In this document: positions 1-64,000 of the stretch, piece by piece | How positions within the stretch are numbered: the stretch's first letter is position 1 | Layout of the letters: the number at the start of each line of letters is the position of its first letter | Source of the DNA: Sulfuritalea sp. | GTDB lineage: Bacteria > Pseudomonadota > Gammaproteobacteria > Burkholderiales > Rhodocyclaceae | Reading direction: 5' to 3' | NCBI RefSeq assembly: GCF_017302275.1 | Contig: NZ_JAFLDR010000011.1 | Coordinates: 1 to 64,000 of the forward strand | DNA: 64,000 nt | The notes under the pieces: model-generated | The model's input: the letters and a program-made list of their open reading frames with translations, nothing else | Databases searched by the model: none | What the model was told of the DNA's origin: nothing | Position numbers and translations under genes: made by a program

Positions 1-123
1 TGTCGTAGCATTCATTTGGACTTCCCCTTTCTGCACTTCAGATTGACTCACGAAAATTCAATCTTGGCACTTCGATGCCGGTCGGCCAACGCCGCCTGCG
101 GGATGTGGGAAGTCCCCTTTTTA

Positions 124-177
124 GTCATTCCACCGGACGCTGCGCGATGAAGCCGCGCAGCGCCTGTTACTTTGAAT
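124..177 (+). repeat. attC-like hairpin, upstream exon of the group II intron
   Basis: A perfect 9-bp stem (138-146 with 154-162) encloses a 7-nt loop, and a GTCATTCCA arm lies at 124-132. The same layout, arm and loop bases occur in the two more complete attC sites at 1587 and 3328, all in the same orientation. The terminal GTTRRRY core is missing because group II intron sequence begins directly at 178. Group IIC introns are known to insert beside attC or terminator hairpins. Calling it attC is an inference from similarity to the other two sites. Confidence 0.6.
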
Positions 178-962
178 GTGTGCGCCAGGCATGGCGCGTT
201 ACTTCGTCGGTGAAAGTCCGATGGCCAGGTATTGCAGAGCCGAAGGCAAGGAGAAGGGCAAGGGCGTTGCCGCGAGGCGGGGTCTGAAGGAAGCCCAATC
301 CAAAACTGCGGGACGATGAACAAAAACCGGATATGAGGCGTGATGCATTCGGGACGAGCGGGCACGTGACCGCGAAGTCCTCCATCTGCGGAGTAGGGTG
401 CATTTTGTAAATCCGGCGTCTATGCAGTGAAGGTAACGCGTCTTACCCTGGGAGATCTCCCCGGTGCTTCGGAGCATTGAAGCTGGGCGTCTGGCAACGG
501 CCGCTGAATACCGTGGAGAAGTCAGCAGAGGGCATAGTAGGCGACGCCACCGTCGAAGGCCCGAACGATGAAAGACGAAGGAGCGTGACGAAGAGAGACG
601 GGAACGCATCTGACCACCCGAGCAATCGGGCTGCGGCCATGCCGCAGGATGAACTTGTCGCTGGATCGTCAGGACAACCCGAGTCGATTCACACCCAAAC
701 GCTGTTTGCCCAAGTGCTGGACCGGGGCAATTTACAGCGTGCATTGAAGCAAGTGCGCCGGAACAAAGGCGCGCCGGGCATCGACGGCATGACGGTCGAT
801 GAACTGCCAAAGTACCTCAAACACCACTGGCTGGAAATTCGCGCCCAACTGGACGCTGGCAGTTACTGCCCGCAACCGGTGCTGCGCGTGGAAATCCCGA
901 AGGGCGACGGTAAAACCCGCCCCTTGGGCATCCCCACCGTGGTGGACCGCTTCATCCAGCAG
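178..962 (+). mobile_element. 5' part of a group IIC-like intron
   Basis: The segment opens with the GTGTG signature of group II intron 5' ends, contains the GTGAAAGTCC-type stretch seen in domain I, and leads into a maturase reading frame. It sits immediately after an attC hairpin, the known target of IIC-attC introns. Maturase similarity stops at about 962 and IS-like DNA begins. The rest of the maturase and most of domains IV-V are absent; a matching 3' tip lies at 2511-2569. The element cannot splice or move by itself as it stands. Confidence 0.75.
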
Positions 963-1052
963 AATGCACGGATGAATAGAGTTTTTCTACAGCCTCGTTC
1001 GGCCCCTCCAGTTCGCATTCGGAGTTGTTCTTGTCTAAGAACTACATTGTAG
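477..1052 (+). pseudogene. truncated group II intron reverse transcriptase/maturase
   Basis: The N-terminal part of a group II intron-encoded protein, which in full length is a reverse transcriptase/maturase that binds its own intron RNA. The visible part runs from the RT-0 region through NKGAPGIDGMTVDEL to GDGKTRPLGIPTVVDRFIQQ, which are classic RT-0 and RT-1 motifs. Homology ends after that motif near base 962, and the last 29 residues are unrelated read-through. The catalytic YADD block, the X domain and any DNA-binding domain are gone, so it is non-functional. The frame is open from 477; an internal ATG at 639 is an alternative start. Confidence 0.85.
963..996. mobile_element. terminal tip of an IS1182-like element
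   Basis: After the maturase breaks off, bases 981-996 (core TTTTTCTACAGC) match in inverted orientation the end of the IS1182-family remnant at 1654-1669, with 15 of 16 positions identical. The simplest reading is that this is the outer tip of a second, otherwise deleted copy whose body lay to the left. The two ends flank the BrnT/BrnA cassette. No transposase sequence is left here. Confidence 0.5.
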
Positions 1053-1065
1053 TTACACTGCGTAC

Positions 1066-1347
1066 ATGAGCGCACTTCACTTCGAGTGGGATGATCGGAA
1101 GGCTGTTGCGAACGCCAAGAAACATGGCGTGAGCTTCGATGAGGCCAAGTCCGTCTTCGTTGATGAGCGCGCCAAGCTGATCGACGATCCCGATCATTCA
1201 GAAGACGAAGACCGCTTTGTTCTTCTTGGCCTAAGCAGCGCGCTTCGCCTGCTGCTTGTCTGTCACTGCTATCGGAGCGAAAGCAACGTCATTCGCATCA
1301 TTTCCGCACGCAAGGCGACTGCCAAGGAATCCAAATCTTATCCTTAG
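1066..1347 (+). CDS. brnT: BrnT-family toxin (DUF497), cassette gene
   Basis: A 93-residue protein of the BrnT/DUF497 family, RelE-fold ribonucleases that block translation until neutralised by BrnA. The diagnostic start FEWDDRKAVANAKKHGVSF (residues 6-24), the central EDRFVLLGLS block and the C-terminal IRIISARKAT motif are all present at normal family length, so it appears intact. The brnA antitoxin follows 9 nt downstream on the same strand, the usual order for this system. The pair lies between two cassette-type boundaries and ends just before an attC site, so it is read as a toxin-antitoxin gene cassette that would stabilise the array. Confidence 0.88.
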   Translation: MSALHFEWDDRKAVANAKKHGVSFDEAKSVFVDERAKLIDDPDHSEDEDRFVLLGLSSALRLLLVCHCYRSESNVIRIISARKATAKESKSYP

Positions 1348-1356
1348 AGGTGCTAC

Positions 1357-1566
1357 ATGCGAAAAGAATACGACTTCTCCACTGCGAGGAAGAATCCATA
1401 CGCAGCACAACTCAAGAAGCAAATTACCATTCGGCTCGACGAAGAGTCCATCACGTACTTCAAGGCAATCTCTGAAGACGTAGGCATTCCGTACCAGAGC
1501 CTCATTAACTTGTACTTGAGGGACTGCGCTGCTTCTCATCGCAAACTCGATCTCAATTGGAAATAG
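1357..1566 (+). CDS. brnA: BrnA-type antitoxin
   Basis: A 69-residue protein with a short N-terminal toxin-binding tail (MRKEYDFSTARKNPYA) and a ribbon-helix-helix domain, seen as the KKQITIRLDEESITYFK strand-helix pair followed by GIPYQSLINLYLRD. In the family this protein binds BrnT tightly and the complex represses its own promoter. It is shorter than many BrnA proteins but covers the whole domain. It is preceded by a weak Shine-Dalgarno (TTAGAGG) and ends 20 nt before the attC site at 1587. Confidence 0.85.
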   Translation: MRKEYDFSTARKNPYAAQLKKQITIRLDEESITYFKAISEDVGIPYQSLINLYLRDCAASHRKLDLNWK

Positions 1567-1586
1567 GCGCGCTTGTTATTCGCGTG

Positions 1587-1656
1587 GCCGAACCCGTCGT
1601 TCCAGAGGACGCTGCGCGATAGAGCCACGCAGCACCTCTGAACTCCCACGTTGAAG
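1587..1656 (+). repeat. attC site of the BrnT/BrnA cassette
   Basis: The 5' core GCCGAAC (1587-1593) and a 3' core beginning GTTG (1650) bracket imperfectly complementary arms (GTCGTTCC against GAACTCCCAC) and a central GCTGCG/CGCAGC stem. This is the R''-L''-L'-R' layout of an integron attC. It closely resembles the site at 3328. Its 3' core (GTTGAAG) is off consensus at the end because the IS1182-like inverted repeat starts right there. Confidence 0.7.
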
Positions 1657-2510
1657 CTGTAGAAAAACCCCTTTTCATCCGCGAAAGCTCTCCTCAAATA
1701 GCGCGATTCCCATCGCGCCATTCGTCATTTCATCGTTTGAATTCTTGTCGCACCGTGTCGCCAGCGCCGACTTTCGTCAGGCGCCCCGCATCGGGTTCGC
1801 TCAGGGGCTTTCTGCCCCTCGCTCTCTACTGCGCCACCCCGTGGTGCGCCAGCTTCTCGATGTTGTGCACCAGGCAGTAGAGCTTCCACTGCGTATCGAC
1901 CTTCTTCTGCCCACGCAGGGTGAAGCGATCCAGCCCCTTGTTGTAGCGGAGGTTGCCAAACACCGGCTCGACCGTGGCGAAACGTCCGCCATACAGCGCC
2001 CGCCCGCGCGCCGAATCGATCGCCCGCCGCATCAGGTCGGCGCAGCTCACCTGGCCGCCGGGCGCCCGCCCACGGAAGAAGGACACCTGCCGTGCCGGCG
2101 TCGTGTCCGGCTTGCGCAGGCACTTCTCGCGCAAGGTGCAGGGCCCGCAATCGCGCAACGCCCCCTGGAACTTCACCGCCAGATGGCCGTTGTGCTTGCA
2201 GTTGGCTCCGTTCTGGTAGAGGAGCTTCCCCGCCGGACAGATGCAGGTGCCGGCCGCTGCGTCGTAGTCGAAGTCCCTGGGCCGGTAATGGCCGGCGCCC
2301 TTCGTCGGATGCGCCTTGTCGCAGAGCGGATCGGGCAGCGCCTTGTATTTCCCCTGGCCCCGAAGCGTTCATCGCGCTTCCTCATCTGGTTGTCCGCGAT
2401 CCGCGCCGGGCGGGCCTGCGCGGCCAGTGCCTTGAGGTTGGCATCCGAGTGGTGGCCGGCGTCCGCCGTGATCAGCGTGTCGGGCGTGCACAGCGCCGTG
2501 GCGGCCTCGA
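1654..2510 (-). mobile_element. IS1182-family insertion sequence remnant (3' half)
   Basis: The element begins with an inverted-repeat-like end (CTGTAGAAAAACC, from about 1657) and extends to about 2510, where it is cut abruptly against group II intron sequence. It carries only the C-terminal half of the transposase, on the minus strand. A full IS1182-type element is about 1.6-1.9 kb, so roughly half is missing, including the 5' end and promoter side. It is fossil DNA. Confidence 0.75.
1826..2510 (-). pseudogene. IS1182-family transposase, truncated and frameshifted
   Basis: Two minus-strand frames together give the C-terminal half of a DDE transposase. The first (about 2510 to 2350) holds TLITADAGHHSDANLKAL, with the second catalytic Asp, then ADNQMRKRDERF. 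The second (from about 2350 to 1826) continues with the cysteine-rich block and FATVEPVFGNLRYNKG, with the catalytic Glu, and ends in a normal C-terminus. Between TTC and GGCCAGG near 2350 the reading frame slips by one base. The N-terminal half with the first Asp is absent. It cannot encode a working enzyme. Confidence 0.85.
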
Positions 2511-2569
2511 CCCGTGCGTCCGGTGGTGTGGGAGGGGGGGGAGCCGTGAGGCTTCTCCCTGTCCCGATT
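2511..2569 (+). mobile_element. 3' tip of a group II intron (end of domain V, domain VI)
   Basis: The plus strand shows the 3' strand of a domain V-like helix (CCGTGCGTCCGGTGGTGTGG), then a G-rich/C-rich hairpin closed by AGCC-GTGA-GGCT, then CCCGATT. That is the usual order at bacterial group II intron 3' ends. It has the same orientation as the 5' part at 178-962, so the two are best read as the ends of one intron split by later rearrangement. The 5' strand of domain V with the catalytic triad is missing. Confidence 0.65.
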
Positions 2570-2581
2570 GGACGTATAGAG

Positions 2582-2836
2582 TCAGTAGTGGAACCGAAGT
2601 TGCACGATTTCCAGCGCATCATTCACGACGCGATACACCATGCGATGTTCATCAGTAATCCGTCGCGACCAGAAGCCCGATAGCGCGTGCTTCAGCGGCT
2701 CTGGCTTACCCACGCCGCTAAATGGTTCACGTTGTGTTTCCCGAATCAGTTTGTTGATCCGCTCCACCATGCGCTTGTCTTGCCTTTGCCAATACAGGTA
2801 GTCTTCCCATGCCTCGTCTGCGAAGATCAGCTTCAC
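2582..2836 (-). CDS. yoeB: YoeB-type mRNA interferase toxin
   Basis: An 84-residue RelE-superfamily toxin of the YoeB/Txe type, which cleaves mRNA on the ribosome. Family landmarks are all visible: AWEDYLYWQRQDKRMVERIN, the PFSGVGKPEPLKHALSGFWSRRI block, and the C-terminal RMVYRV and ending FHY with the functionally important His and Tyr. Length is typical. It overlaps the upstream yefM gene by 4 nt (ATGA type), consistent with coupled translation. It lies on the minus strand inside a cassette array, which is common for toxin-antitoxin cassettes that bring their own promoter. Confidence 0.92.
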   Translation of the reverse strand: MKLIFADEAWEDYLYWQRQDKRMVERINKLIRETQREPFSGVGKPEPLKHALSGFWSRRITDEHRMVYRVVNDALEIVQLRFHY

Positions 2837-3084
2837 TTCGTCAGCTTCCGCTCAACGCCCTTACCTCCGTTCAGTTGCGCAACGGCGGAGAGAAGTCGCT
2901 TGGCGTTGGCGGGAGTGCGCAAGAGGTAGGCTGTTTCCTCAAGCGCTTTGAAATCTTCGAGCGAGAGCATCACAACGGACTGTTCTCCGTTGCGCGTGAT
3001 AATCAAAGCTTCGTGGTCATTGCAAACCCTATCCATTGCGCTGGCGAGGTTTGCGCGAACCGTGGTGTAGGTAATCGCGTCCAT
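2833..3084 (-). CDS. yefM: YefM-type antitoxin
   Basis: An 83-residue antitoxin of the YefM/Phd family. The N-terminal DNA-binding fold is recognisable in ITYTTVRANLASAMDRV and ITRNGEQSVVMLSLEDF; the C-terminal part wraps the toxin. The start at 3084 is preceded by AAGGAGAAG, a strong ribosome site. An upstream in-frame extension exists but has no support. The gene lies first in the operon, as usual, and a TGTACA-centred palindrome just upstream is the expected autorepression site. Confidence 0.92.
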   Translation of the reverse strand: MDAITYTTVRANLASAMDRVCNDHEALIITRNGEQSVVMLSLEDFKALEETAYLLRTPANAKRLLSAVAQLNGGKGVERKLTK

Positions 3085-3106
3085 GGGCTTCTCCTTGAAT
3101 GTACGT

Positions 3107-3122
3107 GTTACTGTACAGTAAC
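3107..3122. promoter_or_regulatory. palindromic operator for YefM-YoeB
   Basis: GTTACTGTACAGTAAC is a perfect 16-bp palindrome 22 nt upstream of the yefM start. YefM-type repressors are known to recognise TGTACA hexamers at the centre of palindromes, and that hexamer is exactly at the centre here (3112-3117). Assignment as the autoregulatory operator is an inference from position and motif. Confidence 0.75.
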
Positions 3123-3127
3123 GTGGG

Positions 3128-3325
3128 CTAGGTGTCCAGTATCGCCAAGACGTCCAAGCCGCACGCCTTGCTGAACGCGACGTAAAAGCCGTACACGGCG
3201 ACGTCACTGCGCTACTCAACGCTGGCGTGCTTAACAAGACGGAGGACGGCCACATTGTTTTCCCATACGATGCTGTGAAAGTTGAGATTTTCTGTTACGG
3301 GCTGCATGGCGTGACTGCATTTCAG
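3128..3325 (+). pseudogene. fragment of a winged-helix (COG4190-like) antitoxin/regulator
   Basis: The plus-strand frame shows a helix-turn-helix segment AERDVKAVHGDVTALLNAGV followed by a wing, KTEDGHIVFPYDAVKVEI. This is the C-terminal pattern of COG4190-type predicted regulators that act as antitoxins. No plausible start codon or N-terminal half is visible, because the fragment abuts the yefM promoter. The frame runs on into the attC site without an early stop. It looks like the tail of an older cassette gene cut off by arrival of the YefM/YoeB segment. Confidence 0.6.
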
Positions 3326-3327
3326 GG

Positions 3328-3397
3328 GCCGAACCCGTCGTTCCAGGGGGCGCGCCGCGATGAAGCTGCGTCGCGCCCCGGAACTTCGACGTTGGGC
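3328..3397 (+). repeat. attC site, last of the array
   Basis: This is the best-preserved attC of the window: a GCCGAAC 5' core (3328-3334), a GTTGGGC 3' core (3391-3397) complementary to it except at one position, arms GTCGTTCC and GGAACTTCGAC with unpaired bases, and a central stem (GGGGCGCG with CGCGCCCC). The 70-bp length is in the normal range. The 3' core marks the right-hand end of the array, and no further cassette features follow. Confidence 0.8.
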
Positions 3398-3515
3398 CTG
3401 ACACTTGGCGATGGACGCTCAGTCCCGTGGGGCGCCGACTTTCGAAACGGGCAGCGGCGCGTTCCGCGTGCATCCGGCAGCGGGTAAAATTATAAAAAAA
3501 CATGAGGGGAGCGCC

Positions 3516-3800
3516 ATGAGGTATCGGATCGAGAAGCAGGGCGACGAGGTCGTCATCAGCTTCGAGGAGGTCGGCGGCGAGGCGCGGGAGGTGATCGCCG
3601 CGATCGACCGTTGCCGGCATGGCGCGCCGGCCTGCGCCGCAGGCGAGTGCGCCAGGATCGGCGAGTTGGGCACGCAGGGTGAAGGTGTCGCCATGGCGGT
3701 GCGCCTCAAGCCGCGCGCCGACACGGAGTTGGATGTGGCCAGCCTCGGCGAGTGCCTGAAGTACCATTTGCCGAAGCTGATGGGCACTGCATGCCGGTGA
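3516..3800 (+). CDS. small conserved-looking hypothetical protein
   Basis: A 94-residue soluble protein of unknown function. The ATG at 3516 is chosen because AGGGGAG lies 5 nt upstream; a longer frame from 3405 has no ribosome site. Features visible are a strand-rich start (MRYRIEKQGDEVVISFEEVGG), a helix AREVIAAIDRC, and a cysteine cluster CRHGAPACAAGEC that could bind a metal or form disulfides. There is no signal peptide or membrane segment. I do not recognise the family. It lies between the end of the cassette array and a secreted hydrolase. Confidence 0.55.
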   Translation: MRYRIEKQGDEVVISFEEVGGEAREVIAAIDRCRHGAPACAAGECARIGELGTQGEGVAMAVRLKPRADTELDVASLGECLKYHLPKLMGTACR

Positions 3801-3848
3801 AAGGCCGGCGCCCCATCGGGGCTCGCTTCGGTTGCTGACAACAGGGCG

Positions 3849-4724
3849 ATGGGCATCGGACTCCTTCGCGTCGGGATCGAGACCGTGTGGCGGGCGCTAC
3901 TGCTGTCGGTTTTCCTTTCCGTCGCCGCGGCGGCGCAGACGGGAACGGATGCGGTGGCCGATCCGAACAGCGTGCTGGCCAACGAGATCGTGGGCGTCAC
4001 ACGCGGCGATTACAGCATTTCCGGGCTGGTGACGCGGCGGCCCGAGGCGAAGGTTTTCAAGCACGGCATCGCGCTGTTTCCCGGCTATCCGTCCATCATG
4101 AAACTGCGCGAGGAGGCGGGGCAGCCGCGCTTCGAACTGGGCGGCAATTTCCTGATCCGCGCGCGGCGCCACTGGGTGGACGCGGACACGCTGGTGATTT
4201 CGGTCGATGCGCCGTCCGACGAGTGGCGCAGCTTCAGCCAGTTGTTCCGCGCGCAGCCGCGCTACGGCGCCGACGTGGCGGCGCTGCTGACCGAGGCCGG
4301 GCGCCGCTACGGCATCGCGCAGTGGACCCTGGTCGGCCACAGCGAAGGCACGGTGAGCGCGTTCCACGCCGCGCGAATGAACCCCGCGCTGGCGCCGCGG
4401 CTGATCCTGACGGCGTCGCTGATGGTGGCGGGTCGCAACGGGCCGGGGCTTTCCGGCGTGGCCTGGAACGAACTGTCGTCGCGCCTGCTGTGGGTGCACC
4501 ATGCCGACGATCCCTGCGCCTACACGCCTTATCACGAGGCGCGGCGCGTCGCCGAACTGACGCACGGCCCGCTGTTGACGGTACGCGGCGGCGGGCCGGC
4601 GCGCAGTGCGCCCTGCGAGGCGCGCAGCGCGCATGGCTTCGTCGGCGTCGAACGCGAGACGGTGGCGGCGATGCTGGAGTGGGTGCGGACCGGGCAGGTA
4701 CCGGCCGAGGTGGGCGGGAAGTAA
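3849..4724 (+). CDS. secreted alpha/beta-fold hydrolase
   Basis: A 291-residue protein with an N-terminal signal peptide (hydrophobic run WRALLLSVFLSVAAAAQ, residues 15-31), so it is probably periplasmic. The nucleophile elbow is VGHSEG with the serine near residue 165; the catalytic His is likely in SAHGFVG close to the C-terminus, and an Asp in HADDPC is a candidate acid. The substrate cannot be named: it could be an ester, a lipid or a peptide. It is transcribed toward glnD, with 29 nt between the convergent ends. Confidence 0.75.
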   Translation: MGIGLLRVGIETVWRALLLSVFLSVAAAAQTGTDAVADPNSVLANEIVGVTRGDYSISGLVTRRPEAKVFKHGIALFPGYPSIMKLREEAGQPRFELGGNFLIRARRHWVDADTLVISVDAPSDEWRSFSQLFRAQPRYGADVAALLTEAGRRYGIAQWTLVGHSEGTVSAFHAARMNPALAPRLILTASLMVAGRNGPGLSGVAWNELSSRLLWVHHADDPCAYTPYHEARRVAELTHGPLLTVRGGGPARSAPCEARSAHGFVGVERETVAAMLEWVRTGQVPAEVGGK

Positions 4725-4753
4725 GGCGAAGGCGCGCGCGGCGCGTCGTCCGC

Positions 4754-7327
4754 TCAGATCTGCAGCACGGCCAGCAGGTCCTGTTCCAGGCGGACCAGCG
4801 TGGCGGTCTGCGCCAGTTCCTTGCCGCTGATGAGGAAGACGTCCTCGACGCGTTCGCCCAGCGTGGCGATCTTGGCGGTGTGCAGCGTGATGCGGTGCTG
4901 GCCGAGGACGCGGGCGATGGCGTAGAGCAGGCCGGGCCGATCGGCGGCGGTGATCGACATCAGGTACTGGCTGCCGCGTTCGTCGGCGCGGATCTCGACT
5001 TCGGGCGCCACCGGGAAATGCCGCACCAGGCGCGACAGTCGCCCGCCGAGCGCGGCCGGCAGTTGCGGCTGCGCGACGAGCAGTTCGGTGATGTCGTGTT
5101 CGATGAGGCCGATCATGTCGCGATAGGCCTGGCTGGCGTCGAAGGCGAAGACGACGAAGCTGTCGAGTGCGTAGCCGTGGCGCGTGGTGTGGATCTTGGC
5201 ATCGACGATGCTGTAGCCGAGCCGGGCGAAGAAACCGCAGAGGCGGGCGAAGAGCAGTTCCTGGTCGCGCACGTAGACCATCACCTGCAGGCCGTCGCCC
5301 ATGGGGTTGAGCCGCGCCCGCACCACCGGCTTCTCGGTCGACGGGCAGTGGTAGAGGATGCGCGCGTGCCAGGCGATTTCGTCGGCGGCGTGGCGCATGA
5401 AGTAGCCGGTGTCGAGCTGCTGCCACAATTGGTCTTCGATATCGGGCCGCAGGCCGTGGTAGCGCAGGACGCGGAGCGCTTCTTCCTGCCTTTCGGCGAC
5501 GCCGGAGAGCTGCAGCACGGAGCTGCCCTTGAGCACGTTGGCGGTCATGCGGAACAGGTCTTCGAGCAGCTTGCCTTTCCACGAGTTCCACACCTTTGGG
5601 CTGGTGCCGCGAATGTCGGCGACGGTGAGCAGATAGAGCGCGGTAAGGCGGCGCAGGTCGCCGACGCGCGTGGCGAAGGCGAGCACGACTTCGGGATCGG
5701 CCAGGTCCTGTTTTTGCGCTACCTGCGACATGCTGAGGTGCTGTTCGACAAGGAACACCACCAGGTCGGCGTCGGCGTCGACGATACCGTGGTCCTTGCA
5801 GAAGCGCGCCGCATCCTTCTTGCCGAGTTGCGAATGATCGCCGCCGCGGCCCTTGGCGATGTCGTGGAACAGCGCGGCGATGTAGAGCAGCCAGCGCTTG
5901 TCGAAGCCGACCATCAGGCGCGAGCAGAAGGGATACTCGTGGGCGAGTTCGGGCATGGCGAAGCGGCGCAGGTTGCGCATCACCTGCAGGATGTGCTGGT
6001 CGACGGTGTAGACGTGGAACAGGTCGTGCTGCATCTGGCCGACGATCTTGCCGAAAGCGGGCAGGTAGCGGCCGAGGATGTCGAACTGGTTCAGGCGTCG
6101 CAGCGGGTGGATCAGGTGCTTCTGCTGGAACAGCTTGAGGAACAGGTCGCGGTTCTGCGGATCGCGGCGGAAGGCGGCGTCGATGGAGCCCTGCGCGCGC
6201 CACAGGGCGCGCATGGTGCGCGGGGTCATGCCCTTGAGCTCCGAGCGTTGCATCTGCAGCAGGAAGCATTCGAGGATGGCGCGCGGATTGCGCTGGAAGA
6301 CGTCCTCCTCACGCACGTCGAGCAGGTCGCGCACCAGCTGGAAATGCTCGTTGATGACGATGGGGGGGCCTTGCCGGGGCGGCATCAGCCGGTCGGTCAG
6401 CACCTGCATCAGCAGCGTGTTGAGTTGTGTCACCAGTTTGGCGTTACGGAAATAATGCTGCATCAGCACTTCGGAGGCGCGCTTGGCCGCGGTGGCGGCC
6501 ATGCCCATCGCCGCGGCGAGCTTCTCCTGGTGGTCGAACAGCAGGCGATCCTCGCGCCGGCCGGCGAGCAGGTGCAGCTGGATGCGCAGGTCGGACAACT
6601 GCCGGTCGGCGAGTTCCAGCTGGCGCACCTCGGGCATGGTGATGAGGTCGGCGTCGGCCAGCGACTTCCAGTCGTCGCCGATGCCCGATGCGCGCGCCAC
6701 CCAGAGGATCACCTGCAGGTCGCGGATGCCGCCCGGGCTTTCCTTGCAGTTGGGTTCCAGGCTGTAGGGGGTTTCGTTGAACTTGGCGTAGCGCTCGGAC
6801 TGCTCCAGCTGCTTGGCCTGGAAGAACAGCGCGGGTTGCAGCGTCGCGTCGTAGCACTGCTCGAATTCGGCGTAGAGCGTCCGCGCGCCGGCCAGGTAGC
6901 GGGCTTCGAGCAGCGAAGTCTGCACCGTGATGTCGCGTTCGGCCTCGTCGAGGCACTGGTCGATGCTGCGCACGCTGTGGCCGATGTCGAGGCCGATGTC
7001 CCAGAGCAGTCCGATCAGTTGTTCGAGCCGCGGTGCGGCCGTGGATTCCGTTTCCGTATGGCGCTGGTCGGGGACCAGGATCAGCAGGTCGACGTCGGAG
7101 CCGGGATAGAGCTGGCCGCGCCCGTAGCCGCCGACAGCCACCAGCGCATAGTCCTCGGGCATCGCAAGCGCGTCCCAGACGTCGTGCAGCACGCCGTCGA
7201 CGAGCGCGGCGCGGCCGGCCAGCAGTGCGCCGCCATGCCCGGTGCGGCGCCATTCGGCGACCAGTTCCTGCTGCCCTTCGACCAGGCGGCGGCGGGTGGT
7301 CGCGGCCAGTTCGCGAAGTTCGCTCAA
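4754..7327 (-). CDS. glnD: bifunctional PII uridylyltransferase/uridylyl-removing enzyme
   Basis: An 857-residue GlnD, the glutamine sensor that adds or removes UMP on PII proteins and so sets nitrogen assimilation. Domains in order are the nucleotidyltransferase domain with GGYGRGQLYPGSDVD (residues 66-80, metal-binding Asp pair), a helical linker, the HD hydrolase domain with LFHDIAKGRGGDHS, and two C-terminal ACT domains (one begins VMVYVRDQELLFARL, the other YLMSITAADRPGLLYAIARV). The full normal length is present. The start codon is TTG, preceded by an AGGCGG ribosome site. It lies downstream of map on the same strand, the usual betaproteobacterial arrangement, but a hairpin and a repeat separate the two. 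Confidence 0.97.
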   Translation of the reverse strand: MSELRELAATTRRRLVEGQQELVAEWRRTGHGGALLAGRAALVDGVLHDVWDALAMPEDYALVAVGGYGRGQLYPGSDVDLLILVPDQRHTETESTAAPRLEQLIGLLWDIGLDIGHSVRSIDQCLDEAERDITVQTSLLEARYLAGARTLYAEFEQCYDATLQPALFFQAKQLEQSERYAKFNETPYSLEPNCKESPGGIRDLQVILWVARASGIGDDWKSLADADLITMPEVRQLELADRQLSDLRIQLHLLAGRREDRLLFDHQEKLAAAMGMAATAAKRASEVLMQHYFRNAKLVTQLNTLLMQVLTDRLMPPRQGPPIVINEHFQLVRDLLDVREEDVFQRNPRAILECFLLQMQRSELKGMTPRTMRALWRAQGSIDAAFRRDPQNRDLFLKLFQQKHLIHPLRRLNQFDILGRYLPAFGKIVGQMQHDLFHVYTVDQHILQVMRNLRRFAMPELAHEYPFCSRLMVGFDKRWLLYIAALFHDIAKGRGGDHSQLGKKDAARFCKDHGIVDADADLVVFLVEQHLSMSQVAQKQDLADPEVVLAFATRVGDLRRLTALYLLTVADIRGTSPKVWNSWKGKLLEDLFRMTANVLKGSSVLQLSGVAERQEEALRVLRYHGLRPDIEDQLWQQLDTGYFMRHAADEIAWHARILYHCPSTEKPVVRARLNPMGDGLQVMVYVRDQELLFARLCGFFARLGYSIVDAKIHTTRHGYALDSFVVFAFDASQAYRDMIGLIEHDITELLVAQPQLPAALGGRLSRLVRHFPVAPEVEIRADERGSQYLMSITAADRPGLLYAIARVLGQHRITLHTAKIATLGERVEDVFLISGKELAQTATLVRLEQDLLAVLQI

Positions 7328-7332
7328 TTGAC

Positions 7333-7366
7333 CGCCTGCCCCCCGTCCCCCGGCCCACGGCAGGCG
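7333..7366. repeat. inverted repeat between map and glnD
   Basis: CGCCTGCC (7333-7340) pairs with GGCAGGCG (7359-7366) around an 18-nt C-rich loop, immediately upstream of the TTG start of glnD. There is no T-run on either side, so it is not a standard terminator. It could affect glnD translation. Confidence 0.4.
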
Positions 7367-7376
7367 GCGACCATGG

Positions 7377-7447
7377 TTCGCGGGCTGCGCCCGCTCCGCC
7401 TGGTTGGCTGCGCCGCCCTTGGGGCGGCCCGGTGGGCGGCGCTCATG
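7377..7447. repeat. dispersed ~75-bp GC-rich repeat, copy 1
   Basis: The stretch from GGTTCG to GGCGGCGCTCA contains CGCCCTTGGGGCGGCCC and closely resembles 36484-36556. Both copies lie between minus-strand genes (here map and glnD). The central CGCCC-TTG-GGGCG forms a small hairpin. It is non-coding and probably a genome-wide intergenic repeat. Confidence 0.6.
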
Positions 7448-7465
7448 CTGCTCGGGCGGCCATGT

Positions 7466-8275
7466 TCAGGGATTGACGCGGATGTGGGGCGGGCAGGGTG
7501 GGGCACCGGCTGACATGGTCATCACCTCGACGCCGGTGTCGGTGACGCGCAGGGTGTGCTCGAACTGCGCGGAGAGGCTGCGATCCTTGGTGACGATGGT
7601 CCAGCCGTCGGGCAGCTCGGAGATCGACGCCTTGCCGGCGTTGATCATCGGCTCGATGGTAAACACCATGCCCGGCACCATCAGGGGGCCTTCGGTACCG
7701 CGGCCGTAATGCAGCACTTGCGGTTCTTCGTGGAAATTGCGGCCGATGCCGTGGCCGCAGAATTCGCGCACCACGGAAAATCCGGCGCCTTCGGCGTGCT
7801 TCTGGATCGCGGCGCCGATCACGCCCAGCGGCACGCCGGGGCGCACCTGGGCGATGCCGATCCACATGCATTCGTGCGTCATCGAGACCAGGCGCCGGGC
7901 GAGGATGGAGGCATCGCCGACGCAGAAGGTGCGGCTGGTGTCACCGTGCCAGCCGTCCTTGATGGTGGTGATGTCGAGGTTGACGATGTCGCCTTTCTTC
8001 AGCGCGCGATCGTTGGGCACGCCATGGCAGACCTGGTGGTTTACCGAGGCGCAGATCGACTTGGGGTAGGGTGCGTAGCCGGGCGGCGCGTAATTGAGCG
8101 GGGCGGGGATGCAGCCCTGCACGTCGACCATGTAGTCGTGGCAGAGCCTGTCGAGCTCGGCCGTGGTGATCCCGGGCTTGACGAAGGGTTCGATGTAGTC
8201 GAGGACTTCGCCCGCCAGGCGGCAGGCGATCCGCATCGCGGCGATGTCCTCGGCGGTCTTTATGGTAATGGCCAT
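7466..8275 (-). CDS. map: methionine aminopeptidase type I
   Basis: A 269-residue enzyme that removes the initiator Met from nascent proteins. All metal ligands are visible: the Asp pair in DIVNLDITTIKDGWHGDTSR, the His in GHGIGRNFHE, the Glu in FTIEPMIN and the Glu in QFEHTL; the catalytic His sits in NHQVCHGVP. The insertion NYAPPGYAPYPKSI before NHQVCHG is typical of betaproteobacterial Map. It is normally divergent from rpsB; here a cyclase gene separates the two. It is followed downstream by glnD. Confidence 0.97.
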   Translation of the reverse strand: MAITIKTAEDIAAMRIACRLAGEVLDYIEPFVKPGITTAELDRLCHDYMVDVQGCIPAPLNYAPPGYAPYPKSICASVNHQVCHGVPNDRALKKGDIVNLDITTIKDGWHGDTSRTFCVGDASILARRLVSMTHECMWIGIAQVRPGVPLGVIGAAIQKHAEGAGFSVVREFCGHGIGRNFHEEPQVLHYGRGTEGPLMVPGMVFTIEPMINAGKASISELPDGWTIVTKDRSLSAQFEHTLRVTDTGVEVMTMSAGAPPCPPHIRVNP

Positions 8276-8407
8276 GGAAGCTCGGCTGTATCGGGGATGG
8301 GCATTCTACCGCCCATGGCGGCGCGAGCCACCCGTCGGCGCCGCAACGCGGGCAGGCCGAGTCGGCGACCGGTTGTCACCACCCGGCGGCGGCCGGCGGT
8401 CCTTGCC

Positions 8408-9166
8408 TCAGGCGAAGACGCGTTCGCCCTTGCGATAGAACTGCACCGAATAGGCCACCTGGCCATTGGGGTATTCCTTGGTTGCCACGGACTGGGCCTC
8501 TATCACGTAGGCAAGTTCGTCGGAAAGGCGGCCGCAGACCGAACTCATGCCGTCGAGCAGCCGGCTGCCGGGATAGGCGTTGAGCACCAGGTTGTAGGGC
8601 CGGCAGGCGTCGCACATGCGCACCGAACCGACGATGGGCGAGCCGATGATGGTCAGGTCGCCGACGATCGGCGTCAGGTAGCAGGGGCCGGCGTCCACAC
8701 CGATCGAGAGGCCGATTCCGCTGGGTTCGTTGCGCATGTTGGCGACGAAGGCGGGATAGTAGTAGCTGCGGAAGTTCTCCATCACCGAGCAGCTGAAATC
8801 CAGCACCAGGTCCATGCAGTCGGCGAAGGATTTTTCGACCAGCCAATAGCAGATGAAGCCGTCGCCGGTGAACTTGTCGAACCAGCCGTCGTGGTAGTGC
8901 AGCACGGTGCGGAATTCGGCGACGAAATCGTCGAGGATCTTCGCGTACTGCGGAATGTCGATGGACTCCTTGAGCACCGCCGATGAGCGGCGGATATCCA
9001 CCGTCAACACGACGGCCTCGATCGCCGTGGTTTCGCTGATGGCCTTGCGTATCGTCGGCGAGACATTGGTCCGGCTCGGATCGAAGCGGTCGAGCGGGGC
9101 ATGGCTGTGAAACTGGTGCTCGATGCTGGTGTCCTGGGTGAAGCGGTTGAGGGCGAAAAGGCTCAC
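8408..9166 (-). CDS. stand-alone class III nucleotidyl cyclase
   Basis: A 252-residue soluble protein made of one class III cyclase (adenylate/guanylate cyclase) domain. The two metal-binding aspartates are recognisable in VVLTVDIRRSS (about residues 53-63) and KFTGDGFICYW. GSPIVGSVRMCDAC corresponds to the substrate-contact region. There is no receptor, HAMP or membrane domain, only a short N-terminal tail. The base specificity cannot be read with confidence. It lies 132 nt upstream of map on the same strand and divergent from rpsB. No dedicated effector such as a cyclic-nucleotide-binding membrane or TIR protein adjoins it. Confidence 0.8.
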   Translation of the reverse strand: MSLFALNRFTQDTSIEHQFHSHAPLDRFDPSRTNVSPTIRKAISETTAIEAVVLTVDIRRSSAVLKESIDIPQYAKILDDFVAEFRTVLHYHDGWFDKFTGDGFICYWLVEKSFADCMDLVLDFSCSVMENFRSYYYPAFVANMRNEPSGIGLSIGVDAGPCYLTPIVGDLTIIGSPIVGSVRMCDACRPYNLVLNAYPGSRLLDGMSSVCGRLSDELAYVIEAQSVATKEYPNGQVAYSVQFYRKGERVFA

Positions 9167-9311
9167 GGTCTGTATCTCCTGGCGAGAGTGCAGCTAGTCT
9201 GGAGCGTGCGGCGAAGGCGAAAAATAGCACTGTTGCCATGGATACAGGCGAATTTCGGCGAATCCTTGCCGTTTTGGCTTCACACCGGTCCGGCGGCGCC
9301 GGCCTTGCGGC

Positions 9312-9340
9312 TTGTGTCGGGCCGTCCGAGCCGCTATAAT
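9312..9340 (+). promoter_or_regulatory. sigma70-type promoter of rpsB
   Basis: A perfect TATAAT (9335-9340) lies 17 nt downstream of TTGTGT (9312-9317). The resulting leader of about 120 nt contains a CCGGGA/TCCCGG hairpin (9352-9366). rpsB leaders in other proteobacteria are autoregulated by S2; whether this one is cannot be told from the sequence. The rest of the 9167-9465 gap shows no gene. Confidence 0.7.
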
Positions 9341-9465
9341 CCCGCGTCTGTCCGGGATGGTCCCGGGCAAATCCACACGTTCGGCGCCGATAGGGTGGCT
9401 TGTCGCGGCAAGGAGGCGGCAAGCAGCACGGCCGGACGGAGGTTCAACCCAATCGGAGATAGTCC

Positions 9466-10215
9466 ATGAGCACTACCATGCGCCAGATGCTGGAGGCCGG
9501 CGTTCATTTCGGCCACCAGACCCGTTTCTGGAACCCCAAGATGGCCCCGTTCATCTTCGGTCACCGCAACAAGATCCATATCATCAACCTCGAAAAGACG
9601 CTGGCCAAGTATCAGGAGGCGATGGCCTTCGTGCGCAAGATGGCGGCCAAGAAAGGCACCGTCCTGTTCGTCAGCACCAAGCGCCAGGCGCGCGAGATCA
9701 TCGCCGAGGAAGCCCAGCGTTGCGGCATGCCATACGTCGATGACCGCTGGCTGGGCGGCATGATGACCAATTTCAAGACCCTCAAGCTGTCCGTCAAGCG
9801 ACTCAAGGACCTCGAGGCGGCGATGGCGGAAGGCAATTTCGAGAAGCTGTCGAAGAAGGAAGCCCTGACGATGCAGCGCGAAATGGACAAGCTGAAGAAG
9901 TCCATCGGCGGCATCAAGGAGATGGGCGGGCTGCCCGACGCGATCTTCATCATCGACGTCGGCTACCACAAGATCGCCATCACCGAAGCCGGCAAACTCG
10001 GCATCCCGGTGATCGGCGTGGTCGATACCAACCATTCCCCGGAAGGTGTCAGCTACGTGATCCCGGGCAATGACGACTCCTCCGGCGCGATCCGCCTGTA
10101 TGCCCGCGGCGTGGCTGATGCCATCCTCGAGGGCAAGAGCCAGGGGATCAACGAAGTGGTGCAGCAACTGGCCGGCGACGACGAGTTCGTCGAGGTCTCG
10201 GACGCGGCCGAGTAA
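9466..10215 (+). CDS. rpsB: 30S ribosomal protein S2
   Basis: A 249-residue S2 protein of the small ribosomal subunit, needed for S1 docking. Recognised from [20 protein letters not shown] at the start, the [15 protein letters not shown] block and [26 protein letters not shown] near the C-terminal third. Length is normal. It is first in the plus-strand block and is preceded by a good promoter and the ribosome site CGGAGA. Confidence 0.99.
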
Positions 10216-10240
10216 GTCCGGGGCATTCAGCCACAACGTT

Positions 10241-10296
10241 CACGGAGGACTCGGGGAAGAACGGGGGGGTGCCCTCCTCTCCCGGTGCCCTCCGTG
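10241..10296 (+). promoter_or_regulatory. hairpin between rpsB and tsf
   Basis: CACGGAGG (10241-10248) pairs with CCTCCGTG (10289-10296) across a G-rich then C-rich loop that can extend the helix. It lies in the 119-nt rpsB-tsf gap. In E. coli an attenuator-type hairpin lowers tsf expression relative to rpsB. There is no U-run after it here, so it may instead be a processing or stability element. Confidence 0.45.
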
Positions 10297-10334
10297 GCCA
10301 ACAGGTTCTAAGATTCTGATTCTGGAGTAGAGCA

Positions 10335-11234
10335 ATGGCGGAAATTACCGCAAGCATGGTCAAGGAACTGCGCGAGAAGACCGACGCGCCGATGATGGAA
10401 TGCAAGAAGGCGCTGACCGAAGCCGGCGGCGACATGGGCAAGGCCGAGGAGATCCTGCGCGTGAAGCTTGGCAACAAGGCCAGCAAGGCGGCGACCCGCG
10501 TTGCCGCGGAAGGCGTCGTCGCCATCCACATGAGCGCCGACGGCAAGCTGGGCAGCATTTTCGAAATCAACAGCGAGACCGACTTCGTCGCCAAGAACGA
10601 CGAGTTCCTCAGGCTGGCGGCGGACTGCGCGCAGCTGGTGGCGGAAAAGGGCCCGGCCGACGTTGCGGCGTTGTCCGCACTTCCGCTGGGCGGCGGCACG
10701 GTCGAAACCACCCGCGCCGCGCTGGTGGGCAAGATCGGCGAGAACATGAGCATCCGCCGCTTCGTGCGCGTCGCGGCCAAGGGCAAGCTGGCGTCGTACA
10801 TCCACGGCGGTTCGAAGATCGGCGTGCTGGTCGATGTGGTCGGCGGAGATGATCAACTGGCCAAGGACCTGGCGATGCACATCGCCGCATCGAAGCCGAA
10901 GTCGCTGGATTCCAGCGGCGTGCCGGCGGAACTGCTGGACATGGAACGCCGCATCGCGATCGAGAAGGCGCGCGAAGCCGGCAAGCCGGAAGCGATGCTG
11001 GAAAAGATCGCCGAGGGCACGGTGCAGAAGTACCTCAAGGACGTGACCCTTCTCGGCCAGGTCTTCGTCAAGGCCGAGGACGGCAAGCAGACCATCGAGC
11101 AACTGCTGAAAGCGAAGGGCGCCTCGGTGGCGAGCTTCACGCTGTTCATCGTCGGCGAGGGCATCGAAAAGAAGGTCAACGACTTCGCCGCCGAGGTGGC
11201 TGCGCAGGCCGCCGCCGCCGCGGGCAACAAATAG
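10335..11234 (+). CDS. tsf: elongation factor Ts
   Basis: A 299-residue nucleotide exchange factor that regenerates EF-Tu-GTP. The N-terminal UBA-like module [20 protein letters not shown] and the signature [15 protein letters not shown] are clear, followed by the two subdomains of the core and the C-terminal module. Full length. It follows rpsB as in nearly all bacteria, and 13 nt separate it from pyrH. Confidence 0.99.
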
Positions 11235-11247
11235 GGGTCCGGCGGCG

Positions 11248-11964
11248 ATGGCCGTACCGAAGTTTCGCCGCATCCTGCTCAAGCTGTCGGGCGAGGCGCT
11301 GATGGGTGACGATGCCTACGGCATCAATACGACGATGCTGGCCGGCATCGTGGCGGAAATCAAGGCGGTCACCGATCTTGGCGTCGAAGTCGGAGTCGTG
11401 ATCGGCGGCGGCAACATCTTCCGCGGCATCGCCGGTACCGCAACCGGCATGGACCGCGCCACGGCGGACTACATGGGCATGCTGGCCACGGTGATGAACG
11501 CCATGGCGCTGTCGGATGCGATGCGCCAGGCCGGCATCAATGCCCGCGTGCAGTCGGCGCTGAACATCGAGCAGGTGGTCGAGCCCTATATCCGGGGCAA
11601 GGCGATCCGCTACCTGGAAGAGGGCAAGGTGGTGATCTTCGGTGCCGGCACCGGCAATCCCTTTTTCACCACCGATACGGCGGCGGCATTGCGCGGCTCG
11701 GAAATCGGGGCCGAGATAGTGCTCAAGGCGACCAAGGTCGACGGCATCTATACCGCCGATCCGAAGAAGGATGCCGCGGCAACCCGCTTCACGCGCATCA
11801 GTTTCGACGAGGCGATCAGCCGCAACCTCGCGGTGCTGGATGCCACAGCCTTCGCCTTGTGCCGCGACCAGAAACTTCCGATCAACGTGTTCTCGATCTT
11901 CAAGGCCGGGGCGCTGAAGCGCGTGGTGATGGGCGAGGACGAGGGCACGCTGGTTCACGTTTAG
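11248..11964 (+). CDS. pyrH: uridylate kinase
   Basis: A 238-residue UMP kinase of the amino acid kinase fold, converting UMP to UDP for RNA, sugar nucleotide and envelope synthesis. Markers are [13 protein letters not shown], the [10 protein letters not shown] phosphate-binding loop and the C-terminal [19 protein letters not shown] and [10 protein letters not shown] blocks. Normal length. It lies in the conserved tsf-pyrH-frr order, 8 nt before frr. Confidence 0.98.
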
Positions 11965-11972
11965 GAGGGCTC

Positions 11973-12530
11973 ATGATTCCCGAACTTAAGAAGACTTCCG
12001 AACACAAGATGCAAAAAAGCCTGGAGGCGCTCAAGGCCGACCTGGCCAAGGTGCGTACCGGGCGCGCCCATACGGGCATACTCGACCACGTGATGGTTGA
12101 CTACTACGGTTCGCCGGTGGTGATCACGCAGGTCGCCAACGTGACCCTGATCGATGCCCGCACGATCGGGGTCCAGCCTTGGGAGAAGCCCATGGTGGCC
12201 AAGGTGGAAAAGGCGATTCGCGATTCCGACCTCGGCCTCAACCCGTCCAGCCAGGGCGAGATCATTCGCGTGCCGATGCCGGCCCTGACCGAGGAAAGGC
12301 GGCGCGACCTGATCAAGGTAATCAAGCACGAGGGCGAGAACGCCAAGGTGGCGATCCGCAACCTGCGCCGCGATGCGATCGCCCACCTGAAGGACGCGCT
12401 GAAGAAGAAGGAAATCTCCGAGGACGACGAGCGGCGCGCCCTCGATGACATGCAAAGGCTGACCGACCGCTACGTGGCGGAAGTCGACCGCTCGCTGGCG
12501 GACAAAGAGAAGGACTTGATGGCAATCTGA
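11973..12530 (+). CDS. frr: ribosome recycling factor
   Basis: A 185-residue factor that, with EF-G, splits post-termination ribosomes. The sequence shows [20 protein letters not shown], then the domain II region starting [14 protein letters not shown], and the C-terminal helix with [12 protein letters not shown]. The start at 11973 follows AGGAGGG closely; the longer open frame from 11859 lies inside pyrH and is not used. Confidence 0.99.
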
Positions 12531-12636
12531 GCCTGGGCGGCCGGAAACATGACCCGTCCCGGCGTCGCCGCCGGAGTGATCGAGTTCCGCTTGCCCGTTT
12601 CTGGGTCGCAGTCTTCTGTCTTCTGAAAGGCGTGCC

Positions 12637-13449
12637 ATGGCAGGAAAATTCACCAGCTCGACCCAGGCGATCCCGGATGTGGGCACGGTTCCGCGCCACA
12701 TCGCGATCATCATGGATGGCAACGGCCGCTGGGCGAAGAGGCGTTTCATGCCGCGCGTCGCCGGTCACAAGCGCGGCGTCGAGACCGTGCGGGCGATGGT
12801 CAAGGCCTGCATCGCGCGCGGCGTCGATTACCTGACCCTGTTCGCCTTTTCCTCCGAGAACTGGCGGCGCCCGGTAGAGGAAGTGTCCTTCCTCATGAAC
12901 CTGTTTGTCAGCGCCCTGCAGAACGAAATCAGCAAGTTGCACGCCAACGGCGTGCGGCTCAAGGTGGTGGGCGACCTGGCGGCCTTCGAGCCGCGGCTGG
13001 TGGCGCTGATCCGCGAGGGTGAGGCGAAGACCGCCAACAACACCCGGCTGACGCTGACCATCGCCGCCAACTACGGCGGGCGCTGGGACATCCTGCAGGC
13101 CATGAACCAGCTCGCGCTGGCGCATCCGGAAAAGGCCGGCTCCTTCGGCGAAGCCGACCTGGCGCCGCACCTGGTGATGGCCTACGCACCGGAACCGGAC
13201 CTGTTCATCCGCACCGGGGGCGAGAAGCGCATCAGCAATTTCCTGCTCTGGCAACTGGCCTACAGCGAACTGCACTTCACCGATACGCTGTGGCCGGATT
13301 TCGACGATGCTGCGCTCGATCTCGCGATCGCGTCCTACTGCCAGCGCGAGCGCCGTTTCGGGCGTACCAGCGAACAGCTCACCGGGCAGATTCCCGCCGT
13401 ATCGCCAGCGCCGACTATCGAGTCGCCCGCCCGCCGCCGAGATGCTTAG
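12637..13449 (+). CDS. uppS: undecaprenyl diphosphate synthase
   Basis: A 270-residue cis-prenyltransferase that makes the C55 lipid carrier for peptidoglycan and O-antigen. It shows [13 protein letters not shown] with the catalytic Asp, [11 protein letters not shown], and the C-terminal [15 protein letters not shown] and [13 protein letters not shown] motifs. After the normal domain end there is a tail of about 20 residues ([15 protein letters not shown]) whose DNA is partly a copy of the dispersed 24-bp repeat. A 106-nt gap with no recognisable gene precedes it. It overlaps cdsA by 8 nt. Confidence 0.98.
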
Positions 13450-14245
13450 GACGCGGGTCATCACCGCGCTGCTGCTGGTTGCGGGCCTTGCGCTGATCCT
13501 GTTCGCGCTGCCGCCGCTGGCGGCGGTGCTGGCCTTCGCCGCGATCGCCGCGCTGGCCGCATGGGAGTGGGGCGGGCTGATGGGTCAGGGGCAGCCGGCG
13601 CGTTTCATGTATGCCTTCGTGCTGCTTTTGTTCTGCTGGCAGCTTACGGTCGGCGCACCGGAACTGGTGCCGGTGTTGCTCGGCATCTCGGCGGCCTTCT
13701 GGATCTTCGTCGTGCCGCTGTGGTTCCGCTACAAATGGACCCTGACCGGCAACGACTTCTTCGGCTACCTGCTCGGCGCACTGGTGATACTGCCGACCTG
13801 GGCCGCGATGGTGGCCCTGCACGCGGTGGATACCTGGCTGATGCTGGCCGCCATGGCGCTGGTCTGGGTCGCCGATATCGCCGCCTACTTTTCCGGCCGC
13901 GCCTTCGGGCGCCACAAGCTGGCGCCGACCATCAGCCCCGGCAAGACCTGGGAAGGTGTCGCTGGCGCCGTCGTCGGCGTCCTGGCCTACGGCGGAATCG
14001 TATTCTCGTTTTCTCCGCTGGCGGGCAGGCTGCCGCTGTCCATCCCCGTCATCGTGCTGATGCTCGTCCTGCTCACCGCGGTCAGCGTGATGGGCGACCT
14101 GTTCGAATCGCTGCTCAAGCGCCAGGCCGGCATCAAGGACAGCAGCCAGTTGTTGCCGGGGCATGGCGGGGTGCTGGACCGCATCGACGCGCTGACCTCG
14201 ACGCTGCCTCTGGCGGCATTGATTCTGTATTTTTTGCGCACATGA
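13442..14245 (+). CDS. cdsA: phosphatidate cytidylyltransferase
   Basis: A 267-residue polytopic inner-membrane enzyme that makes CDP-diacylglycerol, the branch point of phospholipid synthesis. The C-terminal signature [28 protein letters not shown] and VLDRIDAL is complete, and the remainder is a series of hydrophobic helices. The ATG at 13442 lies inside the end of uppS and the stop overlaps the dxr start (ATGA), implying coupled translation. Confidence 0.98.
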
Positions 14246-15429
14246 AGCTGACGGTCCTCGGCGCTACCGGTTCGATCGGCGTGAACACGCTGGATGTCGT
14301 TGCACGCCACCCCGATCGCTACGAAGTGCTGGCCCTGACCGGGCACAGCCAGGTAGACCTGCTCGCCGCGCAGTGCAAACGGTTTCGCCCCGCGTATGCG
14401 GTGGTGGGCAGCCCGACCGATGCCGGGCGTCTGGCGGGCCTGTTGCGCGCCGACGGCCTGCGCACCGAGGTGCTGCATGGCGCCGAGGCATTGGTCCGGG
14501 TCGCCGGCCTGGCCGAGGCCGATGCGGTAATGGCCGCCATCGTCGGCGCCGCCGGCTTGCCGCCGACGCTCGCCGCGGCTCGAGCCGGCAAGCGCGTGCT
14601 GCTGGCCAACAAGGAGGCGCTGGTGATGGCCGGCGCGGTGTTCATGGCGGACGTGCGGCGCGCCGGCGCGCTGCTGCTGCCGATCGACAGCGAGCACAAT
14701 GCCGTGTTCCAGTCCATGCCCCACGACTACGCGGGCGACATGGCCCGCTCGGGCGTGCGGCGCATCCTGCTCACGGCATCCGGCGGTCCCTTTCGCACCT
14801 CGTCGCGGGATGTGCTGACCCGTGTCACCCCGGAACAGGCGGTCGCCCATCCCAACTGGGTCATGGGTCGGAAGATATCGGTCGACTCGGCAACCATGAT
14901 GAACAAGGGCCTCGAAGTGATCGAGGCGCACTGGCTGTTCAATGCGCCGGCGGAGAAGATCGAGGTCGTGATCCATCCGCAGAGCGTGATCCATTCGCTG
15001 GTCGACTACGAGGATGGTTCCGTCCTGGCCCAACTGGGCAACCCCGACATGCGCACGCCGATCGCCAACGCACTGGCCTGGCCCGAACGGATCGATTCGG
15101 GGGTTGCAGCGCTCGACCTCTTCGCCGTGGGCCAGCTCAATTTCGAACGGCCCGACCTGCAGCGCTTCCCCTGCCTGGAACTAGCCTACCGCGCGCTGAA
15201 GGCGGAAGGAAACGCGGCGGCGGTACTCAACGCCGCCAACGAAGTGGCCGTGGCGGCTTTCCTCGAACGCCGCCTGTCCTTCCTCGGCATCGCCGGGTTG
15301 ATCGCGGCGACGCTCGACGCCGTGCCGCAGGGGGCGTTGCCCGATCTCGACGCGGTGCTCGAGGCGGATCGCGAGGCACGCGTCGTCGCGCAGCAACTCC
15401 TGCAACGCATGCAGCCCGCATCGGCATGA
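14242..15429 (+). CDS. dxr: 1-deoxy-D-xylulose 5-phosphate reductoisomerase
   Basis: A 395-residue enzyme of the MEP isoprenoid pathway. It supplies the isoprenyl diphosphates consumed by UppS two genes upstream. Markers are the NADPH loop [12 protein letters not shown] at the N-terminus, [12 protein letters not shown], the metal/substrate region [11 protein letters not shown], the flexible-loop segment [17 protein letters not shown] and [11 protein letters not shown] near the C-terminus. Full length, with 4-nt overlaps on both sides. Confidence 0.98.
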
Positions 15430-16799
15430 GCCCGCTAGACCTGGCGTGGTACATCGGCGCATTCCTGCTGGCGCTTGCTGTGCTGGTCGTAGTGCACGAG
15501 ATGGGCCACTACCTTGTGGCACGCGCCTGCAACGTCAAGGTGCTGCGCTTCGCCTTCGGCTTCGGCAAGGTGATCTGGATGCGCCGCGCCGGCCGCGATG
15601 GCACGGAGTGGGCGGTCTCGGCGTTTCCGCTGGGCGGCTACGTCAAGATGCTCGACGAGCGGGAGGGCGCGGTTGCCGCGGATGAACTGCACCGCGCCTT
15701 CAACAGGCAATCGGTGGGCCGCCGCAGCCTGATCGTCGCGGCCGGTCCGGCGGCGAATTTCCTGCTGGCAATAGTGCTCTACTGGTTCCTGTTCATGAAC
15801 GGCGTGACGGAACTCAAGCCCCGTCTCGGCCAACCGCCGGCGGATACCCCGGCGGCGATGGCCGGAATTGCCGAAGGCATGACGGTGCGCGCGGTGAATG
15901 GGCAGCCGATCGCCACCTGGCAGGAATTGCGCTGGGAATCCATGCGGCGAGCGCTGGACAAGGAAGAATTGCAACTCGAGACAATCAACGCGCAGCGGGA
16001 AATCGGCGTGTTCCGCGTCGCGACCGATCGCTTCGATCTCGACGAACTGGAACGCGATTCACTGCGCCTGCTCGGCCTGGTGCTGTACCGGCCGCGCCTG
16101 CCGGCGGTGGTCGGCCGCGTCCTGCCCGGGTCGGCCGCTGCCGAGGGAGGCTTCCGTGCCGGCGACCGCGTGTTGTCGATCGACGGCAAGGCCATCGCCT
16201 ACTGGGGCGAACTGGCGGCGACGGCAGGGGCAGCGGTGGATCGCCCGCTGCGTTTCGTGGTCGAGCGCGATGGCGGGCGAGTCGAGTTGACGGCAACGCC
16301 GCGTCTGGCGGAGGAGGGAGGGCGCAAATTGGGTCGCTTGGGGCTATCGGCGAAGGAGGGTAGCGGCGAAGCCTTCGAAATGACCACCGTGGTCAGCTAT
16401 GGGCCGCTTGAATCCGTGACACGCTCACTGGCCCAGACCTGGGACACGTCCATCCTCAGCCTGCGCATGATGGGACGGATGCTGACCGGCGAATTGTCAT
16501 GGAAGAACCTTTCCGGGCCGGTGACCATCGCCGACTACGCGGGTCAGTCGGCGCGGCTCGGCCCCGATTATTACCTGCGCTTCCTGGCCCTGATCAGCAT
16601 CAGTCTGGGCGTGCTCAACCTGTTGCCGGTGCCTGTTCTGGACGGGGGGCATTTGATGTATTATCTCGTCGAATTTCTGAGGGGTGGCCCGGTCTCGGAA
16701 CGGGCTCTGGAAATTGGCCAACAGATTGGTTTTGCCTTGCTGGCGCTGCTGATGGCTTTTGCCTTCTACAACGATATAACCCGTCTCGTCTCCGGCTAA
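15426..16799 (+). CDS. rseP: RseP site-2 protease
   Basis: A 457-residue inner-membrane zinc protease that cleaves anti-sigma factors such as RseA in the envelope stress response and clears signal peptides. HEMGH (residues 24-28) lies in the first membrane helix. Two PDZ regions occupy the middle, and the third zinc ligand is in [12 protein letters not shown] near the C-terminus. The start at 15426 overlaps the dxr stop. Its position just before bamA matches its role in monitoring outer-membrane protein assembly. Confidence 0.97.
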
Positions 16800-16814
16800 C
16801 CTTCTTCCAAGCCA

Positions 16815-19094
16815 ATGAACAAAAAACTCCTCGCCGGTCTGATTTCCGCTTTGCTGGCGCACGCAGCCCATGCCTTCGATCCATTCCAGATCAAGGACAT
16901 CCGGGTTGAAGGAATCCAGCGTACCGAAGCAGGTACGGTGTTTTCCTACCTGCCGGTAAAAGTCGGTGACACGATGAACGACGAGAAGGCGGCGGCGGCG
17001 ATCAAGGCCCTGTTCGCCACCGGCTTCTTCAAGGACGTGCGACTTGAAATCGACGGACAAATCCTGGTGGTAGTGCTCGAAGAACGTCCGGCCATCGCCT
17101 CCCTCGAATTCACCGGACTCAAGGCCTTCAAGCCAGAGGACCTGAAAAAGTCCCTGCGTGACGTCGGCCTCGCCGAATCGCGCATCTTCGACCGTGCCGT
17201 GGTCGAGCGCGCGGAGCAGGAACTCAAGCGCCAGTACCTGGCCCAGGGCCACTATGCCGTTCAGGTGACGACGACCATCACGCCACTGGAGCGCAACCGG
17301 GTCGGCGTCAACTTTTCCGTCAATGAAGGCGACATCGCCAAGATCAAGCAAATCAATATCATCGGCGCCGGCGCCATGTCGGAAGCCGACCTGCTCGACC
17401 TGATGGTCCTGCGCACTTCGGGCTGGCTCACCTGGTACACCAAAAACGACCAGTATTCGAAGCAGAAACTGTCCGGCGACCTGGAAACGCTGCGTTCGCA
17501 TTACCTCGATCGCGGTTACCTCGAGTTCAACATCGATTCGACCCAGGTCTCGATTTCGCCGGACAAGCAGGACATCTACATCACCATCAACCTGACCGAG
17601 GGTGAGCGCTATACCGTGTCGTCGGTCAAACTGGCGGGCCAGATGCTGTTGCCCGAAGAGGAGCTGACCAAGCTGGTGCAAGTCGTGCCGGGCGAGGTTT
17701 TCTCGCGCGAGAAGATGGCCGACACCACCAAGGCGATCAGCGAGCGCCTCGGCAACGAGGGCTATGCCTTCGCCAACGTCAATGCGGCGCCGGAACTGAA
17801 CAAGGAAAAGCGCCAGGTGGCGTTCACCGTTTTCATCGATCCAGGTCGCCGGGTCTATGTCCGGCGCATCAACGTGTCGGGCAACACGCGGTCGCGCGAC
17901 GAGGTGATCCGCCGCGAGATGCGCCAGGTCGAAGGCGCCTGGTACGACGGCGAGAAGATCAACAAGTCGCGCACCCGCGTCGACCGCCTGGGTTACTTCG
18001 ACGAAGTCACGGTCGAGACGCCAGCCGTCGCCGGTGCCACCGACCAGGTCGACATGGAGGTCAAGGTCAAGGAAAAGCCGACCGGAAACATCATGCTCGG
18101 CGCCGGCTTTTCCAGTGCGGAAAAATTCACCCTCTCCGGTTCGGTGCAGCAGCAGAACCTGTTCGGCAGCGGCAAGCATATCGGCGTCCAGGTCAGCACC
18201 AGCAAGTCGAACCAGGTCTATTCGCTTTCGCATACGGATCCGTATTTCACGGTCGACGGCGTCAGCCAGGGCTTCGACATCTACACGCGCAAGACCGACA
18301 CCAGCACCCTCGCGGTCGGCAGCTTCGGTTCCGATTCGGCGGGTGGAGGCGTACGCTGGGGGCTTCCGATCGCCGAGGACGACTACCTCAACGTCGGCCT
18401 GTCGATCGATCGCACCACGCTCAAGACCGATGCCAACAGCCCGCTGCGCTACCGGAACTACGTGACCACCTTCGGCGCCAGGAGCAATACGCTACTGACA
18501 ACGCTGGGCTGGCAGAAGGACGCGCGCGACAGCCTGCTGGTGACCACCAAGGGTTCCCTGCGCCGCGCCGTGCTCGAGGTTTCGCTGCCGGGCAGCACGG
18601 CGACCTACGTTCGCGCGACCTACCAGCACCAGCATTTCTTCCCGCTCGACCGCAGGCTGACGCTGGCGGTCAACGGGGAAGTCGGCGTCGCCAGTTCGTA
18701 TGGCAACAAGGACCTGCCGTTCTTCAAGAACTTCTATGCCGGTGGTATCGGTTCCGTGCGTGGCTTCGACTCCGGTTCCCTGGGCCCGCGAGATACGGCC
18801 CTCAACGAAGCGATCGGCGGCGACAAGCGCCTGATCGGCAACGCCGAGCTGCTGTTCCCGGTTCCCGGCATGGGGCGCGACAACTCGATGCGCCTGTCGG
18901 TATTCATGGACGCCGGCAACGTCTGGGGTTATGACAGCAAGTTCAGCCTGGGCAGCCTGCGTTACAGTGGCGGCGTCGCACTGGCATGGAATTCGCCAAT
19001 GGGCCCGCTCAAGTTCTCCTATGCCAATCCGTTCAACAAGAAGGCCGAAGACAAAGTGCAACGATTGCAGTTCCAGATGGGTTCGGTCTTCTGA
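16815..19094 (+). CDS. bamA: outer-membrane protein assembly factor BamA
   Basis: A 759-residue Omp85 protein, the catalytic core of the BAM complex. A signal peptide (MNKKLLAGLISALLAHAAHA) is followed by five POTRA domains to about residue 420 and a 16-strand barrel. The conserved loop-6 motif is visible as IGSVRGFDSGSLG, and the C-terminus ends in an aromatic (FQMGSVF), the outer-membrane signal. It lies between rseP and skp, the standard order. Confidence 0.98.
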   Translation: MNKKLLAGLISALLAHAAHAFDPFQIKDIRVEGIQRTEAGTVFSYLPVKVGDTMNDEKAAAAIKALFATGFFKDVRLEIDGQILVVVLEERPAIASLEFTGLKAFKPEDLKKSLRDVGLAESRIFDRAVVERAEQELKRQYLAQGHYAVQVTTTITPLERNRVGVNFSVNEGDIAKIKQINIIGAGAMSEADLLDLMVLRTSGWLTWYTKNDQYSKQKLSGDLETLRSHYLDRGYLEFNIDSTQVSISPDKQDIYITINLTEGERYTVSSVKLAGQMLLPEEELTKLVQVVPGEVFSREKMADTTKAISERLGNEGYAFANVNAAPELNKEKRQVAFTVFIDPGRRVYVRRINVSGNTRSRDEVIRREMRQVEGAWYDGEKINKSRTRVDRLGYFDEVTVETPAVAGATDQVDMEVKVKEKPTGNIMLGAGFSSAEKFTLSGSVQQQNLFGSGKHIGVQVSTSKSNQVYSLSHTDPYFTVDGVSQGFDIYTRKTDTSTLAVGSFGSDSAGGGVRWGLPIAEDDYLNVGLSIDRTTLKTDANSPLRYRNYVTTFGARSNTLLTTLGWQKDARDSLLVTTKGSLRRAVLEVSLPGSTATYVRATYQHQHFFPLDRRLTLAVNGEVGVASSYGNKDLPFFKNFYAGGIGSVRGFDSGSLGPRDTALNEAIGGDKRLIGNAELLFPVPGMGRDNSMRLSVFMDAGNVWGYDSKFSLGSLRYSGGVALAWNSPMGPLKFSYANPFNKKAEDKVQRLQFQMGSVF

Positions 19095-19118
19095 TCCCGT
19101 TCTTATAGTGAGAAAGTC

Positions 19119-19616
19119 ATGCTGAAGAAATACATCATCGCCGCCGCCATCCTTTCACTTGCCGCGAACGCCCTGGCGGAGGGAAAGATCGGCTTCGTCA
19201 ATAGCCAGAAGATACTCAACGACGCGCCCCAGGCCGCGCGCGCGAAGAAGAAGATCGAAAAGGACTTCGAAAAACGCGACCAGGACCTGCAGCGCATTGC
19301 AAAGCAGTTGCAGGGGATGCAGGAAAACCTGGACAAGAATGCGGTGACCATGGCCGAAAGCGAGCGGCGCAACAAGGAACGCGAGTTCGGCGACCTTAAC
19401 CGCGATTTCCAGCGCAAGCAGAGGGAGTTCCGCGAGGACCTGAGCCAGCGACAGAACGAGGAAATGGCCGCCATCTTCGAGCGAGTCAACAAGATCATCA
19501 AGCAGATCGCCGAGACCGAGAAGTACGACATCATCTTCCAGGAGGCGGTCTATGCCAACCCGCGCATCGACATCACCGACAAAGTGATAAAGGCCCTGGG
19601 CGACGGCGGCAAGTAA
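19119..19616 (+). CDS. skp: periplasmic chaperone Skp (OmpH)
   Basis: A 165-residue holdase that carries unfolded outer-membrane proteins to BamA. It has a cleavable signal peptide (LKKYIIAAAILSLAANALA), the motif KIGFVNSQKIL at the mature start, and a long charged coiled coil (residues 45-130) that forms the trimer's tentacles. The length is normal, and it lies 24 nt after bamA. Confidence 0.95.
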   Translation: MLKKYIIAAAILSLAANALAEGKIGFVNSQKILNDAPQAARAKKKIEKDFEKRDQDLQRIAKQLQGMQENLDKNAVTMAESERRNKEREFGDLNRDFQRKQREFREDLSQRQNEEMAAIFERVNKIIKQIAETEKYDIIFQEAVYANPRIDITDKVIKALGDGGK

Positions 19617-19626
19617 GACCCCGACC

Positions 19627-20652
19627 GTGGTGCTGCGGCTCGACGAGATCGTCGCGCGGTTCGGCGGTGAAATAGTCGGCGCCGGCGATACGGCGGTCTC
19701 CCGCATCGATACCTTGCAGCACGCGGGTCCCGGCGATCTCGCGTTCCTCGCAAATCCGAAATACCGCCACCAGCTCGCGACGACCCACGCTGCCGCAGTG
19801 ATCATGGCGCCGCCGGCCATGCCAGGGCTTGTGGCCGCTATCCTGACTCCGCAGCCCTACCTCTATTACGCCCGCGTCGCACAATGGCTCAATCCGGCGC
19901 CGCCGTCCCTGCCGGGAATTCATCCCAGCGCGGTGGTGGAGGGCAATGTTGCCGCCACGGCATCGGTAGGCGCCAACGTCTGGGTCGGACGTGGCGCGCG
20001 GATCGGCGACGACGTGGTGATCGGCGCCAATTGCAGCATCGGCGAGGACGTCGAGATCGGCGATGGCAGCCGCCTTGCCGCCAACGTTTCCATCTATGCC
20101 CGCTGCCGCATCGGCGCCCGCTGCCTGATCCATTCCGGCGTGGTTGTCGGCGCCGACGGCTTCGGGTTCGCGCGCGAAGGCGACGGGTCCTGGGTCAAGG
20201 TGCCGCAGGTGGGCCGCGTCGTCATCGGCGACGACGTCGAGATCGGCGCCGGAACCACGATCGATCGCGGCGCGCTGGGCGATACCGTGATCGGCGATGG
20301 CGTCAAGCTCGACAACCAGATACAGGTGGGACACAACGTGCGGATCGGCCCCCATACGGCGATGGCCGGCTGCGTCGGCATCGCCGGCAGCGCCGTGATA
20401 GGCGCACGCTGCACGGTCGGCGGCGCGGCGGTGATCCTCGGACATCTGAGCATCGCCGACGATGTCAATGTTTCCGCGGGGACGCTGGTGGCGAAGTCGA
20501 TTCCACGCGCCGGTACCTACAGCGGCACGGTGCCTTTTCTGGAACACGGCGACTGGCTGCGAAATTTTTCGCGCCTGCGCCACCTCGATGAGATGGCCGA
20601 TAGAATCCGGGCCCTCGAACAGCGGCTTGCCGCACTGGAGAAGAAATCATGA
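19627..20652 (+). CDS. lpxD: UDP-3-O-(3-hydroxyacyl)glucosamine N-acyltransferase
   Basis: A 341-residue acyltransferase for the third step of lipid A synthesis. An N-terminal uridine-binding domain (to about residue 100) is followed by a left-handed beta helix of hexapeptide repeats (I-G-D-D-V pattern) and a short C-terminal helix. The catalytic His region is seen in [15 protein letters not shown]. The start is GTG at 19627. It overlaps fabZ by 4 nt. A repeat-like sequence at 19671-19694 falls inside the coding frame. Confidence 0.97.
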
Positions 20653-21122
20653 GTGAAGCCGCGGCGGATGCGGGAGATTCCCGCATGGATATCCACCAGA
20701 TACTCGACTACCTGCCGCATCGCTATCCGATCCTGCTGGTCGACCGCGTTCTCGACGTGCTTCCCGGCGAGCGGATTCGCGCGCTGAAGAACGTCAGCGT
20801 CAACGAGCCCTACTTTCCGGGCCACTATCCGCACCACCCGGTGATGCCCGGCGTGTTGATCGTCGAGGCGATGGCGCAGACGGCGGCCATCCTTGCGTTC
20901 AAGACCATGGGCAGCAAGCCCGACGACAAGTCGGTGTACTACTTCGTCGGCATCGACAATGCCCGTTTCAAGAAGCCGGTGGGGCCGGGCGATCAGTTGG
21001 TGATCGACGTCGTCCTGTCCGCCAGCAAGCGCGGCATCTGGAAATTCTCGGCGAAGGCGAGCGTCGACGGACAGATAGCGTCCGAAGCCGATCTGATTTG
21101 CGCCGTGCGCCCGACACCCTGA
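20649..21122 (+). CDS. fabZ: 3-hydroxyacyl-ACP dehydratase FabZ
   Basis: A 157-residue hot-dog fold dehydratase of fatty acid synthesis. Catalytic residues are visible in [15 protein letters not shown] (His) and VEAMAQ (Glu). The ATG at 20649 overlaps the lpxD stop and gives a tail of about 12 residues before [15 protein letters not shown], where most FabZ proteins begin. An internal ATG at 20685 preceded by GGGAG is therefore an alternative start. It competes with lipid A synthesis for hydroxyacyl-ACP, which explains its place among the lpx genes. Confidence 0.97.
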
Positions 21123-21895
21123 TGGGCATCCATCCCACCGCCATCGTCCATCCCTCGGCGAAGCTCGGCCGGGGCGTGGTGGTCGGTCCGTACTCGGTGG
21201 TCGGCGAGCATGTCGAGATCGGCGACCATAGCGTGATCGGTCCCCACGTCGTCGTCACCGGCCACACCATGATCGGCAGTGACAACCGCATCTTTCAGTT
21301 CTGTTCGATCGGCGAACAGCCGCAGGACAAGAAGTATGCCGGCGAACCGACGCGGCTCGAGATCGGCGATCGCAACACCATTCGCGAGTTCTGCACCTTC
21401 AACTGCGGCACGGCGCAGGACTCGGGCGTGACGCGACTGGGCAACGACAACTGGATCATGGCCTACGTTCACCTGGCGCACGATTGCCAGGTCGGCGACA
21501 ACACGATTTTCGCCAACAACGCCCAGCTTGCCGGTCATGTCCGGGTCGGCGATTGGGCCATCCTGGGCGGCTTCACGGTGGTGCACCAGTTCGTCCGCAT
21601 CGGTGCGCACAGCATCACCGCGATGGGGACCATCCTGCTGCAGGACCTGCCGCCCTTCGTCATGGCCGCCGGCAATCCCGCCGAGCCGCGCAGCATCAAT
21701 GCCGAGGGACTGAAGCGGCGGGGATTTTCGCCGACGGCGATCGCGGCAATCAAGCGCGCCTACAAGACCCTCTACAAGGCCGGCATGAAACTCGACGAGG
21801 CGCGTGCCGCGCTCGAAGCCGAGTCGCTGACGGTGCCTGAGCTGTCGGTGCTTGCCGGTTTCCTGGTCGCGTCCGGTCGCGGGATTGTCCGCTGA
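21122..21895 (+). CDS. lpxA: UDP-N-acetylglucosamine O-acyltransferase
   Basis: A 257-residue enzyme for the first step of lipid A synthesis. It starts with [16 protein letters not shown], has about ten hexapeptide turns, shows the catalytic His in [11 protein letters not shown], and has a helical C-terminal domain from about residue 190. The ATG overlaps the fabZ stop by one base; a longer frame inside fabZ is not needed. Normal length. Confidence 0.98.
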
Positions 21896-21899
21896 TTCC

Positions 21900-23051
21900 A
21901 TGAGACAGGTTCCACGGATCGCCATGGTGGCCGGCGAGGCTTCCAGCGACCAGCTTGCCGCGCACCTGATCACGGCCCTCAAGCAGCACCTGCCCGACGC
22001 CGAGTTCTACGGCATCGGCGGGCCGAAGATGCAGCGCGAGGGGTTCGAGTCCCTCTGGCCGGCTGAGATGCTGGCGGTGCGGGGATATGCGGAAGTGCTG
22101 CGGCACTATCGTGCCATTACCCGCATGCGGCGCCGGTTGCTGCGGCGGTTGCTGCAGGACAAGCCGGATGCCTTCATCGGTGTCGACGGCTCGGATTTCA
22201 ACCTCTGGCTGGAGCGGCGCTTGAAGCGGCACGGGATTCCGACGATCCACTTCGTCAGCCCGTCGATCTGGGCCTGGCGGCGCAAACGGATGGCGAAGAT
22301 CGTCCAGTCGGTGAGCCACATCCTCGCGCTCTACCCCTTCGAACCCGAGCTGTACCGCGATACACCCGTCAAGTGCAGCTATGTCGGGCACCCGCTGGCC
22401 GACGTGATTCCGCTGCAAATCGATCAGCGGGCGGTGCGCGAGCGCTTGGGCATCGCAGCGGGACGCCCGGTGATTGCGCTGTTGCCTGGCAGCCGCCAGT
22501 CGGAACTGCACTACATGGCGGAAACTTTCATAGAAACCGCGAAGCTCCTGCTCGAGCGCCAGCCGCAATTGCAGTTCCTCGTGCCGCTGGTCTCGCGCGA
22601 GACACGACTGCAGTTCGAAACGGCCTTGTGGAAGCTCAAGGCCGATGAACTTCCATTCACCCTGATGTTCGGCCATGCTGCGGACGCGATCGCCGCCAGC
22701 GACGCGGCGCTGGTCGCGAGCGGCACCGCCACGCTGGAGACGGCGCTGGTGGGGCGGCCGATGGTGATTGCCTACAAGATGTCGCCGTGGTCATGGCGCC
22801 TGATGCGCGGCATGCGCTACCTGCCGTGGGTCGGCCTGCCCAACATACTCGCCGGCCGGTATGTCGTACCGGAGTTCTTGCAGGACGACGCGACGCCGGA
22901 AAACCTGTCGCAGGCGCTGGGCAATCTGCTGGTCGACCGCCAGGTCGGCGCCGCAATATTCCGCGTCTTCGATGGCATCCATCGCCTGCTGCGCCAGGAT
23001 ACCGCGCAGAAGGCGGCGGCGGCGGTGTTGCCCTACCTGCAGCGGGCATGA
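21900..23051 (+). CDS. lpxB: lipid-A-disaccharide synthase
   Basis: A 383-residue GT-B glycosyltransferase that joins UDP-diacylglucosamine and lipid X into the lipid A disaccharide. It shows [16 protein letters not shown] at the N-terminus, [14 protein letters not shown] in the middle and [20 protein letters not shown] in the C-terminal nucleotide domain. It starts 4 nt after lpxA, and the stop overlaps the rnhB start. Confidence 0.98.
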
Positions 23052-23623
23052 TCCATTTGATCTGCGGCGTCGACGAGGCGGGGCGCGGTCCGCTCGCAGG
23101 GCCGGTATATGCGGCCGCCGTGATACTTGATCCGCGGCGGCCCATCCACGGCCTGGCCGACTCAAAGAAGCTGTCCGAACGCAAGCGGGAAGTTCTGGCC
23201 GTCGAGATCCGTGACCGGGCGCTGGCCCATGGCATTGCCTGGGCATCGGTGGCAGAGATCGACAGCGTCAACATCCTGCAGGCCACCCTGCTCGCCATGC
23301 GGCGTGCGGTCGAGGCCCTCGGCGTGTTGCCGACCGAAGTCCTGATCGACGGCAATCGCTGTCCCCAACTGTCGATGCCGGTGCGGGCCATAATCGGCGG
23401 CGATGCCAGCGAGCCGGTCATTTCGGCGGCATCGATCCTGGCCAAGACGGCGCGCGATGCGGAAATGCGGCGGATACACTTGGCGTTTCCGCAATACGGG
23501 CTCGATCGCCACAAGGGCTATGACACGGCAATTCATCGCGCGGCGCTGAACCTCCATGGCCCGGCGCCGTTTCATCGCCGCAGCTTTGCGCCGGTCAGGG
23601 CCCTGCTGCGGGAAGCGGAATGA
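23048..23623 (+). CDS. rnhB: ribonuclease HII
   Basis: A 191-residue RNase HII that cuts RNA in RNA-DNA hybrids and at single embedded ribonucleotides. The acidic site is visible in [14 protein letters not shown] (Asp-Glu), LIDGN (Asp) and KTARDAEM (Asp). [10 protein letters not shown] follows near the C-terminus. It lies downstream of lpxB with a 4-nt overlap, a common association in proteobacteria. Confidence 0.97.
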
Positions 23624-24408
23624 GCGAGCCGAAGCGCATCGCTTCGCGCGACAATGCGACGTTCAAGGCGCTGCGTGCCATGGCGGCGGAGCCGCGTAGG
23701 CATGGACGTTCGCTGGTCGACGGAATCCATCTGGTGGCGACCTGCCTTGCGCGCGGTGTGCGCGTCGCGCAGTTGCTGGTGAGCGAAAGCGGGTTGCGGC
23801 ATTCCGAGATCGCCAGTCTGCTGCGGGATGCACCGGGCATCGAGTGCCTGATCCTGCGCGACGGCCTGTTCCGAGAGATCTCCGGTGTGCTGACGCCGAC
23901 GGGGGTTGCAGCGGTGATCGACATACCGCCGGTTCCTGATGGTCCGATCGTTGGTGATGCCCTGTTGCTCGATGCGGTACAGGATGCCGGCAACGTCGGC
24001 GCCATCCTGCGCACCGCCGCCGCCGCCGGCGTGGGCAATATCCTGCTGGGTCCCGGTTGTGCCGGGGCATGGACTCCGCGCGTGCTGCGCGCCGGGCAGG
24101 GGGCGCACTTTTCGCTGGCAATCCGCGAGCAGGCCGATCTGGGCGGCACACTGGCAGCCGGGCAGGCAACAGCGATTGCGACGGTCGCCCACGGCGGCAG
24201 GAACCTGTATGAGACCGACCTTGGCTGCCCGATCTACTGGCTGGTGGGCAATGAGGGCTCGGGACTTTCGGCGCCGCTGGCGCAGGCGGCGAAACTGCGG
24301 GTCACCATTCCGTTGGCCGATGGAGCGGAATCGCTCAATGTTGCGGCGGCAGCGGCCATATGCCTGTTCGAGGCCCGTCGCCAGCGCGCGGGTTACGCCG
24401 CGACCTAG
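23620..24408 (+). CDS. SpoU-family (TrmH/RlmB-like) RNA 2'-O-methyltransferase
   Basis: A 262-residue SPOUT methyltransferase. An N-terminal L30e-like substrate domain (residues 1-100) is followed by the knotted SAM-binding domain with the three SpoU motifs: [32 protein letters not shown] and [22 protein letters not shown]. The target (23S rRNA or tRNA) cannot be decided from sequence, so no symbol is given. It overlaps rnhB by 4 nt and is last in the plus-strand block. Confidence 0.9.
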
Positions 24409-24445
24409 TCGTGCTTGCGCCGGCGGGCCTGTGCACTTTGCCGGC

Positions 24446-24479
24446 CCGAAAACAATCAGGCCCGCTCGCGGCGGGCCTG
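24446..24479 (-). terminator. Rho-independent terminator of the HU gene
   Basis: CAGGCCCGC and GCGGGCCTG (24457-24479) form a perfect 9-bp stem with a 5-nt loop. On the minus strand it is followed by a T-rich stretch (TTGTTTTC), so it ends HU transcription. It also lies 48 nt after the SpoU gene stop and may slow plus-strand transcription. Confidence 0.75.
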
Positions 24480-24503
24480 ACCGGGATCCGGAGGATCCGA
24501 TGC

Positions 24504-24800
24504 TTACTTCTTCTTGGCGGCTTTCTTGCCGGCCACTGCGGCCTTGAAACCGGCACCGGCCGTGAAGCGCGGTACGGTGGTCGCGGCGATCTTGAGTTCC
24601 TTGCCCGTCTGCGGGTTGCGGCCGACGCGAGCGGCGCGCTTGGACGACTTGAAGCTGCCGAAGCCAACCAGGGTAACGGTGTCGCCCTTGGAGACGGCCT
24701 TGACGATCGCGCCCATTGCCGCGGAGAGTGCCTTCTCTGCCGCAGCCTTGCTGATATCGGCTTCTTTGGCGGTGATTTCGATCAGTTCGGATTTGTTCAT
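24504..24800 (-). CDS. HU-family DNA-binding protein
   Basis: A 98-residue nucleoid protein that bends DNA. It starts MNKSELIEITAKEADISKAAA, contains the HU signature GFGSFKSSKRAARVGRNPQTG at the arm, and ends in a short lysine/alanine tail (GKKAAKKK), a mild version of the histone H1-like extensions seen in some betaproteobacteria. It is monocistronic, with a promoter and a terminator of its own. HupA and HupB types cannot be told apart safely. Confidence 0.95.
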   Translation of the reverse strand: MNKSELIEITAKEADISKAAAEKALSAAMGAIVKAVSKGDTVTLVGFGSFKSSKRAARVGRNPQTGKELKIAATTVPRFTAGAGFKAAVAGKKAAKKK

Positions 24801-25131
24801 GTGGGACCTCGTAGATGTGGATGGTGGTAGTGGCGGTTTAAATTCCCGCTAACGAGCAGCGGGTTGAATTCTAGGCGAATGCTAACTCAATGCAATCAAC
24901 AATTCTTTGCCGGGATCAAGCTTTTTGCGAATTGTAGCAATATCCGGACAGGCTTGCCCCGCAGGTTCCGCCGCAAATTATGCCGCCAATTTAGTGTCAG
25001 TGGAGCGAAGTGCGCCGGGCAAAGGCGATAAAATGTTTTGGGTGCATTGGCTGCCAGGCGATGGGTTCCAGGCGTGCCGGCGAGGCCGTCATCCAAGCGC
25101 CCGATGTTCCCCCTGAAAGGACACGACTCGA
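24801..25131. promoter_or_regulatory. divergent intergenic region, HU promoter
   Basis: On the minus strand TTGCAT (24890-24895) and TAGAAT (24868-24873) are spaced by 16 nt and would drive HU with a leader of about 65 nt that contains a CCCGCT/AGCGGG hairpin (24845-24863). On the plus strand a TAAAAT (25029-25034) is a weak candidate -10 for nfeD. No coding potential or RNA gene was recognised in the remainder. Confidence 0.5.
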
Positions 25132-25584
25132 ATGGATTTGGCCTGGTGGCATTGGATGGTTCTCGGACTCGCGCTCGGGCTGCTGGAACTCGCCGTGCCC
25201 AGTTTCTTCATCATCTGGTTCGGCCTCGGCGCGTTGCTGGTAGGGGTAGCAATGCTGGCGGCGCCCGGCATTGCCTTCAGCGGGCAGGTCATGCTGTGGA
25301 CCGCGGCTTCGGTCGCGATGACCGTGCTCTGGTTCAAGGTGTTTCGCCGCGAAGACGGCAAGACCCGGTCGGGCCAGGCCGATGAAGCGCTGGGTGAAAT
25401 CGGAGTCCTGGTGCGCGCGGTCGAACCGCTCGGGGTGTCGTCGCCGCGCGGCGAAGTGCGCTTCCAGAAGCCAGTCATGGGATCGGATGTCTGGCCCTGC
25501 CTGGCCGACGAGGCGATCGCCGCCGGCGAACGGGTCAGGGTGCTGGCCGTTGATGGCCAGATACTCAAGGTTGGCAAATACTGA
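25132..25584 (+). CDS. NfeD-like membrane protein
   Basis: A 150-residue short NfeD protein: two or three N-terminal membrane helices (WWHWMVLGLALGLLELAVPS and following) and a C-terminal OB-fold domain from about residue 85 (GEIGVLVRAVEPLG...RVRVLAVDGQILKV). NfeD proteins partner SPFH/stomatin-type proteins, and such a gene follows 11 nt downstream. Ribosome site GAAAGGA. The exact role is not settled for the family; it is probably membrane quality control or microdomain organisation. Confidence 0.88.
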   Translation: MDLAWWHWMVLGLALGLLELAVPSFFIIWFGLGALLVGVAMLAAPGIAFSGQVMLWTAASVAMTVLWFKVFRREDGKTRSGQADEALGEIGVLVRAVEPLGVSSPRGEVRFQKPVMGSDVWPCLADEAIAAGERVRVLAVDGQILKVGKY

Positions 25585-25595
25585 AGGGGTTGGTC

Positions 25596-26456
25596 ATGGG
25601 CGAGTTCGCAATCTTTGTCGTTGCCGTTTTTGTCTTTGTCGCGGTCACCATCGCCAAAGGCGTGCGTATCGTGCCGCAGGGCGAGGAATGGATCGTCGAG
25701 CGCCTGGGAAAATTCCACGCTACCCTGCGGCCGGGACTCAACATCATCGTTCCCTATTTCGACCAGGTGCGCTACAAGCTTGTTACCAAGGACATCATCC
25801 TCGACGTTCAGGAGCAGGAAGTCATCACCAAGGACAACGCGGTGATCCTGACCAACGCCATCGCCTTCATCAAGGTCACCGATCCGATCAAGGCGGTTTA
25901 CGGCGTGACGGATTTCTCCGAGGCGATTCGCAACATGATCATGACCACATTGCGATCGATCATCGGCGACATGACGCTCGACGAGGCGCTGTCCAATCGC
26001 GACAAGATCAAGGCACGCTTGCGCGAGGGCGTCGCCGACGAGGCGATTGACTGGGGCCTGACGGTGAAATCGGTCGAGATCCAGGACATCAATCCGTCGG
26101 AATCGATGCAGAAGGCGATGGAGGCTCAGGCCTCCGCCGAGCGCGAGCGCAAGGCCATGGTCACCAAGGCCGAAGGCAACAAGCAGGCCACCATCCTCAA
26201 CGCCGAGGCGCAACTGCAGGCGGCGCGCCTGCAGGCCGAGGCCCAGGTCACGCTGGCCGATGCGTCGGCCGAGGCGATCAGGCGCGTGGCGGCTGCAATC
26301 GGCACCGAAGATGCGCCGATGCGCTACATGCTGGGCGAGAAGTACATCCACGCCATCGGCAATCTGGCCAAGTCCGACAATGCGAAGACGGTGCTGATTC
26401 CCGCCGACATCCAGGACACCCTGCGCGGCATCCTAGGCAGCCGCAAGCAGGCCTGA
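25596..26456 (+). CDS. SPFH-domain (stomatin/QmcA-like) protein
   Basis: A 286-residue slipin-like membrane scaffold. One N-terminal membrane helix (FAIFVVAVFVFVAVTIAKG) is followed by the SPFH domain starting RIVPQGEEWIVERLGKFH, then an alanine/glutamate-rich coiled coil (AQASAERERKAMVTKAEG). The first in-frame codon (TTG at 25590) gives two extra residues; ATG at 25596 with upstream GAAGGGG is preferred. It pairs with the preceding NfeD gene, a very common operon. Confidence 0.92.
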   Translation: MGEFAIFVVAVFVFVAVTIAKGVRIVPQGEEWIVERLGKFHATLRPGLNIIVPYFDQVRYKLVTKDIILDVQEQEVITKDNAVILTNAIAFIKVTDPIKAVYGVTDFSEAIRNMIMTTLRSIIGDMTLDEALSNRDKIKARLREGVADEAIDWGLTVKSVEIQDINPSESMQKAMEAQASAERERKAMVTKAEGNKQATILNAEAQLQAARLQAEAQVTLADASAEAIRRVAAAIGTEDAPMRYMLGEKYIHAIGNLAKSDNAKTVLIPADIQDTLRGILGSRKQA

Positions 26457-26469
26457 CCGCTTCCGCGCC

Positions 26470-27159
26470 GTGCGTCTGCTAGGGATCGAAACCGCGACCC
26501 GACACCTGTCGGTCGCGCTCTGGCAGGACGGCGAGGTCATCGAACGCTGCGAGGCTCTGCCCAACGGCGGCTCCGAACGCCTGCTGCCCTGGGTTCATGA
26601 ACTTCTGGCGGAGGGCCAGATGAGCTTGGCCCAACTCGACGGTATTGGCTTCGGTGCCGGTCCCGGCAGTTTCACCGGTTTGAGGCTGGCCTGCGGCGTG
26701 GCCCAAGGCCTGGCCTGGGGCCTCGCTTTGCCGGTGCTGCCGGTATCGACGCTGGAGGCGCTGGCACTGGCGAGCGGCAAGCGTGAAGTCTGGGCCTGCC
26801 TCGACGCGCGCATGAACGAGGTGTACAGCGCGGCCTATCGTGTCGAACGCGACGTTCCGCATGAAGTCATGGCGCCTGTCTGCCTGCCACCCACCGTGGT
26901 GCCGGCGCCGACTTTGCTCGATGCATGGGGCGCGGGTGACGGATTCGCGACCCACGGCGAGGTCTTGCACGGCAGGAAGCCGGACCTCGCAGGGATGCTT
27001 GCCTCCGCTTTTCCCACCGCCGCCGCCGTGCTGCGTCTGGCCCATGTTGCGTTCGCTGCCGGCGAAGCGCTATCCGCCGCCGAGGCGCGACCCATCTACG
27101 TGCGCGACAAGGTGGCGCTGACCACCGCCGAACGCCTGGCACGAGGCGGGCTGCGCTGA
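26470..27159 (+). CDS. tsaB: tRNA t6A biosynthesis protein TsaB
   Basis: A 229-residue ASKHA-fold partner of TsaD in making N6-threonylcarbamoyladenosine on ANN-decoding tRNAs. It is recognised from LLGIETATRHLSVALW, the GFGAGPGSFTGLRLACGVAQGL motif and DARMNEVYSAAY. The start is GTG at 26470. It overlaps rimI by one base, the usual tsaB-rimI pairing. A sequence resembling the 24-bp repeat lies in frame at 26893-26916. Confidence 0.96.
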   Translation: MRLLGIETATRHLSVALWQDGEVIERCEALPNGGSERLLPWVHELLAEGQMSLAQLDGIGFGAGPGSFTGLRLACGVAQGLAWGLALPVLPVSTLEALALASGKREVWACLDARMNEVYSAAYRVERDVPHEVMAPVCLPPTVVPAPTLLDAWGAGDGFATHGEVLHGRKPDLAGMLASAFPTAAAVLRLAHVAFAAGEALSAAEARPIYVRDKVALTTAERLARGGLR

Positions 27160-27599
27160 TGATTCGCTATGAACCGATGACGGTGGCCGACCTCGACGCG
27201 GTGGCGGCGGTGGAGCAGGCTGTGTATCCCTTTCCCTGGAGCCGGGGCAACTTCGCGGATTCCCTCGCGGCCGGACATGGCGCCTGGCTGGCGCAGGAGC
27301 ACGGCCGCATGACCGCCTACGCCGTGACCATGCAGGTGCTCGACGAGGCCCACCTGTTGAACCTTACGGTGCCGCCGGAACACCAGCGCCACGGTCGCGG
27401 TACCGCGATGCTGACCCATCTGCTCGAGTTGGCGAGGCAGGCCGGGGTGAGGCGCATGCTGCTCGAAGTGCGGCCGGGAAATCTGCCTGGGCAGGCGCTG
27501 TACCGGCGTCACGGCTTCGTTGAAATCGGACGCCGGCGCGACTACTACCCGGCGCACGGCGGGCGCGAGGATGCCATCGTGATGGCCTGCGAACCGTGA
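27159..27599 (+). CDS. rimI: ribosomal protein alanine N-acetyltransferase
   Basis: A 146-residue GNAT-fold enzyme that acetylates the N-terminal alanine of S18. The acetyl-CoA loop is HQRHGRGTAM, followed by LLEVRPGNLPGQALYRRHGF, the motif typical of RimI, and RRRDYYPAHGGREDAIVM at the end. It overlaps tsaB and udg at its two ends. Confidence 0.96.
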   Translation: MIRYEPMTVADLDAVAAVEQAVYPFPWSRGNFADSLAAGHGAWLAQEHGRMTAYAVTMQVLDEAHLLNLTVPPEHQRHGRGTAMLTHLLELARQAGVRRMLLEVRPGNLPGQALYRRHGFVEIGRRRDYYPAHGGREDAIVMACEP

Positions 27600-28324
27600 G
27601 CAATCAGCGCGCCAGGATGCTGCGCGAGATGGGCCTCGGGCTGCTCTGGAAACTGCGTGCGCCGCTACCTGCTGCGGCGACGGAAGAACAAGGCGAAGGT
27701 TCGGTCCCTGAGGCCCCGACGGCGATCAATCCACCGGTAGCGTCGCTACCGGCAACCGCCGCAATGGACTGGGATGCGCTTGCTGCGGCCGTGGCCGCCT
27801 GCCGCCAGTGCGGCTTGTGCGAAGGGCGCAAGCAGGCGGTGCTCGGTGTCGGCGACCGCGACGCGGACTGGCTGTTCGTCGGCGAGGGACCCGGCGCGGA
27901 GGAGGACCAGCGCGGCGAACCCTTTGTCGGGCAGGCCGGCAAACTGCTCGACAGCATGCTTGCGGCAATCGGACTGAGGCGCGGCGAGAATGTTTACATC
28001 GCCAATGCCGTCAAGTGCCGACCGCCCGGAAATCGGACACCGACGCCGGAAGAAATGGCGGCTTGCCGGCCCTACCTTGAACGCCAGATCGAATTGATCC
28101 GACCGAAGCTGATCGTCGCTCTCGGTCGTCCCGCGGCGCAGACCCTGTTGCTCACCGAGGTCAAGATCGGCGCGGCGCGCGGCCGACTGCATCGATATCG
28201 TGACATCCCGCTGGTCGTCACCTATCACCCGGCCTACCTGCTGCGCAATCTGCCCGACAAGGCCAGGGCGTGGGAAGACTTGTGCCTCATGCGCCGGACA
28301 ATGCGGCTGGGCGATCGGGGTTGA
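27596..28324 (+). CDS. family 4/5-type uracil-DNA glycosylase
   Basis: A 242-residue DNA repair enzyme that removes uracil. Motif A is GEGPGAEEDQRGEPFVGQAG and motif B is YHPAYLLRNL. Cysteines in CRQCGLCEGR, VKCRPPGN and AACRPYL are those that ligate the 4Fe-4S cluster of this family. An N-terminal tail of about 55 residues, rich in Ala and Pro, precedes the domain. The GTG start overlaps the rimI stop. The tsaB-rimI-udg order is common in betaproteobacteria. Confidence 0.93.
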   Translation: MSNQRARMLREMGLGLLWKLRAPLPAAATEEQGEGSVPEAPTAINPPVASLPATAAMDWDALAAAVAACRQCGLCEGRKQAVLGVGDRDADWLFVGEGPGAEEDQRGEPFVGQAGKLLDSMLAAIGLRRGENVYIANAVKCRPPGNRTPTPEEMAACRPYLERQIELIRPKLIVALGRPAAQTLLLTEVKIGAARGRLHRYRDIPLVVTYHPAYLLRNLPDKARAWEDLCLMRRTMRLGDRG

Positions 28325-28387
28325 GCACTTAGCCGTGCCGCCGGCGCCGACATTTCTTCGTCGGCACGCGTGTCCGCGTGACTGCGA

Positions 28388-29410
28388 TTATTGTTCCGGG
28401 CGTCGAAACTGCGCGCGTTCGAAGGCGACGACGAGCGGGAGCGAGATGGCGAGCGGGATCAGCAAGTACATCAGGCGCCAGATCAGCAGCGCGGCAATCA
28501 CGTCCGACGGGGCGACGGTGTTCAGTACCGCGAGGAACACCGCTTCCATGACGCCGATGCCACCGGGAGTTTGCGACAGCAGTCCCGCCGAGAACGAGAG
28601 CAGGAACGCGCCAAGCACCGTGATGAAGCCGGGATTCCCTGTCTCGGGCAGCACGAAATAGATGATCCCGGCGGCGGCGATCAACTCCAGGGGCGCGGCC
28701 ATCAACTGGCGTGCGACGACCGGTAGTCGCGGGTAGACGATATGCACCGACCGGAAATGGAAGGGTTTGAAATGCCGCCAGGATCCCAGAACGTAGAGTG
28801 CGCAGAGTCCGAGCATGGCGGCGCCGATGATTTGTACCAGCGACGCCGGCAAGTCGAGCTTCGGGATCATCGCGGCAAGCGGTTGCACGATCTCCGGCTG
28901 GACGACAAACACGAATCCGGTCAATAGCACGGAGCCATAGGCGAAGGTGAACGAACAGAGGGCGACCAGGATCGCCACTTCGCCGGCGCTGAGTCCGCAG
29001 GCTCCGTAGGCGCGCAGGCGCACCAGGCCGCCGGACAGCACCGAAGCTCCCAGATTGTGGCCCAGGGCGTAGGTGACAAAAGAACAGGAAGCGATGAAGG
29101 GCCACGAAATTTCGTGTTGGCGGTTCAAGTGGAGCAAGGCGATGCGGTCATACCACGCGAGCGCGACATAGGCCAGCAGCGCCGAGACGGCCGCCAGGGC
29201 GTAGCCGCCTGCCGACACATTGCCGATGCTGCGGCCGATGGATTCGGCGATGATCTTCAGGCTGATCCAGAACCCGCCGGAGGCCAGCAATTCCTTGGCG
29301 ACGGGGTCGGCGGCGACTTCGCCTCGCAACTTGGCATAGAGCAGCCATAGGGACCAGGCGATAACCAGACCGACGCCGGTCAGCCAGAGGGCCTTCTTGG
29401 CGTGCTGCAT
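28388..29410 (-). CDS. UPF0104/YbhN-type inner-membrane protein
   Basis: A 340-residue polytopic membrane protein with about eight hydrophobic helices, of the lysylphosphatidylglycerol-synthase membrane-domain superfamily (UPF0104). Typical motifs are ALGHNLGASVLSGGLVRLRAYG and SFSAGLLSQTPGGIGVMEAVFL. There is no cytosolic aminoacyl-transferase domain, so it is not an MprF. Family members are thought to move lipids or lipid-linked sugars, but the substrate here is unknown. It is convergent with udg across a repeat. Confidence 0.8.
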   Translation of the reverse strand: MQHAKKALWLTGVGLVIAWSLWLLYAKLRGEVAADPVAKELLASGGFWISLKIIAESIGRSIGNVSAGGYALAAVSALLAYVALAWYDRIALLHLNRQHEISWPFIASCSFVTYALGHNLGASVLSGGLVRLRAYGACGLSAGEVAILVALCSFTFAYGSVLLTGFVFVVQPEIVQPLAAMIPKLDLPASLVQIIGAAMLGLCALYVLGSWRHFKPFHFRSVHIVYPRLPVVARQLMAAPLELIAAAGIIYFVLPETGNPGFITVLGAFLLSFSAGLLSQTPGGIGVMEAVFLAVLNTVAPSDVIAALLIWRLMYLLIPLAISLPLVVAFERAQFRRPEQ

Positions 29411-29633
29411 TCAGGGGCGTCGGGCGAGGGCATTCATGGGCTGCAGGTTTATAGCACGAAAGCACTGCCTGTTCCTTCGCCGAGTGCGGCCGAGTCGCCC
29501 GATGTCATGTGGCAGCGCAGCAATGGCAGGGCAAATAAAACCGGACTGGCCTCGGTTATCAGCCGACCTTATGCGTCGCTTTTGTGCTTGAATACAATTA
29601 TTCGTTAATAGACGTATCAAGGAGCGTGTTTTT

Positions 29634-30551
29634 ATGGCTGACCGTCGTCTTCAGGTGTTTCACGCGGTTGCCAAGCAACTGTCATTTACCAAGGCAGCCG
29701 AAGTGCTGTTCATGACGCAGCCCGCAGTGACATTCCAGATCAAGCAACTGGAGGAGCACTTCAATACGCGGCTGTTTGATCGCGGCCACGGTCGCATCGC
29801 GCTCACGCCAGCCGGCGAAGTGGTGCTCGGTTATGCCGAAAGAATTCTCGGCCTGTCCTCGGAAATGGATGTACGCCTCTCCGAACTGACCGGCGAAATT
29901 GGTGGCTCACTGATGATCGGAGCATCCACCACCATCGCCGAATTCATGCTGCCGGGCATCCTCGGCGAGTTCAAGTCGACCTATCCCAACGTGCGTTCGC
30001 GGTTGATGGTTGGCAATTCCGAGTCGATCGAGACGCGCGTCATGGAGCACACCATAGACATCGGCTTCATCGAATCCCTCTCGCACGAGCCGACCCTGGA
30101 GTGCGAGGTTTGTTGTGACGATGAACTGGTGGTGATCTGTCATCCGCGCTTTCCGCTGGCGCGGCACAAGGAACTGACGCCGCAGAAGCTGCTCGAGCAT
30201 GCCTTCATCTCGCGCGAGCCCGGTTCCGGAACCCGCGAATTTACCGAAAACTACCTGCGCAGCGCGGGCATCGCTATCGACCAGATGAACGTCGTGATGG
30301 AGCTGGGCAGCCCGATCGCGCTCAACGGCGTTGTGCAGACCGGCCTCGGTTTCGCGATCGCGTCGCGCGCATCGGTGAGCAAGGAGCAAAGGCTGGGTGA
30401 CATCGTTGCGATTCCGCTCAAGCCGCGCCTGATTCGGACGCTGTCGATGGTCTATCCGAAGGAAAAGTTTCGCTCGCGACTGGTGGCTACCTTCGTCGAA
30501 TTCGCTTCCACGCGGCTGCGCGCTCTGATCTCGAAGAAGCCGCCGGGTTAG
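29634..30551 (+). CDS. LysR-family transcriptional regulator
   Basis: A 305-residue LysR regulator: the N-terminal winged helix (RRLQVFHAVAKQLSFTKAAE, then MTQPAVTFQIKQLEEHFNTRLFDR) is followed by a periplasmic-binding-like effector domain from about residue 90. It looks CysL/CbbR-like in its effector part, but the ligand cannot be named. It is divergent from the UPF0104 gene across 223 nt, an AT-richer gap with no other feature, and the alanine racemase follows 34 nt downstream. Confidence 0.92.
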   Translation: MADRRLQVFHAVAKQLSFTKAAEVLFMTQPAVTFQIKQLEEHFNTRLFDRGHGRIALTPAGEVVLGYAERILGLSSEMDVRLSELTGEIGGSLMIGASTTIAEFMLPGILGEFKSTYPNVRSRLMVGNSESIETRVMEHTIDIGFIESLSHEPTLECEVCCDDELVVICHPRFPLARHKELTPQKLLEHAFISREPGSGTREFTENYLRSAGIAIDQMNVVMELGSPIALNGVVQTGLGFAIASRASVSKEQRLGDIVAIPLKPRLIRTLSMVYPKEKFRSRLVATFVEFASTRLRALISKKPPG

Positions 30552-30585
30552 CTCGCGCCGGTGATCATGCGCAACGGAGCCTGAG

Positions 30586-31677
30586 ATGTCGCGTCCGATT
30601 CGCGCGCGCCTGGATTGGTCGGCGCTGCGCCACAATCTCGGCATCGTGCGGCGCCATGCGGCGGGTGCCCGGATCTGGAGCGTGGTCAAGGCGGATGCCT
30701 ATGGGCACGGCCTGGTCTCGGCGGCACGTGCCCTGGCCGAGGTCACCGACGGTTTCGCCCTGGTGGAAGTCGAAGGTGCGATGGCGCTGCGCGATGCCGG
30801 CTTCACCCAACCCATCCTGATGCTGGAAGGTCCATACCGGGGCGATGATGTCCCCTTGTTCGCCGAACTGGAACTGATCCCAGTACTCCACACCATGTGG
30901 CAGGTCGATGCGCTGATCGATGCCTGCCTGCCGCGACGCCAGCCGGTGTACCTGAAGCTGAACACCGGCATGAACCGGCTCGGTTTCAACGCGGACGAGT
31001 TCGGCGCCGCGCTCGACAGGCTGGTGGCGGCCGATTGCCTGGAATCCGCGACCCTGATGACCCATTTCGCCGACGCCGACGAGGAGCGTGGCATCCAGCG
31101 GCAACTGGAGCGCTTTCGCGCCATGATCGGGCGCCGCGCATTGCCCGTGTCGCTCGCCAATTCGGCGGCGCTGCTGCGATTTCCGGAGGCTGTCGGCGAC
31201 TGGGTGCGGCCCGGCATCATGCTCTACGGCTCGTCGCCGTTTCCCGCGATGAAAACCGCGCTGGAACTGGACCTGCGACCGGTGATGACGCTGGAAAGCG
31301 AACTGATCGCGGTGCGTGACCTGCTGCCCGGCGACACCGTCGGCTACGGCAGCAGTTTCGTTGCCGCGGAACCGATGCGCGTCGGCATCGTCGCCTGCGG
31401 TTATGCTGACGGCTATCCGCGCCATGCTCCCACCGGGACGCCGGTGCAGGTCGCCGGGCAGCGCACCTGGACCCTGGGCCGGGTGTCGATGGACAAGATC
31501 TGCGTCGACCTCAGCGCGCTGCCGCGGAAAGTCGGCGTTGGCGACACGGTGACCTTGTGGGGCGGAACCGGCGCCATGTACCTGGCGGCCGATGAAGTGG
31601 CGACGGCCGCGGGTACCGTGTCATATGAGATGTTTTGCGCCTTGGCGGCGCGCGTGCCTGTCATCGAAGCCGATTGA
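30586..31677 (+). CDS. alr: alanine racemase
   Basis: A 363-residue PLP enzyme that makes D-alanine for peptidoglycan. The PLP lysine lies in VVKADAYGHG (residue about 35), with NTGMNRLGF in the barrel and the second catalytic Tyr in the C-terminal domain (GYADGYPRHAP). Length is normal. It overlaps radA by one base. The catabolic partner dadA is 24 kb away, so the anabolic name is used. Confidence 0.96.
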   Translation: MSRPIRARLDWSALRHNLGIVRRHAAGARIWSVVKADAYGHGLVSAARALAEVTDGFALVEVEGAMALRDAGFTQPILMLEGPYRGDDVPLFAELELIPVLHTMWQVDALIDACLPRRQPVYLKLNTGMNRLGFNADEFGAALDRLVAADCLESATLMTHFADADEERGIQRQLERFRAMIGRRALPVSLANSAALLRFPEAVGDWVRPGIMLYGSSPFPAMKTALELDLRPVMTLESELIAVRDLLPGDTVGYGSSFVAAEPMRVGIVACGYADGYPRHAPTGTPVQVAGQRTWTLGRVSMDKICVDLSALPRKVGVGDTVTLWGGTGAMYLAADEVATAAGTVSYEMFCALAARVPVIEAD

Positions 31678-33044
31678 TGGCAAAACCGAGGACGCAGTAC
31701 AGCTGCACTGAGTGCGGTGCCACTTCACCCAGGTGGCAGGGCCAGTGTCCTGGCTGCGGGCAATGGAATACCCTGGTCGAGGCAGTGGTCGAGACGGCGA
31801 CTCCGGCGGGCCGCAATTTTGCCGCGCTGGGCGGCGCCAGTGGCCTGCAGATGCTGGCCGAGATCCGGCCGCGCGAGGAACCGCGCCAGGCAACCGGCGT
31901 CGAGGAGTTCGATCGCGTGCTGGGCGGCGGGTTGGTGGCCGGCGGCGTGGTGCTGATCGGCGGTGACCCGGGGATAGGAAAATCGACGCTGCTGCTGCAG
32001 TCGCTGGCGCGCCTGGCACAGGTCGGTGAGAACGTGCTGTATGTCTCCGGCGAGGAATCCGGCGAGCAAGTTGCGCTGCGCGCGCGGCGCCTGCAGCTCG
32101 ATGTCGGTGGCATGCAGTTGCTGGCCGAGATCAACCTGGAAAAGATACTTGCCACGCTGGTCAAGCTGCGTCCCGCGGTGGCGGTTATCGATTCGATCCA
32201 GACCGTCTGGTCCGATGCCATGCAGTCGGCGCCGGGCTCGGTGGCACAGGTGCGGGAATGCGCGGCACAGCTGACGCGCTTTGCCAAGCAGTCCGGCACC
32301 TGCGTGATCCTGGTCGGCCATGTCACCAAGGAAGGCAGCCTGGCCGGGCCGCGAGTGCTGGAACACATGGTCGACACCGTGCTGTACTTCGAGGGCGACA
32401 CGCATTCCAGTTTTCGCCTGGTGCGCGCGGTGAAGAACCGCTTCGGCGCGGTCAATGAACTCGGCGTCTTTGCCATGACCGACAAGGGCCTGCGCGGGGT
32501 CGCCAATCCCTCTGCGCTGTTTCTCTCGCAGCATTCGCTCGACGTGGCCGGGTCCTGCGTGCTGTGCACCCAGGAGGGCACGCGCCCGCTGCTGGTCGAG
32601 ATCCAGGCGCTGGTCGACGCTTCCCAGGCGCCCAGTCCGCGCCGGCTGGCGGTCGGCCTGGAACAGAATCGCCTGGCGATGCTGCTGGCAATATTGCATC
32701 GTCATGCTGGCATCGTCTGCGGCGACCAGGATGTATTCGTGAATGCCGTCGGCGGCGTCAAGATCGCCGAACCGGCGGCCGATCTCGCGGTGCTGCTGGC
32801 CATCGTTTCCTCGCTTCGCAACAAGCCGCTGCCGGGCAAGCTGGTGGTGTTCGGCGAAGTCGGCCTGGCCGGCGAGATACGCCCGGCGCCGCGCGGCCAG
32901 GAACGTCTCAAGGAAGCGGCCAAGCTGGGATTCACCCATGCCATCGTGCCCAAGGCCAACGCGCCGCGCGCGGCCCTCAAGGGCATCGAGGTCATCGCCC
33001 TCGACCGCGTCGAGCAGGCCATCGAGCAGATGCGAAGCTGGTGA
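31677..33044 (+). CDS. radA: DNA repair protein RadA
   Basis: A 455-residue branch-migration ATPase of recombination. An N-terminal zinc finger (C10, C13, C24, C27 in CTECGATSPRWQGQCPGC) is followed by a RecA-like core with Walker A GGDPGIGKSTLL, the RadA-specific KNRFG motif and a C-terminal Lon-protease-like domain with no catalytic role. The ATG at 31677 overlaps the alr stop. Confidence 0.97.
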   Translation: MAKPRTQYSCTECGATSPRWQGQCPGCGQWNTLVEAVVETATPAGRNFAALGGASGLQMLAEIRPREEPRQATGVEEFDRVLGGGLVAGGVVLIGGDPGIGKSTLLLQSLARLAQVGENVLYVSGEESGEQVALRARRLQLDVGGMQLLAEINLEKILATLVKLRPAVAVIDSIQTVWSDAMQSAPGSVAQVRECAAQLTRFAKQSGTCVILVGHVTKEGSLAGPRVLEHMVDTVLYFEGDTHSSFRLVRAVKNRFGAVNELGVFAMTDKGLRGVANPSALFLSQHSLDVAGSCVLCTQEGTRPLLVEIQALVDASQAPSPRRLAVGLEQNRLAMLLAILHRHAGIVCGDQDVFVNAVGGVKIAEPAADLAVLLAIVSSLRNKPLPGKLVVFGEVGLAGEIRPAPRGQERLKEAAKLGFTHAIVPKANAPRAALKGIEVIALDRVEQAIEQMRSW

Positions 33045-33054
33045 AAGGCGACAC

Positions 33055-35568
33055 ATGGAGGCCCTCGTGATTTCCCTGAGACTTGCCTTGCGCATGCTGG
33101 CCCGCGACTGGCGCGCCGGTGAACTGACGGTACTCGGCATCGCGCTGATGCTGGGCGTCGCCGCGCTGACCAGCGTCGGCTTCCTGACCGACCGGGTCGA
33201 GCAGGCGCTGCGACTGCAATCCCACCAGTTGCTCGGCGGTGACCTGCTGCTGACGGCCGACCATCCCTGGCCGGACGCGTTCCGCCGGGAAGCCGCGGCG
33301 CGCGGACTGCGCCTGGCCGAGAGCGCGACCTTCCCGAGCATGGTCAGCCTTGGTGATGCCGCCGTCCTGGCCGAGATCAAGGCGGTGTCGCCGGGTTATC
33401 CGCTGCGCGGTTCGTTGCGCACCGCTGCCGTGCTGAACGCCGCCGACGAGTCGACCTCGCGTGTGCCGCAGGGTGGCGAAGCATGGCCCGACGAGCGGCT
33501 GGCGACCACGCTCGGCCTTGCCGCGGGAACCGCACTGGCGGTGGGCAGGATCACCGTGCGCAGCGGCCCGATCCTTACCATGGAACCGGATCGTGGCATG
33601 AACGTGTTCGCGCTCGCGCCGCGACTGATGATCAACCTCGGTGACCTGCCGGCCACCGGATTGATCCAGCCCGGCAGTCGTGCCTACTATCGCCTGCATC
33701 TGGCCGGCGAAGCGGCTACGGTCGCTGGCTTCGAGGCATGGGCGAAGGATCGCCTGGGACGAGGCGAGAAGATCGAAAGCCTGGACAATGCCCGGCCGGA
33801 GATCCGCAACGTCACCGAACGTGCGCAGCGCTTCCTGCGCCTGGCCGCGCTGCTGGCGGTGGTCCTCGCCGCCGTCGCCGCCGCATTGGCCGCCGAGCGC
33901 TACATGCGGCGCCATCTCGACGGCTGTGCCGTGATGCGTTGCATGGGCGCTTCGGCACGCCAACTGTTGCTGATCCATGGCGGCGAATTCCTCGCTTTCG
34001 GACTGCTCGCCACCCTCGCCGGTTGCGGCGTAGGCTATGGCGTGCAGATGGCATTGCAGCAGATGCTGGATGGCCTGCTGGCGACCGCGCTGCCGGCGCC
34101 CTCGCTGCTGCCCTGGCTGCACGGCCTGGCGGTGGGGCTGACGCTTGTCATCGGCTTCGCCCTGCCGCCGCTGCTGCGGCTGCGGCGGGTGTCGACGCTG
34201 CGTGTGCTGCGCCGCGAATGGAGCGGGGCCGAATCTTCCATGTTCTCGGCCTCGGTCGGCGCCTACCTGCTGGGCGGGCTGGTACTGGCCGGGCTGATGC
34301 TGTGGATGGCGGGCGAGCCGCGCCTGGGCCTGATCGTGCTGGCCGGCTTCCTTGTCGCACTTGGTTTCTTCGCCCTCATGGCGCGCCTGCTGCTCGCGCT
34401 GCTGGGCCGCGTGCGCCCGGCCGGTCGCGGCTACGGCTGGCGCCACGGGCTGGCCAACCTGCGCCGGCGGTTGGCGGCGACGCTGGTGCAGGCGGTTGCA
34501 CTGGCACTCGGGCTTACCGCGCTGCTGCTGCTCACCGTGGCGCGCGGCGACCTGCTCGACAGCTGGATCAAGCGCGTTCCGGCCGACGCGCCGAATCGCT
34601 TCGTGATCAACATCCAGCCCGACCAGCGTACCGCCATCGCCGACTTTTTCAAGGCGCGCGGGCTGCCGCCACCGGAACTGGAACCGATGGTGCGTGGTCG
34701 CCTGGTGCAGGTCAATGGCAATCCGGTGGGACCGGAAAGCTTTGCCGACGATCGTGCCCAGCGCCTGGTGGATCGCGAATTCAACCTATCGTGGTCGGCG
34801 CTGCTGCCTGCCGGCAACACGATCAGCGGCGGGCGCTGGCATGGCGCCACGACGGGCGCCGAGTTCTCGGTGGAGCAGGGGCTGGCGGAGACCCTGAACC
34901 TCAGGCTGGGCGATCGCCTTGCATATGAAATCGCCGGCAACCGGGTCGAGGCGATCATCACCAGCCTGCGCAAGCTCGACTGGGATTCGATGCGCGTCAA
35001 TTTTTTCGTCATGTCGCCGCCGGCCGTGCTGGCCGACTATCCGGCCAGTTTCATCACCAGTTTCCACCTGCCGGCGGACAAGGCCGGAGCGATTCCGGAA
35101 CTGGTGCGCCGCTTCCCCAACATCACGGTGATCGACGTCGCGGCGCTGGTCAAGCAGTTGCACGCGACCATCGACCAGGTGGCGCGCGCGGTGCAACTGG
35201 TATTCGGATTTGCCGTTCTGGCCGGCCTCGCCGTCCTCTATGCGGCCTTGCAGGCCAGCGCCGACGAGCGCCGCCACGAACTCGCCGTGCTGCGCGCGCT
35301 GGGCGCCCGCAGCCGGCAACTATCGGGGGCGCTGGCCACCGAGTTCGCTGCGTTGGGCGCGCTGGCCGGGCTGCTCGCGGGAATCGCGGCCAGCCTGATC
35401 GGCTGGGGCCTGGCGCGCTTTGCCTTCCGCCTCGACTACCTGCCGCAAATTGAACTGTGGCTGGTCGGTGCGCTGGCCGGGGTCGTGCTGGTCGTCATTG
35501 CCGGTTGGCTGGGCGCCTCGTCGATGCTGCGCCAGTCGGCACTGCCGGCCTTGCGTGCCGCGCAGTAA
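33055..35568 (+). CDS. ABC transporter permease with two FtsX domains (YbbP-like)
   Basis: An 837-residue inner-membrane permease. It has an N-terminal membrane helix and a large periplasmic region, a first FtsX domain at about 260-420, further helices, a second periplasmic region, and a C-terminal FtsX domain with the ALQASADERRHELAVLRALGARSRQL motif. This is the layout of the YbbP family, which with the YbbA ATPase acts in lipid or lipoprotein-related export. No ATPase gene is adjacent; radA lies 10 nt upstream. The start is ATG 33055; the wider frame upstream lies in radA. Confidence 0.85.
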   Translation: MEALVISLRLALRMLARDWRAGELTVLGIALMLGVAALTSVGFLTDRVEQALRLQSHQLLGGDLLLTADHPWPDAFRREAAARGLRLAESATFPSMVSLGDAAVLAEIKAVSPGYPLRGSLRTAAVLNAADESTSRVPQGGEAWPDERLATTLGLAAGTALAVGRITVRSGPILTMEPDRGMNVFALAPRLMINLGDLPATGLIQPGSRAYYRLHLAGEAATVAGFEAWAKDRLGRGEKIESLDNARPEIRNVTERAQRFLRLAALLAVVLAAVAAALAAERYMRRHLDGCAVMRCMGASARQLLLIHGGEFLAFGLLATLAGCGVGYGVQMALQQMLDGLLATALPAPSLLPWLHGLAVGLTLVIGFALPPLLRLRRVSTLRVLRREWSGAESSMFSASVGAYLLGGLVLAGLMLWMAGEPRLGLIVLAGFLVALGFFALMARLLLALLGRVRPAGRGYGWRHGLANLRRRLAATLVQAVALALGLTALLLLTVARGDLLDSWIKRVPADAPNRFVINIQPDQRTAIADFFKARGLPPPELEPMVRGRLVQVNGNPVGPESFADDRAQRLVDREFNLSWSALLPAGNTISGGRWHGATTGAEFSVEQGLAETLNLRLGDRLAYEIAGNRVEAIITSLRKLDWDSMRVNFFVMSPPAVLADYPASFITSFHLPADKAGAIPELVRRFPNITVIDVAALVKQLHATIDQVARAVQLVFGFAVLAGLAVLYAALQASADERRHELAVLRALGARSRQLSGALATEFAALGALAGLLAGIAASLIGWGLARFAFRLDYLPQIELWLVGALAGVVLVVIAGWLGASSMLRQSALPALRAAQ

Positions 35569-35581
35569 GGCGCCCTCCGCG

Positions 35582-36439
35582 CTAGTTCCGTGGCGCCGAT
35601 GCGCCGCAGGCACGACCCAGCAACGAATTGAAACCGGGATAGTCGTCGCGAGTCAGCGCGAACTTGCCGGAAAAAGCCGAGCGCGATTCGCCGCGCCTGA
35701 GGGCGTCCAGGAAGCCCTTCCGATCGGTGATCCAGCTGCCGCCGAGCAGCGTCACGCCGCGCGCGAACAGGGAGTCGGGCAGGCAGCCGGCGCTGGGCCC
35801 GACCATGGCGAACCATTTGGCATGGCGGCAGCAGCCCAGCATGCGGTCCAGCGTGTCGTTGAGCAGCAAGGTGCTGGTCGATACCACCTTGTCGCAGGTC
35901 GCCAATTCTTCCGCGTCCAGCGTCACGCGGTAGCCCTCGGCGCTGCCGGCGAGTTCCGCCTTGAGTTCCACCACCGTAAGCCGCGCGCCGCTGTCGAGGA
36001 TGCGGCCCAGCAGGGAGCGGAACAGGCCGATCATGCCGATATGTTCGCCGGCCCGCGGCTGCATCTGCCCGATCGAGTCGGCGCTGTCGCCCGGGCGAAA
36101 ACCGGCGCGGTCGTACAGGCAGCGGGTCAGCGCGTTGGCGGCGGCGAAACCGAGGGCTTTGCCGAAAGAGTCGGCGCCGGCGTAACGGCGTGCAAGCTGC
36201 AGGGCGTCGGCGCCGGCGATGCCGAGGCTGTCACCGCCGGCGTGCAGGCGCGCCAGCGTGTCGTCGAGCAGCACGTAGGATAGTCCGACCGAGCCGTCCT
36301 CAAGTTCCAGCGCACAGAACTCCCCCTTGTTGTCGGCATCCGGCTGCAGCGGCGGCAGGTGCAGCGCGTGCACGCGCGGCGCGGGACTGCGCGCGGCGAA
36401 GGCTTCCAGTTGAGCCAGGTAGTCGTCGGCGAAGCTCAC
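35582..36439 (-). CDS. DUF4213/DUF364 putative heavy-metal chelation protein
   Basis: A 285-residue cytosolic protein matching the pair of domains DUF4213 (N-terminal, with EDGSVGLSYVLLDD) and DUF364 (C-terminal, with VVSTSTLLLNDTLDRML and GPSAGCLPDSLFARGVTLLGG). The family is linked to metal chelation by structure only; no reaction is established. The start is taken as GTG at 36439, where the domain begins (VSFADDYLAQLEAF). An open frame reaches 36667 but runs through repeat DNA and into viaA. Confidence 0.72.
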   Translation of the reverse strand: MSFADDYLAQLEAFAARSPAPRVHALHLPPLQPDADNKGEFCALELEDGSVGLSYVLLDDTLARLHAGGDSLGIAGADALQLARRYAGADSFGKALGFAAANALTRCLYDRAGFRPGDSADSIGQMQPRAGEHIGMIGLFRSLLGRILDSGARLTVVELKAELAGSAEGYRVTLDAEELATCDKVVSTSTLLLNDTLDRMLGCCRHAKWFAMVGPSAGCLPDSLFARGVTLLGGSWITDRKGFLDALRRGESRSAFSGKFALTRDDYPGFNSLLGRACGASAPRN

Positions 36440-36447
36440 TGGACTAC

Positions 36448-36556
36448 CCTCCCCCCAACCCCCTGCCCGAGGCAGGGGGTGACGGCGGTTCGCTGCTGCG
36501 CAGCTCCGTAACCAGGAGGCACCGCCCTTGGGGCGGCCCTGCGGGCGGCGCTCACG
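36448..36556. repeat. palindromic G/C-rich element and ~75-bp repeat, copy 2
   Basis: CCCCCTGCC pairs with GGCAGGGGG (about 36460-36479) in a strong hairpin. It is followed by 36484-36556, which matches 7377-7447 including CGCCCTTGGGGCGGCCC and GGGCGGCGCTCA. The repeat's right edge touches the viaA stop at 36552. It is non-coding and could act as a transcription or mRNA stability boundary between viaA and the DUF364 gene. Confidence 0.6.
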
Positions 36557-38156
36557 AGTCGTCCTTCCCAGGATTTGAGGGAGCGAGATGCAGGCTGGTG
36601 CGTACCGCGGCGGAAACCTCGGCACCGGAAACCGTGGCCTCATGGCTTTCCGCGTTGCGCAGCGCACCGGGAAAATACATCGCCGTCAGGCGGTGCGAAT
36701 GGATCGGCGAATCGACGTTGGCGCCGCCGAAGCGGCGCCAGTCGCGCACCGGGAAAATGTTGTCCGCGATCTCCAGCAGGCCGACGGTTTCGCGATCGGC
36801 GATCAGCACGCCCTGCACGCGCAGGCCGAGTTCGCGCTTGACGGTGGCCAGTCGCGCGGCAAGTTGCGGCGTGGCGCCGAATTCGCCGTCGGTGGCGATC
36901 AGCAAGTCGGCCAGACGCCAGCGCTGTTCTTCCATGCTGTCAATCACCTTTTCCAGCGGGCCGCAGATGTCGGTGCCGCCGCGAAAGGCCTGGCCGAGGA
37001 AACGGGTGGCGCGTTCGATGCCGCCGCGATCCACCGGGAGTTCCAATTCCAGCAACTCCTCCGGGCCGCCGAAGGCGAACAGCAGGCAGGGGCGGCGCTG
37101 GGCGTGGGCGCAACGCACCGCCTCCAGCACCACGGCCTTGGCTACGGCCTCGGCGCCGCCCTGCATCGACCCCGAGGTATCGACGCAGACCAGGATCGGC
37201 CCCAGTTCCGGCCGCTTGCCGGCCTGTGGACCGGGACGCGGTTGCATGACCGGCGCCGGGTGCAGTCGAGTCTCGCTCATGCGGTCGTCGTCTTCGTAGC
37301 AGAGCAGCGCGCGTTCGGCACGCCGCGCATGCCAGACCAGGCGCAGTCGCGGATGGCCGAGCAGCATGGCTTCGGCTGGCAGCATGCGCGCGATGCGGTC
37401 CGAGCGGTGGATGCCCCGGGTTTCGCCGGGCATGTCCGGCACGCGCACCGTGAGCGTTTCGAGGCGGTTGGCGACGGCCAGCTCCAGATGCTCGACGAGA
37501 GTCTGGCTGGTTTCGTCGTCGATCTCGGACTGGCGCGAGCGGCCGAGTTCGCGGATGATCTTCGTGAGTTCCGGCAGGCCCGAGAGAAGGCGGCGGATGC
37601 GCAGCACTTCCTTCCACCCGGAAGATTGCAACACGCCGCGCAACTGGTCCCAGCGGCTGTGCTCGCAGTCGTTGGGCACCATGCCGAACACTTCGACCAA
37701 TTCGTCGATTTCGCCGCAGTGCCGGCGCCAGTCGTCGCTGAAGGCGTCGATCGCCATCTGCAGCGCTCGCGCCTCGCCGGCGCCGCGGTCGCGGTAGTCG
37801 ACAATGAAGTCAAGGTGGAAAAGCACGCTCATCAGCACCGTGTCGGTCAGTTCCTGCCGGCCGGCGCAGTAGCGTGGCAGGTCGAGCGTGGCGATGGCTT
37901 TGGCCAGCGCGGCGGCGATCGGCGGTGGCGGCCAGGACCAGGATTCCGCTGCCGGGCCGATTCCCGAAAGGAGTTCGTCGCGCAGCGTCGTCAGCGCTTC
38001 CAGGCGCGGCTCCAGGCTACCCTGCGAGTTGGTCATGCCGCCCAGCCAGAGCGAACGCGCCAGGGCATCCAGCTTGGCCAGGCGCCATTCGCCGACTTCG
38101 AACAGCAGCGGTGGCGGCAGTTTCTCCGCTGGCGCCGCCGACACGGGCTTGCTCAT
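36552..38156 (-). CDS. viaA: ViaA, VWA-domain partner of RavA
   Basis: A 534-residue protein: a helical N-terminal half and a C-terminal von Willebrand A domain with the MIDAS motif CVDTSGSMQGG and a later threonine-containing FRGGTDICGP. In E. coli ViaA works with the MoxR ATPase RavA in respiratory complex maturation and membrane lipid-linked functions. The start at 38156 overlaps the ravA stop (ATGA). Confidence 0.9.
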   Translation of the reverse strand: MSKPVSAAPAEKLPPPLLFEVGEWRLAKLDALARSLWLGGMTNSQGSLEPRLEALTTLRDELLSGIGPAAESWSWPPPPIAAALAKAIATLDLPRYCAGRQELTDTVLMSVLFHLDFIVDYRDRGAGEARALQMAIDAFSDDWRRHCGEIDELVEVFGMVPNDCEHSRWDQLRGVLQSSGWKEVLRIRRLLSGLPELTKIIRELGRSRQSEIDDETSQTLVEHLELAVANRLETLTVRVPDMPGETRGIHRSDRIARMLPAEAMLLGHPRLRLVWHARRAERALLCYEDDDRMSETRLHPAPVMQPRPGPQAGKRPELGPILVCVDTSGSMQGGAEAVAKAVVLEAVRCAHAQRRPCLLFAFGGPEELLELELPVDRGGIERATRFLGQAFRGGTDICGPLEKVIDSMEEQRWRLADLLIATDGEFGATPQLAARLATVKRELGLRVQGVLIADRETVGLLEIADNIFPVRDWRRFGGANVDSPIHSHRLTAMYFPGALRNAESHEATVSGAEVSAAVRTSLHLAPSNPGKDDS

Positions 38157-39553
38157 GCCGCGTCCAGGGATTCGTGGTCCACCGGATCCGGCAGCTTGCC
38201 GTCGTCGAGATCCAGGCGTGGCAGTTCGACGAAGCCCGTGCGCGCGGCCTGGGTGCGGGCCGCGAGCTCGTCGATGGCGGCGGCGGTAGCAGAGAGGTTG
38301 GCTGCTGCCCGGGTCGTCAGGCCCTCGTTGAGCCAGAGGCTGTTTTTGGCGAAGGCCGCGAGGTCGGCCTGTCGCATCGTGATCTCTTCGGCATAGGCGG
38401 CGATCCGTTCCGCCAGCGAATCGATCTGCCGCAGGCGGGCGCCGATGTGGGCGTCGCCGTAGCGCCGGCGCCGACTGTACTTCATGCGTGGCGCGGAGGC
38501 GCCGCCCTTGGCATCGCCGACCTCGTCGGCGAGTTCCACCGAGGAAAACCTGAGTCGGCCAGATTCGTCGTAGTCCAGGTCGTTGGCGCGAATCTCGGCC
38601 TCGAGCTGGCCCTCGAAGGCTTCCACCACGCGCGTCAGCCGCGCCGGCGAAAATGCTGCGCGCACGCCGAGGCGTGCAGCCAGCCAGTCGGCCACCATCG
38701 CTTGGCGCGCTGCGTCCGGCGCAGTCAGCCAGGGCAGCAGCAGCAGGTCCCAAAGGCATACCGCGGCACGGCCTTCGCTGGCCGCCGCCATCCGCAGCAG
38801 CCAGGCAATCTTGACCCAGCGCCGGTCCGAAACGTGGATCGTCGCCGAGGCGAAATGTCGGCGCAATTCGGCCAGAACGGCGACGAATTCGATCGGGAGT
38901 TCGACCGCGGCGGCTTGCGCGGCGATTGCCGCCAGGTCGCCGCGATCCAGGGTCAGGGCCGGCGCGGGCGGGGCCCAGTCGCGGCTGCGACCGGCATCGA
39001 GCAGGGCGCCGAAGCCATCGTCGCTGACCGCCGCGATCGGCAGGCGGACCAGGAAGCGGTCAAAGAAGGCATCGCCGACCTCGTCCTCCGGCACTTCGTT
39101 GGTGGCGCCGATGGCGCTGATCAGGGGGCAGCGCTGGCGTCCGGCGCCGTTGTCGAACTCGCGCTCGTTGAGCAGGGTGAGCAGCGCGTTGAGGATCGCG
39201 CTGTTGGCCTTGAACACCTCGTCGATGAAGGCGATCGAGGCGTCGGGCAGGAAGCCGGCGGTATGGCGCTCATAGCGGTCTTCCTCCAGCGCCTTGATCG
39301 ACAGCGGGCCGAACAATTCCTCGGGCACCGAGAAGCGCGTCAGCAGACGTTCGAAATAGCGGGCATCACGAAACACCGTGTGCAGGCGCCGCGCCAACTC
39401 GCTCTTGGCGGTACCCGGCGGCCCGATCAGCAGGGTGTGCTCGCCGGCCAGCGCGGCCAGCAGGCACAGGCGCACGCTCTGGCGGCGTTCCACCAGTCCG
39501 GATTCAAGGATGTCGATGATGCCTTTCAGGCGAAGCGGAAAATGGGTTTGCAT
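38153..39553 (-). CDS. ravA: MoxR-family AAA+ ATPase RavA
   Basis: A 466-residue hexameric AAA+ protein. Walker A is LLIGPPGTAKSELARRL (residues 41-57), Walker B is IAFIDEVFKAN, and sensor 1 lies in GATNEVPEDE. The C-terminal part has the triple-helical and LARA-like region of RavA. Length and pairing with viaA fit the RavA-ViaA system rather than other MoxR types. It lies 37 nt downstream of the acyltransferase gene on the same strand. Confidence 0.9.
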   Translation of the reverse strand: MQTHFPLRLKGIIDILESGLVERRQSVRLCLLAALAGEHTLLIGPPGTAKSELARRLHTVFRDARYFERLLTRFSVPEELFGPLSIKALEEDRYERHTAGFLPDASIAFIDEVFKANSAILNALLTLLNEREFDNGAGRQRCPLISAIGATNEVPEDEVGDAFFDRFLVRLPIAAVSDDGFGALLDAGRSRDWAPPAPALTLDRGDLAAIAAQAAAVELPIEFVAVLAELRRHFASATIHVSDRRWVKIAWLLRMAAASEGRAAVCLWDLLLLPWLTAPDAARQAMVADWLAARLGVRAAFSPARLTRVVEAFEGQLEAEIRANDLDYDESGRLRFSSVELADEVGDAKGGASAPRMKYSRRRRYGDAHIGARLRQIDSLAERIAAYAEEITMRQADLAAFAKNSLWLNEGLTTRAAANLSATAAAIDELAARTQAARTGFVELPRLDLDDGKLPDPVDHESLDAA

Positions 39554-39590
39554 TGGTGGTAGCTATCGAAGTGGATGAATGAAGGGGCGC

Positions 39591-41030
39591 TCATCGAGGG
39601 TCGGTATCCGGTGGTGCGTCAAAATGCGCGATGGAACCTGCGTAGTAGGCAAGCACCGGGAGTTGGTCCGGCGCGGGCCGGAACAACCCGTCCTCCTCCA
39701 GCACAAGGTGGCGCAGGGTCAGCATGCGCAGGCCGACGCCGAAGGCATAGTCATGATCGTGGCGCGGGATGTAAAGGTGGGCGCCACGGGCTTCGAGTTC
39801 GCCCATGCGGACATGGGCCGCCGCCTTCAATTCCAGTTCGCTCAACGCGCGGGCCGGATCGCGCATCAGGATGCCGGCCACCAGCGGTACTGGGAGCACC
39901 GGAATCACGCCGCCAATGGCATCCATCAGTCGCGCGGCAATGCTGCCGACTTCCATCCGCCGGGTCGCGTCGTCCATGGTCGGGAAATGTAGGCCGTGCT
40001 CGCGCGCCCAGGCCCGCATCGACAGCGGCGCGCCGAAATTCACGCAGGCATAGCCGAAACGGTGCCAGCCGCCACCGATGGCCTGCAGTCCGTTGCGCAG
40101 CAGGAAGCCGGCGGTTATCGCCATTGCGCGGGCGCCGCCGGGTCGCGGGGTGTCCGGATGCAACTTGAGCAACTGGCTGCGGTCTTCCAGTACGCGATCG
40201 TAGTTGAGTCCGACGGGAATGAAGACCAGGTCGCGGCGTTCGTCGTCCGGGCGCTCGTCGAAGGTTTTCAGCATGTAGTCGAGCAGGCCGAACTTCGGCG
40301 GACGCAAGCGGCCGTCGATCGTCAGACCCCCTTCCGGAAACACGGCTTGGGTCACGCCTGCCTCGGAGGCCATCTGCACATAGCGGGCGAGCACGGTGCG
40401 GTAGAGCGGATCGCCCGAGTTGCGGCGCACGAAATACGCGCCCATGGCACGGATCAGCTGCTGCAAGGGCCATATGCGCGCCCATTCGCCGACCGCGAAG
40501 GAAAGCGTGGCGCGCTCGGCGGCGAGGAAGGCGACCAGGATGTAATCCATGTTGCTGCGGTGGTTCATGACGAAGACGATGGTCGATTTCGGGTCTATCC
40601 GGGCCAGGCCCGGTTCGTCCACGAAGCCGATGCGCACGCGGTAGAGCGCGCGCGCCGCAGCGCGGGCGACCGCGAAGCCGACACGGTAATAGACATAGGC
40701 GTTGAAGGCGGGGACGATCTCGCGCGCGTAACGGTCCACCCGCCGCCAGACCTCGCCAAGCGTTTCGCTGGTGGCCGTGGCATGCGCAGCAGCGGCGGCC
40801 TGTACCTTGTGGTCGTGAAACAGGCGGTCGATCAGGACCTGGCGGCGGGTAAGCTTGAAAGACGGCAGTTCGACGGCGAGCCGGCCGTCGATCTGGCGGA
40901 TGACCATCTTGATGCGGCGCCGGAGGAACCAGCGCATGCCGGGTACCAGCAGCATCACCAGCGCCGCCCATCCCGCCAGCGCGGCCAGGATCACGAATGC
41001 CCACAACGGAACGGCGACTGACTGGCTCAT
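39591..41030 (-). CDS. 1-acyl-glycerol-3-phosphate/glycerol-3-phosphate acyltransferase-like protein
   Basis: A 479-residue membrane-bound acyltransferase. An N-terminal hydrophobic segment (VPLWAFVILAALAGWAALVMLLV) is followed by a PlsB/PlsC-type domain with NHRSNMDYIL (the HX4D catalytic pair) and VFPEGGLTIDGR (acceptor binding). The start at 41030 (MSQSVAVP) is preferred over 41078; GGAGG lies 10 nt upstream. It is shorter than E. coli PlsB. It is probably part of phospholipid synthesis or remodelling, and may be co-transcribed with ravA-viaA. Confidence 0.8.
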   Translation of the reverse strand: MSQSVAVPLWAFVILAALAGWAALVMLLVPGMRWFLRRRIKMVIRQIDGRLAVELPSFKLTRRQVLIDRLFHDHKVQAAAAAHATATSETLGEVWRRVDRYAREIVPAFNAYVYYRVGFAVARAAARALYRVRIGFVDEPGLARIDPKSTIVFVMNHRSNMDYILVAFLAAERATLSFAVGEWARIWPLQQLIRAMGAYFVRRNSGDPLYRTVLARYVQMASEAGVTQAVFPEGGLTIDGRLRPPKFGLLDYMLKTFDERPDDERRDLVFIPVGLNYDRVLEDRSQLLKLHPDTPRPGGARAMAITAGFLLRNGLQAIGGGWHRFGYACVNFGAPLSMRAWAREHGLHFPTMDDATRRMEVGSIAARLMDAIGGVIPVLPVPLVAGILMRDPARALSELELKAAAHVRMGELEARGAHLYIPRHDHDYAFGVGLRMLTLRHLVLEEDGLFRPAPDQLPVLAYYAGSIAHFDAPPDTDPR

Positions 41031-41346
41031 CTGATCCGACCCTCCGACGTGCGCCCGCCTCGGTCCGGACGGTTGCAACGATGCCGATCATAGCAGCCGT
41101 GTTCGGCCATGGCGCCGGGCTCCGCGCTGCGCGATGTCGGCAGTTCAGTGATGCATGGACCGTATGGGCGAATAAGGACTGCGTATAATGCGCGCCTCGC
41201 CATGAGGGCAATCGCCGGTCAGTAAGGCGCCATTCAGCCTGCCGTGGCATTGTCCCGATCCGTTGCCCCCGCCCCTTTGTCGGGCGGATTGCGGCCACGA
41301 CGCGATGTGTTTGAACCTTCCATGCCGACTTGCGGAGATAGTTGAT
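41031..41346 (+). promoter_or_regulatory. divergent intergenic region with isocitrate dehydrogenase promoter
   Basis: A perfect TATAAT lies at 41184-41189, giving a leader of about 150 nt before the dehydrogenase; the -35 position has no good match, which suggests an activated promoter. Nothing else recognisable lies in these 316 bases. Confidence 0.5.
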
Positions 41347-42384
41347 ATGAGCACGACCCAGACCCTGATTCCAGCCACCCTGATTCCCGGCGACGGCATC
41401 GGCCCCGAGATTACCGCCGCGACGGTGGCGGTGCTCGAAGCCCTCGGCGCTCCATTCAAATGGGATACCCAGGTCGCCGGTCTGGCGGGTGTCAAGGCTT
41501 GCGGCGATCCCCTGCCGGCGGCCTGTGTCGACAGCATCCGCACTACCCGGCTGGCGCTCAAGGGGCCGCTCGAAACGCCTTCGGGTGGCGGCTACCGTTC
41601 GTCCAACGTGCGCCTGCGCGAGGAATTCAAGCTTTTTGCCAACCTGCGTCCGGCCAAGACCATCGTGCCCGGTGGTCGCTTCGAGAACATCGACCTGATC
41701 CTCTGCCGCGAGAACATCGAAGGCCTCTACATGGGCTACGAACACTACATTCCGATCGATGGCGATCCGCACGCCGTCGGCATGTCGACCGGCATCAACA
41801 CGCGCCAGGGTTGCCGCAACATCCTCAAGTACGCTTTCGATTACGCCATCGCCAACGGGCGCAAAAAGGTCTCCGTGGTGCACAAGGCCAACATCATGAA
41901 GGCCCTGACCGGCATCTTCCTCGAAACCGCGCAGCAGATGCACAAGGAACACTACGAGGGCAAAATCGAGTTCGAGCAGGTGATCATCGACGCCTGCGCC
42001 ATGAAGCTGGTGATGAATCCCTGGCAGTTCGACGTGCTGGTCACCACCAACCTGTTCGGAGACATCCTCTCCGACCTGATGGCCGGCCTGGTTGGCGGCC
42101 TGGGCATGACCCCGGGCGCCAACATCGGCGAACAGGCGGCCATCTTCGAGGCTGTCCATGGTTCGGCACCGGATATCGCCGGCAAGGGCATCGCCAACCC
42201 GACGGCGCTGTTGATGGCGGCCGCCATGATGCTTGACTACGTCAAGCGCAAGGACCTCGGCGACCGGCTGCGCCAGGCCATCGAAGACGTATTGAACAAG
42301 GACAACATCCGTACCGGCGATCTGGGCGGCAACGCTACCACCGACGAGTACGCGAAGGCCTTGATGACGCGGGTTCGAGCCTGA
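41347..42384 (+). CDS. NAD-type isocitrate dehydrogenase (IDH/IMDH family)
   Basis: A 345-residue beta-decarboxylating dehydrogenase. GDGIGPEI opens the fold, and the substrate segment [20 protein letters not shown] has the S-x-N-x-x-L-R pattern of isocitrate rather than isopropylmalate enzymes. The metal aspartates are in [13 protein letters not shown], and the family signature lies across that region. The short, mitochondrial-like form without an NADP-specific C-terminus points to NAD use in the TCA cycle. The start at 41347 follows a GGAGA site. Confidence 0.88.
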
Positions 42385-42438
42385 TTATCCGCGGCGGCCG
42401 CCGCGCTGCGCACGCCATGGCCTGATGCATAATGGGCC

Positions 42439-44172
42439 ATGCGCGCGCCCACCAAACGTTCGTCCATGGTCGGCGGACTCTCAAGCCTGTGGCTACAGCC
42501 GGTGATCCTCTTCGCGATCGTCGCTTTTTGTGCCTTGATGTCTTTCGCGCTGAACTGGCGGCAAATCGATGCCAACATGCACGCCGTTGCGCGTGAGCGT
42601 GGCGCCGCGCTGTTCAGGCTGCTCGAACTGACGCGAGACTGGAACGCGCGCCATGGCGGCGTCTATGTGCCGGTGACGCCCGCGACGCTGCCCAATCCCC
42701 ACCTGGATCACCCGCGCCGCGACGTGGTAACCCACGAGGGGCAGCCCCTGACCATGATCAACCCGGCCTACATGACGCGGCAGATCGCCGAGATTGCGCA
42801 GTTGGCGGAGGGCGTCCAATTGCACATCACCAGCCTCAAGCCGATCCGACCGGCAAACGCGGCGGACGCCTGGGAGGCCAACGCCCTGCGTCGTTTCGAA
42901 GCCGGTCTTGCCGAAGTCACCGAATTCATCCCGGGCGTGGCGCCGGTTCATCGCTACATGGCACCGCTCAAAGTCACCGAGGCTTGCCTGAAGTGCCATT
43001 CGCAGCAGGGCTACGAGGTCGGCCAGATCCGCGGCGGCGTGTCGATCATCATGCCGGCGGCCGAACTGCTGGCGATTCGCGATGCCGATCGTATCCGGTC
43101 GATCGCGTTCCACCTGCTGATGTTTTGCGTCGCCGCCGCCCTGCTGCACCTGCTGGTGCGGCGCACCCGCGGGTACCTGCTCGCACTCGAGCACCTGACC
43201 CTGGAACAGGAACAGGTGATTGCGGACCGCACGCGGGACCTGTCGCAGGCCAATTCGATTCTTGAACGCCAGCTCGAGGACAGCGAAACGGCTGCCACGG
43301 TGTTCGAAAATGCTGCCGAAGCCATCGTCGTCACCGACGAAAAGGGCAATTTCATCCAGGTCAATCCAGCCTTTTCCCAGATGAGCGGCTATCCGCCGGA
43401 GGAGGTATTGGGCCGTCCGGTCGGCATCCTCAAATCGGACCGCCATCCGGCTGATTTCTATGCTCAGATGTGGCGCCTCCTGATACGCGACAGCCGTTGG
43501 CAGGGCGAAGTCTGGAACCAGCGCAAGAACGGCGAAGTCTTCATTGTCTGGCTATCGATCAGTTGCGTTGCTTCCTCCGGGCAACCTCGCCGTTACGTTG
43601 CCACGCTGACCGACATCACGCGCAGCAAACAACTGGAGGAAGAACTGCGCCATCGGGCCTACCACGATCCGTTGACCGACCTGCCCAACCGCGCCCTGTT
43701 CAGCGATCGCCTGCGCGTAGCCATATCCCAGGCGCAGCGCCACGGTCGCAGCTTCGCCCTGTGCTTCATCGACCTCGACGGTTTCAAGCCGGTGAATGAC
43801 AGATATGGCCACGCCGCCGGTGATGAACTGCTGGTGGAATGCTCGCGTCGCCTGCGTGCCTGCATGCGAGCTGCGGACACCATCGCGCGCCTGGGCGGCG
43901 ACGAGTTCGCCGCGATCCTGATCGATGTCGGCTCGCGGCGAGAGGTCGAGGAAGTGGCTACCCGCATCGTCGCCGACCTGGCGCGACCGTTTGCCCTCGA
44001 TGCAGGCGCCGTATCCATTTCCTGCAGCATCGGCATCGCGTTGTTCCCTGAGCATGGAGCCGATGCCGAAGTCCTGCAGCACAGTGCCGATGCTGCGCTC
44101 TATGCGGTAAAGGAGTCCAGCCGCAATGCCTTCCGCATCTGCCCGGAAGGCGGGCAGGACGTCAGCGCCTGA
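42439..44172 (+). CDS. diguanylate cyclase with haem-type DUF3365 sensor and PAS domain
   Basis: A 577-residue membrane signalling protein. Domains are an N-terminal membrane helix (about 18-38), a periplasmic DUF3365/Tll0287-like domain with a haem c motif ACLKCHSQ (near residue 183), a second membrane helix (about 222-240), a PAS domain (about 285-400) and a GGDEF domain. The active-site signature is intact (RLGGDEFA) and an RxxD inhibitory site (RAAD) lies five residues before it. It probably makes c-di-GMP in response to redox or gas binding by haem. It overlaps the convergent tex gene by 11 nt. Confidence 0.88.
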
Positions 44173-46528
44173 GCTTGGCGAAAGCGGCTGCCATGGCGCC
44201 GGAATCATCGGCCTGACGCGAGCCGGCGGTAGCTCTGCCGACGCCCGGCGTTCGATTCGCCGTTCCGCCAGAGACCGAAGGAAGTCCCTGTGGGGCGCCG
44301 ACTCCTGATGCCGTGATTCCCGGCGCCGGCAGTTCGTCACCCAGGCGCATGGTCAGCGCAATGCGCTTGCGCGCCGCTTCGACTTCCAGCACCTTGACCT
44401 TGACCACGTTGCCGGCCTTGACCACGTCGTGCGGGTCCTTGACGAAGCGGTTCGCCAGCGCAGAGACATGCACCAGGCCATCCTGGTGTACGCCGATGTC
44501 GACGAAGGCACCGAAGTTGGTCACGTTGGTCACCACGCCTTCGAGCAGCATGCCGGGTTGCAGGTCGCGCAGGTCTTCGATGCCGTCGCGGAATGACGCG
44601 GTCTTGAACTCCGGGCGCGGATCGCGGCCGGGCTTTTCCAGTTCGCGCAGGATGTCCTGCACGGTAGGCAGGCCGAAACGTTCGTCGATGTACTTGCGCG
44701 CGTCTATTGCACGCAGGCGGGATGCGTCGCCGACCAGCTCACGCACGCCGGCCTTGATGTCGGCCAGGATGCGCTCGACCACCGGATAGGCCTCCGGATG
44801 GACTGCTGACGCGTCCAGCGGGTTCTCGCTGGCGCCCACGCGCAGGAAGCCGGCAGCCTGTTCGAAGGCCTTGTCGCCCAGTCGCGGTACTTCCTTCAGC
44901 TGGCTGCGCGACTTGAAGGCCCCGTGCTTGTCGCGATAGCTGACGATGTTGCCGGCCAGCGTGCCGTTGAGTCCCGAGACGCGCTTGAGCAGCGCGGCGC
45001 TGGCGGTATTCACGTCCACGCCGACGGAGTTGACGCAGTCCTCGACCACCGCATCCAGCGCGCGTGCCAGGCGCGACTGGTTTACGTCGTGCTGGTACTG
45101 GCCGACGCCGATGGCCTTTGGATCGATCTTCACCAACTCCGCCAGCGGGTCCTGCAGGCGACGGGCGATCGACACGGCGCCGCGCAGGCTGACGTCGAGC
45201 TCCGGAAACTCCTGCGCCGCCAGTTCCGATGCCGAATATACCGAGGCGCCAGCTTCCGACACGATGACCTTGATCAGCTTGAGTTCCGGGTGGCGGCGCA
45301 TCAGTTCGGCGGCCAGCTTGTCGGTCTCGCGGCTGGCCGTGCCGTTGCCGATGCTGATCAGGCCGGCGCCGTGCTTCTGCGCCAGGCGGCGCAGCGCGGC
45401 GAGCGAGCCTTCCCAGTCGCGCCGCGGCTCGTGCGGATACAACGTGGCGGTATCGACCACCTTGCCCGTGACATTGACCACCGCCACCTTGACGCCGGTG
45501 CGGATGCCCGGATCGAGTCCGATCACCGTGTGCTGGCCGGCCGGCGCGGCCAGCAGCAGGTCGTGCAGGTTGCGCGCGAAAACGCGGATGGCTTCTTCCT
45601 CGGCGCGCTCGCGCAACTGGTTCATCAGCTCGGACTCGATGTGCAGCGAAAGCTTGACCATCCAGGCCCAGCGCGCGGTTTCCAACAGCCATCTGTCCGC
45701 CGCACGGCCCTGGTCGCTGATGCCGAAATGGCCGGCGACCATTGCCACGCAGGGCGAGGCCTCGGGTAAGTCCCGCAGTTCCTGCTCGGTCTTCAGCGCG
45801 AGGCGCAGGACATCCTCGTTGCGCCCGCGCAGCAGGGCCAGAGCGCGATGTGAAGGAATGCTGCGGATCGCTTCGCGGAAATCGAACCAGTCACGGAACT
45901 TGGCACCGTCCACCTCCTTGCCGCTGACCACGGTCGATGCCAGCATGCCATGGTCGTTGAGGTGGCGGCGCAGCTTCTCCAGCAGTGCAGCATCCTCGCT
46001 GAAGCGCTCCATCAGTATCTGGCGCGCGCCGTCGAGCGCCGCCTTGACGTCGGGCACGTGCTGTTCCTCGGATTCCGTCTCCGTGCGCAGGTACTTGGCC
46101 GCCTCGATTTCCGGCGTCAGCGTCGGATCGTCGAACAAGGCGTCGGCCAGTGGCTCAAGGCCGGCCTCGCGCGCCAATTGCGCCTTGGTGCGGCGTTTCT
46201 GCCGAAACGGCAGGTAGATATCTTTCAGGCCCTGCTTGGTTTCCGCCGCGGCAATGGCCGACGCCAGGCCGGATGTCAGTTTGCCCTGTTCCTCGATCGA
46301 GGACAGGATGGCGGCACGGCGGTCTTCCAGTTCGCGCAGGTAGTTCAGTCGTTCTTCCAGATTTCTCAGCTGCGTGTCGTCGAGGTTGTCGGTGGCCTCC
46401 TTGCGATAGCGCGCGATGAAGGGCACGGTCGCACCCTCGTCGAGCAGTTGCACGGCAGCGGTAACCTGTTGCTGGCGCACACCGAGTTCGTCGGCGATGC
46501 GTCGGGCGATATTGGGGGCGGGCGGCAT
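44162..46528 (-). CDS. tex: Tex-family RNA-binding transcription accessory protein
   Basis: A 788-residue Tex protein: an N-terminal helical domain ([22 protein letters not shown]), a YqgF/RNase H-like domain ([17 protein letters not shown]), helix-hairpin-helix repeats ([21 protein letters not shown]) and a C-terminal S1 domain ([21 protein letters not shown]). It binds nucleic acid and the transcription machinery. The tail after the S1 domain (from ASGVGAPQG) is low-complexity, and its DNA includes a repeat-like copy at about 44285-44304. Confidence 0.95.
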
Positions 46529-46604
46529 GGAATCCAGTCGGCGGCGAGGGGCAGGGCGCGCACCTTAGCGGCAAGGGCAGCCGAACACAAGTCTTGACAG
46601 CGGC

Positions 46605-47468
46605 CTAGTTCAGCGTTCGTGCCAATGCAATGCGAAATTCCCGTACAAGATCATCGTATTGCCCATCGCTGTCGAGCAGGGTGAACAGTTCCAGCATGGC
46701 CTTGCGCGCTGCCTGGTCCTGCCAGTTTCGATCGCGTTTCACGATCGACAGCAATTCTTCCAGCGCCGGTCGATAGTCGCGGGCGAATGCCAGTGCATGG
46801 GCCAGGCGCAGGCGGGCATCGAGGTCGTCGGCGTTCGCGGCGATGCGCGCTGCCAGTGCCGCTGTATCGGCTCCGCTCCCGGTTGCCGCCAACTTCAGAC
46901 GGGCCTGCAGTGCCGCGATGCGTGGCGCGAAGCGGGTCGCGTACCCACGCGACTCGAGGATGGCCTGTGCCGCGTTGATTTCACCCAGGTTTACGTGGAT
47001 GTCGGCCAGGTCAAGTCGCGCGGCGTCGTGGGTCGGATCGAGTTCCAGCGCATCCGCCAGCAAGGAGTATGCGACCTCCGTGTCACCCCTGGCGCGGGCT
47101 TCCTCCGCCGCAATCCGCAGGGGTTCCGCCGGCGAGGGCAGCAGGTCATCGATGAAGGCCCGTACTTGCGCCTCGGGCAGGGCGCCGGCGAACTCCCGTA
47201 CCACTGCGCCGTTGAGGAAAGCCTTGACGCTGGGAATGCCACGCACCGCATACCGCGCAGCAAGCTCCGGATTTTGATCGGAATTGACCTTCGCCAGGCA
47301 AAAGCGCCCGCCGTATTCGGCCGCAAGCTTTTCCAGGATGGGCTTCAGGGTGCGACAGGGCGCGCACCATTCCGCCCAAAAGTCGACCAGCACAAGCACG
47401 CGGTGCGAGGCGCCTATGACGCTTTCCTGAAAGTCGGCGCTGCCGACCTCGGTCGAAAATGCATGCAT
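46605..47468 (-). CDS. cnoX: thioredoxin-domain chaperedoxin CnoX (YbbN)
   Basis: A 287-residue protein with an N-terminal thioredoxin fold (VDFWAEWCAPCRTLKPIL, cysteines 35 and 38) and a C-terminal tetratricopeptide-like region (ALELDPTHDAARLDLADIHVNLGE and later helices). CnoX holds unfolded, oxidised proteins for GroEL and DnaK. The redox-active CxxC pair is complete, unlike E. coli CnoX, so thiol reductase activity is possible. Its coding DNA near the start holds a repeat-like stretch (47428-47452). Confidence 0.9.
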   Translation of the reverse strand: MHAFSTEVGSADFQESVIGASHRVLVLVDFWAEWCAPCRTLKPILEKLAAEYGGRFCLAKVNSDQNPELAARYAVRGIPSVKAFLNGAVVREFAGALPEAQVRAFIDDLLPSPAEPLRIAAEEARARGDTEVAYSLLADALELDPTHDAARLDLADIHVNLGEINAAQAILESRGYATRFAPRIAALQARLKLAATGSGADTAALAARIAANADDLDARLRLAHALAFARDYRPALEELLSIVKRDRNWQDQAARKAMLELFTLLDSDGQYDDLVREFRIALARTLN

Positions 47469-47604
47469 GGTGTGATCCCGCGGAGAAATCGCAAGTCAAG
47501 TTTCGCAGGCTGTGACCGGGATTGCAACGCGGACAGGCTTTTTCCTGGGCGTTGGTGTCGGGCTCGCACCAAAGCACCGCGGCCGGGTTCAGTTCGCGCA
47601 GGTA

Positions 47605-48579
47605 TCAGGTCTTGGGGGTGCGCTGGTAGGCCTCGATTTCCCCGTTCGCCAGCAGGGCCTCATAGAACGCGACCCGGTTGCGGCCGTGCGTCTTTGCGTA
47701 ATACAGGGCCTGGTCGGCGTGGCCGAGCAGTTCGACGGGAAACGACGTGTCCCGGACCTCGGTAATGCCGATGCTCACGGTGACCTTGCCGACCTGGGGG
47801 AATACGTGGTTCTCGATCGATATGCGCAGCCGCTCGAAGGTCATCTCCGCGTCCCCCCGATCATCGACATAGACGATCACCACGAACTCCTCTCCGCCGA
47901 AGCGGTAGATCAGGTCGGTTTTGCGGAAAGTGCTTTGCAGGATGCGGGCGAGGATCATCAGCACTTCGTCGCCGTGCAGGTGGCCGAAGCGGTCATTGAC
48001 GTTCTTGAAGTGGTCGATGTCGATTTCCCCCATGAAGAAGGATCCGGCGCCTTCGCCCACCTTGCGCTTCGACCGTTCGCCGGCGTGCTCTTGATAAGAG
48101 GCACGGATAAGGCCGAGCGCGCGGTCCAGTTGGTCGTCGAAGGTGGATCGGTTCAGTAGCCCGGTCAACCGGTCCACCTGCGAATCCCGCAGGACACTAA
48201 GGTAGTTGTCATAGACGCGGAACAGTTCCGTCATCAGGGTCTCTTCCTCCCCGGACAACTGCGGCCGGCGATAAACCAGCAGGTAGCCCAGCACTTTTTG
48301 GGCATGGCTCATGATGGGAAAGGAAGTCACTCCTTCGGTGCCGAAAAGCTCCGAAAACGGCTCGGGAAAGTCGGTCTGCGAGACGATGCCCTCGCGCAAG
48401 GACGTGGAAAACGCCGGAACGTCGTCGTCGCCGATATGGAAGATCGCGGCCCAGTTCGGTGCGAACAGGTCGGCGACGGTCTTGAGCAGGCTCGATTCGA
48501 GCAGGCTGATGTCACGATGTCGGGTGAGCGCCGCGATCATGCTCACTATCCTGGGTGTCGACAGTTGGTTCATGTGCAA
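47605..48579 (-). CDS. GAF-like/GGDEF diguanylate cyclase
   Basis: A 324-residue soluble protein. The N-terminal 150 residues look like a GAF-type sensor (LESSLLKTVADLFAPNWAAIFHIG, then FPIMSHAQKVLGYLLVY). The C-terminal GGDEF domain has DRLTGLLNRSTFDDQL, IDIDHFKNVNDRFGHLHGDEV and an intact active site RFGGEEF, with an RxxD site (RKTD) before it. It is predicted to make c-di-GMP; the signal is unknown. Translation may start at 48579 or at the second Met (48573). Confidence 0.88.
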   Translation of the reverse strand: MHMNQLSTPRIVSMIAALTRHRDISLLESSLLKTVADLFAPNWAAIFHIGDDDVPAFSTSLREGIVSQTDFPEPFSELFGTEGVTSFPIMSHAQKVLGYLLVYRRPQLSGEEETLMTELFRVYDNYLSVLRDSQVDRLTGLLNRSTFDDQLDRALGLIRASYQEHAGERSKRKVGEGAGSFFMGEIDIDHFKNVNDRFGHLHGDEVLMILARILQSTFRKTDLIYRFGGEEFVVIVYVDDRGDAEMTFERLRISIENHVFPQVGKVTVSIGITEVRDTSFPVELLGHADQALYYAKTHGRNRVAFYEALLANGEIEAYQRTPKT

Positions 48580-48699
48580 TGTCCATCGGGGTTCGGTTCA
48601 AGGTGCAAAGTGTCTCAGGGCTCGGCGCGGAATGCAATTCGTTGCCGCCACCGCAGGGTACGGCGACCCGGCCGCTGAATCGGGTAGCGGCTCCGCGGG

Positions 48700-48705
48700 T
48701 ATAAT
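48700..48705 (+). promoter_or_regulatory. -10 element of the purL promoter
   Basis: TATAAT occurs 50 nt upstream of purL after a GC-rich stretch; the best -35 candidate is a weak TGAATC 17 nt upstream. No purine riboswitch or PurR-like palindrome was recognised in the gap from 48580. Confidence 0.5.
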
Positions 48706-48755
48706 TCCAGCTTCCGCATTGCACCTCCGCCTTTCACCCGCCCCGGTAATTCATC

Positions 48756-51700
48756 ATGGCTGAATTCCTTGCCCTGCGGGGCTCCTCGGCGTTCACGCCC
48801 GCGCGCCTGGCACGCCTCCAGCAATCTCTCGGCGATGTTTTTCCCGGTGTCCGGCTGACGGCCGAGCACTGGTATTTCGTAGAGCTGGAAGGCGCGCCGG
48901 ATACGGCGGAGACCGACCGACTGAAGGATCTGCTGGGCATTCCGGCCGCGCTCGCACCGGCTCCGGCCGGCCGCCTGCTGCTGGTCACGCCGCGCCTCGG
49001 TACCATCTCGCCCTGGAGTTCCAAGGCGACAGACATTGCCCGGAACTGCGGATTCGCCTTCGTGAAGCGCGTCGAACGCGCAGTGGCGTTTCATGCATCC
49101 GGCAAAGACCGTGATTCGTTGCCGGGGTCGGCGTCCCTCAAGGAGACTTCCCTCGGGGCTCTGGCGGCACGGCTCCATGATCGCATGACCGAATCCGTGC
49201 TCGATTCGATCGATGCCGCACAAGCCCTTTTCCATCATGTTGCGCCACAGCCCCTGACTGCCGTCGATCTCCAACGCGGCGGCAAGGCGGCACTGGAGGC
49301 GGCGAATCGTGAACTGGGGCTGGCGCTGTCGGACGACGAGATCGACTACCTGGTGGAGAACTTCGGCCGTCTGGGGCGCAACCCCACGGATGTCGAACTG
49401 ATGATGTTCGCCCAGGCGAATTCCGAGCATTGCCGGCACAAGATATTCAACGCGAGCTGGACGGTCGATGGCGAACCGCAACCGCTGTCCCTGTTCGGCA
49501 TGATTCGCGAAACGCACAAGGCGCATCCCGAGGGTACGGTGGTGGCCTATTCGGACAATGCCGCCGTGATCGAGGGCGCGGTCATCCAACGCTTCTATCC
49601 GCGTGCCGATTCGGGTTACGCCTATGGCGCGGAAACCACGCACATCCTGGCGAAGGTCGAAACCCACAACCATCCGACGGCAATCTCTCCCTTTCCCGGT
49701 GCGGCGACCGGTTCGGGCGGCGAGATCCGCGACGAGGGCGCCACCGGGCGCGGTTCCAAGCCCAAGGCAGGACTCTGCGGCTTTTCGGTTTCCGACCTGC
49801 GGATTCCCGGCCATGCGCAACCTTGGGAGACCGCCTACGGCAAGCCGGAGCGCATCGCTTCGGCGCTCGACATCATGATCGAGGGGCCGATCGGGGCGGC
49901 GGCTTTCAACAACGAATTCGGTCGGCCCAACCTGGCCGGCTATTTCCGCAGCTTCGAGCAGAAGTTCGACGGTGAGGTACGCGGCTACCACAAGCCGATC
50001 ATGATCGCCGGCGGCCTCGGCAACATTGCCGGGGATCACTGCTTCAAGCAGAAATTCCCGGCGGATACGCTGCTGATCCAGCTGGGCGGTCCTGGCATGC
50101 TGATCGGTCTGGGAGGCGGCGCCGCGTCGTCGATGGCGACCGGCGCGAACACCGCCGACCTCGATTTCGCCTCCGTGCAGCGCGGCAACCCGGAGATCCA
50201 GCGGCGCGCGCAGGAAGTCATCGACAGATGCTGGCAAATGGGCGCGGACAATCCGATACTCGCCATCCACGACGTCGGCGCCGGCGGCATTTCCAACGCG
50301 ATGCCGGAACTGGCGCACGACGCCGGGCGTGGCGCAAGCTTCGACCTGCGCGCGATTCCCAGCGAAGAACCTGGCATGAGTCCGCGCGAAATCTGGAGCA
50401 ACGAGGCGCAGGAGCGTTACGTGTTGGCCATCGGCCCGGAACGCCTCGACGAATTCCGCGCCCTGTGCGAGCGCGAGCGATGTCCCTTCGCCGTGCTCGG
50501 CGTCGCCACCGATGACGGCCAGCTCACGGTAAGGGATGAGCATTTCGGCAACAAGCCGGTCGACATGCCGATGGAGATATTGCTGGGCAAGGCGCCCAGG
50601 CTGCAGCGTGACGCCCGGCGGCGGAAGGTGTCGATGCCACCACTCGATATCGCCGGCATCGACCTGAAAGAGGCCGCGCAGCGCGTGCTGCGCCTGCCGG
50701 CGGTGGCGTCGAAGAATTTCCTGGTGACCATTGGCGATCGCAGCGTTGGCGGCTTCACGGCGCGCGACCAGATGGTCGGTCCCTGGCAGGTGCCGGTGGC
50801 CGACGTGGCGGTCACCGGCATGGGTTATGACACTTTGCTGGGTGAGTGCTTCGCCTTGGGCGAACGGACGCCGCTGGCGTTGCTCGACGCCGCGGCTTCC
50901 GGCCGCATGGCGGTCGGCGAGGCGCTGACCAACCTCGCGGCGGCGGATATTGGCGACATCGGCAGGGTCAAGCTTTCGGCCAACTGGATGGCGGCTGCCG
51001 GGCACGGCAGCGAGGATGCCGCCCTGTTCGACACGGTGAAGGCGGTCGGTATCGAGTTCTGTCCGGCGCTGGGCATCTCGATCCCGGTCGGCAAGGATTC
51101 CTTGTCGATGCGTGCGAGGTGGGATGATGGCGGGGAAGCCAAGCAGGTCATAGCGCCCCTGTCGCTGATCGTCACGGCTTTCGCCGCGGTGGATGACGTG
51201 CGGCGCACGCTGACGCCGCAACTGCGGCACGATGCCGAGGTTGGTGAAACCGAATTGCTGCTGATCGACCTCGGCCAGGGACGCAATCGCCTCGGCGGAT
51301 CGGCGCTGGCGCAGGTTTACGGCGTCAGCGCCGACCAGACGCCGGATGTCGATGCGGTTGCGCTGAAGGCCTTCTTCGGCGCGATACAGGCCTTGAATCG
51401 GGCCGGCAGGATCCTTGCCTACCATGATCGTTCCGATGGCGGCCTGTGGACGACGGTCTGCGAGATGAGCTTTGCCTCGCACGTTGGCGTCTCGCTGAAT
51501 CTCGACGGACTCTGTTACGACCCGTTGATGAACGATGTCGACGGTAGCGAACGCTTTCCGCAGATCGCCGGCCGCCTGCGTGATCGCATGCTTACCGCGC
51601 TGTTCAACGAAGAACTGGGAGCCGTGCTGCAGGTCCGGCGCGAGGATCGCAGCGCCGTGATGCAGGTCTTGCGAGACGCCGGACTCGGTGCCTGCAGCCA

Positions 51701-52763
51701 TTCCATCGGCACCACCAACACGGCGGATGAAGTACGCATCTGGCGCAATGCCAAGTCGGTGCTGGCCGCAAGCCGCGTCGAGTTGCAGCGCATCTGGAGC
51801 GAAACCAGCTTCCAGATCGCCCGCTTGCGTGACGATCCCGCCTGCGCGCAGGAAGAGTTCGATGCACTGCTCGATGCAGACGATCCGGGGCTGTCGTTAA
51901 TGCTTGTGACGTCTGCCGGTACCGCCGGCAGCCAATCGATCGTCCCCTCCGCCGGGGAGGGGTTCGGGGAGAGGGCTCACGGCGGGCCAACAATTTTGGG
52001 CCAAAGGCCAAGAATCGCAATATTGCGCGAACAAGGCGTCAATGGCCACGTCGAAATGGCCGCCGCTTTCGAACGCGCCGGTTTTGCGACCTACGACGTG
52101 CACATGTCCGACCTGCAGGCCGGCCGTGTGCGCCTGGCTGACTACAAGGGGCTTGCCGCCTGCGGTGGCTTCTCATACGGCGACGTCCTAGGCGCCGGTC
52201 AGGGCTGGGCGAAGTCGGTTTTGTTCAATGATCGCCTGCGTGACGAATTCGGTGCGTTCTTCGTGCGCGGCGACAGCTTTGCGCTGGGGGTCTGCAATGG
52301 ATGCCAGATGATGGCCCATCTCGCGCCCATCATTCCCGGCGCGCAGGACTGGCCGACCTTTCAGCGCAACCGCAGCGAGCAGTTCGAGGCGCGCGTGGTG
52401 ATGGTGGAAATACCGCCGTCGGCCTCGATCTTCCTTGGCGGTCTGGCAGGTTCCAGGCTGCCGGTCGTCGTCAGCCACGGCGAAGGTCGGGCCGAGTTCC
52501 GCGCCGACCAAGGGGGCAAGCCTGTGCTGGCGTTGCGCTACATAGACAACCGCGGCGCCGTTGCGACCGGCTATCCCTTCAATCCGAACGGTTCGCCCGA
52601 CGGCATTGCAGGGGTCACCACGGCAGACGGCCGATTCACCATCATGATGCCGCACCCGGAACGCACCTTCCGCAGCCTGCAGATGTCATGGCACCCGCCC
52701 GGCTTGGGCGAGGACGGACCGTGGCTGGAGATGTTCCGCAACGCGCGCCGCCGGCTGGGCTAA
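48756..52763 (+). CDS. purL: phosphoribosylformylglycinamidine synthase
   Basis: A 1335-residue single-chain FGAM synthase of purine synthesis, the large form of gammaproteobacteria and betaproteobacteria. N-terminal PurS-like domain, linker, two AIRS-like ATP-binding halves ([25 protein letters not shown]; later [15 protein letters not shown]), then the glutaminase with [16 protein letters not shown], nucleophile CNGCQMM and MPHPERTFR. Residues about 1047-1088, between synthase and glutaminase, are unusual: their DNA contains two palindromes and reads [17 protein letters not shown] instead of the usual charged linker, but the frame stays open. Confidence 0.98.
51913..51990. repeat. palindromic repeat inside the purL linker
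   Basis: CTGCCGG/CCGGCAG (51913-51931) is followed by CCCCTCC/GGAGGGG (51944-51962) and GGTTCGGGGAGAGGGC. The second part resembles the G/C-rich intergenic hairpin element near 36448. It is translated in frame within purL at a domain boundary. Confidence 0.5.
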
Positions 52764-52823
52764 GGCCGAAAGTCGGCGCCGCACAGGAGAACTTTCTTTG
52801 GTCGCTGGCGCTACCGCAGAAAC

Positions 52824-52851
52824 AACAACGGGAGCCTCGGCTCCCGTTGTT
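52824..52851. terminator. bidirectional terminator between purL and ppiC
   Basis: A perfect 13-bp stem (AACAACGGGAGCC with GGCTCCCGTTGTT) separated by two bases lies between the convergent purL and PpiC genes. A- and T-rich stem ends give short U-runs in either direction. Confidence 0.85.
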
Positions 52852-52871
52852 CTCCGGATGCTTGGCTCGGC

Positions 52872-53672
52872 TTACTCGACCTTGGCCTTGGCGCGCAGGT
52901 CTTCGATGTGCTTCTGCACATGGCGCTGCTGCAATTGCTGGCCGATCTGGGCACGCGCTTCCTCAATGCCGGGCAACTTGAGTTCGCGGGTGTCTTCGAG
53001 CTGGATCACGTGCCAGCCGAAATCGCTCTTGACCGGGGTCTCGGTGAACTTCCCCTTTTCAAGCTTGGTCATGGCGGCGGAGAAGGGCGGCACAAACGAG
53101 GCCGGGTTGGCCCAGCCCAGATCGCCACCGCGTTCCTTTGAGCCTGGGTCCTTCGAATCCTTGGCCAAATCCTCTATTTTTTCGCCCTTCTTCAGCTTGG
53201 CGATGATGGCCTTGGCTTCGTCTTCCTTCTCGACCAGGATGTGACGCGCCTTGTATTCCTTGCTGCCCAGCTTGGACTTGATCGTCTCGTACTCGGCCTT
53301 GATCTGATCCTCGGTAACCGGGTGGGTACGAACCCAGTCGTTGAGGTAGGCACCGATCAGCACGCCCTGGCGCGCCAGGTCGATCTGGCCCTGGACTTCC
53401 GGCTTCTTGTCGAAGCCCTTCTTGATGGACTCCTGGGTGAGGATTTCGCGGCGAACCAGCTCTTCGGTAACCGCCTTGCGCAACTCCGGGGAGTCCGGCT
53501 GGCCCTGCGCGGCTTGACCGGCGATCAGTGCATCGGCGCGGACCTTTGGAATGACCTTGCCATTCACGGTGGCGAATGTAGCGGAATCGCCCTTTTTTTG
53601 GGCAAAGGCGGGTGCTGTCCCGATGGAAACGGCAAAGGCGAGCAGGAGGGCGTGGCGGAGGTTACGGTTCAT
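52872..53672 (-). CDS. periplasmic parvulin-type peptidyl-prolyl isomerase
   Basis: A 266-residue exported foldase. The start at 53672 (MNRNLRHALLLAFAVSIGTAPAFA) gives a clean signal peptide and has an AGGAA site; the upstream in-frame Met would bury it. A SurA-N-like helical domain is followed by the parvulin domain with EYKARHILVEKEDEAKAI, GGDLGWANPASFVPPFSAAM and FGWHVIQLED. It probably assists folding of outer-membrane or periplasmic proteins, alongside Skp and BamA encoded earlier. Confidence 0.93.
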   Translation of the reverse strand: MNRNLRHALLLAFAVSIGTAPAFAQKKGDSATFATVNGKVIPKVRADALIAGQAAQGQPDSPELRKAVTEELVRREILTQESIKKGFDKKPEVQGQIDLARQGVLIGAYLNDWVRTHPVTEDQIKAEYETIKSKLGSKEYKARHILVEKEDEAKAIIAKLKKGEKIEDLAKDSKDPGSKERGGDLGWANPASFVPPFSAAMTKLEKGKFTETPVKSDFGWHVIQLEDTRELKLPGIEEARAQIGQQLQQRHVQKHIEDLRAKAKVE

Positions 53673-53701
53673 CGTGGTTCCTGAGGTGGCGGGGAGGAGG
53701 A

Positions 53702-53965
53702 TCATTTTTCGTCGGGGGTCTTCGCGGTGATGCCAAGCGCGTGGATTTCCCGCTTCATCAGCGGGCCGAGCGCATCATACACCAAGCGATGACGCGCCAT
53801 TGTGCGTAGCCCGGCGAAGCGCGGAGAGACGATGGTCAGCATGAAATGCCCGCCACCGCTGCGGGCGCCGGCGTGGCCGGCGTGCCTCGCCGAGTCGTCG
53901 ATCACGTCGATGCGGACCGGATCGAGTGCGGCCAGGCTGGCGCGCATCGCGTCGATGACGCTCAT
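53702..53965 (-). CDS. bolA: BolA-family protein
   Basis: An 87-residue BolA protein with the KH-like fold: [17 protein letters not shown] (with the conserved His), [30 protein letters not shown], the family core, and [19 protein letters not shown]. BolA proteins partner monothiol glutaredoxins in iron-sulfur handling. The start at 53965 overlaps the yciI stop by 4 nt; the open frame beyond that lies inside yciI. Confidence 0.92.
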
Positions 53966-54270
53966 GATCTTGGGAAGACCTGCCGGAACGGACGCACCGT
54001 GACCCGGGCATAGACTCCGGCGGCGCAATAAGGGTCGGCATCGGCCCAGTCTTGTGCGGCCGCCAGCGAGTCGAATTCGGCAACGATCAGGCTGCCGGAA
54101 AAGCCGGCCGGGCCCGGATCGGGGCTGTCGATCGCAGGGAAGGGGCCGCCCAGCACGAGGCGGCCGGTGGCGTCCAGTTCCGCCAGCCGCGCCAGATGTG
54201 CCGGGCGCGACACGAGGCGCTGTTCGAGGCTGGCGGGCATATCTTCACCGATGATGGCATAGAGCATCAC
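53962..54270 (-). CDS. YciI-like protein
   Basis: A 102-residue YciI-family (dimeric ferredoxin-like fold) protein. It shows [26 protein letters not shown] with the conserved Asp/His region, LVLGGPFP and [18 protein letters not shown]. The function is not known with certainty; some members have dehydrochlorinase-like activity. Position between yciB and bolA is a familiar gammaproteobacterial and betaproteobacterial arrangement. The second Met at 54267 may be the true start. Confidence 0.85.
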
Positions 54271-54319
54271 GGTCGCCCGGTAATCCGGGCGGCGGTGCGG
54301 CGGGTGCTGAACAGCATGC

Positions 54320-54892
54320 TCATTCCTTTTCAGTGACGGCGGGTTGCGGTACCGGTTGTTCCTTCTCTTCCGGGATGTAGCGCGCCAAAAAGAGTCCTTG
54401 GAGGACGATGAATACGATCATCAGGCCCATGCCGCCGAACAACTTGAAACTGACCCAGGTGTCGGTACTGAAATTGAACGCGACCCACAGGTTGAGCACG
54501 CCCATCACGGCAAAAAAGCCAACCCAGGCGTAATTGAGCCTGGCCCAGATCGGTCCTGGAAGTTCCATCTGCTGTTCCAGCATGGTGCGAATCAGGTTCT
54601 TGCCGAAGAAGCGGGCAGAGCCGAAGAGGCTTGCCGCGAACAGCCAGTACAGTATTGTCGGCTTCCACTTGATGAAGGTTTCGTCGTGCAGCGCCAGCGT
54701 TGCGCCGCCGAACACCACGACCAGACCGAGGCTGACCCAGAGCATCGTGTCCACCTTGCCGTGGCGGTGCCAGACCCAGCCGATCTGCGCCATGGTGGCG
54801 ACGATGACCACGACCGTGGCGACATAGATGTCGAAGGCCTTGAACGCGGCGAAGAAGAGGATGACCGGGAAAAGGTCGAAAAGGAATTTCAT
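54320..54892 (-). CDS. yciB: YciB/IspZ inner-membrane septation protein
   Basis: A 190-residue five-helix membrane protein starting [18 protein letters not shown], the signature of the YciB (intracellular septation protein A) family, with [17 protein letters not shown] and [20 protein letters not shown] later. It is implicated in envelope integrity at division. The start at 54892 is where homology begins; the frame upstream runs into msrB. Confidence 0.94.
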
Positions 54893-54909
54893 GGAGTCGA
54901 TTCTAGCCG

Positions 54910-55308
54910 CTACTTCTGCTTGTCGAGATTGATGGATGCCGAGTTTATGCAGTAGCGCATGCCGGTCGGCGCCGGGCCATCGGGAAAGACGTGGCCCAGG
55001 TGGGATCCGCATGTGCCGCAGGTGACCTCGGTGCGGCGCATGGAATGTGAATTGTCCACGACCTCGTCGATGTGGCCCGCATCGACCGGGGCGGTGAAGC
55101 TGGGCCAGCCGCAGCCGGAGTCGAACTTTGTCGCCGATGAAAACAGCGGTGCGCCGCAGCCGATGCAGCGATAGGTTCCGGGCTCCTTGCAGTTCCAGTA
55201 TTCGCCGCTGAAGGCTCGCTCGGTGCCCTTTTCGCGGGCGACGTGGTACTGCATGGGCGTCAGCTGCGCGCGCCACTCGGCTTCGGTCTTGTTGATCCTG
55301 CTGCTCAT
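54910..55308 (-). CDS. msrB: peptide methionine-(R)-S-oxide reductase
   Basis: A 132-residue repair enzyme for methionine R-sulfoxide. Zinc ligands are in [10 protein letters not shown] and [11 protein letters not shown], and the catalytic Cys is in RYCINSASI near the C-terminus. No signal peptide at the chosen start ([12 protein letters not shown], 55308), so it is cytosolic. It is divergent from dadA and leads the minus-strand series toward ppiC. Confidence 0.96.
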
Positions 55309-55329
55309 GGTGGCCTCCGGGGGGCTGAC

Positions 55330-55335
55330 TATAAT
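55330..55335 (+). promoter_or_regulatory. -10 element upstream of dadA
   Basis: A perfect TATAAT lies 99 nt upstream of the dadA ATG, just past the msrB start. No clear -35 is present, so an activator such as a leucine-responsive regulator is possible. Confidence 0.5.
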
Positions 55336-55434
55336 CGCGGCCATGGCGATCGAGACCCGGCAGCATATACAAAAAATCCCGTTCCCGGCGCTAGCGACCG
55401 GGGCGACGCGCCAGTTCGCCTCCGGGAGCCTTCG

Positions 55435-56688
55435 ATGCGCGTGACGGTGCTCGGTGCCGGCGTCGTGGGCGTTACCAGTGCATGGTATCTCGCCGCCGAC
55501 GGACACGAGGTTACGGTCGTCGAGCGCCAGCCGGGGCCGGCGCTGGAGACCAGTTTCGCCAACGGCGGGCAGATATCCGTAAGCCACGCCGAACCCTGGG
55601 CCAATCCGCGGGCTCCGCTGAAGGCGCTGAAATGGATGGGGCGGGAGGATTCTCCTCTCTTGTGGCGAATGCGCGCGGACCCGGCGCAATGGGCATGGGG
55701 CCTGCGTTTCCTGCGTGAGTGCACGCCGGGACGGGCGCGGGCCAATGTCGGCGCCATCGTCAGGCTTGGCCTTGCCAGTCGGACCGCGTTGCAGTCACTG
55801 CGCCGGGATCTTGCCCTGGACTACGACCATCTGGAGCGCGGCATCCTGCATTTCTACACCGATCCGCGCGAGTTCGAGAATGCCCTGCCACAGGCGGCAC
55901 TGATGCGCGAATTCGGTTGCGAACGCGTGGCGAAAACGGCCGCCGAATGCCTGGCGATCGAACCGGCGCTGGCCGGTTCCACGGTTCCGGTGGTTGGCGG
56001 AACCTACACGGCGAGCGATGAGTCGGGAGATGCGCGGCGCTTTACCGAGGCCCTGGCGCGCCAAGCCGCGGCTCGCGGCGTGTGCTTTCGTCATGGCGAA
56101 ACGGTCGTTGGCCTGCGGCGCGAGGGAGGCCGGGTTGGCTCGGTGCGCCTCGCGTCCGGCGAGAACCTCGGCAGCGACATCACCATACTGGCGCTGGGAA
56201 GCTACTCGCCGCTGCTGTTGCGACCGCTGGGCGTGAGGCTGGCGGTATATCCGGCCAAGGGTTACTCGGTGACGCTGAATGTGCCGGAAGCCGCTGCGGC
56301 GCCCACCGTAAGCCTCACCGACGACGGCCACAAGATCGTCATGTCGCGTTTTGGCCAGCGGCTGCGGGTGGCGGGAACCGCGGAGTTCAACGGTTACGAC
56401 ACCTCGTTGAACTCCGCGCGCTGTGCTGCATTGCTGCGCCGAATCGGGGAGGTATTTCCGGGACTGGCTGACGTTGGGGACGCGGAATACTGGGCCGGAC
56501 TGCGACCCTCGACGCCGGGAAACGTGCCTTTGGTCGGTCCGTTGCGCGGCGCCGGCCTCGACGGCCTGTGGCTCAACACCGGTCATGGCACCCTGGGCTG
56601 GACTTTGGCCTGCGGTTCGGCGCAATTGCTGGCGGACAGGGTTGCCGGCCGCGATCCGGGATTGGATCCGGCACCCTACGACTATTGA
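55435..56688 (+). CDS. dadA: D-amino acid dehydrogenase small subunit-type
   Basis: A 417-residue FAD enzyme that oxidises D-alanine and other D-amino acids and passes electrons to the respiratory chain. It shows the dinucleotide fold [17 protein letters not shown] at the start, the flavin region [21 protein letters not shown], and the C-terminal [16 protein letters not shown] and [21 protein letters not shown]. The ATG at 55435 follows CGGGAG. The catabolic racemase is not adjacent. Confidence 0.95.
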
Positions 56689-56733
56689 GCGCGGCCCGAA
56701 TCGCCGTGCTGCCAGCGCCGACTTTTCGGTCGC

Positions 56734-57906
56734 TCAGTGCAGGTGCCGCGGAGCGGCTTCCCCCTGCTCTTCGGGCATTTCCGCGTGCACCGGTTCGCCT
56801 TCGGGATTCGGGTAGAGCGGGGCGCCACAGTCGTCGCAGAATTCAAGCGGGAAGCGCTGGTCAAGGGCCAGCACACTGCCGATTCCGGCTTCGCGTAATG
56901 TGGCCTCGATCTGGGTCGGCGCGTCATTGTTCTCGTCCTCGCTCTCCAGCAGTGGCCAGACCACGCCATGCAAGACGTCGCTGTCGCCGCGTCGGGTGAA
57001 GCCGACGCGGTATTCTTCGAGTTGCCGATCATGAAAAGGTGCGACGACGGCGCGCAACTCGGCGCCCGGCAGGTTGAGCACGGTTTGCAGGAAGGCTACG
57101 GCGGCGCGTAGCGACCAGGGGCGCGATGCCCGGTCGGCGTCCCGCACGGCGGCATGGTAGGCCAGCACAGGCAGGAATTCGACGGCGCAAGCAGGAAGCA
57201 ACGGGCGCAGCGCCTCGCCGCCTTGCTGCGCCCATTGGCGGAAGGACTCGGCCGGATCGCCATCGTCCTCCTGCCAGCGGAACAACGCAGCTCCATGTGG
57301 TGCCGCTACAGCACCGAGGACATAGCGGGTGTCGGAAAGAAAACTCATGGTTTCCTGCAGTTGCGCGGAGTCGACCTTCAGGTTGCGGCCGTGTATCGCC
57401 GCCCTGGCGAGCCGCTCCGCAAGCTGGGCGGTTTCGACGTAGTTCTGGGGCAACTGGTCGGGGCTGTAAAGCACGTCGACAAGTGCCAGCCGAGCGTCGG
57501 CGGCGAGCACGTGGGCCTGAAGATGGACACGCACCGCGTCGAGCTGGACCTGGGGAATGCTGCCCGACGGAATCTGGAAGCGCGACCAGGCCAGCAAGGG
57601 CGCGGCGATCAACACCACGTCGAGCCCGCTTGCGCTTTCGGCGCGACGGGTTTCAGCGCAGGATTCGACCATGTCGGCCAGTTCGTCGTAGGCGCGCGAT
57701 CCGCTGCTGTAGAGCTGGTCGAGCACGGTGACCAGGGCTTCCTCGGCGCCATCGGCGAGCAGGTGATCGACGTGGGCGGCGAGTCGGGCCTCCCACCATG
57801 CATCCTCGATCCGGTTCGAAGACTGGCCAAGGCGGCTTGCCAGACGGAGGAGCAACTCCGTGTCGGGCGTCTGGCGGGTGCGGCGCGGATGGCGGTTGCG
57901 TTTCAT
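56734..57906 (-). CDS. DUF2863 family protein
   Basis: A 390-residue protein of the betaproteobacterial DUF2863 family. It is soluble and mostly helical; the C-terminus holds a CDDCGAPLYPN zinc-ribbon-like motif and an acidic tail. No function is known. It is convergent with dadA, from which it is separated by 45 nt holding a copy of the 24-bp repeat. Confidence 0.75.
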   Translation of the reverse strand: MKRNRHPRRTRQTPDTELLLRLASRLGQSSNRIEDAWWEARLAAHVDHLLADGAEEALVTVLDQLYSSGSRAYDELADMVESCAETRRAESASGLDVVLIAAPLLAWSRFQIPSGSIPQVQLDAVRVHLQAHVLAADARLALVDVLYSPDQLPQNYVETAQLAERLARAAIHGRNLKVDSAQLQETMSFLSDTRYVLGAVAAPHGAALFRWQEDDGDPAESFRQWAQQGGEALRPLLPACAVEFLPVLAYHAAVRDADRASRPWSLRAAVAFLQTVLNLPGAELRAVVAPFHDRQLEEYRVGFTRRGDSDVLHGVVWPLLESEDENNDAPTQIEATLREAGIGSVLALDQRFPLEFCDDCGAPLYPNPEGEPVHAEMPEEQGEAAPRHLH

Positions 57907-58032
57907 GGAAATTCCAAGCCGAAACGAGCACGGCGTAAGCTGCGGGCCATGATTTTACCAGTTGGCAGGGCGGTCGGCTGGCGTCGATAAGCTGATAAAA
58001 TCCACCTGTTTTTTTGCCAGCGGTGGTGCCCG

Positions 58033-58671
58033 ATGTTTTCCAGATTGATGCCGAAAGAAGCCAAGTTCTTCGATTTGTTCAATGCGCATGCGGATCTGAT
58101 CGTCAGGGGCGGCCGGCAACTGGTGAACCTGGTGGATGACTTGGGCAAGGGGCCGGAAGTTCTGGCCCAGCATGTGCAGGCCATCGACGAGATCGAGACG
58201 TCGGCCGACAAGATCACCCACGAAACAATTGCCCTGCTGCACACGTCATTCAACACGCCGCTCGATCGCGACGAGATTCACCAGTTGATCATGCGCATGG
58301 ATGACATCCTCGACCTGATCCAGGATTTCGCCGAGGCCATGTATCTCTACGACATTCGCCAGCTGACGCCCGAAGCGCGCCAGTTGTCGGACATCGTTGC
58401 CTCCAGCTGCGAGCGGGTCAAGTCGGCCGTGGTCCTGCTGCACAAGATGGACAATGCGCCGGCCATGCTGAAACTTTGCCGTGAAATCGACCAGCTTGAA
58501 TCCGATGCTGATCGCGCCATGCGTACCGGCATCACCAAGCTGTTCCGCGAGGAAGCTGACGTGCGCCTGCTGATCAAGATGAAGGGCATCTACGAACTTC
58601 TGGAATCGGTCACCGATCGGGCGGAAGACGTGGCCAACGTTATCGAGGGCATCATCCTCGAGAATTCCTGA
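58033..58671 (+). CDS. DUF47 (PhoU-like) phosphate transport regulator
   Basis: A 212-residue all-helical PhoU-like protein (DUF47). It contains FFDLFNAHADLIVRGGRQL, IETSADKITHETIALLHTSF and RDEIHQLIMRMDDILDLI, the family core. These proteins are encoded next to Pit transporters and modulate them; pit starts 9 nt downstream. The start codon is ATG at 58033. Confidence 0.92.
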   Translation: MFSRLMPKEAKFFDLFNAHADLIVRGGRQLVNLVDDLGKGPEVLAQHVQAIDEIETSADKITHETIALLHTSFNTPLDRDEIHQLIMRMDDILDLIQDFAEAMYLYDIRQLTPEARQLSDIVASSCERVKSAVVLLHKMDNAPAMLKLCREIDQLESDADRAMRTGITKLFREEADVRLLIKMKGIYELLESVTDRAEDVANVIEGIILENS

Positions 58672-58680
58672 GCGGCCGCC

Positions 58681-59688
58681 ATGCAAGCGGTCGAGATGAG
58701 TTTGACGGTGATCGTGGTACTGGTGCTGCTTGCACTGGCATTCGATTTCATGAACGGATTCCACGATGCCGCCAACTCCATCGCCACCATTGTTTCCACG
58801 GGGGTCCTGAAGCCCCAGCACGCTGTCGCCTGGGCGGCCTTCTTCAACGTCGCGGCGGTGATGGTGTTCCAGTTGAAGGTCGCCTCCACGATAGGCAAGG
58901 GCACCATCGATCCCGCCATCGTGGACCATTATGTGGTGTTCGGGGCGCTGATAGGGGCCATCGCCTGGAACGTCATCACCTGGTACTACGGCATACCATC
59001 CAGTTCCTCGCATGCGCTGATCGGCGGGTTGGCCGGGGCCGCGATGGCCAAGGCCGGTACCGGATCCCTGGTCTGGACCGGCATCGGCAAGGTGGTTGCA
59101 TTCATACTCGTGGCCCCCTTGCTTGGTTTTCTCCTCGGGGGCGCGCTGATGGTGCTCGTGGCCTGGATCAACAACCGCAACACGCCACGCAGGGTGGACA
59201 AGACCTTTCGCCGATTGCAACTGGTCTCGGCTGCCGCCTACAGCCTTGGGCATGGCGGCAACGACGCTCAGAAGACCATTGGCATTATCTGGATGCTGTT
59301 GATCGCGGCGGGCATCTCCAAAACCGGCGATTCCGTGCCGAACTGGGTCATCTTCAGTTGCTATGCGGCCATGGGTCTGGGTACCATGTTCGGTGGCTGG
59401 CGCATCGTCAAGACGATGGGACAGCGCATCACCAAACTGCGCCCGGTTGGCGGCTTCTGCGCCGAAACCGGTGGCGCGATTACCCTGTTCATGGCGACCG
59501 GGCTCGGGATTCCTGTTTCCACCACGCACACCATCACCGGTGCCATCGTCGGCGTTGGCACGTCGAAAGGTCCCGGCAATGTGCGCTGGGGCGTTGCCGG
59601 CAGCATAGTCTGGGCCTGGATTCTGACCATTCCGGCCAGCGCGCTGATCGCGGCCATTGCCTGGTGGTTCGGCCGCTGGATATTGTGA
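58681..59688 (+). CDS. pit: inorganic phosphate transporter (PiT family)
   Basis: A 335-residue polytopic permease for metal-phosphate uptake. The two inverted PiT signatures are present: DFMNGFHDAANSIATIVSTG at the N-terminus and FCAETGGAITLFMATGLGIP with VSTTHTITGAIVGVG near the C-terminus; the mid part has YSLGHGGNDAQKTIG. It is coupled with the DUF47 gene, and its stop overlaps the next gene's GTG. Confidence 0.95.
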   Translation: MQAVEMSLTVIVVLVLLALAFDFMNGFHDAANSIATIVSTGVLKPQHAVAWAAFFNVAAVMVFQLKVASTIGKGTIDPAIVDHYVVFGALIGAIAWNVITWYYGIPSSSSHALIGGLAGAAMAKAGTGSLVWTGIGKVVAFILVAPLLGFLLGGALMVLVAWINNRNTPRRVDKTFRRLQLVSAAAYSLGHGGNDAQKTIGIIWMLLIAAGISKTGDSVPNWVIFSCYAAMGLGTMFGGWRIVKTMGQRITKLRPVGGFCAETGGAITLFMATGLGIPVSTTHTITGAIVGVGTSKGPGNVRWGVAGSIVWAWILTIPASALIAAIAWWFGRWIL

Positions 59689-60023
59689 GTCCGTGCCAGT
59701 CCTGCGGCGCATGCTGCGCGACCTACCGCGTTTCCTTTCCGAGATTCGAAGTTGACGACATGCCCGACGGCAGGGTGCCGGGCGCGCTGGTGGAGTCCTG
59801 CGGCGCGAATCTGGTTTGCATGCGCGGTACCGGCGCGGCGCCGGCACGCTGCGTCGCCCTGCGCGGTATCATCGGCGAGCCGGTTTCCTGCGCCATCTAC
59901 GAGTTCCGTCCCAGCGCGTGCCGTGATTTTGCTCCGCTGGCCGCCATCGGGCGCGGCGACGAGGCCTGCAACGATGCCCGTCGGCGCCACGGTTTGCCTC
60001 GGCTAGTTCCGGTCCAGCCATGA
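59685..60023 (+). CDS. YkgJ-family cysteine-cluster protein
   Basis: A 112-residue protein with the CxxCxxCC pattern (CQSCGACC) at the N-terminus and further cysteines in CAIYEFRPSACRDF, the UPF0153/YkgJ metal- or cluster-binding fold. The GTG at 59685 lies inside the pit stop (GTGA), and the cysteine cluster starts four residues later, so no later start is possible. The stop overlaps the EamA gene by 4 nt. The function is unknown. Confidence 0.82.
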   Translation: MSPCQSCGACCATYRVSFPRFEVDDMPDGRVPGALVESCGANLVCMRGTGAAPARCVALRGIIGEPVSCAIYEFRPSACRDFAPLAAIGRGDEACNDARRRHGLPRLVPVQP

Positions 60024-60904
60024 ACTCGCGGATGGCACCCGGTCCCGCTGCCTTTGGCTTGATGGTGCTGTTATGCGCGATTTGGGGCTTCCAGCAGGTC
60101 GCAATGAAGTTCGCCACCGCCGAGATTGCGCCCATCCTGCAGGCGGCGATCCGCTCGGCCGGTGGCGCCCTGTTGGTCTTTGCCTGGGCGCGCTGGCGCG
60201 GCGTCGCGCTGTTCGCGCGTGATCAGTCCCTGCGCCCGGGTTTGCTGGCCGGGTTGCTGTTCGGCCTGGAGTTCGTTTTCATTTTTGTCGGCGTCGAGCG
60301 CACCACGGTGTCGCGCATGGTGGTGTTCCTCTATACCGCGCCATGCTTTACCGTGCTCGGGCTGCATTTCTTCGTCGCGGGCGAACGCATGGGCTGGCGA
60401 CAGGGCGCCGGTGTGCTACTGGCCTTTGGCGGCCTGATGCTGGCCTTCATCGACAAGGCCGCAGGTGGCAGCCTGCTGGGCGATGCCTTCGGCGTGCTGG
60501 CCGCGCTGTTCTGGGCGGCGACCACGGTATTGATCCGTGCAACGGCACTGGCCAGAGTGACTGCGACCAAGGTCCTGCTCTACCAGTTGGTGGTCTCTGC
60601 CGCCGTGATGTTTCCCTTGTCCTGGCTAGCAGGCGAACGCGGCATCGCCGTGTTGTCAGCGCCGACTCTTTGGGCCATGACCTATCAGATTCTCATCGTC
60701 GCCTTTGCCAGTTACCTGGCGTGGTTCTGGCTTCTGACGCGTTACCTTGCCGGCCGCCTCCTGGTGTTTTCCTTTCTGACGCCCCTGTTCGGCGTCTGGT
60801 TCGGCATGATCCTGATGCACGATCAGCCCAGCCTGCATTTCTTCGCCGCGGCGGCGTTGGTGGTGGCGGGCATCGTGCTGGTAAACCTGCCGGCGCGGAA
60901 ATGA
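60020..60904 (+). CDS. EamA/DMT-family transporter
   Basis: A 294-residue ten-helix transporter with two EamA repeats: one from about residue 12 (LMVLLCAIWGFQQVAMKF) and one from about 155 (GDAFGVLAALFWAATTVLIRA). The substrate is unknown; relatives export amino acids or metabolites. It is coupled by ATGA overlaps to the genes before and after. An in-frame sequence resembling the 24-bp repeat lies at 60648-60673. Confidence 0.88.
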   Translation: MNSRMAPGPAAFGLMVLLCAIWGFQQVAMKFATAEIAPILQAAIRSAGGALLVFAWARWRGVALFARDQSLRPGLLAGLLFGLEFVFIFVGVERTTVSRMVVFLYTAPCFTVLGLHFFVAGERMGWRQGAGVLLAFGGLMLAFIDKAAGGSLLGDAFGVLAALFWAATTVLIRATALARVTATKVLLYQLVVSAAVMFPLSWLAGERGIAVLSAPTLWAMTYQILIVAFASYLAWFWLLTRYLAGRLLVFSFLTPLFGVWFGMILMHDQPSLHFFAAAALVVAGIVLVNLPARK

Positions 60905-61593
60905 CGCCCGGCGAGGCGTTTTCCACCGGTCTGCGCGCCGTCATGCCGCTGCTGCTCGGCGTCGCACCGTTCGGCGTGATATATGGCGTGGTAGCCCTGC
61001 AAAGTGGAATTCCCGCCGTGGCGGCGATGGCCATGTCGACCATCGTGTTCGCCGGTTCCGCACAGTTCCTGCTTGCCCAGCTGGTTGGGGCCGGCGCACC
61101 AATCCTGCTGACGGCGGGCGCGGTCGGCCTGATCAACCTGCGGCACGCGCTCTACAGCGCCTCGGTGGCACCGCTGCTGGCACGCCTGCCGCAGCGCTGG
61201 AAGATCTTGCTGGCGTACCTGCTGACGGACGAGGCGTATGCGGCGGCGATTCCACACCTTCTGGCGGATGCAGGCGGCAGGCAACCCGCCAATGCGCACT
61301 GGATCCTGTTCGGCTCCGGGGCGGGTCTGTGGTGCGGTTGGCAGATTTCCACCCTCGCGGGGGTGCTGGTCGGAACTCGACTGCCTGCCGACATGGAGCT
61401 GGATTTTGCGCTGCCGCTTACCTTCATCGCCATCGTGGTACCTATGATATCCACCCGCGCGCTGTTCGCCGCGGCGATTGCAGCAAGCGCTACCGCCGTT
61501 GCGCTGGCGGCGCTGCCCTACAAACTGGGATTGTTCCTTGGCGCACTGGCCGGCCTGGCGGTGGGCTCGGCGCTGGGCAGGAGGCCGGCATGA
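60901..61593 (+). CDS. azlC: AzlC-family branched-chain amino acid exporter subunit
   Basis: A 230-residue membrane protein. LLLGVAPFGVIYGVVAL, STIVFAGSAQFLLAQLVGAG and NLRHALYSASVAPLL are the AzlC hallmarks. With AzlD it exports branched-chain or related amino acids. It overlaps the EamA gene upstream and azlD downstream by 4 nt each. Confidence 0.93.
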   Translation: MTPGEAFSTGLRAVMPLLLGVAPFGVIYGVVALQSGIPAVAAMAMSTIVFAGSAQFLLAQLVGAGAPILLTAGAVGLINLRHALYSASVAPLLARLPQRWKILLAYLLTDEAYAAAIPHLLADAGGRQPANAHWILFGSGAGLWCGWQISTLAGVLVGTRLPADMELDFALPLTFIAIVVPMISTRALFAAAIAASATAVALAALPYKLGLFLGALAGLAVGSALGRRPA

Positions 61594-61901
61594 CGCTTTG
61601 GGGCCTGATGCTGTTGAGCGGGGCGCTCACCTTTGCCATCCGCTATTCCTTCATTGCGGCCGAGGGGCATTACCTGCCTCCGGACCGGTTTCCCCGGTTG
61701 CTGCCCTTTGTGCCGGTTGCCGCGCTGACGGCTCTGACCGCCCCGGAACTTATGCTGGTGGGCGGCGCCGTCGAATTGGGTACGGGAAATTCGCGGCTCT
61801 GGGCCGGCGTGGTCGCCATCGCCGTCGCCGCGATCGGACGCAGCACCCTGCTGACGATCGCCAGCGGCTTCCTCGCGCTGTTCCTGTTGCAGCGGATCTG
61901 A
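61590..61901 (+). CDS. azlD: AzlD-family exporter subunit
   Basis: A 103-residue, four-helix AzlD protein: ALTFAIRYSFIAAEGHYLPPDRFPRLLPFVPVAALTA is the typical core. It is the small partner of AzlC and needs it for export. It ends 3 nt before the senA stop on the other strand. Confidence 0.93.
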   Translation: MTLWGLMLLSGALTFAIRYSFIAAEGHYLPPDRFPRLLPFVPVAALTALTAPELMLVGGAVELGTGNSRLWAGVVAIAVAAIGRSTLLTIASGFLALFLLQRI

Positions 61902-61904
61902 GTC

Positions 61905-63101
61905 CTATCCGCCCGGACAACTGCGAAAGCCGATGAAGATGTCATCGCGCCGGGGTTCGTAGTAGTTCCGGTAGCGGGGATTGCGCATGCGTTCGCGGGT
62001 GGCGAAAGAACCGCCGCGTACGCTGCGATGGGTGTGGAAGTATGGTGCGGCGTACTCCGCGTAGGGGTCGGGGCTGAAGCCGGGATAGGGCTCGAAGGGG
62101 CTGGCGGTCCATTCCCAGACCTGGGTACCCCAATCGAACCGGGTGGCGTTCAGCGCCGCGAATTCCCATTCAGCCTCGCTCGGCAGGCGCCGCCCGGCCC
62201 AGCGGCACCATGCTTCGGCCTCGTGCGCGGTGAGGTGGATGACCGGTTGGGCCAGGGCGAGATCGACCCAGTTGCCGAAGCGGCGCTGCTGCCAGCCGCT
62301 TTCGTGCCGGCGCCAGTAGCGCGGCGCGACTTGCCCGCTCGTCCCGAGCCAGGCACGGCCTGTGGCGGACCACCACTGCGGCTCGCGGTAGCCGCCCGCT
62401 TCGACGAACGCGAGGAAATCCGAATTGGACGTCGGGCTGCTGGCGATGGCGAAGGATTCGACGCGAACCGGATGTGACCACTTTTCGTTGTCGAAGACGA
62501 AGCCGCTTCCGTTTTCGGGGCTGCCCATGCCGAACTCGCCGCCTTCCAGTCCAATGTCGGCCACGGGCGGCAGGTCGCCGAGGCCGTCGACCGACGGCCA
62601 CCCCAGCGTCTGGCGCGTGTAGCGGAAAGCTTCGTCATGCATGTCTTCATGGAACAGCGCGAGGCGGTGAAAGTAGAGCGCCGAATCGGTATCGGGAAGG
62701 TTTTCCAGTGCCTCCAGGGCGCTGTCGAGCGTGTCGCGCAAATAGATTCTCGTGGCCTGCCAGTCAGGCAGGTCGAGTTGCCAGCGACTACCGTGGGCGA
62801 CGCGACGCGAGTCGTACCAGCGGTCGGCATCAGGCAGGCAGGATTCGATCGGTGGCATTTCTCTGCCCCGATAGCGCTGGCACCAGTATTCCGTGAACCA
62901 GGCGACGTGACCGAGTTCCCACAGCGGAGGATTGATCGTGTCGAGAAAGGGAACCCGCAGGGGGTGCGAGGCCGCACTGCCTTCGGCGCCGAACGGCCGC
63001 GACCATGCGGCCCATTCGTCAAGCAGGCGGATCGTATAATCGCGGGCATCCCGCAGCGCGGCAGCGAGGATCGCCTTTTCGGCAGTTCTGAGGTCATGCA
63101 T
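61905..63101 (-). CDS. senA: selenoneine synthase SenA (EgtB-like)
   Basis: A 398-residue EgtB-type enzyme. The N-terminal DinB-like domain has iron-ligand candidates His64 (WELGHVAWF) and the HEDMHDE motif (His151, His155). The C-terminal FGE-sulfatase domain has GGEFGMGSPENG, AWCRWAGRRLPSEAEWEFAA, and ends with RNYYEPRRDDIFIGFRSC. SenA joins selenosugar to hercynine to make selenoneine. The function is assigned because the adjacent gene is a SenB-type glycosyltransferase; by sequence alone an ergothioneine EgtB is a possible alternative. The start at 63101 overlaps the senB start head to head. Confidence 0.85.
   Translation of the reverse strand: MHDLRTAEKAILAAALRDARDYTIRLLDEWAAWSRPFGAEGSAASHPLRVPFLDTINPPLWELGHVAWFTEYWCQRYRGREMPPIESCLPDADRWYDSRRVAHGSRWQLDLPDWQATRIYLRDTLDSALEALENLPDTDSALYFHRLALFHEDMHDEAFRYTRQTLGWPSVDGLGDLPPVADIGLEGGEFGMGSPENGSGFVFDNEKWSHPVRVESFAIASSPTSNSDFLAFVEAGGYREPQWWSATGRAWLGTSGQVAPRYWRRHESGWQQRRFGNWVDLALAQPVIHLTAHEAEAWCRWAGRRLPSEAEWEFAALNATRFDWGTQVWEWTASPFEPYPGFSPDPYAEYAAPYFHTHRSVRGGSFATRERMRNPRYRNYYEPRRDDIFIGFRSCPGG
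63035..63040 (+). promoter_or_regulatory. candidate -10 element for senB
   Basis: TATAAT on the plus strand lies 60 nt upstream of the senB ATG, inside the 5' coding part of senA. No good -35 is visible (the closest is TTCGTC with a 14-nt spacer). Because there is no intergenic region, the senB promoter must overlap senA if both starts are right. Confidence 0.4.
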
Positions 63102-64000
63102 GGCTAAATCCGTCCTCCCTTCAATCAGTATCGTCAGCCCGGCCCTGGCCAAGGCCAACAACGGCAATTGGCACACCGCGAAGCGCTGGGCGCACTGCCT
63201 GGCTCGCAGCGCGCGGGCGCGCATCGAACTGGACTGGAGCGGTGCCGACGACAGCATGATGATTGCCCTCCATGCACGACGTTCCGCAGCGTCGATTGCC
63301 CGTTTCGCCGAAGTTTATCCGCAACGCCCCCTTGTTCTGGTGCTGACGGGAACGGACCTGTACCGCGACATCAGGACGGATCCGCAGGCGCAACGCTCGC
63401 TGAAGCTTGCTACCCGCCTCGTCGTGCTTCAGTCCGAGGGCATCCGCGAACTGGAGGCAAGCCTTGCCGCAAAGGCAACGGTGATTTACCAATCGGCGCG
63501 GCCCCTGATGCCGGGTCGGCGCAGCAAGCGCCATTTCGACCTGGTTCTGGTTGGGCACCAGCGGCCGGAAAAGGACCCGCTCACGGCCATGCGTGCGTTG
63601 CGCCTCGTACCCGATGACGTTCCGGTACGGCTGTTTCATGTCGGCGCCGCACTCGACTCCGAACTGGCTGCCCAGGTCGCAAAGCTCGGTACGGGCGACG
63701 GTCGCTACCACTGGCTTGGTGCCCTGTCCCAGTCGCAGACCCGCCAGCGCATCAAGCGCAGCCACCTCTTGTTGCTGCCGTCGCGCATGGAGGGCGGCGC
63801 CAACGTGTTGATCGAGGCCGTGACCAGCGGCGTGCCGGTGCTTGGCAGCGACATTTCCGGCAACCGGGGCATGCTCGGTACGGACTATCCTGGATGGTTT
63901 CCGGTAGGCGATGCAGCGCGACTGGCAGAGCTGATTGTCAGAGCGGCACGCGACCCGCGCTACTATTCGACCTTGTCCGCTCGCTGCGCCCAACGGGCTC
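63100..64000 (+). CDS. senB: selenosugar synthase SenB-like glycosyltransferase (partial)
   Basis: The first 300 residues of a GT-B glycosyltransferase; the gene runs off the window end. It shows SISIVSPALAKANNGNWHTAKRW at the start, LVLTGTDLYRDI, then LVLVGHQRPEKDPLTAMRAL, and LLPSRMEGGANVLIEAVTSG and VPVLGSDISGNRGMLG in the donor-binding half. This matches the SenB family, which forms the carbon-selenium bond of selenosugar from UDP-GlcNAc and selenophosphate. Divergent pairing with an EgtB-like gene supports that role. A selenophosphate synthase (senC/selD) is expected nearby but is not in view. Confidence 0.85.
   Translation, partial: MAKSVLPSISIVSPALAKANNGNWHTAKRWAHCLARSARARIELDWSGADDSMMIALHARRSAASIARFAEVYPQRPLVLVLTGTDLYRDIRTDPQAQRSLKLATRLVVLQSEGIRELEASLAAKATVIYQSARPLMPGRRSKRHFDLVLVGHQRPEKDPLTAMRALRLVPDDVPVRLFHVGAALDSELAAQVAKLGTGDGRYHWLGALSQSQTRQRIKRSHLLLLPSRMEGGANVLIEAVTSGVPVLGSDISGNRGMLGTDYPGWFPVGDAARLAELIVRAARDPRYYSTLSARCAQRA

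Follow-up and report, generated by a model that had tools for sequence, protein, structure and literature searches.

A divergent senA-senBC locus with egtD, very probably a complete selenoneine cluster, in a Rhodocyclales-like betaproteobacterium

The sen cluster of Variovorax paradoxus, consisting of senA, senB and senC, was reportedly described by Kayrouz et al. in 2022, and the ovoselenol pathway, with its enzyme OvsA, is attributed to Kayrouz et al. 2024 in a citation of PMC13188914. The steps that lead from histidine to selenoneine have been set out in two papers (PMC9814287 and PMC10891094), and each reaction and product that we assign below would follow by analogy with this published V. 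paradoxus work. A literature search on selenoneine in Betaproteobacteria, on surveys of SenB and on overlapping divergent starts has returned nothing, which shows only that these subjects do not occur together in the texts searched.

Here, we have analysed a stretch of 64,000 bases, referred to as the window, which corresponds to positions 1-64000 of a contig of 128,577 bases (C3) in an assembly of 4.4 Mb. A sequence-only reading had placed two selenoneine biosynthesis genes, senA and senB, head to head at 61905-64000, and both genes are located there, with profile scores far above chance: senA, which encodes a selenoneine synthase of 398 residues (SenA model NF041186), occupies 61905..63101 on the reverse strand, while senB, which encodes a selenosugar synthase of 324 residues (TIGR04348), starts at 63100 on the forward strand, with 300 residues inside the window (63100..64000) and its end at position 64074 of the contig. 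The genes of that reading are real, and their boundaries needed refinement: position 61905 is the end of senA, the start of senA is at 63101 and the start of senB at 63100, so that the two genes do not merely adjoin each other, as had been supposed, but overlap by two bases.

The third gene had been expected to lie outside the view, and this is where it is found: a gene of the SelD family (senC/selD; 432.6 bits, cut-off 125) runs on the forward strand from 64071 to 65135 of the contig, its ATG overlapping the stop codon of senB (ATGA), and the concern that the genome might have no selD at all is settled by the same match. Adjoining senC, on the reverse strand at 65142-66131 of the contig, is egtD (362.5 bits with the EgtD model, cut-off 290.9), the sole EgtD match in the genome (2.3e-108); all four enzymes, i.e. 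those encoded by senA, senB, senC and egtD, are thus found within 4.2 kb. The earlier suggestion of small-molecule selenium metabolism is borne out by the identities of SenA and SenB, with senC next door and egtD after it. The same arrangement of senA, senB and senC is conserved in the nine closest relatives of the locus, whose SenB proteins are 73-89% identical to that of the window (89% in L132), with senC of L138 being cut by the contig end; egtD is absent from the fetched locus in three of the nine (L136, L138 and L140), of which L138 ends inside senC.

The synthase had been recognised as an EgtB-like enzyme with the HX3HXE motif, and this motif reads HEDMHDE in the window's SenA, with a further histidine located in WELGH; the three histidines and the glutamate of the motif are invariant in all 74 aligned rows, which represent the best SenA-like match of each locus, with a small number of EgtBs among them and with three contigs present twice. 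The three histidines, together with the HX3HXE motif, would serve as iron ligands, as in EgtB. In a profile search, SenA reaches 512.1 bits (E 1.2e-153) with NF041186, i.e. 92 bits above the cut-off of 420, and 234.7 bits with the EgtB model TIGR03440, below the cut-off of 360. Taken by itself, the SenA model does not discriminate sharply, with true EgtBs reaching 347-403 bits and senB-adjacent SenAs scoring as low as 359.7 bits (G228) and 351.7 bits (G125), under its cut-off. The pair of scores has also been compared with a control of five EgtB paralogues from other genomes, i.e. five of the six paralogues that occur in our tree (the sixth, L078, is truncated at its locus end); with the EgtB model, these proteins score 544-600 bits, well over its cut-off of 360, while the SenA model gives them 347-403 bits, short of its cut-off of 420, and the pattern of the window's SenA is the reverse of theirs. 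The tree itself consists of 75 SenA/EgtB-like rows, obtained by dropping matches of fewer than 250 residues and those near a better one, and by leaving out L141, L145 and L147, whose contigs were already represented; it groups the window's SenA with senB-adjacent SenAs, including those of the nine close relatives, and sets six EgtB-like paralogues apart by a branch of length 2.91 with a support of 100/100. Among the structures of the PDB, the best relatives of SenA are the selenoneine synthases 8ryz and 8k5i (356 bits), followed by OvsA (8ux5, 205 bits) and EgtB (160 bits).

The neighbouring gene is likewise confirmed as a SenB-type selenosugar glycosyltransferase: the part of the protein that is located inside the window scores 393.2 bits (E 6.9e-118) with TIGR04348 and the complete protein 412.3 bits, at a cut-off of 300, and its closest relatives in the PDB are SenB structures (8jjq/8fbx, 280.5 bits; 8jjn, 280 bits; 8k5u, 265 bits), with the next match at 32 bits or less. 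Huang et al. 2024 (PMC10891094) tie a set of residues of V. paradoxus SenB to catalysis and substrate binding, and the window's SenB has equivalents of those listed there, i.e. N20, T23, H58, R61, T83, T85, R155, K158, E231 and E239. Our SenB alignment has 106 rows, in which three pairs represent one contig twice and L129-L131 are below the cut-off; K158 and E231 are conserved in all 106 rows, N20 in 104 (two gaps) and T23 in 104 (one serine, one gap). The motif given as EGGAHV in PMC10891094 is EGGANV in the window's SenB, where H235 is replaced; of the 106 rows, 79 have N at this site, 23 have H, two have F and two have L. At site 157, V. paradoxus has V and the window's protein E, as do 105 of the 106 rows, and V. 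paradoxus SenB is therefore the odd one at V157 among the rows aligned. An altered sugar preference through V157E and H235N, as a peculiarity of the window's SenB, was considered and rejected, both being the usual residues; conclusions on donor preference that are drawn from V157 may not transfer to most SenBs.

The scores bear directly on two other identities for the cluster. The EgtB-like gene could be an ordinary ergothioneine sulfoxide synthase that is located beside an unrelated family-4 glycosyltransferase, considering that the EgtB fold and the histidines are common to SenA and that the EgtB model does give 235 bits; this value is, however, below the cut-off that true EgtBs exceed at 544-600 bits, while SenA exceeds its own, the well-supported branch in the tree leaves the EgtB-like paralogues on one side and the window's SenA among senB-adjacent SenAs on the other, and the match of the second protein to SenB structures (265-281 bits) is set against 32 bits at most for any other glycosyltransferase. 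With the SenA and SenB models prevailing in both proteins, we regard the pairing of an EgtB with an unrelated glycosyltransferase as very improbable. Another selenium metabolite as the product of the cluster, e.g. ovoselenol through an OvsA-like synthase, is barely conceivable: OvsA does come second among the solved structures related to the synthase, but selenoneine synthase is far closer, and the presence in the cluster of an EgtD that would make hercynine fits selenoneine.

The locus is, very probably, a complete and standard selenoneine cluster of a Rhodocyclales-like betaproteobacterium, a kinship that is deduced from the 89% identical SenB of L132; senA points one way and senB-senC the other, with egtD oriented towards them from beyond senC. 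The gene identities, the catalytic residues, the co-location of the genes and their conservation are direct observations. In the proposed pathway, EgtD would trimethylate histidine to hercynine, and SenC, i.e. SelD, would supply selenophosphate; SenB would then join the selenium of selenophosphate to the sugar of a UDP-sugar, with phosphate being split off, to give a 1-selenosugar, and SenA, as an iron enzyme, would combine the selenosugar with hercynine to form selenoneine. Hercynine would be without an evident other user, because no EgtB above the cut-off is found in the genome, where the best match of the EgtB model is SenA itself (225.6 bits in this search) and the next match reaches 61.9 bits.

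The divergent orientation of the two genes, rather than their presence in one operon, had been presented as unusual, and this idea is now corrected. In a sample of 300 genomes of the order, 87 have a SenB over the cut-off, and all 87 loci have been examined: senA is located immediately upstream of senB in 53, and in every one of the 53 the pair is divergent, head to head, which rules out divergence as a special feature. The remaining 34 loci are without senA immediately upstream, with less than 1 kb of contig being available there in three; two of the 34 (L086 and L091) have a SenA-like gene downstream of senB on the opposite strand. In 26 of the 87 loci, senC directly follows on the strand of senB. 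Across a phylum-wide sample, SenB exceeds the cut-off in 13 of 398 genomes, and six of these 13 loci have been examined; divergent senA occurs in three of them (L153 from the same order, L157 and L160 from outside it), while the other three (L154, L155 and L158, from one genus outside the order) show no senA in the 1.5 kb that was fetched. In these last three loci, a SelD gene is located tail to tail with the over-cut-off SenB.

Some additional arrangements were observed during the survey. An EgtB paralogue is located within about 9 kb of senB in L060, L068, L076, L083, L088 and L078; all but L078 are confirmed by the EgtB model, and in each of these five, egtD is likewise located within the stretch that was fetched. 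Judging by gene content, ergothioneine and selenoneine may both be products of these six genomes. In family f18, represented by L129 (G245) and by G017, G064, G108, G147, G184, G215 and G275, the SenB-like proteins reach 156-229 bits and thus fall short of the cut-off of 300. The sub-cut-off SenB of L129 forms a head-to-head pair with a SenA-like gene, which at 384 bits is below its cut-off too, and egtD and selD are located next to this pair, while in G147 a SenA over the cut-off (421.9 bits) is divergent from the sub-cut-off SenB; a divergent sen lineage may therefore escape the SenB cut-off in this family.

What is modestly distinctive of the window's clade is that the divergent starts abut. 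The ATG of senA (complement of 63101-63099) and the ATG of senB (63100-63102) have in common the four bases CATG at 63099..63102. No other ATG, GTG or TTG is available to senB upstream of its conserved region, and alternative starts of senA exist only further upstream, deeper inside senB; the shared CATG is claimed as forced in the window only. Its interpretation as a widely selected device has been set aside, as the shared CATG is also seen in loci with other usable starts, where chance explains part of its occurrence. Overlapping or abutting starts are seen in all ten sequences, i.e. the window and its nine close relatives, with gaps of -8 to +13 bases: when the start nearest to the aligned region is taken, the gap in the nine relatives is -2 or -8, and when starts slightly inside the aligned region are allowed, it is +7 in L133 and +13 in L138. 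Since the start codons overlap, a promoter for either gene must be located inside the other gene in this clade, and we infer that senA and senBC would each be transcribed from a promoter embedded in the other. Candidate ribosome-binding sites, read from the sequence, are similarly embedded: GGGAGGA for senA, on the reverse strand at 63113..63119, is inside the coding sequence of senB, and the relatives largely keep its CTCC run, while GAGG for senB, on the forward strand at 63090..63093, is inside the coding sequence of senA.

A candidate -10 element for senBC, TATAAT, is located inside senA on the forward strand at 63035..63040, 65 bases before the start of senB, and occurs in the same column in eight of the ten sequences (the window and its nine relatives). 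Synonymous codon identity is 0.75 in senA residues 16-30, compared with 0.589 for the whole gene, and a second stretch of senA, from residue 371, equals that conservation. A scan of 62700-63500 for the sigma-70 consensus has returned no promoter, and one terminator-like site, where 0.7 were expected. We consider it plausible that TATAAT marks an embedded promoter and claim nothing beyond this. One could go further and regard the overlapping starts as a regulatory device, where the senA and senBC transcripts would be antisense at their 5' ends, setting the synthase against the selenosugar supply; the persistence of overlapping or abutting starts in the clade, the widespread TATAAT and the raised synonymous conservation around it are consistent with such a device. 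Yet TATAAT is missing in two of the ten sequences, the stretch from residue 371 is equally conserved, the consensus scan is without a promoter, and abutting genes are expected from compaction alone; moreover, in the 47 of 53 adjacent pairs of the order sample that have usable starts on both sides, the largest possible gap has a median of 48 bases and a range of -50 to 192 (at or below 0 in seven pairs and below 40 in 18), which shows that overlap is no general requirement. A regulatory role is, on balance, unlikely.

The interest of these findings is small at the window itself, where it concerns the abutting divergent starts, and larger elsewhere, where SenB occurs without SenA. The 34 loci that are without adjacent upstream senA have been divided by genome, the split being read by hand from the match list: 14 have a SenA over the cut-off elsewhere in the genome; six have sub-cut-off SenA matches, the best at 408 bits and the weakest at about E 1e-100, with the lower ones being in the range of true EgtBs; and 14 have, among the matches listed, none to the SenA model better than 5.8e-50. 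This last group consists of G106, G028, G069, G187, G043, G014, G261, G182, G088, G273, G243, G095, G050 and G201, with senB at loci L040, L047, L089, L099, L100, L106, L107, L111, L112, L114, L117, L119, L125 and L127; G106 and G095 have no entry among the listed SenA matches, while G014, G028, G182, G201, G243 and G273 have a weak match (E 1e-46 to 1e-50). All 14 genomes are at least 90% complete and have a SelD over the cut-off. EgtD is found in none of the 14 at E 1e-20 or better; the same model matched the window's genome at 2.3e-108, and as no control genome was matched in that search, this is not proof of absence.

The gene content of the 14 genomes suggests a use of the selenosugar other than for selenoneine; this is a lead and not proof of another product, because SelD may serve other selenium uses. 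The selenosugar made by SenB could, tentatively, be a branch point, leading to selenoneine in the window's genome and, in the 14 genomes, to another and possibly undescribed selenium metabolite; we hold this to be possible but doubtful, because the six weak matches to the SenA model could represent a different synthase, e.g. an OvsA-like one. Around 30 senB loci without senA, no candidate partner stood out among the neighbours, where the ORFs were picked greedily by length and include some spurious ones in GC-rich loci. Genes that recur there, named from their sequence and not by profile scanning, are RNA methyltransferase, HDOD, MotA/B-like and RnhB-like genes; by Pfam, the neighbours in L100 include PurH, Lnt, a cytidylyltransferase-like protein and an aldehyde dehydrogenase, and those in L099 an ABC ATPase. 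These near-complete genomes, with SenB and without detected SenA or EgtD, are a place to seek another selenium metabolite.

Other selenium genes are present elsewhere in the window's genome, where SelA (587.6 bits) and SelU (359.7 bits) both exceed their cut-offs, and where a second SelD of 758 residues, fused to a pyridine-nucleotide-disulphide oxidoreductase domain, is located on the reverse strand of contig C8 (L004:1390-3666; 292.1 bits, over the cut-off). The second SelD would serve selenocysteine and selenouridine, and senC would serve selenoneine; with SelA, SelU and the complete sen cluster, one cell is predicted to place selenium in protein, tRNA and a small molecule. On the other side of senA, three forward-strand genes, each overlapping the next, encode an EamA-type transporter (60020..60904; PF00892), AzlC (60901..61593; PF03591, 131 bits) and AzlD (61590..61901; PF05437, 69 bits), with azlD being tail to tail with senA. 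The three genes occur near senA in all ten loci, i.e. in the window and its nine relatives; as they are nearly absent from the order sample, with one further eamA match (L110) and none for azlC or azlD, they look like clade synteny rather than parts of the pathway.

Compared with the known systems, the cluster has in common with the ergothioneine pathway (EgtB/EgtD) the presence of EgtD and of an iron enzyme with the EgtB fold; that pathway uses a thiol donor, whereas a selenosugar donor is predicted for the window's cluster, in a genome where EgtB does not reach the cut-off. The ovoselenol pathway employs in OvsA a related synthase that is more distant in sequence from the window's SenA. In the sen cluster of V. 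paradoxus DSM 30034 (PMC9814287 and PMC10891094), the same three enzyme families occur, with SenC being SelD; relative to V. paradoxus SenB, the window's SenB keeps the catalytic residues and differs in having E instead of V157 and N instead of H235. The locus is an ordinary member of the pathway described in 2022, and its layout is that of its relatives in every case where senA is adjacent to senB.
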